Position numbers and translations under genes: made by a program. 54,535 nucleotides of DNA, taken from the NCBI RefSeq assembly GCF_003206715.1, contig NZ_PZJU01000026.1, positions 1 through 54,535 of the forward strand, written 5' to 3'. Below, piece by piece: positions 1-54,535 of the stretch (position 1 is the first letter of the stretch; every line of letters starts with the position of its first letter). The notes beneath the pieces are model-generated. The model had not been told where the DNA came from and did no database searches. It worked only from the letters and a program-made list of their open reading frames with translations. This stretch comes from Salinicola peritrichatus (GTDB lineage: Bacteria > Pseudomonadota > Gammaproteobacteria > Pseudomonadales > Halomonadaceae).

Positions 1-2384
1 CGCGGATAGAAACTATGACGATGCCGTGGGCGAGCCGTTCGACTATCCCGTCGCGGCCCGCACGGCCGCGCGGATAGAAACGACAACCGGGCATCGTCCA
101 TCGAGTCGAACGTCACGGTCGCGGCCCGCACGGCCGCGCGGATAGAAACCTTACCTAGGTGACGTCCATCGCCATTTGTTTAAGGTCGCGGCCCGCACGG
201 CCGCGCGGATAGAAACGAGAACGGCATCAACGACAATGCCGAGGCTATCGAGTCGCGGCCCGCACGGCCGCGCGGATAGAAACCATCCTACCACCAAATA
301 GACATGAATCAATTTGCCGGTCGCGGCCCGCACGGCCGCGCGGATAGAAACTCCGTCACCCTGCGTCCGCAGTCGATCTATGCCGGGTCGCGGCCCGCAC
401 GGCCGCGCGGATAGAAACGGGAGACGAAGGCCGCGTGGGAGCCAGAGCAAAACGTCGCGGCCCGCACGGCCGCGCGGATAGAAACCCCAAGGCTCGGATC
501 AAAGACCTTGACTCTGAAAAGTCGCGGCCCGCACGGCCGCGCGGATAGAAACTTCAACAAGTGACACGTCACCCCCCGATCGATTCGAGTCGCGGCCCGC
601 ACGGCCGCGCGGATAGAAACCAACCCGATTGATTGGCAACGAAGCTGGGAGATGTCGCGGCCCGCACGGCCGCGCGGATAGAAACTGCAATCTGCATGTC
701 GTAGTCTTCGCCCGACTCTTGTCGCGGCCCGCACGGCCGCGCGGATAGAAACTACCTTCCCAAGTCGAGCGAACAGGTGGTTGAGGGTCGCGGCCCGCAC
801 GGCCGCGCGGATAGAAACTCTGTGCTGACGCTGGGCAAGCCTAACAAGACGCCCGTCGCGGCCCGCACGGCCGCGCGGATAGAAACTTCCGTCCACCTAC
901 CCGCCTACGTAAATACGCTTGTCGCGGCCCGCACGGCCGCGCGGATAGAAACGCGGCATCATCTGCGCACCAACCGGCATGCCGAGTCGCGGCCCGCACG
1001 GCCGCGCGGATAGAAACACGCTGGCAGGAAAGGACAAAGACGGCAACGTCTAGTCGCGGCCCGCACGGCCGCGCGGATAGAAACTTCATACTACCCCTCT
1101 GAGCTAACTATTCCGGCCAAGGTCGCGGCCCGCACGGCCGCGCGGATAGAAACGTATTCGCGTGAGCGGATCCAGCCCAAGCAGCGAAGTCGCGGCCCGC
1201 ACGGCCGCGCGGATAGAAACAGTTGCTGGCGTAGGCGCTGCCGTCGACCGGTGAGGTCGCGGCCCGCACGGCCGCGCGGATAGAAACGGAGGCCACTGTC
1301 TGGATTGATCCAGAGGGCCGGTCGCGGCCCGCACGGCCGCGCGGATAGAAACGTCTCCCGAAGCCTGACAAGCGTGGATGGTGGCCTGTCGCGGCCCGCA
1401 CGGCCGCGCGGATAGAAACAACGACACCACGTCATCGATCAACTCGACGTTGACGTCGCGGCCCGCACGGCCGCGCGGATAGAAACGAGAGCCGGATTAC
1501 GACCGTGGTCAGCGAAGCCGTCGCGGCCCGCACGGCCGCGCGGATAGAAACATACGTTTTTGCAGGATTGAGACACAACCTAGACAGGTCGCGGCCCGCA
1601 CGGCCGCGCGGATAGAAACCGCCGCAACGGCATCGGCCGCGCCGGTGTCATGCGTCGCGGCCCGCACGGCCGCGCGGATAGAAACGCCGTCATGGATATC
1701 TCGGTGTGTCCGTTCCCAGGGTCGCGGCCCGCACGGCCGCGCGGATAGAAACTTGAACTCCTTCGGCCCGGTCTTGCATGTCACCGTGTCGCGGCCCGCA
1801 CGGCCGCGCGGATAGAAACATGAGCGTCTGGCTCATGATGCTGGTGACGGTTTGTCGCGGCCCGCACGGCCGCGCGGATAGAAACATTGCTCCGCCTCCA
1901 CTTGGCAGGACCAGCTGCGGTCGCGGCCCGCACGGCCGCGCGGATAGAAACTATGCGCTGAGCAAGGCGAAGATCGTCGAAGAGTTGTCGCGGCCCGCAC
2001 GGCCGCGCGGATAGAAACAGACTCAGAGCGCCGTCGGCAGCGCCTCTATCAGCGTCGCGGCCCGCACGGCCGCGCGGATAGAAACCAGCCAGACTGGCTG
2101 ATCCAGACATTGACCTATGGTCGCGGCCCGCACGGCCGCGCGGATAGAAACGGCTACTCCCTATCGCCTTCGGCTGCCTGGCCAACGTCGCGGCCCGCAC
2201 GGCCGCGCGGATAGAAACGCGATATAGCTCATGCTGCCCCCCGGATCTGATGGTCGCGGCCCGCACGGCCGCGCGGATAGAAACGTCAACGCCCCGCAGG
2301 TTATTCCGACCAACTACTAGTAGTCGCGGCCCGCACGGCCGCGCGGATAGAAACGCCTCGAGTTCGCTCACGCCCGAGGTCGAC
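1..2384 (+). CRISPR. CRISPR array, leader-proximal segment (type I-C-like repeats)
   Basis: Thirty-six copies of a 32-nt direct repeat, starting GTCGCGGCCC and ending GGATAGAAAC, are separated by 33-38-nt unique spacers (mostly 34-36). The first copy is cut by the window edge (only 1-13 present). Full repeats start at 50, 118, 185, 252, 320 and so on to 2323. Each repeat contains a perfect 7-bp stem, CGCGGCC/GGCCGCG, around the loop CGCAC. Length, stem position and the GAAAC end match the repeat family of type I-C systems. All copies here look identical. The last spacer (2355-2384) is broken after 30 nt by the transposon. No cas genes lie in the window. Repeat polarity and the decayed repeat at 12549 put the leader to the left. 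Open frames in this region are repeat artefacts. Confidence 0.98.
2380..2384. repeat. Target-site duplication, left copy (TCGAC)
   Basis: The five bases TCGAC immediately precede the left inverted repeat and recur immediately after the right inverted repeat at 9333-9337. A 5-bp duplication is the known hallmark of Tn402/Tn5053-family transposition. Removing the element and one copy restores a 35-nt spacer. Confidence 0.93.
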
Positions 2385-2409
2385 TGTCATTTTCAGAAGA
2401 CGACTGCAC
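2385..2409 (+). repeat. Left terminal inverted repeat (outer copy)
   Basis: This 25-bp end, beginning TGTCATTTTCAGAAG and finishing GACTGCAC, abuts the target duplication. It is the characteristic IR of the Tn402/Tn5053 family. It pairs with 9308-9332, with mismatches only at two internal positions. Confidence 0.93.
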
Positions 2410-2506
2410 CAGGTGGCGGGGCGTAACGCCAGGTGTGAAGGCGGCTGTCATTTTCAGAAGACGACTGCACCAGGTGGCGGGGCGTAACGCCAGGTGTGAA
2501 GGCGGC
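2385..2506 (+). repeat. 61-bp perfect tandem duplication of the transposon left end
   Basis: Positions 2385-2445 are repeated without mismatch at 2446-2506. Each unit holds the whole 25-bp inverted repeat and 36 bp of subterminal DNA, so the element has two nested potential left ends 61 bp apart. After the second copy the sequence continues into the normal leader of tniA. Only the outer copy abuts the target duplication, so the outer IR was used in this insertion, or the duplication arose later. Confidence 0.95.
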
Positions 2507-2589
2507 TCCTGACAGCCCGGTATCAGCAGTCACCTTCACCAACCTCGACTATGCTCAGTACTCCTATGCACCACAGGCGAGTCGGGGGC

Positions 2590-3068
2590 ATGGCGTCAGA
2601 CTCAACACCGATTGCCGAGCAAGGCGTGGCCACCCTGCCCGATAAAGCCTGGGCCCAGGCCCGGCAGCGAACGGACATCATCGGACCACTGGCAGCGCTT
2701 GAGGTGGTGGGGCATGAGGCCGTCGACGCCGCCGCTCAAGCGCTGGGCCTGTCCCGGCGACAGGTATATGTCCTGATCCACCGTGCCCGGCAAGGCACTG
2801 GCCTTGTGACGGACCTGGCTCCCGGCCAATCCGGCGGCGGGAAAGGCAAGGGGCGTCTGCCGGAGTCGGTCGAACGCATCATCCGTGAGCTGCTGCAAAA
2901 GCGCTTTCTGACCAAGCAGAAGCGCAGTCTGGCGGCGTTTCACCGCGAGGTCGCTCAGGCGTGCAAAGCGCGCCCGTTGCGGGTGCTGGCGGCGTACCTC
3001 CCGCTGCTATTACGCCGCTGGAACAAGTGCAGATCGACCACACGGTCATCGTCATGGACGAGCGCGAC
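2590..3068 (+). pseudogene. tniA: Truncated, frameshifted transposase gene tniA
   Basis: The ATG at 2590 starts a frame matching the N-terminal part of TniA of Tn402/Tn5053 elements, the DDE transposase that acts with TniB and TniQ. Recognisable stretches are EQGVATLPDKAW, the helix-turn-helix-like ALGLSRRQVYVLI, and KRFLTKQKRSLAAFHRE. Similarity stops near 2980 and resumes in a second frame (about 2997-3068) with PLEQVQIDHTVI, which holds the first Asp of the DDE triad at codon 3036. Part of the linker is therefore deleted or shifted. Nothing of the rest of the catalytic core follows. TniA is normally over 500 residues, so this is a non-functional remnant. Confidence 0.88.
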
Positions 3069-3073
3069 CGGCT

Positions 3074-3124
3074 ACCCACGAGACCTTCGACCGGGCCATC
3101 GCCGAGCATCTTGCCCGGGGCTGA
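3074..3124 (+). pseudogene. 3' end fragment of an unidentified gene at the cargo boundary
   Basis: Directly after the tniA stub a third frame reads THETFDRAIAEHLARG and then TGA at 3122. It is not part of TniA as I know it and looks like a natural protein C-terminus. It is followed at once by the hairpin that ends the convergent wrbA operon. I infer it is the tail of a gene that faced this operon in its original chromosome and was cut when the cargo was captured. The family is unknown and it could be chance. Confidence 0.35.
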
Positions 3125-3146
3125 ACCTCTGGCCCTGACACACGAA

Positions 3147-3176
3147 AGGCCCCGCACGGGTGACCGGGCGGGGCCT
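3147..3176 (-). terminator. Rho-independent terminator downstream of wrbA
   Basis: A perfect 9-bp stem AGGCCCCGC/GCGGGGCCT surrounds a 12-nt loop, 26 bp beyond the wrbA stop. On the minus strand it is followed by TTTCGTG, a short U-rich tail. It may also have served the truncated plus-strand gene ending at 3124. Confidence 0.7.
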
Positions 3177-3202
3177 AATCGGCAAGGGCGAGAGGAGCGC
3201 TA

Positions 3203-3799
3203 TCATCCGGCCAGCCGTGCAGCGATGCCGGCGACGTGCTCGCCCTGAAAACGGGCGAGGTTCAGCTCGGTCTCGCTGGGTTGACGTGAGCCGTCACCAC
3301 CGGCGATGGTCGCGGCGCCATACGGCGAGCCGCCCTTGACCTCGGAGATATCGAACTGGGCCTCGAGACCATAGCCGATGGGCACGATCACCATGCCGTG
3401 ATGGGCCAGGGTCGTCCAAGCGGTGAGAATCGTGGTCTCGTTGCCGCCGCCGGTGCCGGTGGAGGTGAAGACACTGGCCACCTTGCCGCGCAGGCTGCCG
3501 CTCGCCCACAGACTGCCGGTCTGGTCGAGGAAGGTGCGCATCTGGCCGGCCATGTTGCCGAAACGGGTCGGCGTGCCAAAGATAACGGCGTCATAGTCGG
3601 CCAGTTCCTCGGGACGCGCCTCGGGGGTGTCGAGTGCCTTGCCGCCGGCCTTGGCGAAGGCCTCCGGGTCCATCGTCTCGGGGACCCGCTTGATCGTCAC
3701 TTCGACACCGTTCACCTGGCGTGCGCCGTCCGCGATGCTGTTCGCCATGGTCTCGATATGGCCATACATGGAGTAGTAGAGCACCAGTACCTGGGTCAT
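3203..3799 (-). CDS. wrbA: NAD(P)H:quinone oxidoreductase, WrbA family
   Basis: This 198-residue flavodoxin-fold protein has the usual WrbA length. The FMN phosphate-binding loop [10 protein letters not shown] is at residues 8-17, followed by the WrbA signatures GTPTRFGNM (about 75-83) and GTGGGNETT (about 114-122). WrbA proteins reduce quinones by two electrons with NAD(P)H, avoiding semiquinone cycling. The start at 3799 is supported by AAGGAGGT eight bases upstream; a longer in-frame start at 3889 lacks this. It is the last gene of the leftward cargo operon and precedes a hairpin terminator. In context it likely detoxifies quinones, perhaps made by the other operon enzymes. Confidence 0.93.
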
Positions 3800-3945
3800 G
3801 GGTTGTACCTCCTTGGGAGTGCTGCGAGTTGTCGATCTTTCGAACAAACGGGAGTATCCGGAAGTAAGTGGTTGATACCTGTCCATCACAGGAATGAGCC
3901 TAGTCGCTTGCTCACCGGATTACCTGGTTGATGGAGGGTGGTCAG

Positions 3946-4887
3946 TTATCGCCTAGCAACATCTAGCCTGGCCAGCGCCTGTTCAGGCAGCGACAAGCTC
4001 ACGGAATCCAGTACTTCATCCAGCTGACCTAGACTAGTGGCGCTGGCAATGGGCGCGGTGACCGCGGGGCGGCTCAGCAGCCAGGCCAGAGCTACTTGGG
4101 CGGGCTTGGCGCCAAGCTCATCGGATACGTTCAACAGCTCCTGCAGAAGTCGCTGACCGCGCTCATCGAAGTAGCCCTTCAGGAAATCGGCCCGGGCGTT
4201 ACCTTCCAGATCCTCGAGCTTCGAATACTTACCGGTCAGAAAGCCGCTGGCCAGGGAGAAGTAGCTCACCACCCCGAGCGCATGCTCCTCGGCCACATTC
4301 GCAAGCCCGGCCTCAAAGTCGTCACGGTCATAGAGGTTATAGAGCGGCTGCGTCACTTCGTAGCGGGGCAGCCCCTGATTCCGGGAGACCGCCAGGGCCT
4401 CGCCCAGTCGCTCGGCGGAATAGTTGGAAGCGCCGATGGTTCGCACTTTGCCGGCCTCGATCAGCCGGGCGAAGGCCCCAAGGGTTTCCTCCAGTGGCAC
4501 ATCCTGGTCATCGATATGTGCGAAGTAGACGTCCAGGTAATCGGTACGCAGGCGCTTCAGGGAGTCCTCGACGGCGGCCTCGATGTTGGCCGCCGAGAGG
4601 CCCTTGCGCGGCTCCCACATGCCCACCTTGCTCATCAGTACGAGATCGTCGCGCCGCCCGCGCCGGGCCAGCCACTGACCCAGAACCGTTTCCGACTCAC
4701 CGCCCTCGAGCCCCGGCGCCCAGGCCGAATAGACATCGGCGGTGTCGATGGCGTTGAAGCCACGCTCGACGAAGCGATCGAGCAGGGTGAAGGAGCGGTC
4801 TTCATCGGCGGTCCAGCCGAAAACGTTGCCACCGAAGACGAGCGGTGCGATCTCGACCCCGGAGCGGCCCAAGTTGCGTTTTTTCAT
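3946..4887 (-). CDS. Aldo/keto reductase
   Basis: The 313-residue product is an NADPH-dependent TIM-barrel aldo/keto reductase. The catalytic tetrad is visible: Asp48 in AIDTADVYS, Tyr53, Lys87 in LMSKVGMW and His124 in YFAHIDDQD. The C-terminal half keeps the family pattern GASNYSAERL and ends with the cofactor-binding PIASATSLGQL. Family members reduce aldehydes and ketones to alcohols; the substrate cannot be read from sequence. The start at 4887 (MKKRNLGRSG) has AGAAAAGGATC upstream and fits the family N-terminus. Fourth gene of the cargo operon, between the cytochrome b561 and wrbA genes. Confidence 0.93.
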   Translation of the reverse strand: MKKRNLGRSGVEIAPLVFGGNVFGWTADEDRSFTLLDRFVERGFNAIDTADVYSAWAPGLEGGESETVLGQWLARRGRRDDLVLMSKVGMWEPRKGLSAANIEAAVEDSLKRLRTDYLDVYFAHIDDQDVPLEETLGAFARLIEAGKVRTIGASNYSAERLGEALAVSRNQGLPRYEVTQPLYNLYDRDDFEAGLANVAEEHALGVVSYFSLASGFLTGKYSKLEDLEGNARADFLKGYFDERGQRLLQELLNVSDELGAKPAQVALAWLLSRPAVTAPIASATSLGQLDEVLDSVSLSLPEQALARLDVARR

Positions 4888-4951
4888 GATCCTTTTCTCT
4901 CCCATGTCGAAAACCTGTTGAAGGCAATGCCTGGTACCTGTCACGGTCGCG

Positions 4952-5473
4952 CTACAGCATCCGCTTGAGCGTATCGTCACGCTGGACAAAGTGGTGAAAC
5001 AGGGCGATGCCGATATGCCCGAGGACCAGCGCGGTTAACGCCCAAGCCAGCGGTGAGTGCAGGCTGCCGAGACTTGCGGCCCAAGCGATCTCTTCACCCT
5101 CCGCAAGGATCTCCAACCCGAAGGCGGTCAGTTCATAGCCGCCTCCCAGCATCACCATCACCCCGGTGATCGGCATCAGCAGCATGCCGGCGAAGAGCAG
5201 GCCATGCCCGGCCTTGACCAGCTTGGCAGTGGCCGGGTCCTGGGCCGGACGCTGATGACGCTGACGCGCCACCCACGCCAGGCGCAGCACGATCAACACC
5301 AGTAGCAGGGTGCCGATGGAGACGTGCCAGGGAACCAGGGTCTGGCCTACCCAGTGCTCCCCCTCGGCGATCCGGTCACCAAACTTGAGCAGCTGCCAGA
5401 TGATCAATACCGCCATCAGCCAATGGAAGGCCTTGCTGACGCTGCCATAGCGTTCTTTGGAATCGTTGATCAT
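4952..5473 (-). CDS. Cytochrome b561-type di-haem membrane protein
   Basis: The 173-residue protein has four predicted membrane helices and the histidine pattern of prokaryotic cytochrome b561: His17 in KAFHW, His50 in PWHVSIG, His90 in KAGHGLL, His139 and His153/160 in the last helices. Such proteins pass electrons between quinones and soluble partners, for example in superoxide-dependent quinone reduction by CybB. The ATG at 5473 has GGAG six bases upstream. An ATG at 5479 is in frame but abuts the Shine-Dalgarno sequence. Third gene of the cargo operon, and the only membrane protein in it, so it is a candidate link between the cytosolic oxidoreductases and the quinone pool. Confidence 0.9.
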   Translation of the reverse strand: MINDSKERYGSVSKAFHWLMAVLIIWQLLKFGDRIAEGEHWVGQTLVPWHVSIGTLLLVLIVLRLAWVARQRHQRPAQDPATAKLVKAGHGLLFAGMLLMPITGVMVMLGGGYELTAFGLEILAEGEEIAWAASLGSLHSPLAWALTALVLGHIGIALFHHFVQRDDTLKRML

Positions 5474-5566
5474 CGACATCTCCGCCAGGTAGTTTCAAAA
5501 ATTCAAGCAGCTCCAAGCTAGCAGGCTAGCAAACCGCCTGCTATCGCCGCGGTCCCGACGTCTCGA

Positions 5567-6364
5567 TCAGGCAATGCTCTCGACGATGCCGCCTTCCACT
5601 CGCAGGGCGGAGCCGGTGGTGGCACTGGCCTGGGGCGAGGCCGCATAGACGCACAGGCTGGCGACCTCCTCAGGGGTGGCGAAGCGCTTGAGCAGGGTCG
5701 AGGGGCGGTTCTCCGCGAGGAACAGGGTCTCCATCTCCTCGGCCGAGACGCCGCGCTCGGCGGCCATCTTGGCCATCATCGCCTGGGCGCCTTCGGTACG
5801 GGTCGGGCCGGGCAGGATGGTGTTCACCGTGACGCCGCTGCCGGCCAGCACCTTGGCCAGGCCACGGGAGACGCCCTGCAGGGCCGCCTTGCTGACACCG
5901 TAGTGCACCATCTCGGAGGGAATGTTCAGCGCCGACTCGCTGGAGATGAACTGGATGCGACCCCAGCCGCGGGCCTGCATGCCCTGGGCATAGTGGCGCG
6001 CCAGGCGCACCCCGCTCATGACGTTGATCTGGAAGATCTCTTCCCAGGCGGCGTCGTCAATCTCGAAGAAGGGGCGGCCGCCGTAGATGCCTAGGTTGTT
6101 GACCAGGATATCGACCTCGGGGCGGGCCGCGATCAGCGCCTGACAGCCTTCGGCGGTGCCGGGGTCGGCCACCACGCCGCTGGCATCGTCACGGTCACTG
6201 GCCTGCTGGATATGGGCCACGGCCTTGTCCACCTTGGCCTGATCGCGACCGACCACGGTCACGCTGGCACCCGCCTGGGCCAGGCCAGTGGCGATCGCCA
6301 GCCCAATGCCCGCGGTGGAGCCGGTGACTAGGGCCTGTTTGCCGGAAAGTTCAATTCGCATCAT
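5567..6364 (-). CDS. Short-chain dehydrogenase/reductase (SDR)
   Basis: This classical SDR of 265 residues has the dinucleotide-binding motif TGSTAGIG at residues 14-21, the structural NNLG at 89-92, and catalytic Ser in SSES (141-144), Tyr155 and Lys159 (YGVSK). It should oxidise or reduce a hydroxyl/carbonyl with NAD(P); the substrate is unknown. Two adjacent ATG codons (6364, 6361) follow AGGAGATAG, and either could start. Second gene of the leftward cargo operon, 62 bp after the dioxygenase gene. Confidence 0.92.
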   Translation of the reverse strand: MMRIELSGKQALVTGSTAGIGLAIATGLAQAGASVTVVGRDQAKVDKAVAHIQQASDRDDASGVVADPGTAEGCQALIAARPEVDILVNNLGIYGGRPFFEIDDAAWEEIFQINVMSGVRLARHYAQGMQARGWGRIQFISSESALNIPSEMVHYGVSKAALQGVSRGLAKVLAGSGVTVNTILPGPTRTEGAQAMMAKMAAERGVSAEEMETLFLAENRPSTLLKRFATPEEVASLCVYAASPQASATTGSALRVEGGIVESIA

Positions 6365-6426
6365 CTATCTCCTGCTGTATTGCGTGAGTTGCCATGTGAG
6401 GTGGCTGTGAAAGTGGCGTGGCCGCC

Positions 6427-7257
6427 TCAGCCGAAGCGGTAGGCGGACAGCTGCGTCTTGAGCACTTGTTCCGAATAGATCTTGCGGCCCTTGTCCTTCC
6501 CCGCGGCGCCGGCGGCGACCATCAGCGGGATCAGGTGCTCTTCGTCGCCCGGCGGGTGGCACTGAGGCGCATGGGGTGCCCGAGCCCAGTCGCCAAGCGC
6601 GGCGTGGCGCCGATCCGGCTCAGCCTCCACGGTCTGAGTCAGCCAGTCATCAAAGGCCTCGGAGGGTGCGGTAAAACGCGCATCCCCGTAGCCGCGCATG
6701 TTGTGGAAGCTCATGCCGCTGCCGACGATCAGTACACCTTCATCACGCAGCGACGCCAAGGCCTCGCCAGCAGCGAGATGGGCCGCGGGATCGAGATCAT
6801 CGCGCAGCGACAACTGCACTACGGGGATATCCGCCTCGGGGAACATCAGCTTCAGCGGCACGAACATACCGTGATCGAACCCCCGCTCGGTGTCCCGTTG
6901 GCTGGCCAGACCGGCTTGAGAGAGCAGCCTGTCGACCTGCTCTGCCAGGGCCGGCGCGCCGGGGGCCGGGTAGGTGAGCTCATAGGTGTGGTCAGGAAAC
7001 CCGTGGTAATCGTAGATCAGCTCGGGGTATTCACCCGCGCTCACGCGAAAGCCGGGGGTTCGCCAGTGGGCGGAGACCATCAGGATCGCGCGGGGGCGGG
7101 CCGGCAGCGAGGCGGCCACGCCCTTGAGGAAGCCTGCCATGCCTTCCCAGGTGCCGGGCGGGTTCCAGTCCATGAAGAAGCACGGGCCGGCGCCGTGGGG
7201 AATGAACAGCACCGGCTGGGTGGTTGAATCAGGGGGCGATACGCTCGCGTTGGTCAT
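6427..7257 (-). CDS. 4,5-DOPA dioxygenase-like protein (LigB/YgiD class III extradiol dioxygenase)
   Basis: The 276-residue product matches the bacterial DODA/YgiD family, metal-dependent ring-cleaving dioxygenases. Conserved metal and active-site histidines are in place: His21 in FIPHGAGP, His64 in VSAHW, His129 in FDHGMFVPL, His185 in SFHNM and His241 in EEHLIPL. Many family members have uncertain substrates and may act on catechol-like compounds. It is the first gene of the operon, divergent from the LysR gene across 122 bp. A catechol dioxygenase followed by quinone, aldehyde and alcohol oxidoreductases suggests handling of aromatic or quinone compounds, which is inference. Confidence 0.88.
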   Translation of the reverse strand: MTNASVSPPDSTTQPVLFIPHGAGPCFFMDWNPPGTWEGMAGFLKGVAASLPARPRAILMVSAHWRTPGFRVSAGEYPELIYDYHGFPDHTYELTYPAPGAPALAEQVDRLLSQAGLASQRDTERGFDHGMFVPLKLMFPEADIPVVQLSLRDDLDPAAHLAAGEALASLRDEGVLIVGSGMSFHNMRGYGDARFTAPSEAFDDWLTQTVEAEPDRRHAALGDWARAPHAPQCHPPGDEEHLIPLMVAAGAAGKDKGRKIYSEQVLKTQLSAYRFG

Positions 7258-7379
7258 CGTGTAATTCCTTGGGCCATGCGGCCCGGTGAATACTTAGGTA
7301 GGTAATACTGTATCCTCACTCCCTTAGTAAGAGAATATGGTATTTTATGCAAACACCTTTAACTATGAGTGCGAAATAG
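7258..7379. promoter_or_regulatory. Divergent promoter region with candidate LysR operator
   Basis: This 122-bp spacer between the dioxygenase operon and the LysR gene is AT-rich compared with its neighbours. It holds an imperfect inverted repeat: AATACTGTATCC at 7304-7315 and GAATATGGTATT at 7333-7344 (9 of 12 pairs). LysR proteins usually bind such sites in a divergent intergenic region and control both directions. Exact -10 and -35 boxes cannot be assigned. Confidence 0.5.
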
Positions 7380-8348
7380 ATGCTGGACCGTTTTACGGGG
7401 ATGCGGGTCTTTACCCAAGCGGCAACCCACGGCAGCCTATCGGCGGCGGGACGCGCGCTGGGCATGTCGCCGGCTATGGCCACCAAGCACATGGATGCCC
7501 TGGAGGCCCGGCTGGGCGTCAAGCTACTGCATCGCACCACCCGACGGCTGACGTTGACGGACGCCGGCACCGACTATCTCGAGGCCTGCCGGCGCATCCT
7601 GCAGGAACTCGACGAGGCGGAGTCGGAAGTGGCCGCCCAGAGAGTCGAAGCGGTCGGGCGGCTGCGCATGAATGTACCGCTCTCCTTCGGCGTGCGCTTC
7701 ATCGCGCCACTGCTACCCGCGTTCCACCGTCGCTATCCAAAGGTGGAGGTCGAACTGGGCCTGAGCGATGCCCAGCACGGCCTGATCCAGGAAGGCTGGG
7801 ACCTGGCGATCCGCATCGGTCATCTTGCCGACAGCTCGCTCAAGGCGCGACGGCTGGGCGACTGCCCGATGCGGGTCTGTGCCGCGCCGGACTATCTGGA
7901 ACGATACGGCACGCCGGGGGGCGTCGCCGAACTATCCGGCCATAACTGTCTGAGCTATACCCTGTCGCCCTCTCAGAGAGAGGGGACCTGGAGCTTCGGT
8001 CGCGAGGGCGACATTCAGGTGCCTGTGCAAGGCGATCTCAAAGCCAACAATGGTGATGCATTATTGGTGGCGGCGCTTGGCGGGCAGGGCGTGATCTATC
8101 AGCCGAACTTCATCGTGGGGGAGGCCCTGGCGCGCGGTACCCTGGTGGCCCTGGAACTCGACCAGCCCACGCTCGACCTGGGCGGCTTGCATGTGCTGTT
8201 TCCCCCCGACCGGCGCCCACCAGCCAAGGTCAGGGCGATGATCGATTACCTGGTTGAGGCATTTGCGCAGTCCTCCTGCCAGACCCCGTCTCTGACAACT
8301 AGGGAAAGCTCGGCCAGTGTAAGGAGACTCCGTGACCAGCCCGACTGA
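7380..8348 (+). CDS. LysR-family transcriptional regulator of the cargo operon
   Basis: The 322-residue protein has an N-terminal winged helix-turn-helix (about residues 1-60, with GSLSAAGRALGMSPAMATKHM) and a periplasmic-binding-protein-like effector domain from about residue 90. It resembles the CrgA/AaeR-type branch (FTQAATHGSLSAAG, LLHRTTRRLTLTDAG). It is divergent from the five-gene redox operon, the usual arrangement for a LysR activator of its neighbours. The Shine-Dalgarno sequence is weak. The last 25 or so residues look unlike the family and may be read-through into junction DNA near 8275-8348, which also holds a second short start (8332). Confidence 0.92.
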   Translation: MLDRFTGMRVFTQAATHGSLSAAGRALGMSPAMATKHMDALEARLGVKLLHRTTRRLTLTDAGTDYLEACRRILQELDEAESEVAAQRVEAVGRLRMNVPLSFGVRFIAPLLPAFHRRYPKVEVELGLSDAQHGLIQEGWDLAIRIGHLADSSLKARRLGDCPMRVCAAPDYLERYGTPGGVAELSGHNCLSYTLSPSQREGTWSFGREGDIQVPVQGDLKANNGDALLVAALGGQGVIYQPNFIVGEALARGTLVALELDQPTLDLGGLHVLFPPDRRPPAKVRAMIDYLVEAFAQSSCQTPSLTTRESSASVRRLRDQPD

Positions 8349-8385
8349 TAACATTCTCCATCTGCCGGACTTCCAAGGACGATAG
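8332..8385 (+). pseudogene. 5' fragment of an unidentified gene at the cargo boundary
   Basis: A strong Shine-Dalgarno (AAGGAGACTCC) precedes GTG at 8332 and the frame MTSPTDNILHLPDFQGR, stopped by TAG at 8383. It overlaps the 3' end of the LysR gene. It looks like the beginning of a longer protein cut at the right capture junction. The N-terminus vaguely recalls ISL3-type transposases, but 17 residues are too few to assign. Confidence 0.3.
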
Positions 8386-8389
8386 CATT

Positions 8390-8536
8390 CTGGAGAATCG
8401 CGCCATTTGGTTCTTGAACACAGGGCCACAGGGCCCAGAGGAGGCCGTTCAATACCTGGCGGTGATCCCGCCCTGGCAAGCTCATCGTCTGGAGCGGCGA
8501 GACGATGTCCTCGATCAGCGACCAGCTGGTCAATAG
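8390..8536 (+). pseudogene. Possible 3' remnant of tniQ
   Basis: A frame reads on from the junction through NTGPQGPEEAVQYLAVIP and WQAHRLERRDDVLDQR to TAG at 8534. It sits just upstream of the res-like region, where tniQ ends in intact Tn5053-type elements (order tniA-tniB-tniQ-res-tniR). The assignment rests mainly on position; I could not confirm the residues as TniQ. Confidence 0.3.
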
Positions 8537-8597
8537 GAAAGCGCACTCGTTCAAAGCGATTGCCCGCTTGCTCAGAACTCCCGTGCATGATGCATCT

Positions 8598-8713
8598 TTG
8601 TCCGGGAAACGATCATTAGGCGGCCAAGCCGGACAGTGTCCGAGAATAGGCTTGTTTGATGGGTTTTCGGACAATAAGATAGGCGGACGGATAAACGGAC
8701 AAAAAGGCGGTCC
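8598..8713. promoter_or_regulatory. Candidate res (resolution) site of TniR
   Basis: Upstream of tniR the hexamer CGGACA or its complement TGTCCG occurs five times: 8599-8604, the 13-bp perfect palindrome at 8630-8642 (CGGACA-G-TGTCCG), 8668-8673 and 8696-8701. Serine resolvases of this family bind a cluster of inverted repeats between tniQ and tniR. The palindrome could be the crossover subsite. The stretch probably also carries the tniR promoter. Confidence 0.6.
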
Positions 8714-9301
8714 ATGGCACTGATCGGCTATGCGCGGGTCTCGACGGCGGAGCAGGACTCCGCCTTGCAGACTGATGCGCTTCACAAGGCGGGGTGTGAG
8801 CGAATCTTCGATGACACCGTCTCTGGGGCCAAGGCGGAACGCCCTGGCCTGACGGCGGCCCTGGAGTTCCTACGCGACGGGGATGTGCTGGTCGTGTGGC
8901 GACTGGATCGACTGGGGCGCTCGCTGCCGCATCTGATCGAGGTCGTCAGCACCTTGGAGGCGCGTGGTGTCGGCTTCCGGTCACTGACCGAAGCCATCGA
9001 CACCACCACCCCCGGTGGGCGGCTGATCTTCCATGTATTCGGCGCCCTGGGGCAGTTCGAGCGCGACCTGATCCGAGATCGCACCAAGGCAGGGCTCGCC
9101 GCTGCCGCCGCCCGTGGGCGTAAAGGAGGTCGCAAGCCCGTCGTCACCGACGACAAGCTGAAGCGGGCCAGGGAGCACCTGGCCAATGGGCTGAACGTCC
9201 GCGAGGCCGCCGCACGCCTCAAGGTCAGCAAGACGGCCCTCTACGCCGCCTTGAAGGCCGGCCAGTCCGATGCCCCAGACCACAGTGCAACCGACTCCTG
9301 A
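8714..9301 (+). CDS. tniR: Serine resolvase TniR of the Tn402/Tn5053 family
   Basis: The 195-residue protein is a complete small serine recombinase. The nucleophile is Ser10 in YARVSTAEQD, with the arginine-containing VVWRLDRLGRSLPHL and GQFERDLIRDRT segments of the catalytic domain and a C-terminal helix-turn-helix (about 165-185, NVREAAARLKVSKTALYAAL). It resolves transposition cointegrates at res. The gene ends seven bases before the right inverted repeat, as in Tn402-type elements. It is the only tni gene that looks intact. Confidence 0.93.
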   Translation: MALIGYARVSTAEQDSALQTDALHKAGCERIFDDTVSGAKAERPGLTAALEFLRDGDVLVVWRLDRLGRSLPHLIEVVSTLEARGVGFRSLTEAIDTTTPGGRLIFHVFGALGQFERDLIRDRTKAGLAAAAARGRKGGRKPVVTDDKLKRAREHLANGLNVREAAARLKVSKTALYAALKAGQSDAPDHSATDS

Positions 9302-9307
9302 CACTCC

Positions 9308-9332
9308 GTGCGGTCGCCTTCTGAAAATGACA
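9308..9332 (-). repeat. Right terminal inverted repeat
   Basis: The reverse complement begins TGTCATTTTCAGAAG and ends GACCGCAC, matching the left repeat except at two internal positions. It is followed directly by the second TCGAC target duplication (9333-9337). Confidence 0.92.
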
Positions 9333-9337
9333 TCGAC
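9333..9337. repeat. Target-site duplication, right copy (TCGAC)
   Basis: Same pentamer as 2380-2384. The five bases after it, ACCGG (9338-9342), are the rest of the interrupted spacer, which then runs into a full CRISPR repeat at 9343. Confidence 0.93.
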
Positions 9338-12300
9338 ACCGGGTCGCGGCCCGCACGGCCGCGCGGATAGAAACCAACGCTGCCCGGCGACTGGTCGAAA
9401 ACCGGACGTCGCGGCCCGCACGGCCGCGCGGATAGAAACAGCACCGACCCGCGCGTCTATCCCTTCGGGCGGGCGTCGCGGCCCGCACGGCCGCGCGGAT
9501 AGAAACAAGCGGCGGAGACGGTGGAGGAGGCGCGAACCGTGTCGCGGCCCGCACGGCCGCGCGGATAGAAACCCTGATTCTGGCCTTGAAGGCCTCGACG
9601 TCCTGCACGTCGCGGCCCGCACGGCCGCGCGGATAGAAACCTTGGCTGAGGTGTCGCGCCCGCGCAGCTCCCACACGTCGCGGCCCGCACGGCCGCGCGG
9701 ATAGAAACTCATGCCTGGTGCGACCTCCTTGGGGATCTGCGTCGTCGCGGCCCGCACGGCCGCGCGGATAGAAACTTTGATCTCGTTGCTCCGCGCGATG
9801 ACGCAGCCATGTCGCGGCCCGCACGGCCGCGCGGATAGAAACCGATGAACGAGGACTGGGAGCCTGAGTGGCGAGCGGGTCGCGGCCCGCACGGCCGCGC
9901 GGATAGAAACATCGGCCAGCTGCAGGGCATGGCCGGCACCTTCAAGTCGCGGCCCGCACGGCCGCGCGGATAGAAACTCCGGCCAGGTATCGTCCAAGTC
10001 CTCGTCCGGATAGTCGCGGCCCGCACGGCCGCGCGGATAGAAACGCTCCATCGTGCGCGTGGACCGGTCGACCTGGCGCGTCGCGGCCCGCACGGCCGCG
10101 CGGATAGAAACGACGAGGAAGACCTCAAGGGCATGACGGCCAACGCCAGTCGCGGCCCGCACGGCCGCGCGGATAGAAACTCAAGAGCTACGAGGGTGTC
10201 GTGAATCGCGCCATCGGTCGCGGCCCGCACGGCCGCGCGGATAGAAACTGATACGCATCGACGACTACGACGCATCAACCGAAGTCGCGGCCCGCACGGC
10301 CGCGCGGATAGAAACTTTGGGACCTTGGCACAGGGGTGGATACAGGGGTGGTCGCGGCCCGCACGGCCGCGCGGATAGAAACCAGCCCCGGCGCTACTGT
10401 CCTGCCGTCGTCGCAAGTCGCGGCCCGCACGGCCGCGCGGATAGAAACGCGTTCGAGAACTACACCCGCACCGCCCAGGTACTCGTCGCGGCCCGCACGG
10501 CCGCGCGGATAGAAACTGGGCCGTCGACAAGCCGATGCACCCCAGCCTGGCGTCGCGGCCCGCACGGCCGCGCGGATAGAAACCACTGGACCCCGGCGGA
10601 CATGGACGGCATGACCCTGTCGCGGCCCGCACGGCCGCGCGGATAGAAACTTCTACCGGCTTCGTCGTCGAGCTGCTGCTGGGGTCGCGGCCCGCACGGC
10701 CGCGCGGATAGAAACGCTGATAGAGCGCTGCGAGAAAAGAACGACGCCCGTCGCGGCCCGCACGGCCGCGCGGATAGAAACACCAACAGGCGGTGCGTGA
10801 AAGCAACTTGATGGTGGTCGCGGCCCGCACGGCCGCGCGGATAGAAACATTAGCCCAGACATTGAGTCAACTGGAGAGGCTAGTCGCGGCCCGCACGGCC
10901 GCGCGGATAGAAACAATGACGATCAGTACAAGATATACAGTTTCATTGACGTCGCGGCCCGCACGGCCGCGCGGATAGAAACATCTGGTGGCGCGAATTC
11001 TGGACCACCGACACCCAGTCGCGGCCCGCACGGCCGCGCGGATAGAAACAAGCCACTGCAGACAAATTGGATTGGCCGATTCCTGTCGCGGCCCGCACGG
11101 CCGCGCGGATAGAAACCCCCGCAGCAAGAACGCCCGCAAATTCATCCGCGGTCGCGGCCCGCACGGCCGCGCGGATAGAAACGTTGCGTCCGATATAGCG
11201 AAAGCGCTCGAGTACCAGAGTCGCGGCCCGCACGGCCGCGCGGATAGAAACCCTGCTAATGTATAGCGGGCAATGCCAGTAACGGGTCGCGGCCCGCACG
11301 GCCGCGCGGATAGAAACATATGTGCCTTGGATAACAAGCGCCAGCTAGGCGTCGCGGCCCGCACGGCCGCGCGGATAGAAACCAATAGAATGTTGGGAAA
11401 TGCGCCTTGATATAGGGTCGCGGCCCGCACGGCCGCGCGGATAGAAACTACGCTCAGACACCGGTCTGAATGAACGAGATCCATGTCGCGGCCCGCACGG
11501 CCGCGCGAATAGAAACTGTTTGCGGATGCGCCGTTGCTGGCTCTTGCGCAGGTCGCGGCCCGCACGGCCGCGCGGATAGAAACAGTGTCTTACCCCCTGT
11601 GCCAAGGTCCGTGCCACGTCGCGGCCCGCACGGCCGCGCGGATAGAAACCGCTACGCGTTTAAGTGGGCACCGCCGGTAAACGGTCGCGGCCCGCACGGC
11701 CGCGCGGATAGAAACGCCGGCCGGGCGCTTTGCCCAGGTCTTTCTCGGGGTCGCGGCCCGCACGGCCGCGCGGATAGAAACAAAAACCGCATATCGCGAA
11801 GCTGGCGCGCCAGGCCGTCGCGGCCCGCACGGCCGCGCGGATAGAAACAACCAGGGCTACCACTACGTGCCCGGGCCGGGGATGTCGCGGCCCGCACGGC
11901 CGCGCGGATAGAAACCGGCTCCCGGCGAATCACCGCCAGCAGTTGCCGGGTCGCGGCCCGCACGGCCGCGCGGATAGAAACGCTGTCCGGCGTCATCGGT
12001 AGTTTCTCTCGTCGTTGTCGCGGCCCGCACGGCCGCGCGGATAGAAACCGGCTCAACGTCGAGATCCATATCCCAAATGCTCGTCGCGGCCCGCACGGCC
12101 GCGCGGATAGAAACCGTTGCAAGGACGGCGTGAACGAGGGATGAGTCATGTCGCGGCCCGCACGGCCGCGCGGATAGAAACGGCTTGCTAACGTGGCCGA
12201 TGACGCAGCCGGTAACGGTCGCGGCCCGCACGGCCGCGCGGATAGAAACACTGCCGCGATTGCGAAGTCGAAGGAGCGGCCCGTCGCGGCCCGCACGGCC

Positions 12301-12574
12301 GCGCGGATAGAAACTCGAACGCGAACAGCGGATCCTCGCTGCAGGTGCGGTCGCGGCCCGCACGGCCGCGCGGATAGAAACATCGATGTCGACTCGATCA
12401 CCGCCAAGGATCTGAGTCGCGGCCCGCACGGCCGCGCGGATAGAAACTGTAGCGACGTGAGTATCTGTGCATCCAGGACCTGTCGCGGCCCGCACGGCCG
12501 CGCGGATAGAAACACCGGGTTCGACACCGCCACGGCCAGCACCCGCAAGTCGCGGCCCGCACGGCCGCGCGGAT
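9338..12574 (+). CRISPR. CRISPR array, leader-distal segment
   Basis: This is the continuation of the same array: 49 repeats starting at 9343, 9408, 9475 and so on to 12482, plus a degenerate last copy at 12549. It holds 48 intact spacers of 33-37 nt and the last five bases of the interrupted spacer. Repeats are identical to the left segment except the copy at 11485-11516, where GGATAG is GAATAG. The last repeat keeps its first 26 bases and then diverges, as expected at the trailer end. Spacers here should be the oldest in the array. Open frames are artefacts. Confidence 0.98.
12549..12574 (+). repeat. Degenerate terminal CRISPR repeat (trailer end)
   Basis: The first 26 bases match the repeat exactly, but the final AGAAAC is replaced by unrelated sequence (GAATGA). 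A decayed last repeat marks the leader-distal end. Only 22 bp separate it from the 3' end of the convergent downstream gene. Confidence 0.9.
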
Positions 12575-12596
12575 GAATGAAGCTTGAACCTTCTAG

Positions 12597-13145
12597 TTAC
12601 GACGACAGCGAGTCGCCATCCCATTGCGGTTTGCCATCGTGCATCAGCACGCGATCGCCTTCGGGTTTCTCGTCGAGTTTGGCTTCGTGAACTTCGCCGT
12701 CGAAGCGGTAGCGAACGTCGTAACCGACGGTCTCTTCCTTGCTGTCGTTGACCGTGTTGCAGCGCTGCTCGGTGGTGGTGTAGGTATCGCCTTGCTGCAT
12801 GCGGCCCTGAACCTGATTGCCGGCGATACCGCCACCAACCGCGCCTGCGGCCGTCATGATCTTCTTGCCGCTGCCGCCGCCGAATTGGTTGCCGACCACG
12901 CCGCCGACGATCGCGCCGATGGCCGTACCGGCAATGCGATGTTCGTCCTGAACCGGGCGCTGGTGGGTCACGGTGACGTTTTCACAGACCTGTCGAGGTG
13001 TCTGGGTCGTCTCGACGATCGGGTCGACGCTGACGATGTCGGCATACTGTGGGGCGTCGTCGCCCGATTGGTAGGCGCCGACCGCAACGCCGACGGCGAT
13101 ACCCAGTACGGCGATGACGCTTCCGATGATGATCGATTTATTCAT
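12597..13145 (-). CDS. Glycine-zipper 2TM envelope protein (YcfJ-like)
   Basis: The 182-residue protein starts with a hydrophobic segment (residues 4-24, likely a signal anchor). A central glycine zipper follows (IGAIVGGVVGNQFGGG and GAVGGGIAGNQVQG, about residues 70-115). The C-terminal domain is soluble, with QRCNTVNDSKEETVGYDVRY typical of the YcfJ group. Glycine zippers of this type lie in outer-membrane or envelope proteins; the function is not established. The ATG at 13145 has AAGGAG upstream. The gene converges on the end of the CRISPR array. Confidence 0.85.
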   Translation of the reverse strand: MNKSIIIGSVIAVLGIAVGVAVGAYQSGDDAPQYADIVSVDPIVETTQTPRQVCENVTVTHQRPVQDEHRIAGTAIGAIVGGVVGNQFGGGSGKKIMTAAGAVGGGIAGNQVQGRMQQGDTYTTTEQRCNTVNDSKEETVGYDVRYRFDGEVHEAKLDEKPEGDRVLMHDGKPQWDGDSLSS

Positions 13146-13443
13146 GGCCTTGCTCCTTCTGCTGACCCGCTCGCTCTGGGGCGAATCGGGTGCGAAACCT
13201 CTCGGCTTGCTGCAATCCGGCGACATCCGTGTCGGTGTGGCGGCGAACCGCCGTCCTCCATCCTCCCGTTCCGGGCGGCGAGTTTCCGGCGCCGCCAGTT
13301 CGGGGAAGACAGGGACAGTTTAATCCAGCGCAAAGCAATGAGCGCCTGGGAAACAGGTTATTGAACACTGTTTCCACAAACGGGAAGGGCTGTCTCCAAA
13401 TGGCAACGGGCCGCACTTGGCGCGACTCATGGCGGGCACCCAA
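13146..13443. other. Intergenic region, 298 bp, no gene seen
   Basis: It lies between the start of the YcfJ-like gene and the stop of the first polyamine-binding protein gene. It must carry the promoter of the YcfJ-like gene and the end of the polyamine cluster transcript. Short overlapping frames have no Shine-Dalgarno and no recognisable product, and I saw no clear terminator. Confidence 0.5.
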
Positions 13444-14499
13444 TCAGCGGCTACGTGCTTCGTTGGCCAACTGTTGCAGAAGCTGAAGCTGATCGCCTTC
13501 CAGTTCAGGCGTTGGGGAGAGATGTTCGCGCTGGGCATCGCTCAGTTGGGAGGCCTCGCGCAGACCGGGATCGAGCCGCGGCAATGCCGCCTCGTTGGGG
13601 GTGCGGTAATAGGCGTAAGTAGCGGAACGCGCGGCGATCTCCGGCCGCAGCATGAAGCTGATGAACTGCCTGGCCAGTTCGGGATGTGGCGCGCGCCGGG
13701 GAATGACCAACGTATCGACGCCCAATTGGGAACCCTCTTCGGGAATATAGAATTTCAGCTTGGCGTAGGTCTGCGGCGAATCCGCCTTGCGATAATCCAG
13801 ATCACCGCTGTAGGTGACGGCGGCGCGGGTCACGCCTCGGGCGATCTGGTCGATGGCGGCGGTGCTGTCGGCGAAGCCGGTGAAATTCGAACGATCAAGG
13901 GTTTGACTGACCAGCTTGGCGGCTTCGATCCATTGCTCGCGGTCGGTGCAGTCGAAGCCATGTCCCTGGTAGGCACAGGCCATGCCGAACAGTACCTGCG
14001 GATCGCCACCAAGCAGCGCGAACGGTTGATCCGGATTGACCTCGGGATCGAACAGCAGCGACCACGATGGCGTTGGATCGGGGAAGGTTTCGCTGTCATA
14101 GACGATGCCCGTAACGCCCCACAGATAAGGCACGCTGTAGCGGTCTTCGGGATCGTAGCTGGGATGGCGGAAGGCCGGCATCAGATTGTCGCGTCCCTCG
14201 ATCCCGTCGCCCAGGGGTTGGATCAGTTCGGAGGCGACCAGCCTCGGGACGTAATAATCGGTGGGCACCACCACATCGAACTGGGCGTCGCCGCCGGCCA
14301 CCAGCTTTGAGTACATCTCGGCATTCGAAGTGAAATAGCTCTGTACGACCTCGACGCTGAACTCCTGCTCGAATTCGTCGATGACAGCGGGATCGGCATA
14401 CTCCGTCCAGTTGAACAGATAGAGCTTGTCGTCATCCTGTGCCTGAGCCAGGCCGGCGACCAGCGCCAGTGGCAGCAGCGCGATCGGTGTCGGTCGCAT
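13444..14499 (-). CDS. Polyamine ABC transporter substrate-binding protein (PotF/SpuD-like), copy 1
   Basis: The 351-residue periplasmic binding protein has a signal peptide (residues 1-20, cleavage after AQA) and the hallmark start of the mature protein LYLFNWTEYADP. Other family features are the hinge stretch VPYLWGVTGIVYD and SWSLLFDPE. It should bind putrescine, spermidine or a related polyamine for the PotGHI-like transporter. The start at 14499 has GAGGGGAA upstream. It is the last gene of the leftward polyamine cluster and a diverged paralogue of the product encoded at 16014-17087, so the two may differ in ligand. Confidence 0.92.
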   Translation of the reverse strand: MRPTPIALLPLALVAGLAQAQDDDKLYLFNWTEYADPAVIDEFEQEFSVEVVQSYFTSNAEMYSKLVAGGDAQFDVVVPTDYYVPRLVASELIQPLGDGIEGRDNLMPAFRHPSYDPEDRYSVPYLWGVTGIVYDSETFPDPTPSWSLLFDPEVNPDQPFALLGGDPQVLFGMACAYQGHGFDCTDREQWIEAAKLVSQTLDRSNFTGFADSTAAIDQIARGVTRAAVTYSGDLDYRKADSPQTYAKLKFYIPEEGSQLGVDTLVIPRRAPHPELARQFISFMLRPEIAARSATYAYYRTPNEAALPRLDPGLREASQLSDAQREHLSPTPELEGDQLQLLQQLANEARSR

Positions 14500-14580
14500 C
14501 GTCTTCCCCTCGAGTTTTGTCGTTGTTGGCAACGGGACGCCGCGATGACGGCCCCGCCGGCGATCCTGCGCTATCCCGTT

Positions 14581-15945
14581 TCACACCCGCAATAGCAGAT
14601 GCTCGCGCTCCCAGGAGCTGATGACCCGGAAATAGGCCGAATGCTCGGCGCGCTTGACCGCCAGGTAGCTGCGGGTGAAGCGCTCTCCGAGCAGGTCCGC
14701 CAGTGGTGCGCACTCGCTCAGCGCATTGAGCGCGGGGCCGATATCGTCCGGCAGCGTATGTCCCGCGGACCAGGCGGAGCCGGTCAGCGGCGGGCGCGGT
14801 TCGATCTGTGCCAGCATGCCCAGATAGCCGCAGGCAAGCGATGCCGCCATCACCAGATACGGGTTGGCATCGGCGCCGGCCAGGCGATTCTCGACCCGTG
14901 TTCCTGCGGCCGGGCCGACGGGCACACGAAGCCCGACGGTGCGGTTGTCGTAGCCCCATTCGGTGTTGATCGGCACCGAGCTGTTGCTCTCGCCCGGCAT
15001 CAGGCGGCGGTAGGAGTTGACGTTGGGGGCGAAGAACGGCATCGCCGACGGCAGATACTGCTGCAGGCCGCCGATGTAATGGTGGAACAGCTTGCTTGGC
15101 TGCCCGTCCTCGCCGGCGAACAGGTTGTCGCCGCTGCCACGGTCGATCAGGCTCTGGTGCAGATGCATCGAACTGCCGGGCTCGTTGGCCATGGGCTTGG
15201 CCATGAAGGTGGCGTACATGCTGTGACGCAGCGCCGTCTCGCGCAGCGTGCGCTTGAAGATCACCACCTGGTCGGCCAGGCGCAGCGGATCGCCATGACG
15301 GAAGTTGACCTCCATCTGGCCGGCGCCTTCCTCGTGGGTCAGGGTATCGATGTCGAGTTGCTGAGCCTCGCAGTAGTCGTACATCTGCTCGAACAGCGGA
15401 TCGAATTCGTTGACCGCATCGATCGAGAACGACTGACGGCTGCTCTCCTGACGGCCCGTGCGGCCGATCGGCGGCTCCAATGGGTAATCGGGGTCGGTAT
15501 TGGTCTTGACCAGATAGAACTCGAGCTCCGGCGCCATGATCGGTTGCCAGCCACGGGCTTCGTAGAGCGAGAGCACGTGCTTCAATACGTGGCGTGGAGA
15601 GAGCTCCACCGGGTCGCCGTTCATGTAGAGACAGTCGTGGATGATCTGCGCCGTGGGATCGTCGGCCCACGGTACCAGATAGGCGGAGCTGGGATCGGGC
15701 ACCAGTTGCATGTCCAGTTCCGCCGGATTCCAGAAGCGGATGTCTTCGTCATCCGGATAACCGCCGGTGACGGTCTGGATGAAGATCGAATCCGGCAGCC
15801 GGGTGCGTCCTCCGCGGAGATACTTGCTGGCGGGCATGATCTTGCCCTTGAGAATGCCGGTCAGGTCGGAGACCAGGCACTCCACCTCGGTAATGCCATG
15901 CCGGGTGAACCAGTCTTCGAGTACGTGACGTACTGTGTCACTCAT
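14581..15945 (-). CDS. Gamma-glutamylputrescine synthetase-like glutamine synthetase (PuuA/SpuB), copy 1
   Basis: The 454-residue protein is a glutamine-synthetase-family ligase of the PuuA/SpuB branch, which joins glutamate to putrescine or another polyamine using ATP. Visible family motifs are VECLVSDLTGILKGK near the N-terminus, the metal-binding ELEFYLV, EEGAGQMEVNF, NEPGSSMHLHQSL and ENRLAGADANPYL. The start at 15945 (MSDTVRHVLE) fits the family; the longer frame upstream is unlike it. It lies between the two binding-protein genes, so uptake and first-step catabolism appear to be transcribed together. Confidence 0.9.
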   Translation of the reverse strand: MSDTVRHVLEDWFTRHGITEVECLVSDLTGILKGKIMPASKYLRGGRTRLPDSIFIQTVTGGYPDDEDIRFWNPAELDMQLVPDPSSAYLVPWADDPTAQIIHDCLYMNGDPVELSPRHVLKHVLSLYEARGWQPIMAPELEFYLVKTNTDPDYPLEPPIGRTGRQESSRQSFSIDAVNEFDPLFEQMYDYCEAQQLDIDTLTHEEGAGQMEVNFRHGDPLRLADQVVIFKRTLRETALRHSMYATFMAKPMANEPGSSMHLHQSLIDRGSGDNLFAGEDGQPSKLFHHYIGGLQQYLPSAMPFFAPNVNSYRRLMPGESNSSVPINTEWGYDNRTVGLRVPVGPAAGTRVENRLAGADANPYLVMAASLACGYLGMLAQIEPRPPLTGSAWSAGHTLPDDIGPALNALSECAPLADLLGERFTRSYLAVKRAEHSAYFRVISSWEREHLLLRV

Positions 15946-16013
15946 AGCGATTTCCTTTGCCGCGTGAGCGTCGGATGGGCCGCCGGTATCCTCGGGAACC
16001 GGCAGCCATTCCC

Positions 16014-17087
16014 TCAACGCGATTGCACTTCCGTCCACAGCTGCTGGAACATCTGAAGCTCGTCGCCCTGCAGGCTGGGGGTGAATTCGAGATGCCCGCG
16101 ATCGGCCTCGCTCGGTAGAACCGGCGGCTGTGTCAGCACCTCGTCAAGATCCGGCTGCGCCGCCTTGTTGGGGCTGGCGTAGTAGATGTAGTTGGAAAGC
16201 TGGGCTCCGATCTTGGCATCGAGAATGAAATTGATGAACTCGTGCGCCAGGTTCGGGTGGGGCGCCTCGGCCGGAATCATCATGGTGTCCACCCACATCT
16301 CGGTGCCTTCGTCCGGAATCATGAAGGCGATATGTTCGTAGGCGTCCGGATTTTCCTGCTTCTGTTGCAGGTAATCGCCATTATACGAGACGGCGGCCCG
16401 CACCACGCCACGCTGGATCTGCTGTAGCGCTGGGGTGCCGTCGGTGAAGCCGCTGAAGGTGTCGCGGTGTTTGGTGTCGAGCAGCAGCTTGGCCGCTGCC
16501 TTCCAGTCGTCCGGATTGGTGCAGTCGTAGCCCTTGCCGAGATAGGCGCAGGCCGCGCCCATCGAGACCTGGCCGTCGCCCATCAAGGCGAACGGCTGGT
16601 CGGGGTTGACCTCGGGATCGAACAGCAGCGACCAGCTCTTGGGCGCGTCGGGGAAGGTGTTGGTGTCGTAGACGATGCCGCTGGTGCCCCACTGGTAAGG
16701 GACGGAATATTCGGCGCCGGGATCGTAGGACGGGTCGGCGAATTCGTCCATCACGTTGTCGAGATTGGGCAGCTTGGACTTGTCGAGTTTCTGCACCAGC
16801 CCGCTCTGGATCAGTCTCGGCACGTAGTAGTTGGACGGGAAGATGACGTCGTACTGGGAAACTCCGCCGGCGTTCAGCTTGGCGGCCATTTCCGGTAGCG
16901 AGTTGTAGTAGCTCTGTACGACTTCGACATCGTACTGGTCCTCGAAGGCCTGGATGATGTCCGGGTCCATGTACTCGGTCCAGTTGAACAGATAGAGCTT
17001 GTTCTCGTCCTGGGCGGCGGCGGCGCCGGCCAGCATCAGTCCGCCGAGTGCCAAAGCGACTTGGGTGGTGATTATTCTGCGTTTCAT
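16014..17087 (-). CDS. Polyamine ABC transporter substrate-binding protein (PotF/SpuE-like), copy 2
   Basis: The 357-residue protein has a signal peptide (about residues 1-25, AGAAAAQ) and the PotF pattern LYLFNWTEYMDPDII, VPYQWGTSGIVYD and SWSLLFDPEVNPDQPFAL. It captures a polyamine in the periplasm and delivers it to the permease pair encoded directly upstream in the transcript. Clear similarity to the 13444-14499 product along its whole length shows gene duplication, as with spuD/spuE of Pseudomonas. Confidence 0.93.
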   Translation of the reverse strand: MKRRIITTQVALALGGLMLAGAAAAQDENKLYLFNWTEYMDPDIIQAFEDQYDVEVVQSYYNSLPEMAAKLNAGGVSQYDVIFPSNYYVPRLIQSGLVQKLDKSKLPNLDNVMDEFADPSYDPGAEYSVPYQWGTSGIVYDTNTFPDAPKSWSLLFDPEVNPDQPFALMGDGQVSMGAACAYLGKGYDCTNPDDWKAAAKLLLDTKHRDTFSGFTDGTPALQQIQRGVVRAAVSYNGDYLQQKQENPDAYEHIAFMIPDEGTEMWVDTMMIPAEAPHPNLAHEFINFILDAKIGAQLSNYIYYASPNKAAQPDLDEVLTQPPVLPSEADRGHLEFTPSLQGDELQMFQQLWTEVQSR

Positions 17088-17104
17088 CGATGAAGTCTCC
17101 TGGG

Positions 17105-17184
17105 GCTGTGGTTATCAGGGCTTATGGTTATCGGGGCTATGGCTATCGAGAGTTGTCGTTATCGCTCGAGGATTGTCGTTATCG
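17105..17184. repeat. Short imperfect direct repeats between permease and binding-protein genes
   Basis: TTGTCGTTATCG occurs at 17153-17164 and again at 17173-17184 (20-bp period). It is preceded by three near-copies of GGTTATCGGGGCT around 17110-17150. The 110-bp gap is otherwise unremarkable. It may affect mRNA structure and relative expression of the binding protein, or be simple slippage; no function can be claimed. Confidence 0.6.
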
Positions 17185-17197
17185 AAAGTGGCTCCGC

Positions 17198-17998
17198 CTA
17201 CTGGCGGCGACCTTGGCGGTTGAACAGCAGGCTCAGCACGGCCGCGATCATGACCGCGCCGATCATCAGCGTGGCAATGGCATTGATCTCCGGTGAAACG
17301 CCACGGCGGATGGCGCCCCAGATATAGATCGGCAGCGTGGCGTTTTCCGGCCCGGCGGTGAAGAAGCTGATCACGAAGTCGTCCACCGAAAGCGTGAACG
17401 ACAGAAAGAACGCCGCGATCAGCGAGGGTTTCAACGTCGGTAGCAAAAAATGCCGCGCGCGCTTGTACGGCGAGGCGTAGAGATCCTTGGCAGCCTCGAA
17501 CAGCGTCGGGTCGAGGCCGACGAAGCGCGAGTAGACGATCAGCGCCACGAATGGAATCTGGAAGGTGACGTGAGCAATGATCATGGTCGCCAGGCTCGGC
17601 CCGAGAACACCGAACTGGCGATCGATACTGACGAAGAACGCCATCTCGGAGATCCCGAAGACGATGTCCGGCATCACGATCGGCAGATAGATCAGCACGA
17701 TCAGCCAACCCAGCTTGCGGCTCCGATGGCGATACATGCCATAGCCGATCAAGGTGCCGATGATCAGGGCGACGATCGACGAGGCCAGCCCCAGAACCAG
17801 CGAGTTGGAAAGCGCGCCGAGCAGCTGGTCGTTGTGAAACAGGCGGTCGTACCAGCGCAGCGAGAAGCCGGCGAAATGGGCGGCACTGTTGGCCGAGTTG
17901 AACGAGTAGAACACGATCACCGCCAGCGGCAGGTAGAGAAAGGCGATCGTCAGCCACCAGAACAGCGTCAGGCCGCGCTTGAAGGCGCCACGTCTCAT
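17198..17998 (-). CDS. Polyamine ABC transporter permease (PotI/SpuH-like)
   Basis: This 266-residue inner-membrane permease has about six hydrophobic segments. The ABC-permease EAA loop is visible as EAAKDLYASPYKRARHFLLPTLKPSL. It opens with the PotI-like pattern FLYLPLAVIVFYSFNSA. It pairs with the permease encoded at 17995-18945, whose stop codon overlaps its start by four bases (ATGA), indicating translational coupling. Shorter than the PotH-like partner, as usual. Confidence 0.92.
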   Translation of the reverse strand: MRRGAFKRGLTLFWWLTIAFLYLPLAVIVFYSFNSANSAAHFAGFSLRWYDRLFHNDQLLGALSNSLVLGLASSIVALIIGTLIGYGMYRHRSRKLGWLIVLIYLPIVMPDIVFGISEMAFFVSIDRQFGVLGPSLATMIIAHVTFQIPFVALIVYSRFVGLDPTLFEAAKDLYASPYKRARHFLLPTLKPSLIAAFFLSFTLSVDDFVISFFTAGPENATLPIYIWGAIRRGVSPEINAIATLMIGAVMIAAVLSLLFNRQGRRQ

Positions 17999-18945
17999 AT
18001 CACCACCTCCTCGCCGCCGCCGAGCCGCTTGCCGACCTTGCGCATGGCATAGAGCCCGCCGAAGGTCGCGATCAGCATGATCAGCGCGCCGGCGGCTCCC
18101 AGCGGCCAGTTGGAGCCACCCGAGAACTGGTTGGCGACGAGGTTGCCGAGCATCATCGCGCGGCCGCCGCCGAGCAGTTCCGGAACCACGTACATGCCGA
18201 AGGCCGGGATCGACACCAGCACCGTGCCGGCAAGCAGGCCGGCCAGCGTCTGCGGAAACACCGCGTGCCAGAACGCCCGCACCGGCGAGGCGTAGAGGTC
18301 GCGGGCGGCCTCGACCAGCGCCATGTCGAGCTTCTCGAACGCGGCGTAGAGCGGCAGCACCATGAACGGCAGGAAGTTGTAGACCAATCCCAGCGTGACC
18401 GCGAAATTCGAGGGATAGAGCCCCATGTTCGGGCCGATCAGACCCAGGAACTGGGCGGCGTCGGCCATCGGCGTACCCGGCGAGAGCAGGTTCATCCAGC
18501 CGAAGGCGCGGATGACCTGATTGGTCCAGGACGGCACCACTACCGCCAGCAGCATGATCGGGCGCCATTTCTCGCGGCAGATCGAGATGTGATAGGCCAG
18601 CGGATAAGCGACCAGAATCACCAGTCCGGTGGCGACGAAGGTCTGCCACAGCGAGCGCAGCAAGGTATAGAGATTGCCCGGGCTCCAGCCGAGAAAGCCG
18701 AAGCCGGCGAGCTGGCGGAAGGCGTCGAGACTGAGCGGCATCTGCGGCTGGCCGTAGGGGCCGTTGGTCATGAACGCCACGCCGATCAGGTAGAAACTCG
18801 GCAGCACCAGGAAGATCGCGATCCAGATCGCGCCGGGCGCCACGCTCCACAGCAGGTGGCGCGTATCCGGCGACATAGAGCGGCTGTACGCGGCCAGCGG
18901 GTAAGGCGAAGGGGAGTTCGGTTCGGTCTCGTCGGTCTTGACCAT
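17995..18945 (-). CDS. Polyamine ABC transporter permease (PotH/SpuG-like)
   Basis: The 316-residue permease has a hydrophilic N-terminus, a first membrane segment with FLVLPSFYLIGVAF, and the EAA loop VEAARDLYASPVRAFWHAVFPQTL. It forms the membrane channel with the PotI-like subunit. ATG at 18945 follows AGGAGATCTCC. The gene starts 10 bp after the ATPase stop and overlaps the next permease gene by four bases, so the three transporter genes form one transcription unit. Confidence 0.92.
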   Translation of the reverse strand: MVKTDETEPNSPSPYPLAAYSRSMSPDTRHLLWSVAPGAIWIAIFLVLPSFYLIGVAFMTNGPYGQPQMPLSLDAFRQLAGFGFLGWSPGNLYTLLRSLWQTFVATGLVILVAYPLAYHISICREKWRPIMLLAVVVPSWTNQVIRAFGWMNLLSPGTPMADAAQFLGLIGPNMGLYPSNFAVTLGLVYNFLPFMVLPLYAAFEKLDMALVEAARDLYASPVRAFWHAVFPQTLAGLLAGTVLVSIPAFGMYVVPELLGGGRAMMLGNLVANQFSGGSNWPLGAAGALIMLIATFGGLYAMRKVGKRLGGGEEVVI

Positions 18946-18955
18946 GGAGATCTCC

Positions 18956-20065
18956 TCAGGCATCGAGCCTGACCACATCTTCGGGACAGATGCTGACGGT
19001 GACCCGGTCGCCGACCGGGTAGAGACGCTGCCCGAGGTTGCTCGCGGTCGCCATCAGCAGGATGCCGTTGACCTCCAGGCGATATTCGACCCGGCTGCCA
19101 CGATAGAGCCGCTCCCGCACGACGCCTTCCAGGGCATTGTAGCCCTCCGGTACCTCGGGGCCGAGTTCGATCACTTCCTGGCGAATCAACAGCATGCCTT
19201 GCTGCTGGTCGGCTGGCAGCGGTCGCTCCATCGTCAGCGAACCCAGTGCCGTGGATACCCGGGCGCCCTCGACGGCCTGGATCTCGAACAGATTGACGTG
19301 ACCCATGAAGCGCGCGACGAAGGCGTTGACCGGGCGTTCGTAAACTTCATGGGGCGGCCCGACCTGCTGAATCACGCCGCTGTCGAGCACCGCGATGCGG
19401 TCGGACATCACCATCGCCTCGTCCTGGTCATGGGTGACGAAGACGAAGGTCATGCCGAGACGTTTCTGGGTGCGCCGCAGTTCGACCTGCAATTGCGTGC
19501 GCAGGCCGGCATCGAGCGCCGACAGCGGCTCGTCGAGCAGCAGGACGTCGGGTTCGCAGACCAGCGCACGAGCCAGCGCGACGCGTTGACGCTGCCCGCC
19601 GGAGAGTTGATTCACCCGGCGTTCGACCAGCGCGCCGAGTTTGATGAAGTCGGCGATCTCGTCGACACGCCGTCTGCGCTCGTTGGCGGGAACGCCCTTC
19701 ATGCGCAGGCCGAAGGTGATGTTGTCGCGCACCGAAAGATGCGGGAACAGCGCATAGGACTGGAACACCGTATTGACGCTGCGCAGATGCGGCGGCGTAT
19801 CGGTCACCTGCTTGCCGCCGATGGTGAGCGTGCCCTCGTTCGGTGCCTCGAGGCCGGCGAGAATTCTCAACAGTGTGGTCTTGCCGCAGCCGGAGGGACC
19901 GAGCAGGGTGAAGAATTCGCCGGCATGAATGTCGAGATCGACGCCGTCGAGGGCGATGGCATCACGGCCGAAGCGCTTGTGCAGATTCTTGAGCGCGATC
20001 GCGGAGGCATCGCGTACATGGCCGTTCGACGTATCGGTCGTCTCGGCGGAGGAGGGCGCAGTCAT
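18956..20065 (-). CDS. Polyamine ABC transporter ATP-binding protein (PotG/SpuF-like)
   Basis: The 369-residue ATPase has Walker A GPSGCGKT at residues 56-63, Q-loop FQSYALFPH, signature LSGGQ at 153-157, Walker B VLLLDEP at 173-179 and the switch histidine in FVTHDQDEAM. The C-terminal 100 residues form a TOBE-like regulatory domain typical of PotA/PotG proteins. It powers polyamine import. It is the first gene of the transporter operon, and the 247-bp gap upstream (20066-20312) should hold its promoter, though no box was assigned. Confidence 0.93.
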   Translation of the reverse strand: MTAPSSAETTDTSNGHVRDASAIALKNLHKRFGRDAIALDGVDLDIHAGEFFTLLGPSGCGKTTLLRILAGLEAPNEGTLTIGGKQVTDTPPHLRSVNTVFQSYALFPHLSVRDNITFGLRMKGVPANERRRRVDEIADFIKLGALVERRVNQLSGGQRQRVALARALVCEPDVLLLDEPLSALDAGLRTQLQVELRRTQKRLGMTFVFVTHDQDEAMVMSDRIAVLDSGVIQQVGPPHEVYERPVNAFVARFMGHVNLFEIQAVEGARVSTALGSLTMERPLPADQQQGMLLIRQEVIELGPEVPEGYNALEGVVRERLYRGSRVEYRLEVNGILLMATASNLGQRLYPVGDRVTVSICPEDVVRLDA

Positions 20066-20312
20066 TGGTCGCGAATTCCCTTACCCATTATCGAAGCTGT
20101 CGACGAGCATCGTGCCTCGAAACCCGTTGCCGTGGCGGATCGTGGCCGGAGGTCGACAGGCGAAGCGTAACCCAAGCTCAGCAGCGGCGCAGCGTCGGGA
20201 TGGCGGTATGGCCGGCGATGGCTCTAGCCGGTGTCGGGATGAGACGGAGCGTTGTGATTGTCATGCCGTTCTCCTGCGATGGAATGGGTGAATGCGTCGG
20301 TGGTGAAGTCGT

Positions 20313-21692
20313 TCAGGTATTGCGCAGATACCAACGATACTCCAGTGAACTGATCGCCTGCCGTGACAATTCATATTCGGCACGGCGATTGGCGTGGTAG
20401 ACATTGTGGAAGGTTTCGCCGAAGAGCCCGGCGAAAGCCTCGCTCTGCTGCCAGGCGTCGAGGGCCTGCGGCCAACTGATCGGCAGGCTGGGCTCGATCT
20501 GTTCGTAGGCGTTGCCGGTGATCGGCGCCGGCGGCACGAGCCGATGCTGGAGACCGTATTCGATGCCGGCCAGCAGTGCGGCGACCAGCAGATAGGGGTT
20601 GGCATCGGCGCCGGCCACCCGATGCTCGATACGCCTGGCGCGCGGCGATCCGGAGGGGATGCGCAGGGCCACCGAGCGATTGTCGTAACCCCAGGTCGGT
20701 GCCATGGGCACGTAGAGACTCGGCTGGAAACGCCGGTAGGAGTTGAGGTTGGGCGCAAAAATCGCCATCGACGCCGGCATCAACTCGACCAGGCCGGCGA
20801 TCGCTTGTTGCAGGTGTCGGCTGCCCAGCTCGCAGCCATCCGCGGTCGCAAAGACGTTGCTGCCGTCGGCGTCGAGCAGGCTGACATGCACGTGAGTGCC
20901 GTTTCCGGCCTCCTGGCTGTAGGGCTTGGCCATGAAAGTCGCTTCGAAGCCGTGCTGGATCGCCACGCCCTTGATCAGGCGCTTGAGCATCACCGCCTCG
21001 TCGCAGGCACGCAGGGTATCGTCGTGATGCAGCAGGTTGACCTCGAACTGGCCGGGCGCGCACTCCTTCAGCGCGGTATCGATGGGCAGGCGCTGCAACT
21101 GGGCGGCGCGCGTGATGTCTTCGAGGAAGTCGGCGTACTCGTCGAGCTCGGTAACCGAATAGAGCTGGCTCTGGCTGGCCCGTTCACCGGTGGCGGGGGA
21201 GCGGGGCGGCTGTGGCGCGCCGACTTGATCGCGCTCGCGATCGATGAGGTAGAACTCGAGCTCGACCGCGATCACCGGCGTCAGCGACATCGCCCGGAAA
21301 CGTTGCAGCACGCGTTTGAGCAGTTGACGCGGATCGCACTCGAAGGGGGAGCCGTCGTCCTCCTCCATGGTCATCAGCATCTGCGCCTGATTGGCGTGGC
21401 GCGCCCACGGTGTCGGCACCAGGGTGTCCGCGATCGGCCGGCAAGTGCGGTCACCATCGCCCGAGGCCAGCCCCAGCCCGGTCTCCTCGATGGTATTGCC
21501 GCAGATATCGAGGGCGAACACGGAGGCCGGCAGGCGCATGTTGGATTCGAGCACGCCGATGACGTTATCGCGGGGAACCCGCTTGCCCCGCAGGACACCG
21601 TTGAGATCGCTGATCAGCAGGTCGACGCTCTGCACGTTGGGGTGGCGCTCCAGGAAATCATTGGCTTCCTGGATGGTGTCGGGGTCGCACAT
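20313..21692 (-). CDS. Gamma-glutamylpolyamine synthetase-like glutamine synthetase (PuuA/SpuI-like), copy 2
   Basis: A second 459-residue glutamine-synthetase family enzyme shows VDLLISDLNGVLRGK, AVELEFYLID, ECAPGQFEVNL, GNGTHVHVSL and EHRVAGADANPYL. It is clearly paralogous to the 14581-15945 product but diverged, suggesting a different amine preference (in Pseudomonas several such ligases split putrescine, spermidine and cadaverine). It sits at the head of the cluster, separated from the transporter operon by 247 bp, so it may be expressed on its own. Confidence 0.9.
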   Translation of the reverse strand: MCDPDTIQEANDFLERHPNVQSVDLLISDLNGVLRGKRVPRDNVIGVLESNMRLPASVFALDICGNTIEETGLGLASGDGDRTCRPIADTLVPTPWARHANQAQMLMTMEEDDGSPFECDPRQLLKRVLQRFRAMSLTPVIAVELEFYLIDRERDQVGAPQPPRSPATGERASQSQLYSVTELDEYADFLEDITRAAQLQRLPIDTALKECAPGQFEVNLLHHDDTLRACDEAVMLKRLIKGVAIQHGFEATFMAKPYSQEAGNGTHVHVSLLDADGSNVFATADGCELGSRHLQQAIAGLVELMPASMAIFAPNLNSYRRFQPSLYVPMAPTWGYDNRSVALRIPSGSPRARRIEHRVAGADANPYLLVAALLAGIEYGLQHRLVPPAPITGNAYEQIEPSLPISWPQALDAWQQSEAFAGLFGETFHNVYHANRRAEYELSRQAISSLEYRWYLRNT

Positions 21693-22011
21693 GAAGCGGC
21701 ACGGTCTTTGTCATGGTGTGGTTGTCTTGGTTATTCCAAAAGCCATGTGCGTTGTCAAATATTTTACGAATCGCCTCGGAGGCCGCGTAAGTGCTTCGGT
21801 CGGCATGGCGGTATGGCGCCCCTTCAAGCGGGGTGCTGATTTGTCTCTCATTTCATTCGACAAGAAGTGGACATTATTTTTGACACCGGTGTCTTCGGAG
21901 CCAAGCTGGAAGATTGAGGGGAAGGAAGAGAGAAGAGAGGAAGAGGGAGAAAGCCAAAACGACCCGGAGCCATCCGGGTCGTTTTTCACCGCTAATTCAA
22001 TCCGGCCGAAC
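21693..22011. other. Intergenic region upstream of glutamine synthetase copy 2
   Basis: These 319 bp hold the terminator at 21956-21985 and a purine-rich stretch (21914-21952, repeated GAAGAGAG-type sequence). Next to the synthetase gene is an AT-richer segment (about 21730-21770, including GTCAAATATTTTACG) that probably contains its promoter. No gene is seen. Confidence 0.5.
21956..21985 (-). terminator. Rho-independent terminator after the phosphofructokinase gene
   Basis: A perfect 13-bp stem, AAAACGACCCGGA/TCCGGGTCGTTTT, closes on the loop GCCA. T-runs on both strands make it potentially bidirectional. It lies 26 bp beyond the stop of the leftward phosphofructokinase gene and isolates it from the polyamine cluster. 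Confidence 0.88.
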
Positions 22012-23271
22012 TCAAAGCGCAAACTCGGGCAGCTTGCGTTCGACCTTGGCCTTTTTCAGCTTGGCGACCTTGGGCAGGCCGTTTTCGAACGGTGGGAAGT
22101 CCTCGCCCTGGATCAGTGGCGAGAGGTAACGGCGGCCGGCGTCGCTGATATGCAGGCCGTCCTCGCTGATGTAGTCGCGCGGCATGAACTTTTCGTGATT
22201 GGCGATTTCGGCCAGTGGCGCGGGCTCGATCCGCCACTCGTAGGGCGACTCCGAGACGCGCTTGATCGCCGGCATCATCGAGTTCTGGCCGTCCAGCGCC
22301 AGCTCCACCGCGACCTCGCCCACGGCATAGGCCTGATCGACATCGGTCTTGGAGGCGATATGACGGGCGGCGCGTTGCAGGTAATCGGCGACGGCCCAGT
22401 GATACTTGTGCCCCAGATCCTGCTTGACCATCGCCGCCAGCGCCGGCGCCACGCCGCCGAGCTGCTTGTGGCCGAAGGCGTCGGTGCTGCCGGCATCGGC
22501 GAGGAAGGTGCCGTCGGCATACTGGGCGCCCTCGGACACGACGACGACGCAGAAACCGTGACGTTTGACGGCATCGTCGATGCGCGCCATCACCGCTTCG
22601 CGATCGAAGGCGATCTCCGGGAAGATGATCACATGCGGTGCCTGTTCGGGCGATTCGCCGGCCAGTGCCCCGGCGGCGGCGATCCAGCCGGCATGACGCC
22701 CCATGACCTCGAGGATGAACACCTTGGTCGAGGTGGAACACATCGACGCAATATCCAGCGCCGCCTCGCGGGTCGAGGTCGCCACGTATTTCGCCACGCT
22801 GCCGAAGCCCGGCGAGTTGTCGGTGACCGGCAGATCGTTGTCGACGGTCTTGGGAACATGAATCGCGGTCAGCGGATATCCCATTTTCTCGGAGAGCTGC
22901 GATACCTTGAGGCAGGTGTCGGCGCTGTCGCCGCCGCCATTGTAGAAGAAGTAGCGGATATCATGGGCCTTGAACACCTCGATCAGGCGTTCGTACTCGG
23001 CGCGATGGGTTTCGATCGACTTGAGCTTGTAGCGGCAGGAGCCGAAGGCGCCGCCGGGGGTGTGGCGCAGGGCGGCGATCGCTTCCTCGCTCTCCTGATT
23101 GGTGTCGATCAGATCTTCCATGAGTGCGCCGATGATACCGTTGTGGCCGGCGTAGAGATGACCGATGCGCTCCGGGTGGCGGCGGCAGGCTTCGATCACG
23201 CCGCAGGCGCTGGCGTTGATGACGGCGGTGACGCCACCGGACTGGGCGTAAAAGGCGTTATGCTTGGCCAT
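22012..23271 (-). CDS. pfp: Pyrophosphate-dependent 6-phosphofructokinase
   Basis: The 419-residue enzyme interconverts fructose 6-phosphate and fructose 1,6-bisphosphate. Two residues point to PPi rather than ATP as phosphoryl donor: Asp in YNGGGDSADT where ATP enzymes have Gly, and Lys in PKTVDND where ATP enzymes have PGTIDND. Other landmarks are GRHAGWIAAAGAL and the substrate stretch VVVVSEGAQ. The reaction is reversible, so it can serve glycolysis and gluconeogenesis. Start: ATG at 23271 fits the family N-terminus; another ATG at 23283 directly abuts the Shine-Dalgarno. Followed by a strong terminator. Confidence 0.88.
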   Translation of the reverse strand: MAKHNAFYAQSGGVTAVINASACGVIEACRRHPERIGHLYAGHNGIIGALMEDLIDTNQESEEAIAALRHTPGGAFGSCRYKLKSIETHRAEYERLIEVFKAHDIRYFFYNGGGDSADTCLKVSQLSEKMGYPLTAIHVPKTVDNDLPVTDNSPGFGSVAKYVATSTREAALDIASMCSTSTKVFILEVMGRHAGWIAAAGALAGESPEQAPHVIIFPEIAFDREAVMARIDDAVKRHGFCVVVVSEGAQYADGTFLADAGSTDAFGHKQLGGVAPALAAMVKQDLGHKYHWAVADYLQRAARHIASKTDVDQAYAVGEVAVELALDGQNSMMPAIKRVSESPYEWRIEPAPLAEIANHEKFMPRDYISEDGLHISDAGRRYLSPLIQGEDFPPFENGLPKVAKLKKAKVERKLPEFAL

Positions 23272-23720
23272 ATCGGCTCTCATCTCCTGAGGTTGTTGAT
23301 TCTTCGATCACGACATCGATCCGAACGCTTGCCGGATCCTCTGTCGCTCGGCGGCGTCCCTGGTGGCCGAGCTATGGGCAGAGTCTGTGCCGACACCGTG
23401 GCAGAACGGTGAAAGGGCGCGACGATCCCGTGATGAGTTGTGTCGACAGCATTTTGCGTCGAGGGTATTGCGAGTCACGGTTGCCGGCCCAGCATAGCCG
23501 AAAGGCTAATGCCTGTTAATACGACTCGCGCTCGTCCTGGCCGGTCATTTTTCTCCGACTGCCGAGGGAGTCTGGCGTTCGGTACGGTCTGGCCGCGGCG
23601 CTTCGTCCGGCGCGAAATCGGCGGTGGCCACCATGCCGGGGATGCCGGTGGCCCGTTTGCGGGCGTCATGCTAGGCTCGCCGGTTTATGCTTGGGCCAGT
23701 TCATGTTTGGAGAAGGCGGT
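23272..23720. other. Divergent intergenic region between the phosphofructokinase gene and mpl
   Basis: This 449-bp stretch separates two divergent genes and must contain both promoters. I saw no gene with a convincing product, no long inverted repeat and no assignable -35/-10 pair. Confidence 0.5.
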
Positions 23721-25094
23721 ATGCACGTTCACGTGTTGGGGATCTGTGGAACCTTCATGGGCAGCCTGGCCCGCCTGACCAAAGCGCTGGGCCACCGCGT
23801 TACCGGTTCCGATGCCAACGTCTATCCACCGATGAGCCATCAGCTGGAAGAAGCCGGCATTCAACTGATGGCAGGGTACCGCGCCGACAACCTCCAGCCC
23901 CGCCCCGATCTGGTCGTCGTCGGCAATGCACTGTCCCGCGGCAACCCGGAGGTCGAAGCGTTACTGAACGCCAAGCTGCCCTACGTTTCCGGCCCCCAAT
24001 GGCTGGCGGAGCATGTGCTGCCGGGGCGCACCGTGCTGGCGGTCGCCGGCACCCACGGCAAGACCACCACGGCCAGCATGCTGGCCTGGATTCTGGAGGC
24101 CCGCGGGCTCGAACCCGGTTTTTTGATCGGCGGCGTGCCGCGCAATTTCGGCGTGTCGTCCCGTCTGGGCGCGCCCGGAGCACCCTTCGTGGTCGAGGCC
24201 GACGAGTACGACACGGCGTTTTTCGACAAGCGTTCGAAGTTCGTTCACTACCATCCCGATATCGCCATTCTCAACAACCTCGAGTTCGATCACGCCGATA
24301 TCTTCGACGATCTCGCGGCCATCGAGCGGCAGTTTCACCACTTCGTGCGCACGGTGCCGGGCAACGGCCGCCTCGTTGTCGCCGACAGCGAGCCGGCACT
24401 GGAGCGCGTATTGGAACAGGGCTGCTGGACGCCGGTCCTGCGTTTCGGGCAGGCGGCCGAGAGCGCTTGGCGTTTCGAACTCGATGCCGACGACAGCCGG
24501 GGAGTTGTCCTTTATCACGCAGGCGAGTGCCACCGGTTCCGGTGGTCGATGAGCGGACGACACAACGCCGCCAACGGCGTGGCGGCATTGGCAGCGGCGC
24601 ATCAGCTCGGTGTATCTGCGGCCGATGGCTGCCGCGCGCTGGCTGACTTCGCGGCGCCCAAGCGGCGACAGGAAGTTCGCGGCGAGGTGGCCGGCATCCA
24701 GGTGATCGACGATTTTGCCCACCACCCGACGGCGATCGCCCTGACCTTGGAAGGGCTGCGTCGCGATGGTCACGGCGGGCGCTTGCTGGCGGTGATCGAG
24801 CCGCGCTCCAACACCATGCGCCAGGGCACCATGAAAGCACGACTGGCCGACAGCGTGGCACTGGCCGATCGGGTCTGGTGGTATCAGCCGCCGGGGCTGG
24901 ACTGGTCGTTGGCTGAGGTCGTCGCCGGTCATTCGGCCAGCCGGGTCGAGAACGATCTGGAAGCGCTGGTGGCGCAGGTGACGGCGGCGGCCGAGCCCGG
25001 CGACCGCATCGTGGTGATGTCCAACGGCGGCTTCGGCGGCGTGCACGACAAACTGCTGCGAGCACTGGAGACGAGCCATGGCAAGCCGCGCTGA
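23721..25094 (+). CDS. mpl: UDP-N-acetylmuramate:L-alanyl-gamma-D-glutamyl-meso-diaminopimelate ligase
   Basis: The 457-residue Mur ligase re-attaches the recycled tripeptide L-Ala-D-Glu-mDAP to UDP-MurNAc, in the cytoplasm. The N-terminal dinucleotide-like fold has HVLGICGTFMG. The ATP loop AVAGTHGKTTTASM spans about 107-120. The Mpl-type segment GVPRNFGVSSRLG and the C-terminal FAHHPTAI follow. ATG at 23721 is preceded by GGAGAAGGCGGT. An upstream in-frame ATG at 23691 is less likely. It overlaps ubiX by 17 bp, the mpl-ubiX pairing known in Pseudomonas and relatives. Confidence 0.95.
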   Translation: MHVHVLGICGTFMGSLARLTKALGHRVTGSDANVYPPMSHQLEEAGIQLMAGYRADNLQPRPDLVVVGNALSRGNPEVEALLNAKLPYVSGPQWLAEHVLPGRTVLAVAGTHGKTTTASMLAWILEARGLEPGFLIGGVPRNFGVSSRLGAPGAPFVVEADEYDTAFFDKRSKFVHYHPDIAILNNLEFDHADIFDDLAAIERQFHHFVRTVPGNGRLVVADSEPALERVLEQGCWTPVLRFGQAAESAWRFELDADDSRGVVLYHAGECHRFRWSMSGRHNAANGVAALAAAHQLGVSAADGCRALADFAAPKRRQEVRGEVAGIQVIDDFAHHPTAIALTLEGLRRDGHGGRLLAVIEPRSNTMRQGTMKARLADSVALADRVWWYQPPGLDWSLAEVVAGHSASRVENDLEALVAQVTAAAEPGDRIVVMSNGGFGGVHDKLLRALETSHGKPR

Positions 25095-25731
25095 GCCTGT
25101 TCATGCTGCACCTGTTCATGCTGTATCCCAGGCCGCGCCGGTCGCGGTGGCGCTGACCGGCGCATCCGGTGCGCAGTACGGCTTGCGTCTGATCGATTGC
25201 CTGGCCGCTGCCGGACGTGAGGTCTACGTGATGATCTCGAAGGCGGCGCATCGGGTGATCGCGGTCGAGACCGATATCGAGCTGCCGGCGCAACCCGAGC
25301 GGCTGGCCCGGGCGTTGAGCGAGCGCTGCGGCGCCGGCGAGGGCCGGATCCGCTGCTTCGCCCGCGAAGACTGGATGGCCCCGGTGGCCTCCGGTTCCGG
25401 CAACTGGCAGGCGCTGGTGATCTGTCCCTGCTCGACCGGCACGCTTTCCGCCGTGGCCTGTGGCGCCAGCAACAATCTGATCGAACGGGCCGCCGATGTG
25501 GCGCTCAAGGAGCGCCGGCAGCTGATACTGGTACCGCGGGAGACGCCGCTATCGGCGGTACACCTCGACAACATGCTCAAGCTCACCCGCATGGGAGCGG
25601 TCATATTGCCGGCGGCGCCGGGTTTCTATCACCGTCCCGACAGCGTCGAGGCGATGATCGACTTCATCGTCGCCCGCATTCTCAACCAGCTGGGTATCGA
25701 ACAGGAGCTGATGCCGCGCTGGGGTGAATGA
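25078..25731 (+). CDS. ubiX: Flavin prenyltransferase UbiX
   Basis: The 217-residue protein makes the prenylated FMN cofactor used by the decarboxylase UbiD in ubiquinone synthesis. Family motifs are ALTGASGAQYGLRLI, the phosphate-binding ICPCSTGTLSAVACGASNNLIERAADVALKERR region, VPRETPLSAVHLDNM and PAAPGFYHRP. The N-terminus is about 20 residues longer than usual before VAVALTGASG. The gene starts inside the end of mpl (17-bp overlap), suggesting coupled translation. Confidence 0.95.
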   Translation: MASRAEPVHAAPVHAVSQAAPVAVALTGASGAQYGLRLIDCLAAAGREVYVMISKAAHRVIAVETDIELPAQPERLARALSERCGAGEGRIRCFAREDWMAPVASGSGNWQALVICPCSTGTLSAVACGASNNLIERAADVALKERRQLILVPRETPLSAVHLDNMLKLTRMGAVILPAAPGFYHRPDSVEAMIDFIVARILNQLGIEQELMPRWGE

Positions 25732-25738
25732 GGGCTCC

Positions 25739-27145
25739 TCACACCGGCGGGAAGAACAGTACCCGCGCCACCTCCAGTATCAACGATGCAGCACCCAGCC
25801 AGATCCATGGCGGCATGTCGCGGTCGCGGCGTTGGTGGCGCTGGTAGCTGATTCGCGTCAGCGCGCACACGATCAGCCCCAGCAGCGCGCCACCGATCAG
25901 ATCGCTGGCCCAGTGCACGCCGATTACCAGCCGTGACAGCGCCATCGGCACGCACAACAGAATAGCTGCCCAGTAAGCGTAGGCGCGATAACGCTGCGGC
26001 ATGACCTGGGCGGCGAAGGCCGCGGTCAACCCGACCACCACCACGATGGTCGAGGAGTGAGCGCTGGGATAGGACATCGAACCGGTGAGATAGTCCGGCG
26101 TGTCGGGGCGGGCACGCCCGGCGAGCGCTTTGAACAGCGTGTTGCTCACCGCCAGCAGGCCCAGGGCGCCGGCGAGATGCACCAGCGCCGCGAAGCGACG
26201 CGCCCACAACAGCCACAGTAGCCAAGGCGCCATCATCACCGTGATGCCCAGGGCATCGCCGATCTTGGCCAGCGTCTCGCTGGTGCCCACCAGCCAGTTG
26301 TGTTGCAGCATGCCGGCCAGCGTGTGGATCTGCTGATCCATCGGTAGCGGGCCATCGTGAACGAGCACCCAGGTGGTCCAGCCGACCAGGGCGATCAGGC
26401 TGGTCAACAGCAGCGATAGGGACGCCAGCGGAAACTCTTCCTCGGGCGGTGGCGAACGGAGCGCCTTCCAGCCCCTGGCCAGCCAACGCCCGTGGGCCAT
26501 GCGCCGGTCGAGCCAGCGGTGCAGCCGGCCTTCACCGCTTAGTTGATAGCGAAACCACGAAAACAGCAGTCCGAGCGCCAGCAGCGACAACGACAAGGTC
26601 AGCAGCCAGCGCTCGGCCCCGGGTGGCAACTCCATCAATTCGTCCCAGGAACGACCGAGCCAATAGCCGGGCAGTAGATAGACCGGAGCCCACACCAGCG
26701 CGGAGAGCAGGTTGACGATGATGAAACGTCGCGTTGGCATCGACAGCATGCCGGCGACCAGGGGGATGAACGGGCGCATCGGTCCGATGAAACGACCGAC
26801 GACCACGGAGAGTGAGCCGTGACGTTGGAAGAACTCGATGCCGCGCTCGAGCCATCCTGGATGGCGATTCAGCGGCCACCAATGGGAAACATGCGAGCGC
26901 TGCGTTCGGCCTAGCCAGAAGCTCAGATTGTCGCCGGCAAAGGCGCCGATGGTACCGGCAAACAGCATTAGCCAGATCGGGACGCCCTGATGCCCGGCAA
27001 GCGAGGCGGCGGCGCCCAGTAGTACCACCCCGGGGATGCCGATGCCGACGACGGCCAATGACTCGCAGAGGGCCACCGCGAAGATGATGACCAGCAACAG
27101 CCCCGGCGAGGGCGATAACGAATAGAGCCAATGGGTCAGGTTCAA
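25739..27145 (-). CDS. DedA-PAP2 fusion membrane protein
   Basis: The 468-residue protein joins two membrane domains. Residues 1-200 are a DedA/VTT domain with GDNLSFWLGR and the signature GRFIGPMRPFIPLVAGM (117-133). Residues 240-440 are a PAP2 lipid phosphatase with KALAGRARP (339-347), PSAHS (360-364) and SRLVIGVHWASD (404-415, catalytic His411). DedA proteins move undecaprenyl phosphate or phospholipids across the membrane and PAP2 enzymes dephosphorylate lipid pyrophosphates, so one polypeptide may do both. The likely start is TTG at 27145, overlapping the stop of the upstream gene in TTGA, so translation is probably coupled. Confidence 0.88.
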   Translation of the reverse strand: MNLTHWLYSLSPSPGLLLVIIFAVALCESLAVVGIGIPGVVLLGAAASLAGHQGVPIWLMLFAGTIGAFAGDNLSFWLGRTQRSHVSHWWPLNRHPGWLERGIEFFQRHGSLSVVVGRFIGPMRPFIPLVAGMLSMPTRRFIIVNLLSALVWAPVYLLPGYWLGRSWDELMELPPGAERWLLTLSLSLLALGLLFSWFRYQLSGEGRLHRWLDRRMAHGRWLARGWKALRSPPPEEEFPLASLSLLLTSLIALVGWTTWVLVHDGPLPMDQQIHTLAGMLQHNWLVGTSETLAKIGDALGITVMMAPWLLWLLWARRFAALVHLAGALGLLAVSNTLFKALAGRARPDTPDYLTGSMSYPSAHSSTIVVVVGLTAAFAAQVMPQRYRAYAYWAAILLCVPMALSRLVIGVHWASDLIGGALLGLIVCALTRISYQRHQRRDRDMPPWIWLGAASLILEVARVLFFPPV

Positions 27146-28065
27146 GCGCGAGGTTCCAGCAATTTGGTGGCGGCGGCATCCAGGCGGTTGATGAAATGTG
27201 TCGCGGTTTCGCCTTTCTGCAAGGTGCAGACCCGGTTGTGGCTCTCGAGTGCCCCCGTCTCCGGACGAGAGATGGCCGCGATGACATTGGAGAGCCGCTT
27301 GGCGGCGGTGATCGCCCCGGATTCGCCCGAATTCGGCAACACCAGCCAAAACACGTTACAACGGTATTCGCCAAGCAGATCGCTGTGTCGGCTGTTGTGC
27401 GAGACGACTTCGCTGAACGCCAGCGACAGGGTTTCCCGTAGCTGGCTGCCGAACTGATCGTCCGCCTGATCGAGCTGGGGAATGTATAACACCAGAACGC
27501 TTAACGGGCGGTTAAGCGCTTCGGCTCGAGCGATTTCGATCTTGAGATTCTGTTGCAGATTGGCGGGCGACAACTTGTGGCCGCGACGCCACAGGTTCAG
27601 GCGCAAGCGGTAGGGCGTGCGTCGACTCATGATCGCAGCGATCAGCAGCCCCGTGGTCAACGATAGCCACCATCCCATGCTGAGGTTGATCGCGGTGATG
27701 TGCAGCTCGCCCAGCAATGTCAACCACGCCGGCACCAGCGCCACGTTAAGCAGCAAGGCCAACGGCAGCGACAGCAGCAGGAAGCTGATGACCGCGGGGA
27801 GACCCAGCCACAGCATTCCCTGTTCGGTACGCGGCGCTTCGACGGCGAACAGTATCAGCGCGCCGATGAGCAAGAGATAGTCGGCCAACGCCGGGCGCAG
27901 TCGTCCGAGCCATTGCAGCGGCATGGATACCAGCAGCCCGACCGCCAGCAATGCCGGCGGCAGAATCAGATCGTAGTGACGCATCATGTAGTGCCACAGC
28001 GCCAGCGCGACGAACAGCGCCAGGGCCAGCAACTGGGCCAGAAGCTTGTAGCGGCTCACTGCCAT
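27142..28065 (-). CDS. Membrane protein with degenerate GGDEF-like domain, copy 1
   Basis: The 307-residue product has about six hydrophobic segments (residues 8-165) and a cytoplasmic domain of about 140 residues. The domain keeps the order of a diguanylate cyclase fold: LNRPLSVLVLYIPQLDQ near the substrate Asp region, then HSDLLGEYRCNVFWLVLP where RxGGDEFxxLLP would stand. The GGDEF loop is replaced, so c-di-GMP synthesis is not expected. It could be a sensor or partner protein. It overlaps its upstream paralogue by 10 bp and the downstream fusion gene by 4 bp. The assignment rests on pattern only. Confidence 0.6.
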   Translation of the reverse strand: MAVSRYKLLAQLLALALFVALALWHYMMRHYDLILPPALLAVGLLVSMPLQWLGRLRPALADYLLLIGALILFAVEAPRTEQGMLWLGLPAVISFLLLSLPLALLLNVALVPAWLTLLGELHITAINLSMGWWLSLTTGLLIAAIMSRRTPYRLRLNLWRRGHKLSPANLQQNLKIEIARAEALNRPLSVLVLYIPQLDQADDQFGSQLRETLSLAFSEVVSHNSRHSDLLGEYRCNVFWLVLPNSGESGAITAAKRLSNVIAAISRPETGALESHNRVCTLQKGETATHFINRLDAAATKLLEPRA

Positions 28066-28883
28066 GGCATCGCCTCGTGGGTTTCTGATGTCGCCTTGGA
28101 ACGATAGCGGGCGAAGCGATCGCCGATCTCCTGCACCGGTGTCCACGACACCATGCGATGAGGCGCAACGGCATGCTGCAATTGATTGCGCCGCTGTTCG
28201 GCGGCATCGGCGCTGGTCGCGACCAGCAACACCGCGATGCCGTAGTCGTTGAGGCGATAGGCGCGCTCGTACAGCGCCAGCTGATCGCGCAGCAGGCGGC
28301 AGAGTTGCTCCATGTCTGCGGTTGTCGAATGGGCGCAGCCGAAGACCACGACCTCGCCATGCAGGGACTCGCGCTCGGTGCGGCGTAGTTCGTGCTGGAT
28401 ATCAGCATCGAGAGTCGCCGGCGGCAACAGCCAGCGCGCTTCGTTCGAGATGGGGGCGGGTGACAGCGCCAGGCGGTGTTCCAGGCACAACAGCCAGATG
28501 ACGGCGAGCGATACGCCGGCGACCGACGCGGCGGGCAGCGAGAGCTGCCAGGCGGCAAAGCCCACTGCGGCGATATAGCCCAGGCCATTGACGATCAGCC
28601 CGAGCCTGCCGCCCAGTCCTTGCAAACACAGAGGGATCACCCATAGCCATATCAGGGCAGTCGACTGCCCGGTCGCCAGCATCGCGACGCTGATCGCGCC
28701 GACGATCAGCGGTATCCAGCGCGAGAGGGGGGATGGACGAAGCAGCAACAACGCCAAGGCAACGGCGCCCAGCCAAGCGATCAGTCGCAAGGCGCCATCG
28801 CCCAGCCAGCCAGTCGCCAGGGCGAGCAGGAGGCAAAGGACGAGCAATGCTCTCGAGCCAAGGCTTTTGTACTTGCTTTGCAT
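28056..28883 (-). CDS. Membrane protein with degenerate GGDEF-like domain, copy 2
   Basis: The 275-residue product resembles its downstream neighbour in plan: five or six N-terminal hydrophobic segments (to about residue 140), then a soluble domain. In it RAYRLNDYGIAVLLVAT occupies the place of RxGGDEFxxLL in diguanylate cyclases, and the catalytic loop is lost. First gene of a leftward trio with overlapping ends. The promoter should lie in 28884-29143, shared with divergent proA. Function unknown; the degenerate-cyclase idea is inference. Confidence 0.55.
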   Translation of the reverse strand: MQSKYKSLGSRALLVLCLLLALATGWLGDGALRLIAWLGAVALALLLLRPSPLSRWIPLIVGAISVAMLATGQSTALIWLWVIPLCLQGLGGRLGLIVNGLGYIAAVGFAAWQLSLPAASVAGVSLAVIWLLCLEHRLALSPAPISNEARWLLPPATLDADIQHELRRTERESLHGEVVVFGCAHSTTADMEQLCRLLRDQLALYERAYRLNDYGIAVLLVATSADAAEQRRNQLQHAVAPHRMVSWTPVQEIGDRFARYRSKATSETHEAMPWQ

Positions 28884-29143
28884 GGTGGCTTATATTGGAC
28901 CCGTTGCGAAACGTATACACGTTCAGGCTTCACTATCGCACGTGCCACGACTGGCCGTACACTGTGAATCACGAATTGAGACAATACCTTATCCAACATA
29001 CGAACGAATAGGTGAGGACGCGCCGATCAGGCCCGCTCGACGCGTCCGATCCCGCATTCGCGTCCCGATGCCATCGCAGGCGCCCGGTGACAGCCACGGC
29101 CTCGCCGGTAGCCGTATCACCGCCATTGACGAGATAGCACGCC

Positions 29144-30427
29144 ATGCAGCAGACCGCGACCAGGGTGGTCGACGACATTCCTCAATACATGCATGAGCTC
29201 GGACGCCGGGCTCGAGCCGCGAGCGCCGCGTTGCGCCGTGTCGACAGCGGCCTCAAGAATGCCGCGCTGGAAGCCATCGTCGCGCGGATCGATGCCGCGC
29301 GACCGGTCCTGGAAAGTGCCAACCAGCAGGACTTGCAGCGGGGCCGCGAAAACGGCCTGAGCGCCGCGTTGCTGGATCGCCTTGCCCTGACGCCGGCGCG
29401 GATCGACGCCATGATCGCTGGCGTGCGCCAGGTCGTTTCGTTACCGGATCCGGTGGGACAGATCGACGGCTTGCGTTACCAGCCGAGCGGTATCCAGGTT
29501 GGCCAGATGCGCGTCCCGCTCGGGGTCATCGGTATCATCTACGAATCACGCCCCAATGTGACGATCGAGGCGGCGAGCCTGTGTCTCAAATCGGGCAACG
29601 CCTGCATTCTGCGCGGGGGCTCCGAGGCAGCGGCCAGCAACGCCGCGATCGCCGAGTGCATTCGCTTGGGACTGGAAGATGCCGGGCTGTCGGCGGCGGC
29701 CGTGCAGGTGGTGGCGACCACCGATCGCGCCGCGGTGGGCGAGTTGATTGCCATGCCGGCCTTCGTCGACGTGATCGTCCCGCGCGGCGGCAAGTCCCTC
29801 ATCGCCCGCATTGCCGCCGAAGCCACGGTGCCGGTGATCAAGCATCTCGATGGCATCTGCCATGTCTACATCGATGCTGCCGCCGATGTCGCCAAGGCCG
29901 TGGCGATCGCCGACAACGCCAAGACCCAGCGTTACTCCCCCTGCAATACCATGGAGACATTGCTGGTGCATGTGGACGCAGCGCCCGAAGTATTGCCGAG
30001 GCTGGCGGCCATTTATCGCGACAAGGGCGTCGAGATGCGGGGCTGCCAGCGCACGCGGGAGTGGATCGCCGATGCCGTCGAAGCCAGCGAGGCCGACTGG
30101 TCGACCGAATATCTCGCGCCGATCCTGGCCATCCGGGTGGTGGACGACTTCGATCAGGCGGTCGAGCACATCAATCGTTACGGTTCCCAGCATACCGATG
30201 CCATCGTCACCGAAAACGTGACACTGGCCAGGCGCTTCCTCGCCGAGGTCGATTCCAGCTCGGTGATGGTCAATGCCTCGACCCGTTTCGCCGATGGTTT
30301 CGAATACGGTCTGGGAGCGGAGATCGGCATCTCGACCAACAAGCTTCATGCCCGCGGCCCGGTGGGGCTCGAAGGGCTGACGACACGCAAATACGTGGTA
30401 TTCGGCGATGGCCATGTACGGCGCTGA
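29144..30427 (+). CDS. proA: Gamma-glutamyl phosphate reductase
   Basis: The 427-residue enzyme makes glutamate 5-semialdehyde from gamma-glutamyl phosphate with NADPH, the second step of proline synthesis; proline also matters for osmotic balance. It has the aldehyde-dehydrogenase fold with [16 protein letters not shown], the cofactor stretch [11 protein letters not shown], and the catalytic cysteine in [13 protein letters not shown]. The C-terminal [21 protein letters not shown] is nearly invariant in the family. First gene of a long rightward block; nadD starts 20 bp inside its 3' end. Confidence 0.96.
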
Positions 30428-31112
30428 TTCCCCTCCGCCGGCACCCCGAATCGCCATGCTGGGGGGGACTTTCGATCCCGTCCATCTCGGCCACCTGCGC
30501 AGCGCCGTGGAGCTGGGCGAAGCCCTGCGGCTCGACGCCGTGCACCTGATCCCGGTTCACGTGCCGCCGCATCGCGAAGCGCCGGGAATCTCCGCCGAGC
30601 ATCGTCTGGCGATGCTGGCGGCCGGCATCGGCGATACTCCCGGGCTGGTGGCGGACGACCGCGAGATCCGGCGCAGCGGCCACTCTTATTCCGTCGACAC
30701 GCTGGTATCGTTGCGCGAAGAGTGGGGCGACGAGGCGCGTCTGGTGATGGCGGTGGGACACGATGCCTTTCTGGGACTGCCCGGCTGGCATCAGTGCGAA
30801 CGATTGTTTTCACTGGCACATATCGTGGTCATCGATCGGCCCGATCATGAGTCGCCACTGGAACCGGCGCTGGCGACCCTGATCGAGGGACGGGAGGTAT
30901 CCTCCGTCGAGGCGCTGATGGACAGGCCCGCCGGCCAGCTTCTGCGCCTGCGCCTGCCCAGCCGCATGGCGATCGCCGCGACCGAGGTGCGGCGGCGTCT
31001 GCAGGCCGGGCTCAGCGTGCGCTATCTGCTACCGGAAGCCGTCGAGCGCTACATTGCCGATCATGGTCTCTACCGGGGGGCAGGGGCTGGCGTTGATGAA
31101 TCATCGGAGTAG
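30408..31112 (+). CDS. nadD: Nicotinate-nucleotide adenylyltransferase
   Basis: The 234-residue protein makes nicotinate adenine dinucleotide from NaMN and ATP in NAD synthesis. The nucleotidyltransferase motif [15 protein letters not shown] lies near residue 20, with HVPPHR and the C-terminal ISSTEVR equivalent [10 protein letters not shown]. It overlaps proA by 20 bp; a second start at 30414 (MYGAD) is possible. The proA-nadD-rsfS-rlmH order is conserved in many gammaproteobacteria. Confidence 0.95.
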
Positions 31113-31162
31113 AATGCGCGTTTCCCGGATTCCGGGGGATTGCGATTCCCGAATGAGGAGCT

Positions 31163-31540
31163 ATGCAGACAGATACGCTTAAATCGTTGGTCGTCGAGGC
31201 GCTCGAAGAGCTCAAGGCGCGGGACGTCGTCGAACTCGATGTCGCCGAGTTGACCAGCGTCACCGATGTCATGGTGGTGGCGAGCGGCACATCATCTCGC
31301 CATGTTTCCGCGCTGGCCGACAACGTGATCGAGAAGGTCAAGGAGGCCGGCATGCGGCCGCTTGGCATCGAAGGGCAGCAGGGCGGCGAATGGGTGCTGG
31401 TCGACCTGGGCGATGTCGTTGCCCACGTGATGATGCCCGACACGCGTCGGCTCTACGATCTGGAGCGTCTGTGGTCGGATCTGCCGACCGACGCGCAGCG
31501 TGTCGCCAAGGAAGCGGGTCGCCAAGAGCTGCGAGGATGA
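31163..31540 (+). CDS. rsfS: Ribosomal silencing factor RsfS
   Basis: The 125-residue protein binds ribosomal protein uL14 and blocks subunit joining in stationary phase or starvation. Family features are [27 protein letters not shown] and [19 protein letters not shown] at 31163 follows AATGAGGAGCT. It overlaps rlmH by four bases (ATGA), the usual pairing. Confidence 0.95.
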
Positions 31541-32004
31541 AGATTCGGCTGCTCGCGGTCGGCACGCGCATGCCGGCCTGGGTCGAGGCGGGCGTGGATG
31601 AGTACCGCAAGCGCCTGCCGCGGGAAATGCCGTTCGAAATCGTCGAAATCGCCCCCGGTGCCCGCGGCAAGAGCGCCGATATCGCGCGGGCCATCCAGTC
31701 CGAAGGCGATCGCATGCTGGAAAAACTGCGCGATCAGGAACATATCGTCGCGCTCGAGGTCAGAGGAGCGGCCTGGACGACCGAGCAGTTGTCCAGCCGT
31801 CTCGACGCATGGCGGCTGGAAGGGCAGGACGTCGCGCTGCTGGTCGGCGGACCGGACGGTCTCGACCCGCGCGTCGTCGCCCGCGCCCGGCAATCCTGGT
31901 CGCTGTCGGCGCTGACGCTGCCCCACCCGCTGGTACGGGTCGTGCTCGCCGAGCAGCTCTATCGCGCCTGGACATTGCTCGCAGGGCATCCGTACCACCG
32001 TTGA
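31537..32004 (+). CDS. rlmH: 23S rRNA pseudouridine(1915)-N3-methyltransferase RlmH
   Basis: The 155-residue SPOUT methyltransferase has the exact family length. It opens [20 protein letters not shown], and ends with the knotted SAM site [32 protein letters not shown]-type region and a C-terminal YHR. It methylates pseudouridine 1915 in helix 69 of 23S rRNA on the assembled ribosome. Coupled to rsfS by a 4-bp overlap. Confidence 0.95.
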
Positions 32005-32058
32005 GTCAGAGAGTCAGTCGCTTGTTGTCATTCGACGCCCCAGAACGCTGTTCGCGTC

Positions 32059-33954
32059 ATGCCTAAACGCCGCGGGAACATCAAGGACCACGAGCGGGAA
32101 GTGCGCGTCTTCCGCAATCGCTCGATCGTCGCGGCAATTCTCATCCTGCTGATGGCGGGGGGGCTGGTCTCCAGGCTCTTCTACCTTCAGGTCATTCAGC
32201 ACGACGTCTTCATTACCCGTTCCGACAGCAACCGCATGCGTGTCGAGCCGCTGCCACCGCGGCGTGGCTTGATCTACGACCGCAACGGCGAACTGCTGGC
32301 GGAAAATCGGCCAACGTACAATCTGACCATCGTCCGTGAGCGGGTCGACGATCTCGATGCCACGCTGGAACGCCTGGTGCAGATCCTCGGTCTGCCCGAG
32401 GACGAGGTGGAGACCTTTCGCGAGCGATCGCTGCAGCGCCAGCGTCCGTTCCAGCCGGCGCTGCTGATGAGCGATCTCAGCGAAGACCAGATCGCCCGCC
32501 TGGCGGTCAATCGCTATCTGTTGAGCGGGGTCGAGGTCGAGGCGCAGTTGATACGCTACTATCCCGATCCGATCGTGATGTCCCACGTGCTCGGCTACGT
32601 GGGGCGCATCAATGCCGAGGAACTCGCCGAGCTGGATCCCGGCGATTACGCCGGTACGCACTTCATCGGCAAGACCGGTGTCGAGTACACCTACGAGGAC
32701 CAGCTTCACGGCAAGGCGGGCCTGCGCAAGGTCGAGACCAACGCCCGTGGACGGGTGTTGCGGGAATTGGATCGTGAACCTCCCGTGCCGGGCAAGGATA
32801 TCACCCTGACCATCGACAGCCGCTTGCAGCATCTGGCCTACGACCTGCTGGGCGGCCGGCGTGGGGCGATCGTGGCGATCGAGCCCAAGAGCGGAGACAT
32901 TCTGGCGATGGTCTCCGCGCCCGGTTTCGATATCAACAAGTTCGTGACCGGTATCTCCTACGACGACTACCGGGCGCTGCAGGAAAACGTCGACTTGCCG
33001 CTATACAACCGTGCCGCTCGCGGACAGTATCCGCCAGGCTCGACGATCAAGCCGTTCGAGGCCCTGGGCGCATTGCAGAATCGCGTGGTCGAACCCGATG
33101 ACATCATCTACGATCCCGGTTACTTCCAGCTGCCCAACGACACCCGGCGCTACCACAACTGGTTGCGTTGGGGACATGGCCGGGTCGATCTCCAACGCGC
33201 AATCGAGGTGTCCAACAATACCTATTTCTACACCATGGCGTATCGTCTGGGCATCGACCGGCTTTCCGCGTTCATGCATGAATTCGGGTTCGGTGAAGTG
33301 ACGTCGCTGGACGTACAGGGTACCTCTCCCGGTTTGATGCCGTCGCGGGAGTGGAAACGCGAAAAATATAACCAGGCCTGGTATCCCGGGGAAACGCTCT
33401 CCGCGGGCATTGGCCAGGGCTACTTCATGGCGACGCCGCTGCAACTGGCGGCGGCCACGGCGACGCTGGCCAACCGCGGCCACTGGGTTCGGCCGCACCT
33501 GGCGAAGCGCATCGGCGACGAGACGGTCGAACCCCCGTTCCCGGACACCAAGGCGGACGTTCAAGTCGACAAGCGTCAATGGTGGGACGATGTCTTCGAG
33601 GGCATGGAAGAGGTCATGAGCGGGAACGAAGGCACTGCCCGCAAGGCCGGCGTCGGTCTCAAGTACGCCATGGCGGCGAAAACCGGCACGGCCCAGGTCT
33701 TCTCGCTGGGCCAGAACGAGAAGTACGACGCCGATGAGCTGGCCGAACGTCTGCGCGACCATGCCTTATTCATCGGCTTCGCTCCGGTCGAGGATCCGCA
33801 GATCGCGATCGCCGTGATCGTCGAGAACGCCGGTGGCGGCGTTTCCGGTCTGGGACGGACCCTGACCGATGCCTGGTTGCTGCCGAATGGCAAGCTCGGG
33901 AATCGTCCCGGTGCCACCGTCAACGAAGAGGTCGAGAGTCTCGATGGCGATTGA
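32059..33954 (+). CDS. mrdA: Penicillin-binding protein 2 (elongasome transpeptidase)
   Basis: The 631-residue protein has one membrane anchor (about 22-45), a dimerisation domain starting PPRRGLIYDRNGELLAEN, and a transpeptidase domain. The active-site motifs are S328-T-I-K331, S383-N-N and K539-T-G-T. It cross-links peptidoglycan during rod elongation, working with RodA encoded next. Length and motif spacing are normal. Its 3' end overlaps rodA by 11 bp. Confidence 0.96.
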   Translation: MPKRRGNIKDHEREVRVFRNRSIVAAILILLMAGGLVSRLFYLQVIQHDVFITRSDSNRMRVEPLPPRRGLIYDRNGELLAENRPTYNLTIVRERVDDLDATLERLVQILGLPEDEVETFRERSLQRQRPFQPALLMSDLSEDQIARLAVNRYLLSGVEVEAQLIRYYPDPIVMSHVLGYVGRINAEELAELDPGDYAGTHFIGKTGVEYTYEDQLHGKAGLRKVETNARGRVLRELDREPPVPGKDITLTIDSRLQHLAYDLLGGRRGAIVAIEPKSGDILAMVSAPGFDINKFVTGISYDDYRALQENVDLPLYNRAARGQYPPGSTIKPFEALGALQNRVVEPDDIIYDPGYFQLPNDTRRYHNWLRWGHGRVDLQRAIEVSNNTYFYTMAYRLGIDRLSAFMHEFGFGEVTSLDVQGTSPGLMPSREWKREKYNQAWYPGETLSAGIGQGYFMATPLQLAAATATLANRGHWVRPHLAKRIGDETVEPPFPDTKADVQVDKRQWWDDVFEGMEEVMSGNEGTARKAGVGLKYAMAAKTGTAQVFSLGQNEKYDADELAERLRDHALFIGFAPVEDPQIAIAVIVENAGGGVSGLGRTLTDAWLLPNGKLGNRPGATVNEEVESLDGD

Positions 33955-35083
33955 TTTTCAGCGCACGGCGCCACGCGGCGGGGCGCGAGTAGGTCGCAAA
34001 CGTTCCCTGTGGCTGCGACTGCATCTCGATCCCTGGTTGCTGTCGATCCTGTTGTTGCTGATCTCGTTCGGACTGGTGGTGCTCTACAGCGCCAGCGGCA
34101 TGTCGGCTTCCACCACCCTGGCCCAGGCCGTGCGTATGGGCGTGGCATTGCTCGGGGCGGTAATCATCGCCCAATTCCCGCCGAGTACGCTTTATCGCTG
34201 GACGCCGCTCGCCTATGGGGCGGGGCTGCTGATGCTGATCGCGGTGGAGATCATGGGCGATATTGGTATGGGTGCCCAGCGCTGGCTGGTGATCGGCCCG
34301 CTGCGGTTCCAGCCCTCCGAGCTGATGAAGATCGCGATGCCGATGATGCTGGCGGCCTATCTCCATCGCCGTCCGTTGCCGCCCTCCTGGCGAGACCTGC
34401 TCGTCTGCGGCTTGATCATTGCCGTCCCGGTGTTGCTGATCGCGCGCCAGCCCGACCTGGGAACGTCCCTGCTGGTCACCTGCGCGGCGGTCTTCGTGAT
34501 CCTGCTGGCGGGGCTTTCCTGGAGATTCATCCTGGCGCTCGGCGTCATGGCCGCCGCGGCCATGCCGCTGCTGTGGATCAACATGCATAACTACCAGCGT
34601 CAGCGGGTATTGACGTTCCTCAATCCGGAGAGCGATCCGCTGGGAGCGGGCTGGAACATCATCCAGTCGAAGACGGCGATCGGCAGCGGCGGCATCGAAG
34701 GCAAGGGCTGGGGGCTGGGTACCCAGTCACAGCTCGAGTTCCTGCCGGAGCGCCATACCGATTTCATCGTCGCGGTGTTGGGCGAGGAGTTCGGCCTGAT
34801 CGGCATGGGCACCATCCTCACGCTCTATCTCTTGCTGGTCTCGCGCGGCCTGGTCATGGCGAACCAGGCGCAGGATACCTACGGTCGTCTGCTGGCCGGC
34901 AGTATCGTGCTCACTTTCTTCATCTACGTCTTCGTCAATATCGGCATGGTCAGCGGCATCCTGCCGGTTGTCGGCGTGCCGTTGCCGCTGGTCAGCTATG
35001 GCGGGACCTCCAGCGTGACCTTGATGGCCGGTTTCGGTATTCTCATGTCGATTCACACGCACCGCCGTTTGTTGACGCACTGA
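33944..35083 (+). CDS. rodA: Rod-shape peptidoglycan glycosyltransferase RodA
   Basis: The 379-residue SEDS-family polymerase has about ten membrane helices. Family landmarks are YSASGMS, RWLVIGPLRFQPSELMKIAMP, ARQPDLGTSLL, the loop GAGWNIIQSKTAIGSGG and LPERHTDFI, and VGVPLPLVSYGGTSSVTLM near the end. It polymerises lipid II glycan strands with PBP2. The ATG at 33944 lies inside the mrdA 3' end, implying coupled expression. Confidence 0.96.
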   Translation: MAIDFQRTAPRGGARVGRKRSLWLRLHLDPWLLSILLLLISFGLVVLYSASGMSASTTLAQAVRMGVALLGAVIIAQFPPSTLYRWTPLAYGAGLLMLIAVEIMGDIGMGAQRWLVIGPLRFQPSELMKIAMPMMLAAYLHRRPLPPSWRDLLVCGLIIAVPVLLIARQPDLGTSLLVTCAAVFVILLAGLSWRFILALGVMAAAAMPLLWINMHNYQRQRVLTFLNPESDPLGAGWNIIQSKTAIGSGGIEGKGWGLGTQSQLEFLPERHTDFIVAVLGEEFGLIGMGTILTLYLLLVSRGLVMANQAQDTYGRLLAGSIVLTFFIYVFVNIGMVSGILPVVGVPLPLVSYGGTSSVTLMAGFGILMSIHTHRRLLTH

Positions 35084-35176
35084 TCGCAGGATATGCAAGC
35101 AGGGAGCCAATCGCGCATGGCGATGCCTGGGGTAAGGACGCCTTGGGCAAGGATGCGTCGAATAAGGACGTGCTGG

Positions 35177-36193
35177 ATGAAAACGTATCGCGCCGGAATC
35201 ATTGTCCTGGCCCTGTGGACAGGGCTCGTTATCGCTACCTCGGCGCAGGCCGCTGACGACTTCGACCCTGCCTCGCATCCCGAAGTCCGCTCCATGCTGG
35301 AGACCCTGGCGCAGCAAGGGCTGCCCCGCGATCAACTGACCTCGGCCATGCGTGCGGCCCGCTACCGCCCCCAGGTGCTCGATGCCATGAGCCATGCCGC
35401 CGAGCGCCGGCTGCGCTGGGACGAGTATCGCGACATCTTCATCCAGCCGGAACGAGTTCACCAGGGGGTGGCGTTTTTCGAGGCCAACCGGGAAGCACTG
35501 ATGCGCGCCGAGCGGACCTACGGCGTGCCGCCGGAAGTGATCGTCGCGATCCTCGGCGTCGAGACCCAGTACGGCAGCCACAAGGGCTCCCATCGGGTGC
35601 TCGACTCGTTGTCGACACTGGCCTTCCATCATCCGACCCGGGGCGATTTCTTCCGCGGCGAGTTGATGGCGTTTCTGGAGATCACGCTCGGGCAGGGCGT
35701 CGATCCCGAGTCCCAGTATGGTTCCTACGCCGGTGCCATGGGCTACCCGCAGTTCATTCCCACCAGCTATCAGGCCTATGCCGTCGACTTCGACGACGAC
35801 GGGCTCAAGGACCTGTGGAACGACCCGGTCGACGCCATCGGCAGCATCGCCAACTACTTCAGCGAACACGGCTGGCGTCGGAACCAGGCGGTTCTCGTCG
35901 AGGCCAGCGGCCCGGCGATACTGCCGCCATCGATCCCGTTCAATCGTACCGAACCTCCGGCGACGTCCGTGCGAGCGCTGGCGCAGGTGGGCATTCAACC
36001 GACCGCCGGTAGCCTCCAGCCCGACGACGAGGTGATGCCGCTGGCGCTGGATTTCGCCGACGGCCATGTGCGCTATGTGCTGGGGCGCTACAACTTTTAT
36101 GTGATTACGCGCTACAACCATAGTCATCTCTACGCGATGGCCGTGGCGACCCTGGCGCAGCATATTCAGACGGCCATGGAAGGTGGCGCATGA
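35177..36193 (+). CDS. mltB: Lytic murein transglycosylase B
   Basis: The 338-residue protein starts with a signal peptide (residues 1-25, ending AQA) with no lipobox cysteine, so it is probably periplasmic rather than a lipoprotein. The catalytic Glu129 is in AILGVETQYGSHKG, followed by AMGYPQFIPTSYQAYAVDFD and DAIGSIANYF. It cleaves glycan strands forming 1,6-anhydro-muropeptides. ATG at 35177 follows AAGGACGTGCTGG. The upstream 90 bp repeats AAGGACG/AAGGATG three times. It overlaps rlpA by four bases. Confidence 0.92.
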   Translation: MKTYRAGIIVLALWTGLVIATSAQAADDFDPASHPEVRSMLETLAQQGLPRDQLTSAMRAARYRPQVLDAMSHAAERRLRWDEYRDIFIQPERVHQGVAFFEANREALMRAERTYGVPPEVIVAILGVETQYGSHKGSHRVLDSLSTLAFHHPTRGDFFRGELMAFLEITLGQGVDPESQYGSYAGAMGYPQFIPTSYQAYAVDFDDDGLKDLWNDPVDAIGSIANYFSEHGWRRNQAVLVEASGPAILPPSIPFNRTEPPATSVRALAQVGIQPTAGSLQPDDEVMPLALDFADGHVRYVLGRYNFYVITRYNHSHLYAMAVATLAQHIQTAMEGGA

Positions 36194-37212
36194 CGCGGCT
36201 GTGGCTGGCACTGCTGAGCCTGGCGCTACTGGCGGGCTGCGCCGGCGGGGGCGGTTCGCCCGGTGGTGGCGGTGGCGGACGCTACGCGATGAATGACGAT
36301 GCCTACCCGGACTCGCCCGAGGACGTCTCCAACGTACCGGATGCCGTTCCCAAGGTCGAACCCCGTGCCAAGAGCGGCAATCGGCCGACCTACAGCGTCT
36401 GGGGCAAGACCTATCATGTGCTGAGCGATCCCATCGGATACGTGGCCGAAGGTCGGGCATCCTGGTACGGGGTCAAGTTCCAGGGCTACGCCACCGCCAG
36501 CGGCGAATCCTACGATATGTACAAGATGACGGCGGCGCATCGCTCGCTGCCGTTGCCGACCTATGCGCGGGTCACCAATCTCGACAATGGCCGCCAGGTG
36601 ATCGTGCGAGTCAATGATCGCGGTCCCTTCCACGACGATCGTCTGATCGATCTCTCCTATGCCGCGGCGGCCAGGCTGGATATCTTGGGTCACGGCACCG
36701 GGCGGGTGAGAGTGGAGGCGATCGATCCGGTGGCCTGGGCGCGGAATCATGATCAGTCCGGCAGCGATCGGTCCACGCAGAATGCCCAGGCGACGCCACC
36801 GAAAGCCACCGCTCAATCCGTCGCCGCCGCGCCGCCGGCCCAGAGCGCGCCCGCTGGTGTGTCTCGCAGCGCTACCCAGACGCAGCCGCTTGACGACTAT
36901 GCGACGCAGGTCGACCCGATTCTGGCCGCTGCCGAGGATGGGCCCGTTGCGGGGTCCGAGCCGGCTCCGGCCGATACCGGTTCGAGCCGGCACTACGTGC
37001 AGGTCGCTGCACTGGGCTCGGAATCCAAGGCGCTGGCGTTGAAAACCCGGCTCCAAGGGTTGCTGTCGCGGCCGGTCCGCATCGACAATGCAGCCTCTCT
37101 TTATCGCGTGCAGGTCGGACCGATCGACGACCTGGCATCGCTGGAAACCATTCGCGCGACCTTGAGTGACGCCGGCTACCGCCAGACATTCGTGGTTTCG
37201 CCCACCCAGTAA
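36190..37212 (+). CDS. rlpA: Septal-ring lipoprotein RlpA
   Basis: The 340-residue lipoprotein has lipobox LAGC (cysteine at residue 17) and a glycine-rich linker. A double-psi beta-barrel domain follows with EGRASWYGVKFQGYATASGE, RVTNLDNGRQVIVRVNDRGP and IDLSYAAAARL. A low-complexity Ala/Pro/Gln linker leads to a C-terminal SPOR domain (about 255-340) that binds denuded glycan at division sites. In Pseudomonas RlpA is a lytic transglycosylase acting on such strands. Placed between mltB and dacA in a cell-wall cluster. Confidence 0.94.
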   Translation: MTRLWLALLSLALLAGCAGGGGSPGGGGGGRYAMNDDAYPDSPEDVSNVPDAVPKVEPRAKSGNRPTYSVWGKTYHVLSDPIGYVAEGRASWYGVKFQGYATASGESYDMYKMTAAHRSLPLPTYARVTNLDNGRQVIVRVNDRGPFHDDRLIDLSYAAAARLDILGHGTGRVRVEAIDPVAWARNHDQSGSDRSTQNAQATPPKATAQSVAAAPPAQSAPAGVSRSATQTQPLDDYATQVDPILAAAEDGPVAGSEPAPADTGSSRHYVQVAALGSESKALALKTRLQGLLSRPVRIDNAASLYRVQVGPIDDLASLETIRATLSDAGYRQTFVVSPTQ

Positions 37213-37239
37213 CCTTTGTTCAATGAGAATCCGATTGTC

Positions 37240-38460
37240 ATGAAAGCGTTGTTCACTTCGTCCGTTTCCCGCCTGGTCGTTTCTGCCTCGTTATGCCTGG
37301 GGCTGCTTTCATCGCCGGTCAGCGCGCAGCAGCCCACGCCCGATAGCCAGATGCCCGCGGCGAATCCCCAGCCGGAGCAACTGATTCCGTCGCCGCCCGA
37401 ACTGGCCGCGTCGTCCTGGGTGCTGATGGATGCGACCACGGGCAAGCTGCTGGTGAATCACAACGGCGATCAGCGCGTGCCGCCGGCCAGTCTGACCAAG
37501 ATGATGACGGCCTATATCGTCGAGCAGGAGATCGAGCGCGGCAATATCTCCGATAGCGACATGGTCAGCGTCAGCGAAAACGCCTGGCGTACCGGCGGCT
37601 CGCGCATGTTCATCCAGGAAGGGACGCAGGTCAGCGTCGAGAATCTGCTGCGCGGTGTGGTGGTGCAGTCGGGTAACGACGCCAGCGTCGCGTTGTCGGA
37701 ATACGTCGCCGGTAGTGAGTCCGCGTTCGCCGATCTGATGAATCAGCAGGCGCAGCGAATGGGGATGCAGAACACCCATTTCATGAACCCGACCGGCTTG
37801 CCGCACGACGACCACTATTCATCGGCGCACGATCTGGCGATCCTGGCGCGTCACATCATTCAGGATTTCCCCGACCATTATCAGGTCTATTCCGAGAAGT
37901 ACTTTACCTACAACGATATTCGCCAGCCCAACCGCAACCGCTTGCTGTGGCGTGACCCGGACGTCGACGGTCTGAAGACCGGCCATACCGAAGCCGCGGG
38001 TTTCTGCCTGGTCGCCTCGGCCAAGAAGCAGGACACCCGGCTGATCGCGGTGGTCATGGGAACGCAATCCGACGAGGCGCGAGCCGCCGAGACCCAGCGC
38101 CTGCTCAACTACGGCTTCCGCTTCTACCAGACGCGCAAGCTGTATGACGCGGGTTCCGTGCTCAACCAGGCGCGGGTATGGGGCGGCGAGCAGGACACGG
38201 TCCGCCTGGGAGTTCAGAACGAGGTCAGCATGACCGTGCCGCGCGGCAGCGCCGATAGCCTGACGGCGCGTCTCAACCTGCCGGAGACGCTGCACGCACC
38301 GATCCAGTCCGGGCAGCAGATCGGTACGCTGGAAATCAAGTCGGGCGATGACGTGCTCGGTGAAGAGCCCCTGGTGGCGCTCGAGAGCGTCGAAGAGGGC
38401 AGCATCTTCAAGCGTGTCTGGGATAGCATCGTGCTGTTCGTCACCGGCCTGTTCGACTAA
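37240..38460 (+). CDS. dacA: D-alanyl-D-alanine carboxypeptidase (PBP5/6 family)
   Basis: The 406-residue protein has a signal peptide (to about residue 29), active-site motifs S84-L-T-K87, S144-G-N and K246-T-G, and a C-terminal PBP5-type beta domain. A final amphipathic membrane-binding helix (DSIVLFVTGLFD) ends it. It trims the terminal D-Ala from peptidoglycan pentapeptides in the periplasm. The Shine-Dalgarno is weak. The start at 37240 (MKALFTS) is chosen for the signal peptide; a TTG at 37216 is also in frame. Confidence 0.95.
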   Translation: MKALFTSSVSRLVVSASLCLGLLSSPVSAQQPTPDSQMPAANPQPEQLIPSPPELAASSWVLMDATTGKLLVNHNGDQRVPPASLTKMMTAYIVEQEIERGNISDSDMVSVSENAWRTGGSRMFIQEGTQVSVENLLRGVVVQSGNDASVALSEYVAGSESAFADLMNQQAQRMGMQNTHFMNPTGLPHDDHYSSAHDLAILARHIIQDFPDHYQVYSEKYFTYNDIRQPNRNRLLWRDPDVDGLKTGHTEAAGFCLVASAKKQDTRLIAVVMGTQSDEARAAETQRLLNYGFRFYQTRKLYDAGSVLNQARVWGGEQDTVRLGVQNEVSMTVPRGSADSLTARLNLPETLHAPIQSGQQIGTLEIKSGDDVLGEEPLVALESVEEGSIFKRVWDSIVLFVTGLFD

Positions 38461-38468
38461 GACGAATG

Positions 38469-38494
38469 CCGACACCGCCGTCGGGCGGTGTCGG
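38469..38494 (+). terminator. Hairpin downstream of dacA
   Basis: A perfect 11-bp stem CCGACACCGCC/GGCGGTGTCGG around the loop GTCG lies 8 bp after the dacA stop. No U-run follows, so it may be a weak terminator or an mRNA-stabilising hairpin. Confidence 0.5.
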
Positions 38495-38569
38495 TGCGTT
38501 GCCGCACGAGTTGGTGAGCGACCGGATGTTGAGTAGAATGGTCGGAAATCGCACCCGATTCGGAACTCG

Positions 38570-38857
38570 ATGAAACAGACTCCCAACGACGTCGATCTGC
38601 CGCGCCCCAAGATCGAATTTCCCTGTGATTATCCGATCCGCATCGTCGGTGACGCCGCCGACGATTTCGTGGCGGCGATCAGCCAGGTGATCGAACGTCA
38701 CTCCCCCGGATTCGATACTTCCTCGATCAGACTCTCCGACAGCCGCAACGGTCGCTTCCAGTCGCTTCGCGTGGTCATCCGTGCGACGGATGAGGCGCAG
38801 CTGGACGCGCTGTTCCAGAGCCTCAAGGCGACGGGTCGCGTCCATATGGTGCTGTAG
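38570..38857 (+). CDS. ybeD: YbeD family protein (DUF493)
   Basis: The 95-residue protein has the ACT-like DUF493 pattern: [30 protein letters not shown] and [11 protein letters not shown] at the end. Its place between dacA and lipB is the conserved position of ybeD. The biochemical role is not established; linkage to lipoate genes suggests a supporting function. Confidence 0.93.
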
Positions 38858-38871
38858 AGGTGACGGCTTCC

Positions 38872-39531
38872 ATGGAGCTTTACCGCCTGGGCCGTCAGCC
38901 CTATCTGCCGGTGTGGCAGTCGATGTCGCGCTGGACGGATGGGCGCGACGACACGACGCCCGATCAGCTGTGGCTGGTCGAGCACGACCCGGTGTTCACC
39001 CAGGGGCGTGCCGGCAAGCCCGAGCATCTGCTCATGCCCGGCGATATCCCGGTCGTGGCCACCGATCGTGGCGGGCAGGTGACCTACCACGGCCCGGGGC
39101 AGGTCGTGCTCTATCCGCTGCTCGACGTGCGCCGGCGCCGGCTCGGCGTGCGTGAACTGGTGACGCTGCTCGAGAACAGCGTCATCGACGTGCTGGCTCA
39201 CCATGGGGTCGAGGCGCGGGCAAGGGCGGACGCGCCGGGGGTTTACGTGGGCGGCGACAAGATCGCCTCGCTGGGTTTGCGTATTCGTCGCGGCTGCAGT
39301 TTTCATGGTGTCGCGCTCAATGTGGACATGGATCTATCGCCATTTGCGCGGATCAACCCGTGTGGTTACGCGGGCCTCAAGATGACCCAGTTGCGTGATC
39401 AGATTGCGCGGCCAGTCATGCCTGCCGAAGAAGCCGATCGGTTGGCGGCATGTTTCGCACGACGGCTGGCCGTCACGCTCGACGAGAAGCGCGGCTGGCC
39501 GCAGGCTTTCGATCTGGCGGCTAGCGCCTGA
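38872..39531 (+). CDS. lipB: Octanoyl-[acyl-carrier-protein]:protein octanoyltransferase
   Basis: The 219-residue enzyme moves octanoyl from ACP to lipoyl domains. The motif [13 protein letters not shown] (65-77), catalytic Lys130 ([10 protein letters not shown]) and Cys164 (NPCGYAGL) are in place. Start ATG at 38872 is favoured, with GAGG upstream. A GTG at 38860, just after the ybeD stop, is in frame. lipA follows after 33 bp, giving the complete de novo lipoylation pair. Confidence 0.95.
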
Positions 39532-39564
39532 GCGCCAATTCAACGACTTATCAGGATGGGACCT

Positions 39565-40554
39565 ATGACAGAGACGACCGTCATGCAATCGCCCGAAACC
39601 AAGAAGCCAGGGCGCGTCGAGCGCGGTGTCAAGCTGCGCGGAGCCGAAAAGGTCGCGCGGATCCCCGTCAAGGTCATTCCGACCGAAACGCTGCCCAAGA
39701 AGCCGGATTGGCTGCGGGTCAGAATGCCGGTGTCACCACAGGTGACCCACATCAAGCAGACGCTGCGCAAGCATGGCCTGCACACGGTTTGCGAGGAGGC
39801 CTCCTGTCCCAACCTGGGCGAGTGCTTCAGTGGCGGCACGGCCACCTTCATGATCATGGGCGATATCTGTACGCGTCGCTGCCCGTTCTGTGACGTCGCC
39901 CACGGGCGCCCCAACGCGCTCAACGAGAACGAGCCGCGGGAGCTGGCCGAGGCGATCGCCGAGATGGGACTCAACTACGTGGTCGTCACCTCGGTCGATC
40001 GCGACGACCTGCGTGATGGCGGTGCCCGGCACTTCGCCGACTGCATTCGCGAGATCCGCCGCGACAGTCCGAACATCGAGATCGAGGTGCTGGTTCCCGA
40101 CTTCCGTGGCCGCATGCAGGTGGCGCTGGATATCCTCGAGGGCGAGGCCCCCGACGTCTTCAACCACAACCTCGAGACCGTGCCGTCGCTCTACCGCAAG
40201 GTCCGCCCCGGCGCCGACTACCAGTGGTCGCTCGATCTGCTCAAGGGCTACAAGGCGCGCCGTCCGGAAGTGATGACCAAGTCCGGCCTGATGCTGGGCG
40301 TCGGCGAAACCGACGAACAGGTGATCGAGGTGATGCGCGACCTGCGCGCTCACGATGTCGACATGCTGACGCTGGGGCAGTACATGCAGCCGTCGCGCAA
40401 TCACCTGCCGGTCGATCGCTGGGTTCACCCGAAAACCTTCGACTGGTTCGCCGAGCAGGGCAAGGCAATGGGTTTCGTCCATGTGGCCTCGGGCCCCCTG
40501 GTTCGCTCCTCCTATCATGCCGACAAGCAGGCGCACGGGGTTGAGGTGAAATGA
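39565..40554 (+). CDS. lipA: Lipoyl synthase
   Basis: The 329-residue radical-SAM enzyme inserts two sulfurs into octanoyl groups. The auxiliary cluster cysteines are C76, C81 and C87 ([13 protein letters not shown]), and the radical-SAM cluster is C102-x3-C106-x2-C109 (CTRRCPFC). The sacrificial-cluster serine region near the end reads [16 protein letters not shown] at 39565 follows AGGATGGGACCT; an ATG at 39556 is also in frame. Last gene of the block before a strong terminator. Confidence 0.96.
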
Positions 40555-40606
40555 GTTCGAAGTGAAATGAGTTCGCAGTGAGATAAACCGGTTTCCGGCA
40601 ACAGCG

Positions 40607-40639
40607 CGGGCCCGCCGATCACTCGGCGGGCCCGTTTTT
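40607..40639 (+). terminator. Rho-independent terminator after lipA
   Basis: A perfect 12-bp stem CGGGCCCGCCGA/TCGGCGGGCCCG around loop TCAC is followed by TTTTTG. It closes the cell-wall/lipoate block and also lies downstream of the convergent LysR gene. Confidence 0.92.
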
Positions 40640-40708
40640 GTTGATGAATGCTAGGAGCATCTCCTCATGAGCCAGCGCTCGAGCGTGCTAGCTCCCTTGC
40701 CGAGCGGT

Positions 40709-41695
40709 CTACGGGTTTTCCGTCGGCAGGCAGACCAGCGTCGGCGTGTCGATGGGGGCCATCGGCGCGCGGAAATGGGCGTTGAGTTCTGGCAGCAGTT
40801 CACGCACGAAGCGCAGGAACAGCTCGGTGACCGGCGTCGGATAGCGATCCTTGGGATAGACGGTGCACCAGGAGCGGCGCAGCGGAAAGCCGGGCAATTT
40901 CGGGCTTGCCAGTAGACCGGAGGCCAGTTCCAGTTGGACCGCCAGACGCGGCAACACCGCGACGCCCAGGTGCGCCATCACGCCCTGCTTGATCGCTTCG
41001 TTGGTACCCAGTTCGATGAGGTGATGCAGCGACACGCGTTCGCGAGCGGCGAAATCCTCGAACGCCGTGCGTGCCCCCGATCCGGGCTCGCGCATCAGAA
41101 TGTAGTGGCGCGCGAAGTCCTCGAGCGTCGCCGTTTCCGCTGTCACCAATGGATGGCCCGGCCACACCACCGGGATCAGCTCGTTGTCCAGAATCGGCAT
41201 GAATACCAGGTTGGGGTCGTCCGGCACCATGCCCATGATCACCAGGTCGTCACGTCTCTCTGCCAATCGCTCCATTGCCTGGACGCGATTGCAAACGCGC
41301 AGGCGGATCTGCACCTCGGGATAGCGGGCACGAAAACGCGCCAGGATGTGCGGGACGACATATTGCGCCGTCGATACCGCGGCGAGATTGAGTTCGCCGC
41401 GAATCGTGCCGGCCAGTTCCGAGAGTTCCATCTGCAGGCTGGAGACCTGGCCGAAGATCGACTGCACCGAGGCGGCCAGGGCGTCGGCCGCCGGCAGTAC
41501 ATGCAGCGTCTTGCCAGCGTACTTGAACAGTGGCTGGCCCAGTGCCTGCTCGAGCTGGCGGATTTGCGCGCTGACCGCCGGTTGGGTCAGGCCGAGCTGC
41601 TCGGCGGCACGCGAGTAGGACTGCTGCCGATGGACGGCCTGGAACACCTGGAGTTGACGAAACGTCAGGCGGTTGAGCAGGTTGGGTCGCGACAT
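40709..41695 (-). CDS. LysR-family regulator divergent from the carboxylase operon (PycR-like)
   Basis: The 328-residue protein has an N-terminal helix-turn-helix (RLTFRQLQVFQAV, YSRAAEQLGLTQPAVSAQIRQLEQALGQPLF) like CbbR and PycR. Its effector domain includes TIRGELNLAAVSTAQYVVPHIL. It is divergent from the two carboxylase subunit genes, the arrangement of pycR-pycA-pycB in Pseudomonas, so it likely controls them. The name follows from position and should be read as provisional. Confidence 0.88.
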   Translation of the reverse strand: MSRPNLLNRLTFRQLQVFQAVHRQQSYSRAAEQLGLTQPAVSAQIRQLEQALGQPLFKYAGKTLHVLPAADALAASVQSIFGQVSSLQMELSELAGTIRGELNLAAVSTAQYVVPHILARFRARYPEVQIRLRVCNRVQAMERLAERRDDLVIMGMVPDDPNLVFMPILDNELIPVVWPGHPLVTAETATLEDFARHYILMREPGSGARTAFEDFAARERVSLHHLIELGTNEAIKQGVMAHLGVAVLPRLAVQLELASGLLASPKLPGFPLRRSWCTVYPKDRYPTPVTELFLRFVRELLPELNAHFRAPMAPIDTPTLVCLPTENP

Positions 41696-41832
41696 TCAGG
41701 TGTCCTCGCGATCAGGTATAAGGTCTGGCTTATAGGTTGGCAAAAAAATATCAATTTTTCTATTGGCTTCCGGGTGGCTAGCGTAGGGTGACCGAGATCG
41801 AACGCGGCCATGCGCAACCCGGAGGGCAAACG
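41696..41832. promoter_or_regulatory. Divergent promoter region with candidate LysR operator
   Basis: The 137-bp gap contains a perfect inverted repeat TATAAG-N6-CTTATA (41717-41722 and 41729-41734), 22 bp upstream of the LysR gene start. An A/T-rich tract flanked by TTGGC (41737-41770) follows. Dyads of this size and place are typical LysR binding sites. Core promoter boxes could not be fixed. Confidence 0.5.
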
Positions 41833-43248
41833 GTGTTCAAAAAACTGCTAATCGCCAATCGCGGCGAAATCGCCGTGCGTATTGTACGAGCCTGTGCCGA
41901 GATGGGCATCCGTTCGGTGGCGATCTATACCGAGCCGGACCGGTTTTCCCTGCACGTCAAGCGTGCCGATGAAGCGCATTTCGTCGGCGACGATCCGCTG
42001 GCCGGCTATCTCGATCCACGTCGTATCGTCAACCTCGCGCGCGAGATCGGCTGCGACGCTATTCATCCCGGCTACGGTTTCCTGTCCGAAAGTGCGGAGT
42101 TCGCCAGGATCTGCAGCGACGCCGGCATCGCCTTCGTCGGCCCGAGTGCCGAGGTGATCGCCAAGATGGGCGACAAGACCGCTGCCAGAGCGGCGATGCG
42201 TCATGCCGGAGTGCCGGTGACGCCGGGCTCCGAGGGCAACCTGGCCGACCGCGACGAGGCGTTGCAACTGGCCGAGGAGATCGGCTATCCGGTCATGCTC
42301 AAGGCAACTTCCGGCGGCGGCGGTCGGGGCATTCGACGCTGCGACTCGCCGGAGCAGCTCGAGCAGGCCTGGGATCGCGTCATCTCCGAGGCGACCAAGG
42401 CGTTCGGCAGCGCCGAGGTGTTCATGGAAAAATGCGTCGTCGATCCGCACCATATCGAAGTTCAGGTGCTCGCCGACAGCCACGGCAGCGTCATCCACCT
42501 GTTCGAACGCGACTGCTCGATCCAACGCCGCAACCAGAAGCTGATCGAGATCGCGCCCAGCCCCCAGTTAACGCCGGAGCAGCGCAGTTACGTCGGCAAG
42601 CTCGCCGTTCGCGCGGCGCGGGCGGTCGGTTACGAGAATGCCGGCACCGTGGAGTTCCTGGTCAAGGACAACGAAGTCTACTTCATGGAGATGAATACCC
42701 GCGTCCAGGTCGAGCATACCATCACCGAGTCGATCACCGGGGTGGATATCGTGCGCGAGCAGCTGCGGATCGCCGCCGGCGACAGGCTGGCTTATCGCCA
42801 GGAGGACATCTTCCACCACGGTTACGCGATCCAGTTCCGCATCAACGCCGAGGACCCCAAGAACGATTTTCTCCCCAGTTTCGGCCGCATCACCCGTTAC
42901 TACGCGCCGGGCGGTCCGGGCGTGCGCACCGATACCGCGATCTACACCGGCTACACCATTCCGCCTTACTTCGATTCGATGTGTCTCAAGCTGATCGTCT
43001 GGGGCATGACCTGGAAGGAGACGCTGGATCGCGGCATCCGCGCGCTGAACGACATGCGGCTGCAAGGGATCAAGACCACCGCGCCGTACTACCAGGAGAT
43101 TCTGCGCCATCCCGATTTTCGCGGCGGCCATTTCGATACCGGTTTCGTACCGGCGCACCCCGAACTGCTCAACTACTCCGTCAAGCGCAACCCGGAAGAG
43201 GCGGCGCTGGCGATCGCGGCGGCCATCGCCGCGCATGCCGGACTTTGA
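41833..43248 (+). CDS. pycA: Pyruvate/oxaloacetate carboxylase system, biotin carboxylase subunit
   Basis: The 471-residue ATP-grasp enzyme carboxylates biotin using bicarbonate and ATP. It opens with FKKLLIANRGEIAVRIVRA and contains HPGYGFLSE, the glycine-rich KATSGGGGRGIR, FMEKCVVDPHHIEVQV, RDCSIQRRNQKLIE and EMNTRVQVEHTITE. The start is GTG at 41833, with GGAGGG eight bases upstream. It pairs with the carboxyltransferase/biotin subunit gene that starts 37 bp downstream. Confidence 0.92.
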   Translation: MFKKLLIANRGEIAVRIVRACAEMGIRSVAIYTEPDRFSLHVKRADEAHFVGDDPLAGYLDPRRIVNLAREIGCDAIHPGYGFLSESAEFARICSDAGIAFVGPSAEVIAKMGDKTAARAAMRHAGVPVTPGSEGNLADRDEALQLAEEIGYPVMLKATSGGGGRGIRRCDSPEQLEQAWDRVISEATKAFGSAEVFMEKCVVDPHHIEVQVLADSHGSVIHLFERDCSIQRRNQKLIEIAPSPQLTPEQRSYVGKLAVRAARAVGYENAGTVEFLVKDNEVYFMEMNTRVQVEHTITESITGVDIVREQLRIAAGDRLAYRQEDIFHHGYAIQFRINAEDPKNDFLPSFGRITRYYAPGGPGVRTDTAIYTGYTIPPYFDSMCLKLIVWGMTWKETLDRGIRALNDMRLQGIKTTAPYYQEILRHPDFRGGHFDTGFVPAHPELLNYSVKRNPEEAALAIAAAIAAHAGL

Positions 43249-43285
43249 CATGCCGGATTGGGACATAAGCATCAGGAGAGACACC

Positions 43286-45103
43286 ATGAACAACGCCAAC
43301 GCGTCACCCGTCAAGGTCAGCGACGTCGTCCTGCGCGATGGTCACCAGTCATTGATCGCCACGCGCATGCGCACCGAGGACATGCTGCCGATCTGCGCCA
43401 AGCTCGACGCCATCGGTTTCCACTCGCTGGAGGTGTGGGGTGGGGCGACCTTCGATGCGTGTGTTCGCTTTTTGAAGGAAGACCCCTGGGAGCGTTTGAA
43501 ATCGTTGCGCGAGGCGTTGCCCAATACGCCATTGCAGATGCTGTTGCGCGGCCAGAACCTGCTGGGCTACCGGCACTATGCCGACGACGTCGTCGAGCGC
43601 TTCGTCGCCCGGTCCGCCGACAACGGGATCGATATCTTCCGTGTCTTCGATGCGCTCAACGATCTGCGCAACCTGGAAACCGCGATGAAAGCGGTCAAGG
43701 CCAGCGGCAAGCATGCCCAGGGCACGATCTGCTATACCGTGAGCCCGGTCCATACGCTGCAGATGTATGTCGATCAGGCCAAGCGGCTGGTCGACATGGG
43801 CGCCGACTCCATCGCGATCAAGGACATGGCGGGGCTGTTGACGCCCTATGCGACGGGGGAGCTGGTCGAAGCGCTGGTCGACGCCGTCGAGGTACCGGTG
43901 CATCTGCATGCTCACGCGACCTCCGGGCTGGCGGCACTCAGCCAGATGAAGGCCGTCGAAGCCGGCTGCCGGCATATCGATACCTGTATCTCGGCCTTCG
44001 CCGGCGGTACCAGCCACCCGTCGACCGAGGCGATGGTCGCCGCCTTTCAAGACACGCCGTACGACACCGGGCTCGACCTGGTGGCTCTCAAGGAGATCGG
44101 CGATTACTTCCGCGAAGTACGCAAGAAATACGCCGCCTTCGAGAGCGAATACACCCGCGAGGACGTCAGCGTGCAGATCTGGCAGGTGCCGGGCGGCATG
44201 ATGTCCAACCTCGCCAACCAGATGAAGGAGCAGAACGCGCTGGGCCGTATCCGCGATGTGTTCGACGAGATCCCCAAGGTGCGTGCCGATCTGGGCTATC
44301 CGCCGCTGGTGACGCCGACCTCGCAGATCGTCGGCACCCAGGCGGCGATGAACGTGCTCACCGGGGAGCGCTACAAGTCGATCACCAACGAAGTCAAACG
44401 CTATCTGCTCGGTGGCTACGGCCAACCGCCGGCCGAGGTCGACGCCGAGGTCCGGCGCAAGGCGATCGGCAGCGAGCCGGTCGACGAAGGGCGTCCGGCC
44501 GACCAGCTCAAGCCCGAGATGAAGCGGCTCGAGCAGGAGATCGGCGAGTTGGCCGAGAGCGAGGAGGATGTGCTCACCTTCGCCATGTTCCCGGACCTGG
44601 GGCGCGACTATCTGCAAGGCCGGCGCGAAGGGACGCTGGTACCGGAAGCGATCCCGGCTCCCGAAAGCGGGGAGGGCGGGCGTCCGGTTTCCGAGGGCGT
44701 GCCCACCGAATTCGTGATCGACGTCCACGGCGAGTCCTACGAGGTGCAGATCACTGGCGTCGGTAGTGGCAGTGGCAGCAAGCGCCGGGTCTATCTGACC
44801 CTCGATGGCATGCCGGAAGAGGTCGTGTTCGAAGCCAAGGACGAGTTCGTGCAGGAAGGCAAGGGCGCCGGACGCGCCAAGGCGAGTTCTCCGGGGCACG
44901 TGACCACTTCGATGCCCGGCAATATCGTCGACGTACTGGTCGCCGAGGGAGACGAGGTCAAGGAAGGGCAGGCGGTGCTGATCACCGAGGCGATGAAGAT
45001 GGAGACCGAGGTTCAGGCGCGGGTGAGCGGCACGGTCAAGGCGGTTCATGTCGCCAAGGGCGATCGTGTCACACCTGGCGAGGTATTGATCGAAATCGAG
45101 TGA
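43286..45103 (+). CDS. pycB: Pyruvate carboxylase subunit B / oxaloacetate decarboxylase alpha-like protein
   Basis: The 605-residue protein has a carboxyltransferase domain at about 5-470, with VVLRDGHQSLIATRMRTEDM, the metal-binding HLHAHATSGLA, and the lysine region IKDMAGLLTP. A linker leads to a C-terminal biotinyl domain with the carrier lysine in EAMKMET (about residue 571). With PycA it should form oxaloacetate from pyruvate (anaplerosis). Sodium-pump oxaloacetate decarboxylase is less likely because no beta or gamma membrane subunits are nearby and a biotin carboxylase is. ATG at 43286 follows AGGAGAGACACC. Confidence 0.92.
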   Translation: MNNANASPVKVSDVVLRDGHQSLIATRMRTEDMLPICAKLDAIGFHSLEVWGGATFDACVRFLKEDPWERLKSLREALPNTPLQMLLRGQNLLGYRHYADDVVERFVARSADNGIDIFRVFDALNDLRNLETAMKAVKASGKHAQGTICYTVSPVHTLQMYVDQAKRLVDMGADSIAIKDMAGLLTPYATGELVEALVDAVEVPVHLHAHATSGLAALSQMKAVEAGCRHIDTCISAFAGGTSHPSTEAMVAAFQDTPYDTGLDLVALKEIGDYFREVRKKYAAFESEYTREDVSVQIWQVPGGMMSNLANQMKEQNALGRIRDVFDEIPKVRADLGYPPLVTPTSQIVGTQAAMNVLTGERYKSITNEVKRYLLGGYGQPPAEVDAEVRRKAIGSEPVDEGRPADQLKPEMKRLEQEIGELAESEEDVLTFAMFPDLGRDYLQGRREGTLVPEAIPAPESGEGGRPVSEGVPTEFVIDVHGESYEVQITGVGSGSGSKRRVYLTLDGMPEEVVFEAKDEFVQEGKGAGRAKASSPGHVTTSMPGNIVDVLVAEGDEVKEGQAVLITEAMKMETEVQARVSGTVKAVHVAKGDRVTPGEVLIEIE

Positions 45104-45576
45104 TTCGGAAGTTTGCGAAGGTGATGGATTCTAGCTTGGCAAGTCCACCACTGACCAAGCATTAACCAACCTTTTGCTCGTTATTGTGAGGGGCCGGCCC
45201 CTCACGCTCCCCGCTTTGACGCCACAGACGGCGAAACCCTGGACGCCAATCGACCGCGCTCGGGTCGGCGCGAAAGGGCATCCCTGCCCCACGCGCCTCT
45301 TGCGTCCTGCTGCGCTAAAAACTCCTGTCCCGCTTGCAGGGCCGGGGTTGGCCTTCCATGGCCAACCCGTTCGGCGATCCGGGCATCACTCAGATGCCCG
45401 GATCGCCTCACCCATGACGTAAGACCCGGCGCGGCGAGTGTCGTCCAGCGCCGTTCTGGAAGGCGTCATTAGGGTGGAGAATTCAATCACGCTGGTTTAT
45501 CAGCAGCCTGACGCGGAGTCTTGGCTCCGCGTCGTTGCACACTATCCACCGTGCCAGCTCGGTCGGCGTGTCGAGA
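45104..45576. other. Intergenic region with a structured repeat-like element
   Basis: This 473-bp gap holds three strong inverted repeats: the 20-bp palindrome GTGAGGGGCCGGCCCCTCAC (45186-45205), a 9-bp stem (45345-45353/45360-45368, loop TTCCAT) and a 15-bp stem (45373-45387/45393-45407, loop ACTCA). A fourth hairpin is at 45510-45533. A short minus-strand frame (45202-45411) crosses the hairpins and is probably not a gene. The set looks like a dispersed, structured noncoding repeat. Confidence 0.6.
45510..45533. terminator. Hairpin between pycB and pyk (possible shared terminator)
   Basis: A perfect 9-bp stem GACGCGGAG/CTCCGCGTC with loop TCTTGG lies 44 bp from the pyk stop on the convergent side. 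Neither strand has a good U-run, so termination is likely but not certain. Confidence 0.5.
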
Positions 45577-47040
45577 TCACTCCTCGACCTGGATGATCTT
45601 CATGGTGTTGGTGCCGCCATGGGCATTCATGTGGTCGCCGCGGGTCAGGATGACATGATCGCCCTTGGCCGCCAGGCCGCGATCGACCAGTTCCTTGATC
45701 GCGCCGGCATTGATCTCGGTCAGCGGGAAGCGTGAGCTGTCGAACACCAGCGAGACCACGCCACGGTAGAGCGCCATGCGGCGCTGGACCTGCGGGGTTT
45801 CCGCCAGGGCGACGATCGGTAGCCCGGAGCGGATACGCGAGGCGATCAACGGGGTATAGCCGGTGGCCGTCAGGCAGGCGATCGCGACGACACCGGAGAG
45901 ATGGTTGGCGGCATACATCGCCGACAGCGCGACGGTTTCATCGATGCGCGTGAAACCTTCATGGATGCGATGCTGCGATTGCTGGGCGGCACGTTCGCGT
46001 TCCGCGCCGAGACACAGCCGGTTCATGGCGCGGATGGTCTCGACCGGATAGTCGCCGGCGGCGGTTTCGGCCGACAGCATCACCGCATCGGTGCCGTCGA
46101 GTACCGCGTTGGCGACGTCGAACACCTCGGCGCGGGTCGGCAGCGGCGAATCGATCATCGACTCCATCATCTGGGTCGCGGTGATCACGACCTTGTTGAG
46201 CGTGCGCGCGCGGCCGATGATGCGCTTCTGAATGCCGATCAACTGGGCATCGCCGATCTCCACGCCGAGATCGCCACGGGCCACCATGACCGCTTCCGAG
46301 GCACGGATGATGTCGTCCAGGGTTTCCGGGTCGGCCACGGCTTCGGCGCGTTCGATCTTGGCCACCAGGCCGATCTCCTGGCCAGCTTCGCCCAGCAGTT
46401 CGCGGGCGTACTGCATGTCGGCGCCGCTGCGCGGAAAGGAGACCGCCAGATAGTCGACACCGATGTCGATCGCGGTCTTGAGATCTTCCTTGTCCTTCTC
46501 GGTGAGCGCCTCGGCGGAGAGCCCGCCGCCCTGTTTATTGATGCCCTTGTTGTTGGTCAGCTTGCCGCCGACCTTGACCGTGGTGAAGATTTCCGGCCCT
46601 TCGATGCGATCGACCTGGAGTACCAGGCGACCATCGTCGAGCAACAGGACATCGCCGGCCTGGACATCGTCGGCGAGCTCCTTGTAATCGCAGCCGACAC
46701 GCTCGTTGTCGCCGGCGTCACGGTCGAGCGAAACGTCGAGAACGAAGGGCTGGCCCTTCGTGAGCCTGATGCCACCCTCCTGGGCGAAGCGCGCGATACG
46801 GATCTTGGGCCCCTGAAGGTCGCCCAGCGCGGCAACGGCGCGGCCATGGCGCTCTGCCGCCTCGCGCACCGCCTTGAGACGGCGGCGGTGGTCCTCGGGA
46901 TTGCCGTGGGAGAAGTTCAAGCGAACCACGTCGACACCGGCTTCGATGATGGCATCCAACACGCCCTCGCGATCCGTGGCGGGGCCGAGGGTGGCGACGA
47001 TCTTGGTGCGGCGAATCGGGCCGTGAAACGCGTGCTGCAT
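45577..47040 (-). CDS. pyk: Pyruvate kinase
   Basis: The 487-residue enzyme converts phosphoenolpyruvate and ADP to pyruvate and ATP. Family motifs are [38 protein letters not shown], the active-site lysine region [11 protein letters not shown], and [12 protein letters not shown] with [13 protein letters not shown]-terminal allosteric domain follows. It resembles the PykA (AMP/sugar-phosphate-activated) type, which is a guess from overall look. ATG at 47040 follows the CAGGAGAG leader. Its neighbour pycAB acts on its product pyruvate. Confidence 0.95.
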
Positions 47041-47454
47041 GGAAACTCTCCTGGCAACTTAAGTGGTGCGTCCCGCCGCGTGGTCGATGAACGAGGTCGA
47101 GACGGTGACGTGTGGTTATTTTACAACAGGGCGGCCATATTGTCCGAGGCACCGCCATTGCCACCCTAATCAAGGATCATGGCGCCACTGTGACCGCGAA
47201 TTGGCTTCCAGTGTAGCGCGCACGGCGGCGCTGCAACATGGATGACGAGGTAGCGGTTGGAATTCGTCGTATCAGACCCATTATGCTCGGTCATCGGAAA
47301 GGCTTCGTCCTTTGCGTTCAAAGTCAAGCTACGGCTGGCGCCCCGGGTAAGGCTAGGGTAGGGTAGGCGAATTTTCCGGCCGGCCCCCTCCTTGACACGT
47401 CGTCGAGCACGCCATGGGTCGGAACCGCCGCTATATAAAAGAAGCAGGAGTCCT
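47041..47454. other. Divergent intergenic region between pyk and topA
   Basis: These 414 bp must hold both promoters. TTGACA (47392-47397) and TATATAAAA (47432-47440) occur upstream of topA but are 34 bp apart, too far for one sigma-70 promoter. They may belong to separate starts. A GC palindrome, CCGGCCGG, lies near 47377. No gene is seen. Confidence 0.45.
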
Positions 47455-50076
47455 ATGGGCAAGTCACTGGTTATCGTCGAGTCTCCGGCCAAGGCCAAGA
47501 CCATCAACAAGTATCTCGGCAACGACTTCATCGTGAAGTCGAGTGTCGGGCATATTCGTGATCTGCCGACCAGTGGTTCGTCCAAGCCGGCCAGCGACCC
47601 CAAGGAGCGTGCGCGCCAGGCCGCGGCGACCCGCAAGATGTCGCCGGAAGAGAAAGCGGAGTACAAGAAGCAAAAGCAGTGGGATCAGTTGGTTCGCCGC
47701 ATGGGCATCGATCCCGAACATGGCTGGCGGGCCAATTACGAAGTGCTGCCCGGCAAGGAGAAGGTGGTCGACGAGCTGAAGAAGCTCGCCGACAAGAGCG
47801 ATACTATCTATCTCGCGACCGATTTGGATCGCGAGGGTGAAGCGATCGCCTGGCATCTCAAGGAGACCATCGGCGGCGACGATTCCCGCTACAAGCGCGT
47901 GGTGTTCAACGAGATCACCAAGAACGCCATTCAGGAGGCGTTCAAGCAGCCGGGTACGCTCAACATCTCCCGTGTCGAGGCGCAGCAGAGTCGCCGTTTC
48001 CTCGATCGTGTCGTCGGGTTCATGGTCTCGCCGCTGCTGTGGAGCAAGGTGGCGCGCGGGTTGTCGGCCGGGCGTGTGCAGTCGGTGGCGGTGCGGCTGA
48101 TCGTCGACCGCGAACGCGAGATTCGAGCCTTCATTCCCGAGGAGTTCTGGGACGTGCACGCCGACCTGGTCACCGCCGCCGGCGAGGCGGTGCGTTTCGA
48201 ACTGGTGCGCGAGAATGGCGAGATCTTCCGTCCCACATCCGAGAAGGAGACGCTGGAACGCATCGCGCCGCTGCGGCGGGAGTCGCTCACGGTCACCGGC
48301 CGCGAGACCAAGCCGACCCGCTCCAGGCCCAACGCGCCCTTCATCACCTCGACCCTGCAGCAGGCGGCCAGCGGTCGGCTCGGTTTCTCGGTCAAGAAGA
48401 CGATGACGCTGGCCCAGCGCCTCTACGAAGCGGGCTACATCACCTATATGCGTACCGACTCGACCAACCTGTCCCAGGACGCGGTGGCGAGCGTGCGCGA
48501 CTTCATTCAGGCCGAGTTCGGCGAGCGCTATCTGCCCGAGGCACCGAACCGTTACTCGAGCAAGCAGAACGCCCAGGAGGCGCACGAGGCGATCCGGCCG
48601 TCGAACGTCAGCCAGCGTGCCGACGACCTGCCGGTGGAACGCGACGCCCAACGGCTCTACGAGCTGATCTGGCGCCAGTTCGTGGCGTGTCAGATGGTAC
48701 CTGCCGAATATCTGGCGACCACGCTGACCATCGACACCGATGGTTTCGAGCTCAAGGCGCGTGGCCGGGTGTTGAAGTTTGACGGCTACACCCGGATGAT
48801 GAAGCCGATGGGCAAGAAGGACGAACAGGCCCAGCTGCCGGATATCGGCGAAGGCGCGACGCTTACGCTCGAACAACTCGACCCCCAGCAGCATTTCACC
48901 AAGCCGCCGGCGCGCTATACCGAAGCGAGCCTGGTCAAAGAGCTGGAGAAGCGTGGCATCGGGCGGCCCTCGACCTACGCCACGATCATCTCGACGATTC
49001 AGGACCGGGGTTACGTCAAGCTCGACAATCGCCGCTTCTACGCCGAGAAGCTCGGAGAGATCGTCACCGACCGCTTGGTGGAGTCGTTCAACGACCTGCT
49101 CGACTATGGCTTCACCGCGCGCATGGAGGACCGGCTCGACGAGATCGCCGAAGGCCACGAGAACTGGCAACAGCTGCTCGATGCGTTCTACGCCGATTTC
49201 AAGCAGAAGCTCGAACGCGCCGAGGGCGAAAACGGCATGCGCCCCAACGAGCCGATCGAGACCGACATCGCCTGCCCGACCTGTGGGCGGCCGATGCAGA
49301 TCCGGATCGCCTCCACCGGTGTGTTCCTGGGCTGCTCCGGCTACAACCTGCCGCCGAAGGAGCGCTGCAAGACCACCATCGATCTGATCCCGGGGGAGGA
49401 AGCGGTGCCGGCGGAAGCCGACGAGGCGGCCGAGACCGAGGCGCTGCGTGCCAAGCGACGCAACCCGAACACCGGCACGGCGATGGACAGCTACCTGATC
49501 GACGAGGGCCGCAAGCTCTACATCAGCAACGACGACGATGGCTACTACGAGATCGAGCAGGGCCGCTTCCGTATCAAGGGCTATGACGGCCCGGTGATCG
49601 AGTGCGACAAGTGCGGCTCCGAGATGCAGTTGAAGAGCGGTCGCTTCGGCAAGTACTTCGCCTGCACCAACGAGGCTTGCGGCAACACCCGCAAGTTGCT
49701 CAAGAGCGGTGAGGTGGCGCCGCCGAAGATCGATCCGATCCCGATGCCGGAACTGAAGTGCCAGAAGGTCGACGACCACTATGTACTGCGCGACGGCGCC
49801 AGCGGTTTGTTCCTGGCCGCCAGCCAGTTTCCCAAGAACCGCGAGACGCGGCCGCCGCTGGTCAAGGAGTTGAAAGCGCACGCGCAGGAACTACCCGAGA
49901 AGTATCATTTCCTGCTCGAGGCGCCAAGCGAGGACCCCGAAGGGCGTCCGGCGCAGATCCGCTTTTCGCGCAAGACCAAGAGCCAGTACGTGATGACCGA
50001 CGAGGATGGCAAGGCCACCGGCTGGCGGGCGGTCTACGAGGACGGCCGCTGGCAGGTGGAGGACAAGCGCAAATGA
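47455..50076 (+). CDS. topA: DNA topoisomerase I
   Basis: The 873-residue type IA topoisomerase relaxes negative supercoils. The toprim domain starts [15 protein letters not shown] and carries [15 protein letters not shown]. The catalytic Tyr331 is in [15 protein letters not shown]-terminal zinc-ribbon repeats include [11 protein letters not shown] with CSGY, and [29 protein letters not shown], followed by a Pseudomonas-type tail with [21 protein letters not shown] at 47455 follows AGCAGGAGTCCT. Its TGA overlaps the next gene's ATG. Confidence 0.97.
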
Positions 50077-50540
50077 GTTCCGTCGCCCGTACCAACCAAC
50101 TGCTCTACCAGGTCGAGCTGTTGCTGACCGATGCCGGAAATACCGAGCATACGGGCGATGACGAACATGCCATGGCCCGGCGCATGGCGCTGGAGGAGGC
50201 CGCGCTCGGGCAGTTGGAACTGGCGCTGAATGCCGTACTGCGCGAGGTGACCGAGCACACTGACATCCCGCACGCCGGCTGGCGCGAATGGCTGCGGGCC
50301 TCGGTCAACGTCGCCGAACTCGAGCGGCTACGTGCGCTGGCTGGAGATCCGGAAAGCTGGCTGGCGGTACTGCTGGCACGCCTGGAAGCCTTGCATGGCG
50401 ATGAAGGCGTCGCCCGGCGTCGCCCGCAGGCGGGCTTGATTGCCGGTGGCGCGCCAGCGCTGACTGATGAATTGCGTTGGTGTCACCGCGAATTCAAGGC
50501 ACTGTTACCGAGCCTGCGCGAGGGAAGCCTCGAATGGTGA
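50073..50540 (+). CDS. Uncharacterised protein coupled to topA (DUF6586-like)
   Basis: The 155-residue soluble, helical protein begins [18 protein letters not shown] and ends [22 protein letters not shown]. Its ATG overlaps the topA stop (ATGA), so it is co-translated. It corresponds in place and pattern to the conserved gene after topA in Pseudomonas (DUF6586); the family name is from memory. No catalytic motif is visible. Linkage suggests a role near DNA topology or merely shared expression. Confidence 0.75.
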
Positions 50541-50571
50541 CGTGAAACATGTTAGCCTGTTGCAAGAGATC

Positions 50572-50603
50572 AACGACCGGGGCTCAGGCCCTGGTCGTTT
50601 TTT
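50572..50603 (+). terminator. Rho-independent terminator after the topA operon
   Basis: A stem AACGACCGGGGC/GCCCTGGTCGTT with one mismatch is followed by a T-run (GTTTTTTATT). It sits 31 bp beyond the stop of the DUF6586-like gene. Confidence 0.85.
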
Positions 50604-50675
50604 ATTGGTCGTCGTTCTTCAAGCGACCATCGTCTTTCATATGGGTCGTCATCGCCACGACAGGAGGGGTTAGCC

Positions 50676-50915
50676 GTGTCAGATACCGCGATTCTGGAAA
50701 TCGTCGAACTCGCCAACGGGGAAGTGGTGCTGCGGCCGGCCGAATCAAGCGGGGAGCCGCTGGTGACCATCCGGTTCTCCGAGGAAGCCATGGAATTACT
50801 GCAGCGCAGCCGCTTCGACGTGGCGCGAGAAATGCTCGATCATGCCATTACCCGTACCCACCTGTGGGAAGGGGATGATGATGACATCCCACAGGATTCC
50901 GCCACCGTGCACTAG
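50676..50915 (+). CDS. Small conserved hypothetical protein
   Basis: The 79-residue acidic protein starts at GTG 50676 with AGGAGGGG eight bases upstream. It reads MSDTAILEIVELANGEVVLR, then PLVTIRFSEEAMELLQ, and ends in a DDDD-rich tail. A similar small gene follows topA in Pseudomonas genomes. No known domain or motif; the function is unknown. Confidence 0.75.
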   Translation: MSDTAILEIVELANGEVVLRPAESSGEPLVTIRFSEEAMELLQRSRFDVAREMLDHAITRTHLWEGDDDDIPQDSATVH

Positions 50916-50919
50916 GCCA

Positions 50920-51050
50920 TGTACGAAAACTGTCTGCGCTCGGCCATACGGCGTTAAAAATCGGCTCAAGATACTCATTTACTACATGTAAACTCCGTTC
51001 TTTCGCCGATTTTTGCCTTGTCTGGCCTTCGCTCGCCGACTTTTCGTACA
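50920..51050. repeat. 131-bp imperfect inverted repeat (REP/MITE-like hairpin)
   Basis: The outer arms TGTACGAAAA (50920-50929) and TTTTCGTACA (51041-51050) are perfect complements, as are the inner arms AAAAATCGGC (50956-50965) and GCCGATTTTT (51005-51014). Between them, CTCGGCCATACGGCG and a TGGCC/CTTCGCTCGCCG stretch pair partly. The apex contains TTTACTACATGTAAA, itself a near palindrome. No coding frame fits. The form suggests a dispersed hairpin element. Confidence 0.75.
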
Positions 51051-51107
51051 CGCCCTGGGGGTTGTTGACGGCCGCGATGACTGCGAGCACGCGGCCCGTT
51101 GGTTGGC

Positions 51108-51275
51108 CTACTGCAGCAGCGCCGCGGTCAATGCCGCGGCGACGGCGGCACCCGCCGAGCCCAATGCCGCGATCAGCATGCCGCGACGGCGCGTGGCACT
51201 GAAGGCGAAGAAGGTGGCGAACGCGATGGTCATGGCGAGCATCGAGACCACCCAGGCGATATTGGCCGTTGACAT
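51108..51275 (-). CDS. Small two-helix membrane protein
   Basis: The 55-residue product has two hydrophobic helices (about 6-27 and 33-54) joined by the basic turn ATRRRG. ATG at 51275 has CCAGGAGC upstream, which supports a real gene. The second helix is Ala/Gly-rich. No family was recognised, and nothing nearby suggests a role. Confidence 0.65.
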   Translation of the reverse strand: MSTANIAWVVSMLAMTIAFATFFAFSATRRRGMLIAALGSAGAAVAAALTAALLQ

Positions 51276-51422
51276 TGAAGCTCCTGGATCGGGTGCATGG
51301 GGACGGGTTGCCGGCGCATTATACAGATCGTGCCGGGGTGAAAGAGTCCTTGCGGCACCCTGCCTCGGGACGAAGGCCAGCCACCGGCCGTGGCCCGGCC
51401 GACGACCGGCCACGAGAAGGCG

Positions 51423-53078
51423 TCATTCCAGTTTGCTCAGCCGCAGCTCGGCGACCTGCGCCGGCGGCAGGAACGAGTCCGGGCGGGCCTCTTCCCAATA
51501 GTTCTTGAACACCGTATGTTGGCTGTCGCCCTCGAGCAGCTCGTTGGGCTTGAGGAAGGTGAACAGCTTGTCGTAGGACTGGATCTCGTCGCTGGAGACA
51601 CGTCGGATGATATGCTCCGGCCCCAGCTCGCCGGGGTGATTCAGCCCAGCCGCGCCGAGCATCTCTGCCAGCGCCTTGAGCGTATTGCGGTGGAAGTTGT
51701 AGACCCGCTCGCTCTTGTCGGCAACATCCAGGTGGCGGCTGCGCCTGGGGTCCTGGGTCGCCACGCCGCTGGGACACTTGTCGGAATGGCAGTTGAGCGA
51801 CTGAATGCAGCCCAGCGCAAACATGAAACCGCGCGCCGCATTGCACCAGTCCGCGCCCAGTGCCAGCGTACGCGCGACGTCGAAGCCCGAGGTGATCTTG
51901 CCGGCGGCGCCGATGCGAATTTCGTCGCGCAGGCCCGTGCCGACCAGGGTGTTGTGAACCAGCATCAACGCTTCGGTCAGCGGCACGCCGAGGCGATTGA
52001 TGAATTCCAGGGGGGCCGCGCCGGTGCCGCCTTCACCGCCATCGACCACGATGAAGTCAGGGCGCTGGCCGCTTTCGCGCATCGCCTTGACGATCGCGAA
52101 CCACTCCCACGGATGGCCGATCGCCAGCTTGAAACCGACCGGCTTGCCACCCGACAGCTCACGTAGGCGACCGATGAAGGCCATCAACTCGAGCGGCGTG
52201 GAAAATGCCGTGTGCGCCGCCGGTGAGACGACGTCTTCGCCCATCCGCACCTCGCGCGCCTCGGCGATTTCGGCGGTCACCTTGGCCGCGGGCAGGATGC
52301 CGCCGTGGCCGGGCTTGGCCCCCTGGGAGAGCTTGATCTCGATCATCCTGACCTGATCGTCGCGGGCGTTGGCGGCGAAACGTTCCTCGTTGAAGCTGCC
52401 GTCGTCATGGCGGCAGCCGAAGTAGCCCGAGCCGATCTCCCACACCAGATCGCCGCCATGGATGCGGTGATAGCGTGAAATCGAGCCCTCGCCGGTATCG
52501 TGGTAAAAACCGCCCTTGCGCGCACCGGCATTGAGCGCTTCGATCGCGTTGCCGGACAACGAACCGAAGCTCATCGCCGAAACGTTGAAGACACTGGCGG
52601 AGTAGGGCTGGCTGCACAGGCTGCCGCCGACGGTGATGCGAAAATCGCTGTCGGCGATGTGGGTCGGGCGCAGCGAGTGATTGACCCACTCGTGACCCGG
52701 TGCGTACATGTTCAGCAACGAGCCGAAGGGTTTCTTGTCGCTCTCGTTCTTGGCGCGCTGGTAGACGACCGACCGCTGTTCACGCGAAAAGGGTCGCTCG
52801 TCGAGGTCTGACTGGATGAAATACTGGCGGATCTCGGGCCCGATCGACTCCAGAAAGTAGCGGCAGTGGGCCAGGATCGGGTAGTTGCGGCTGATGGTAT
52901 GGCGTTTCTGACGCATGTCATGCAGACCGAGCAGCGAAAGCCCGCCAAAGATCGCCACGCCCAACCACCAGATGGTGGAAAAGGCGAGACCGATCACGGA
53001 AACGGCGAATAGACAGAGACAGGCGATGAAAGTGGCGTTGCGTAGCGGAATGCGAGAAAGACCCTTGGCGTAGATCAT
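51423..53078 (-). CDS. FMN-binding glutamate synthase family protein
   Basis: The 551-residue protein has two N-terminal membrane segments (about 14-55) and then a domain like the FMN/Fe-S core of glutamate synthase. Landmarks are AMSFGSLSGNAIEALN, KLSQGAKPGHGGILPA, DGGEGGTGAAP, and the iron-sulfur cysteines in CIQSLNCHSDKCPSGVATQ. It lacks the glutaminase domain of GltB, so it is not a full glutamate synthase; its electron partner and substrate are unknown. A GTG at 53084, two codons upstream, has a better-spaced GGAG and may be the true start. Confidence 0.88.
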   Translation of the reverse strand: MIYAKGLSRIPLRNATFIACLCLFAVSVIGLAFSTIWWLGVAIFGGLSLLGLHDMRQKRHTISRNYPILAHCRYFLESIGPEIRQYFIQSDLDERPFSREQRSVVYQRAKNESDKKPFGSLLNMYAPGHEWVNHSLRPTHIADSDFRITVGGSLCSQPYSASVFNVSAMSFGSLSGNAIEALNAGARKGGFYHDTGEGSISRYHRIHGGDLVWEIGSGYFGCRHDDGSFNEERFAANARDDQVRMIEIKLSQGAKPGHGGILPAAKVTAEIAEAREVRMGEDVVSPAAHTAFSTPLELMAFIGRLRELSGGKPVGFKLAIGHPWEWFAIVKAMRESGQRPDFIVVDGGEGGTGAAPLEFINRLGVPLTEALMLVHNTLVGTGLRDEIRIGAAGKITSGFDVARTLALGADWCNAARGFMFALGCIQSLNCHSDKCPSGVATQDPRRSRHLDVADKSERVYNFHRNTLKALAEMLGAAGLNHPGELGPEHIIRRVSSDEIQSYDKLFTFLKPNELLEGDSQHTVFKNYWEEARPDSFLPPAQVAELRLSKLE

Positions 53079-53315
53079 GCGCACATCGGCTCCTGGCTGA
53101 AGGGAAGGGCGAGGGCATGGTAGCGCCGCCGCCAGCGCCAGCATAGCCTAAGCTGTATTTCGCCGGCTAACGTTTGCTTTCGCCGGCTATCGGAATCGCG
53201 GAAACTCGATGCGGCTGCGGAGCCCCTCCCGAGCGAACGTGGCAAGTCGTCGTTTTCCATGGCGAGAGCGCGTTTGCCGCTCTCGTTGCAACATCCATTC
53301 GAGGCAAAGGACTGC

Positions 53316-54461
53316 GTGAGCGTGCGCCATCATCGATTTTTCCTACGCCTGCGCCTGATCGTGCTGGCGCTGCATCTCTATGTGGGTATCAGACTGCTTC
53401 CGGGCCTGGATATGTCCGGCATGGCGACGCTGCTGGCAGGTGCGTACCTGCTGGCGAGTGCGTTGCTCATGCCGCTGGTGGTCAGGGTGACCTGGCTCAA
53501 CGGTCGCTGGCTGGCTTGGCCCGTGGCGTTGATGACCGGCGTTTTCTCCTTCCTGCTGTGGCTGACCGTGCTGCGCGACGTGGTGTTGCTGCTGTCGGCG
53601 TTGGCGGTACCCTTGACCGCGTTGCGATTGTGGAGTGCCTGGGCGGTGCTGGGCGCAACCGTGTTGCTGGCGGGCTTCGCGTTGTGGCAGGCGCGGCGCC
53701 TGCCTCGAGTGGTCGAGGTATGGGTGCCGCTCGATGGGCTGCCGGCAGCGCTGGAGAACTTCGCCATCGTGCAGCTGAGCGATTTGCACGTCGGCCCGAC
53801 GATCAAGCGGCGGCATCTGGCGCGCATCGTCGAGCGGGCCAATGCCTTGTCGCCGGATCTGGTTGCGGTAACCGGCGATATCACCGACGGCTGGGTCAAG
53901 GAGCTCGAAGCCGAAGTGGCGCCGCTGTCGACACTGACCGCCCGTCACGGTTGTATCTGCGTGACGGGCAACCATGAGTATTACAGCGAAGCCGAGGCCT
54001 GGGTCGAGGCGTTCGAACGGCTTGGCCTGCGGGTACTGGTCAATGCATCCGAACTGATCGACCACGACGGCGCATCGCTGGCTGTGGCCGGGGTGCCGGA
54101 TCTCTCCGCGGGGTATTACGTCGCCTCGCATCATAGTGATCCGGCCGCAGCGGCGGCGGGAATTCCCGCGGGCGTATCGCGAATCCTGCTCGCCCACCAG
54201 CCGAATTCTGCCCCGGCAGCGGCTGCGGCGGGTTTCGATCTCCAGCTCTCGGGGCATACTCATGGCGGGCAGATCTGGCCATGGAGCCTGCTGGCACGCC
54301 GCGCCAATCGCTTTCTGGCCGGGCTGGGGCGGGAAGGCCGGATGTGGGTCTACACCAGTCGCGGCACCGGGTACTGGGGGCCGCCGATGCGCTTCGGCGC
54401 ACCGGCGGAGATAACCCTGATTCGGCTGTGCCCGAGCTCCGCTCGAAGCTGTAAGTCATAA
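53316..54461 (+). CDS. Membrane-anchored metallophosphoesterase
   Basis: The 381-residue protein has four hydrophobic segments in the first 130 residues and a calcineurin-like phosphoesterase domain. Metal ligands are visible in QLSDLHVGP, VTGDITDG, CVTGNHEYY, LLAHQPN and LSGHTHGGQ. It resembles the YaeI/YkuE group, whose members hydrolyse phosphodiesters such as UDP-diacylglucosamine-type or lipid substrates; the substrate here is unknown. GTG at 53316 follows AAAGGACTGC. An ATG at 53259 gives a longer frame but has no Shine-Dalgarno. Confidence 0.85.
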   Translation: MSVRHHRFFLRLRLIVLALHLYVGIRLLPGLDMSGMATLLAGAYLLASALLMPLVVRVTWLNGRWLAWPVALMTGVFSFLLWLTVLRDVVLLLSALAVPLTALRLWSAWAVLGATVLLAGFALWQARRLPRVVEVWVPLDGLPAALENFAIVQLSDLHVGPTIKRRHLARIVERANALSPDLVAVTGDITDGWVKELEAEVAPLSTLTARHGCICVTGNHEYYSEAEAWVEAFERLGLRVLVNASELIDHDGASLAVAGVPDLSAGYYVASHHSDPAAAAAGIPAGVSRILLAHQPNSAPAAAAAGFDLQLSGHTHGGQIWPWSLLARRANRFLAGLGREGRMWVYTSRGTGYWGPPMRFGAPAEITLIRLCPSSARSCKS

Positions 54462-54535
54462 GCTTTAAGCCGTAAGAAAGGTCAAAAGTGAAAAACCGGT
54501 TGTTGGATTTTGTGGTGGTAGTTTGATTTTGGCTT

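Follow-up and report, generated by a model that had tools for sequence, protein, structure and literature searches.

In Salinicola peritrichatus, a tni-defective relative of the Tn402/Tn5053 transposons has very probably transposed into a long CRISPR array of type I-C, inside a single spacer. The window, that is, the whole stretch of 54,535 nucleotides that was analysed (contig NZ_PZJU01000026.1), carries both junctions of this insertion and two parts of the array. Element ends, target duplication, a rejoined spacer of modal length, the same repeat in the same orientation on both sides, a leader and cas side set against a trailer side, and synteny together argue for one array split inside a spacer by one event.

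The element and its insertion site

The insertion site comprises the following features:

1..2354, plus strand: leader-side part of the type I-C array in the window contig, 35 spacers, first repeat cut by the contig edge
2355..2384, plus strand: left part of the interrupted spacer, 30 nt, the last 5 nt (TCGAC) being the target duplication
2380..2384 and 9333..9337, no strand: left and right copies of the TCGAC target-site duplication
2385..9332, no strand: Tn402/Tn5053-type element, tni-defective, 6,948 bp
2385..2409, plus strand: left outer terminal inverted repeat, 25 bp
9308..9332, minus strand: right terminal inverted repeat, 25 bp
9338..9342, plus strand: final 5 nt (ACCGG) of the interrupted spacer
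9343..12580, plus strand: leader-distal portion with 48 spacers; its last unit is a degenerate trailer repeat at 12549

A sequence-only reading of this DNA had placed a transposon inside a CRISPR spacer, and all of its coordinates check. The two 25-bp ends match at 23 positions (2385-2409 against the reverse complement of 9308-9332), and TCGAC is repeated perfectly on both sides of the element; by arithmetic, one 5-bp match has a chance of about 1 in 1,000. Rejoining the flanks (30 nt and 5 nt) yields a 35-nt spacer between two perfect repeats (2323-2354 and 9343-9374). This is the modal length, found in 36 of the 83 uninterrupted spacers in the window (range 33-38 nt). The inverted repeats, the duplication and the rejoined spacer of that reading were all borne out. 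RNA folding across the left junction gave no excess over shuffled sequences (z 0.28).

Inside the ends lie a remnant of the transposition genes, a set of cargo genes and a resolvase gene:

2446..2506, plus strand: second exact copy of the left 61 bp, with a second terminal repeat (the sister element described below has one copy)
2590..3083, plus strand: tniA remnant of a 559-residue protein, covering residues 1-142 plus 152-202 in a second frame (another comparison gives 1-134 and 160-199)
3203..3808, minus strand: WrbA-type NAD(P)H:quinone oxidoreductase, cargo
3946..4887, minus strand: aldo/keto reductase, cargo
4952..5479, minus strand: cytochrome b561 family protein, cargo
5567..6364, minus strand: short-chain dehydrogenase/reductase, cargo
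6427..7257, minus strand: LigB-family extradiol dioxygenase, cargo (nearest NCBIfam model 4,5-DOPA-extradiol-dioxygenase, under its cut-off)
7380..8348, plus strand: LysR-family regulator, cargo
8714..9301, plus strand: serine resolvase at the tniR position, pointing toward the distal array

An exact tandem duplication covers the left 61 bp (2385-2445 and 2446-2506). The 6.9 kb between the array halves includes five genes in the opposite direction. The resolvase scores 1.6e-47 against Pfam Resolvase and shares 53% identity over 129 residues with TniR of pAKD4. Searches with TniB and TniQ of pAKD4 gave no match in the draft genome of S. peritrichatus at E 0.001, a draft that may miss a tni copy; the same searches returned full-length matches in the positive control, G063. 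These pAKD4 queries replaced Pfam PF05621, which was dropped as a test for TniB because it was positive in all 18 genus genomes examined and also in 13 of 14 controls. Two weak TniA matches elsewhere in the genome (23.3 and 19.8 bits; 53-60 residues) were taken as other integrase-type proteins. We class the element as a tni-defective derivative of the Tn402/Tn5053 family. The family assignment in the sequence-only reading thus holds for the ends and the 5-bp duplication, but the transposon is incomplete, with a tniA fragment and no TniB or TniQ match.

The ends are of the TGTCATTTTCAGAAG type, a motif which we take to be a family mark of Tn402/Tn5053. Three genomes of the same bacterial family (G063, G173 and G267) hold elements with this end type, full-length matches to tniA, tniB, tniQ and tniR, and 5-bp duplications. 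A locus in G041 has two inverted ends, but the 5-bp sequences beside them do not match, and tniA and tniB are each found there in two pieces; it was left out of the target-site comparison. The sister copy in Salinicola salarius (G013) is 98.3% identical over 6,837 bp, lies at a different place and is bounded by its own 5-bp duplication, CCTGG; the compared chromosomal stretches of the two species are 71-83% identical.

Continuity of the array

The window begins within a repeat at the contig edge, so the array runs on in another contig. Contig C1 holds the remaining array, the leader (identified by position only) and the cas genes; PADLOC recognized six proteins there, with Cas3c, Cas5c, Cas8c, Cas7c, Cas4c and Cas1c as best models, and a 96-aa ORF was assigned as cas2-like by position. 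The locus shows a type I-C cas set beside the array, a leader on one side, a degenerate repeat on the other and non-repeated spacers. Among the 84 complete repeats in the window, two deviate, one at 11485 (one mismatch) and the trailer at 12549 (five mismatches). No spacer is common to the C1 block and the window block, and spacers on both sides of the element match phage genes. In G006 and G017, genus-mates without CRISPR here, the two outer flanks of the locus are 134 bp apart, and this synteny places the C1 and window contigs at one locus. We infer a single array with 143 spacers or more, in which the interrupted one stands between roughly 94 newer and 48 older spacers.

Two other accounts of the junctions were weighed. 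Two separate arrays with the same repeat could have been joined by recombination between element copies, the array never having been continuous; long exact repeats recombine readily, and a related species does carry another copy of the element. However, recombination of this kind fits poorly with a perfect 5-bp duplication and a rejoined spacer of modal length. The two blocks also share one leader, one trailer and one syntenic locus, the terminal repeat occurs in the genome at three sites, all at this element, and all 141 repeats within one mismatch are accounted for, 58 on C1 and 83 in the window. We regard this account as highly improbable. Equally improbable, in our judgement, is that the assembler misjoined the element or the array blocks. 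The genome is a draft of 109 contigs, with a break inside the array (C1/C30) and NN in one repeat, which counts against the insertion reading as well, and the exact 61-bp tandem copy could be an assembly effect. A chance misjoin, however, would not produce a perfect 5-bp duplication at family-type ends in a spacer of modal length, and the sister copy is the same element with a duplication of its own.

We searched for an uninterrupted relative and for the source of the spacer; neither turned up, and both negative results weigh against the insertion reading. The joined spacer had no match with up to three mismatches in any of the 275 genomes of the family (one genome per species, S. peritrichatus included), and the exact 21-mer across its junction had none in genome_contigs, also one genome per species. 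S. salarius carries a related array, in which a 33-nt variant of the repeat forms 114 units with 113 intervals. The 112 intervals of up to 60 nt were set against 138 of the 140 from the window and C1 (the 6,988-, 99- and 70-nt intervals being left out), and no pair matched within six mismatches; this array was therefore rejected as an uninterrupted comparator. The search of viral and plasmid databases that the sequence-only reading had proposed produced no protospacer for the joined spacer: viral_contigs held no exact match to the 35-mer or the 21-mer, and the best E values, 0.1 in phages and 0.08 in plasmids, are at chance level. An 18/19 match of the first part of the joined spacer to the window itself (~24278-24296; E 0.003 with 140 queries and a small target set) was taken as chance.

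Mobilization and choice of target

Under the insertion reading, a Salinicola-type halomonad would have received, in a spacer, an element bearing a redox and aromatic-compound gene set. The 25-bp ends would have served as substrate in trans for TniABQ from a related complete element that was later lost or never resident; help in trans is suggested because the element retains a tniA fragment and the draft genome gave no TniB or TniQ match. The available text of PMC7765201 describes defective members of the family that move by tni functions in trans, and also 5-bp repeats. A 5-bp staggered cut of the target would leave TCGAC on each side, and the array would be severed, with about 94 newer spacers staying linked to the leader and 48 older ones left without it. 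The insertion had been proposed as a dated marker in the spacer record; it does give an order, the spacer having been acquired before the insertion, but no date.

It is very unlikely, in our estimation, that the insertion was targeted, with the palindromic repeat or the spacer acting as a res-like or recombinase-bound site and CRISPR arrays being preferred by such elements. Tn402/Tn5053 elements prefer res sites and are described as res-site hunters in the available text of PMC7765201, and when the surroundings of five further two-ended family elements were checked (nine flanking ORFs scanned for resolvase in all), the one in G063 proved to adjoin a foreign resolvase gene. Against targeting, no resolvase was found in the flanking ORFs scanned for the other four, in G013 (beside PTS genes), G173, G206 and G267 (where a KAP-NTPase gene has its edge at the site), and a single CRISPR insertion was seen. 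Spacers make up 52% of the array (140 spacers counted), so the odds of hitting a spacer instead of a repeat were nearly even once the array had been hit. At the insertion itself there is no recognizable res target, only array on both sides, which counts against the insertion reading. A comparison of the 140 spacers with the element and eight tni-bearing loci did not suggest that any spacer targets the element; among the best 15 matches listed, the longest mismatch-free stretch is 15 nt, to a tni locus, and the element itself is matched over 14 nt, or 16/17.

Expression of the array halves and comparison with known systems

Neither the cas ORFs seen nor the leader-side array is interrupted. The crRNA of the interrupted spacer would be lost, because no downstream repeat remains to define its 3' end, and the 48 older spacers would probably be less expressed, unless tniR transcription reads out of the right end. 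Such read-through is conceivable because tniR points out of that end with no terminator-like site between it and the distal array. Scanning 2300-9500 for sigma-70 type promoters and for terminators, we found three promoter-like sites (shuffles 1.2, sd 1.1; 3179 and 5473 on the plus strand) and two terminator-like sites (shuffles 3.7, sd 2.2; 4864-4877 on the plus strand). The sigma-70 scan found no plus-strand promoter-like site after 5502, and so none directly upstream of tniR, which makes transposon-driven expression less likely. That the transposon now drives the older spacers, so that one array has become two guide units under separate control, is therefore an unlikely outcome.

The insertion represents a clean natural split, in which a full-looking cas set and the leader-linked block stay while 48 older spacers are cut off. 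It offers a usable natural test of leader dependence of expression along an array and a possible strain-typing marker for the species. Another addition is the element itself, of Tn402/Tn5053 type, tni-defective and carrying metabolic cargo, which is common to two Salinicola-type species.

Such insertions had been called rarely seen, which overstates the case: the kind of event is ordinary and not new, with published precedents. No earlier report of this particular case was found in the open-licence literature. The available text of PMC9045143 (Tn402, CRISPR array) and PMC8649781 (Tn402/Tn5053) tells of no insertion into an array, and that of PMC7515739 and PMC6563490 holds nothing relevant to the question. 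PMC3119063 describes the MITE HqIRS37 within a CRISPR spacer of Haloquadratum walsbyi HBSQ001, likewise a mobile element inside a spacer; there the ancestral spacer was rejoined and a match found, whereas the rejoined spacer here has none. HqIRS37 is an archaeal MITE in a cas-less remnant array, in contrast to the present element, which measures 6.9 kb, carries genes and lies in a long array beside a full-looking cas set. Natural transposition into CRISPR-Cas loci also appears in the available part of PMC10359306, which cites insertion of IS elements and prophages into CRISPR loci and gives 28 IS insertions in cas clusters, held to abolish immunity; those hit cas clusters, whereas the insertion here spares the cas ORFs seen and the leader-side array. 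With the Tn402/Tn5053 family and its tni-defective derivatives (class 1 integrons, Tn6606-like; available text of PMC7765201), the element shares the 25-bp ends and the 5-bp duplication. Further likenesses are a TniR-type resolvase gene near one end and a tniA remnant at the other. It differs in lacking tniB and tniQ, in its duplicated left end, in a redox/dioxygenase/LysR cargo instead of mer or an integron, and in its site, a CRISPR spacer rather than a recognizable res site.

The interrupted spacer and its neighbors

The draft genome of Salinicola peritrichatus comprises 4.62 Mb in 109 contigs, and the window is bases 1-54,535 of contig C30, which is 74,359 bases long; it opens in the interior of a CRISPR repeat. 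The 32-nt repeat is present as 84 complete units, the last ending at about 12580, and two of the 84, the unit at 11485 and the trailer unit at 12549, differ from the consensus. The interval between complete units 35 and 36 measures 6,988 nt, compared with 33-38 nt elsewhere in the window, and contains a 6,948-bp element whose ends share 23 of 25 positions. The element is flanked by a perfect duplication of 5 bp (TCGAC), and joining the 30 nt on its left to the 5 nt on its right yields a 35-nt spacer, a length found in 36 of the window's 83 uninterrupted spacers. The coordinates given in the sequence-only reading were all exact. Spacers account for 52% of the array, so that an insertion in a spacer and not in a repeat calls for no special explanation, and its phrase "precisely inserted" is better taken to mean "cleanly inserted".

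Spacers on both sides of the element matched phage genes. The stretch at 1951-1984 matched a primosomal gene of a Pseudomonas phage (E 4e-4), and that at 12315-12354 a tail-sheath gene (E 7e-3). The spacer at 10449 matched phage tail-sheath genes at E 5e-4 to 7e-3 in alignments nearly confined to the spacer, and down to E 2e-8 in a 95-nt alignment extending past it.

PMC7765201 states that Tn402/Tn5053 transposons generate 5-bp direct repeats on insertion, favour res sites as targets and use other sites inefficiently. No recognisable res site was found at the insertion point. We checked the surroundings of five other two-ended elements (G013, G063, G173, G267 and G206); one of the five, in G063, adjoins a foreign resolvase gene, and no further resolvases were found among the nine flanking ORFs scanned around them.

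A single CRISPR locus on two contigs

A second contig, C1 (29,242 bases), ends with the first 12 nt of the repeat, and the window opens with the last 13 nt of the same repeat. C1 carries 58 perfect repeat units plus one with NN, oriented as in the window. These are preceded by a leader-like stretch, by cas3, cas5c, cas8c, cas7c, cas4 and cas1 (PADLOC models), and by a putative cas2-like ORF of 96 aa. Cas-side flank matches extend up to position 6597 of the C1 locus (L009), and trailer-side matches begin at window position 12621. We located both flanks in two single-contig genomes of the genus.

Outer flanks of the locus (synteny match)
G006: 1876406/1876541
G017: 3997837/3997972

The cas-side and trailer-side genes lie only 134 bp apart in both, so CRISPR is absent at that place, and a repeat search found no copy of the window's repeat in either genome. 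It follows that C1 and C30 form the two ends of a single CRISPR locus lying between those genes. If both cut repeats form one unit, the array has 143 spacers, with 94 on the leader side (59 on C1 and 35 in the window), one interrupted and 48 beyond; the gap may hide more. No spacers were common to the blocks of the two contigs.

The NN (L009 18970-18990) and the C1/C30 break both fall in the repeat's palindromic core, and their positions suggest a sequencing or assembly problem at its hairpin. Two small overlapping ORFs separate the cas2-like ORF from the leader (L009 14452-15049); on visual inspection they resemble a RelE/HigB-type toxin and an HTH antitoxin.

Gene content, mobility and a sister copy

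Features of the element, left to right
2385-2506: left terminal repeat; the leftmost 61 bp are repeated exactly in tandem (sequence comparison)
Right of the 61-bp copy: tniA remnant covering residues 1-142 of 559 and, in a different reading frame, residues 152-202
Minus strand: cargo genes for a WrbA-type quinone oxidoreductase, aldo/keto reductase, cytochrome b561 family protein, short-chain dehydrogenase and LigB-family extradiol dioxygenase
Plus strand, right of the five cargo genes: LysR regulator, then serine resolvase

Queries with TniB and TniQ of plasmid pAKD4 gave no match at E 0.001 in the source genome or in Salinicola salarius (G013), and the control genome G063 gave full-length matches to both. 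Of tniA only a remnant is left, so the element as it now stands could not transpose with genes of its own. PMC7765201 describes tni-defective members mobilised by tni functions in trans. Helpers supplying these functions within the family are plausible, because G063, G173 and G267 carry elements that have ends of this type and 5-bp duplications and that match TniA, TniB, TniQ and TniR over their full length. G041 holds another two-ended element, without a matching duplication.

We searched for the element in 275 family genomes (94 match at E 1e-120). Among the matches listed, a nearly whole copy outside the source genome was found only in S. salarius 1A01339 (98.3% over 6,837 bp), the remaining matches being pieces. 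This copy is 9,120 bp long, with a single left end and its own duplication (CCTGG); close to its right end it carries an additional gene that by eye has a GGDEF motif. Chromosomal matches above 500 bp between the two genomes beside the S. peritrichatus CRISPR locus show 71-83% identity, so the sharing of the element between lineages is recent. The S. salarius copy lacks the 61-bp duplication, which probably arose on the window's lineage; the duplication leaves two usable-looking left terminal repeats, and slippage, aborted transposition and assembly are candidate sources.

Six family genomes (G218, G216, G220, G206, G266 and G212; L067-L072) hold a shorter element of 3.84-3.86 kb with related ends and duplications CCTGG, as in the S. 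salarius copy, or CCAGG in the other orientation. The related S. salarius array (L062, contig C122) ends, around 74062-74230, in a repeat exactly of the window's type, its other 114 units being a 33-nt variant (two with 3 mismatches). Shortly beyond lies a stretch 86% matching the 3' end of an hda-like gene, as if the CRISPR locus had duplicated its insertion site.

Predicted consequences and known precedents

For the interrupted spacer the upstream repeat remains and the downstream one is gone, so normal maturation of its crRNA is not expected. The distance from the leader to the 48 older spacers has grown by 6.9 kb, and five oppositely read genes now lie in between. The resolvase gene tniR (8714-9301), whose stop codon is 31 bp short of the element's right end, is the visible candidate for transcription into the older spacers, and a promoter/terminator scan found no plus-strand terminator-like site after 4877. 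Immediately upstream of tniR, however, the scan found nothing promoter-like. The older spacers may be silent, or they may be driven by the element. The suggestion that the insertion is a "dated marker" stands for order only: it followed acquisition of the interrupted spacer, but newer spacers may precede or follow it.

A search of open-licence papers on both Tn402 and CRISPR arrays turned up no account of such an insertion. PMC10359306 describes 28 cases in which an IS naturally inserted into a cas cluster, and it cites insertions of IS elements and prophages into CRISPR loci. PMC3119063 describes a mobile element in a CRISPR spacer of Haloquadratum walsbyi, where removing the element recovered the ancestral spacer. 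Mobile-element insertion into a CRISPR spacer is thus already known, and the present case is a well-preserved further example.
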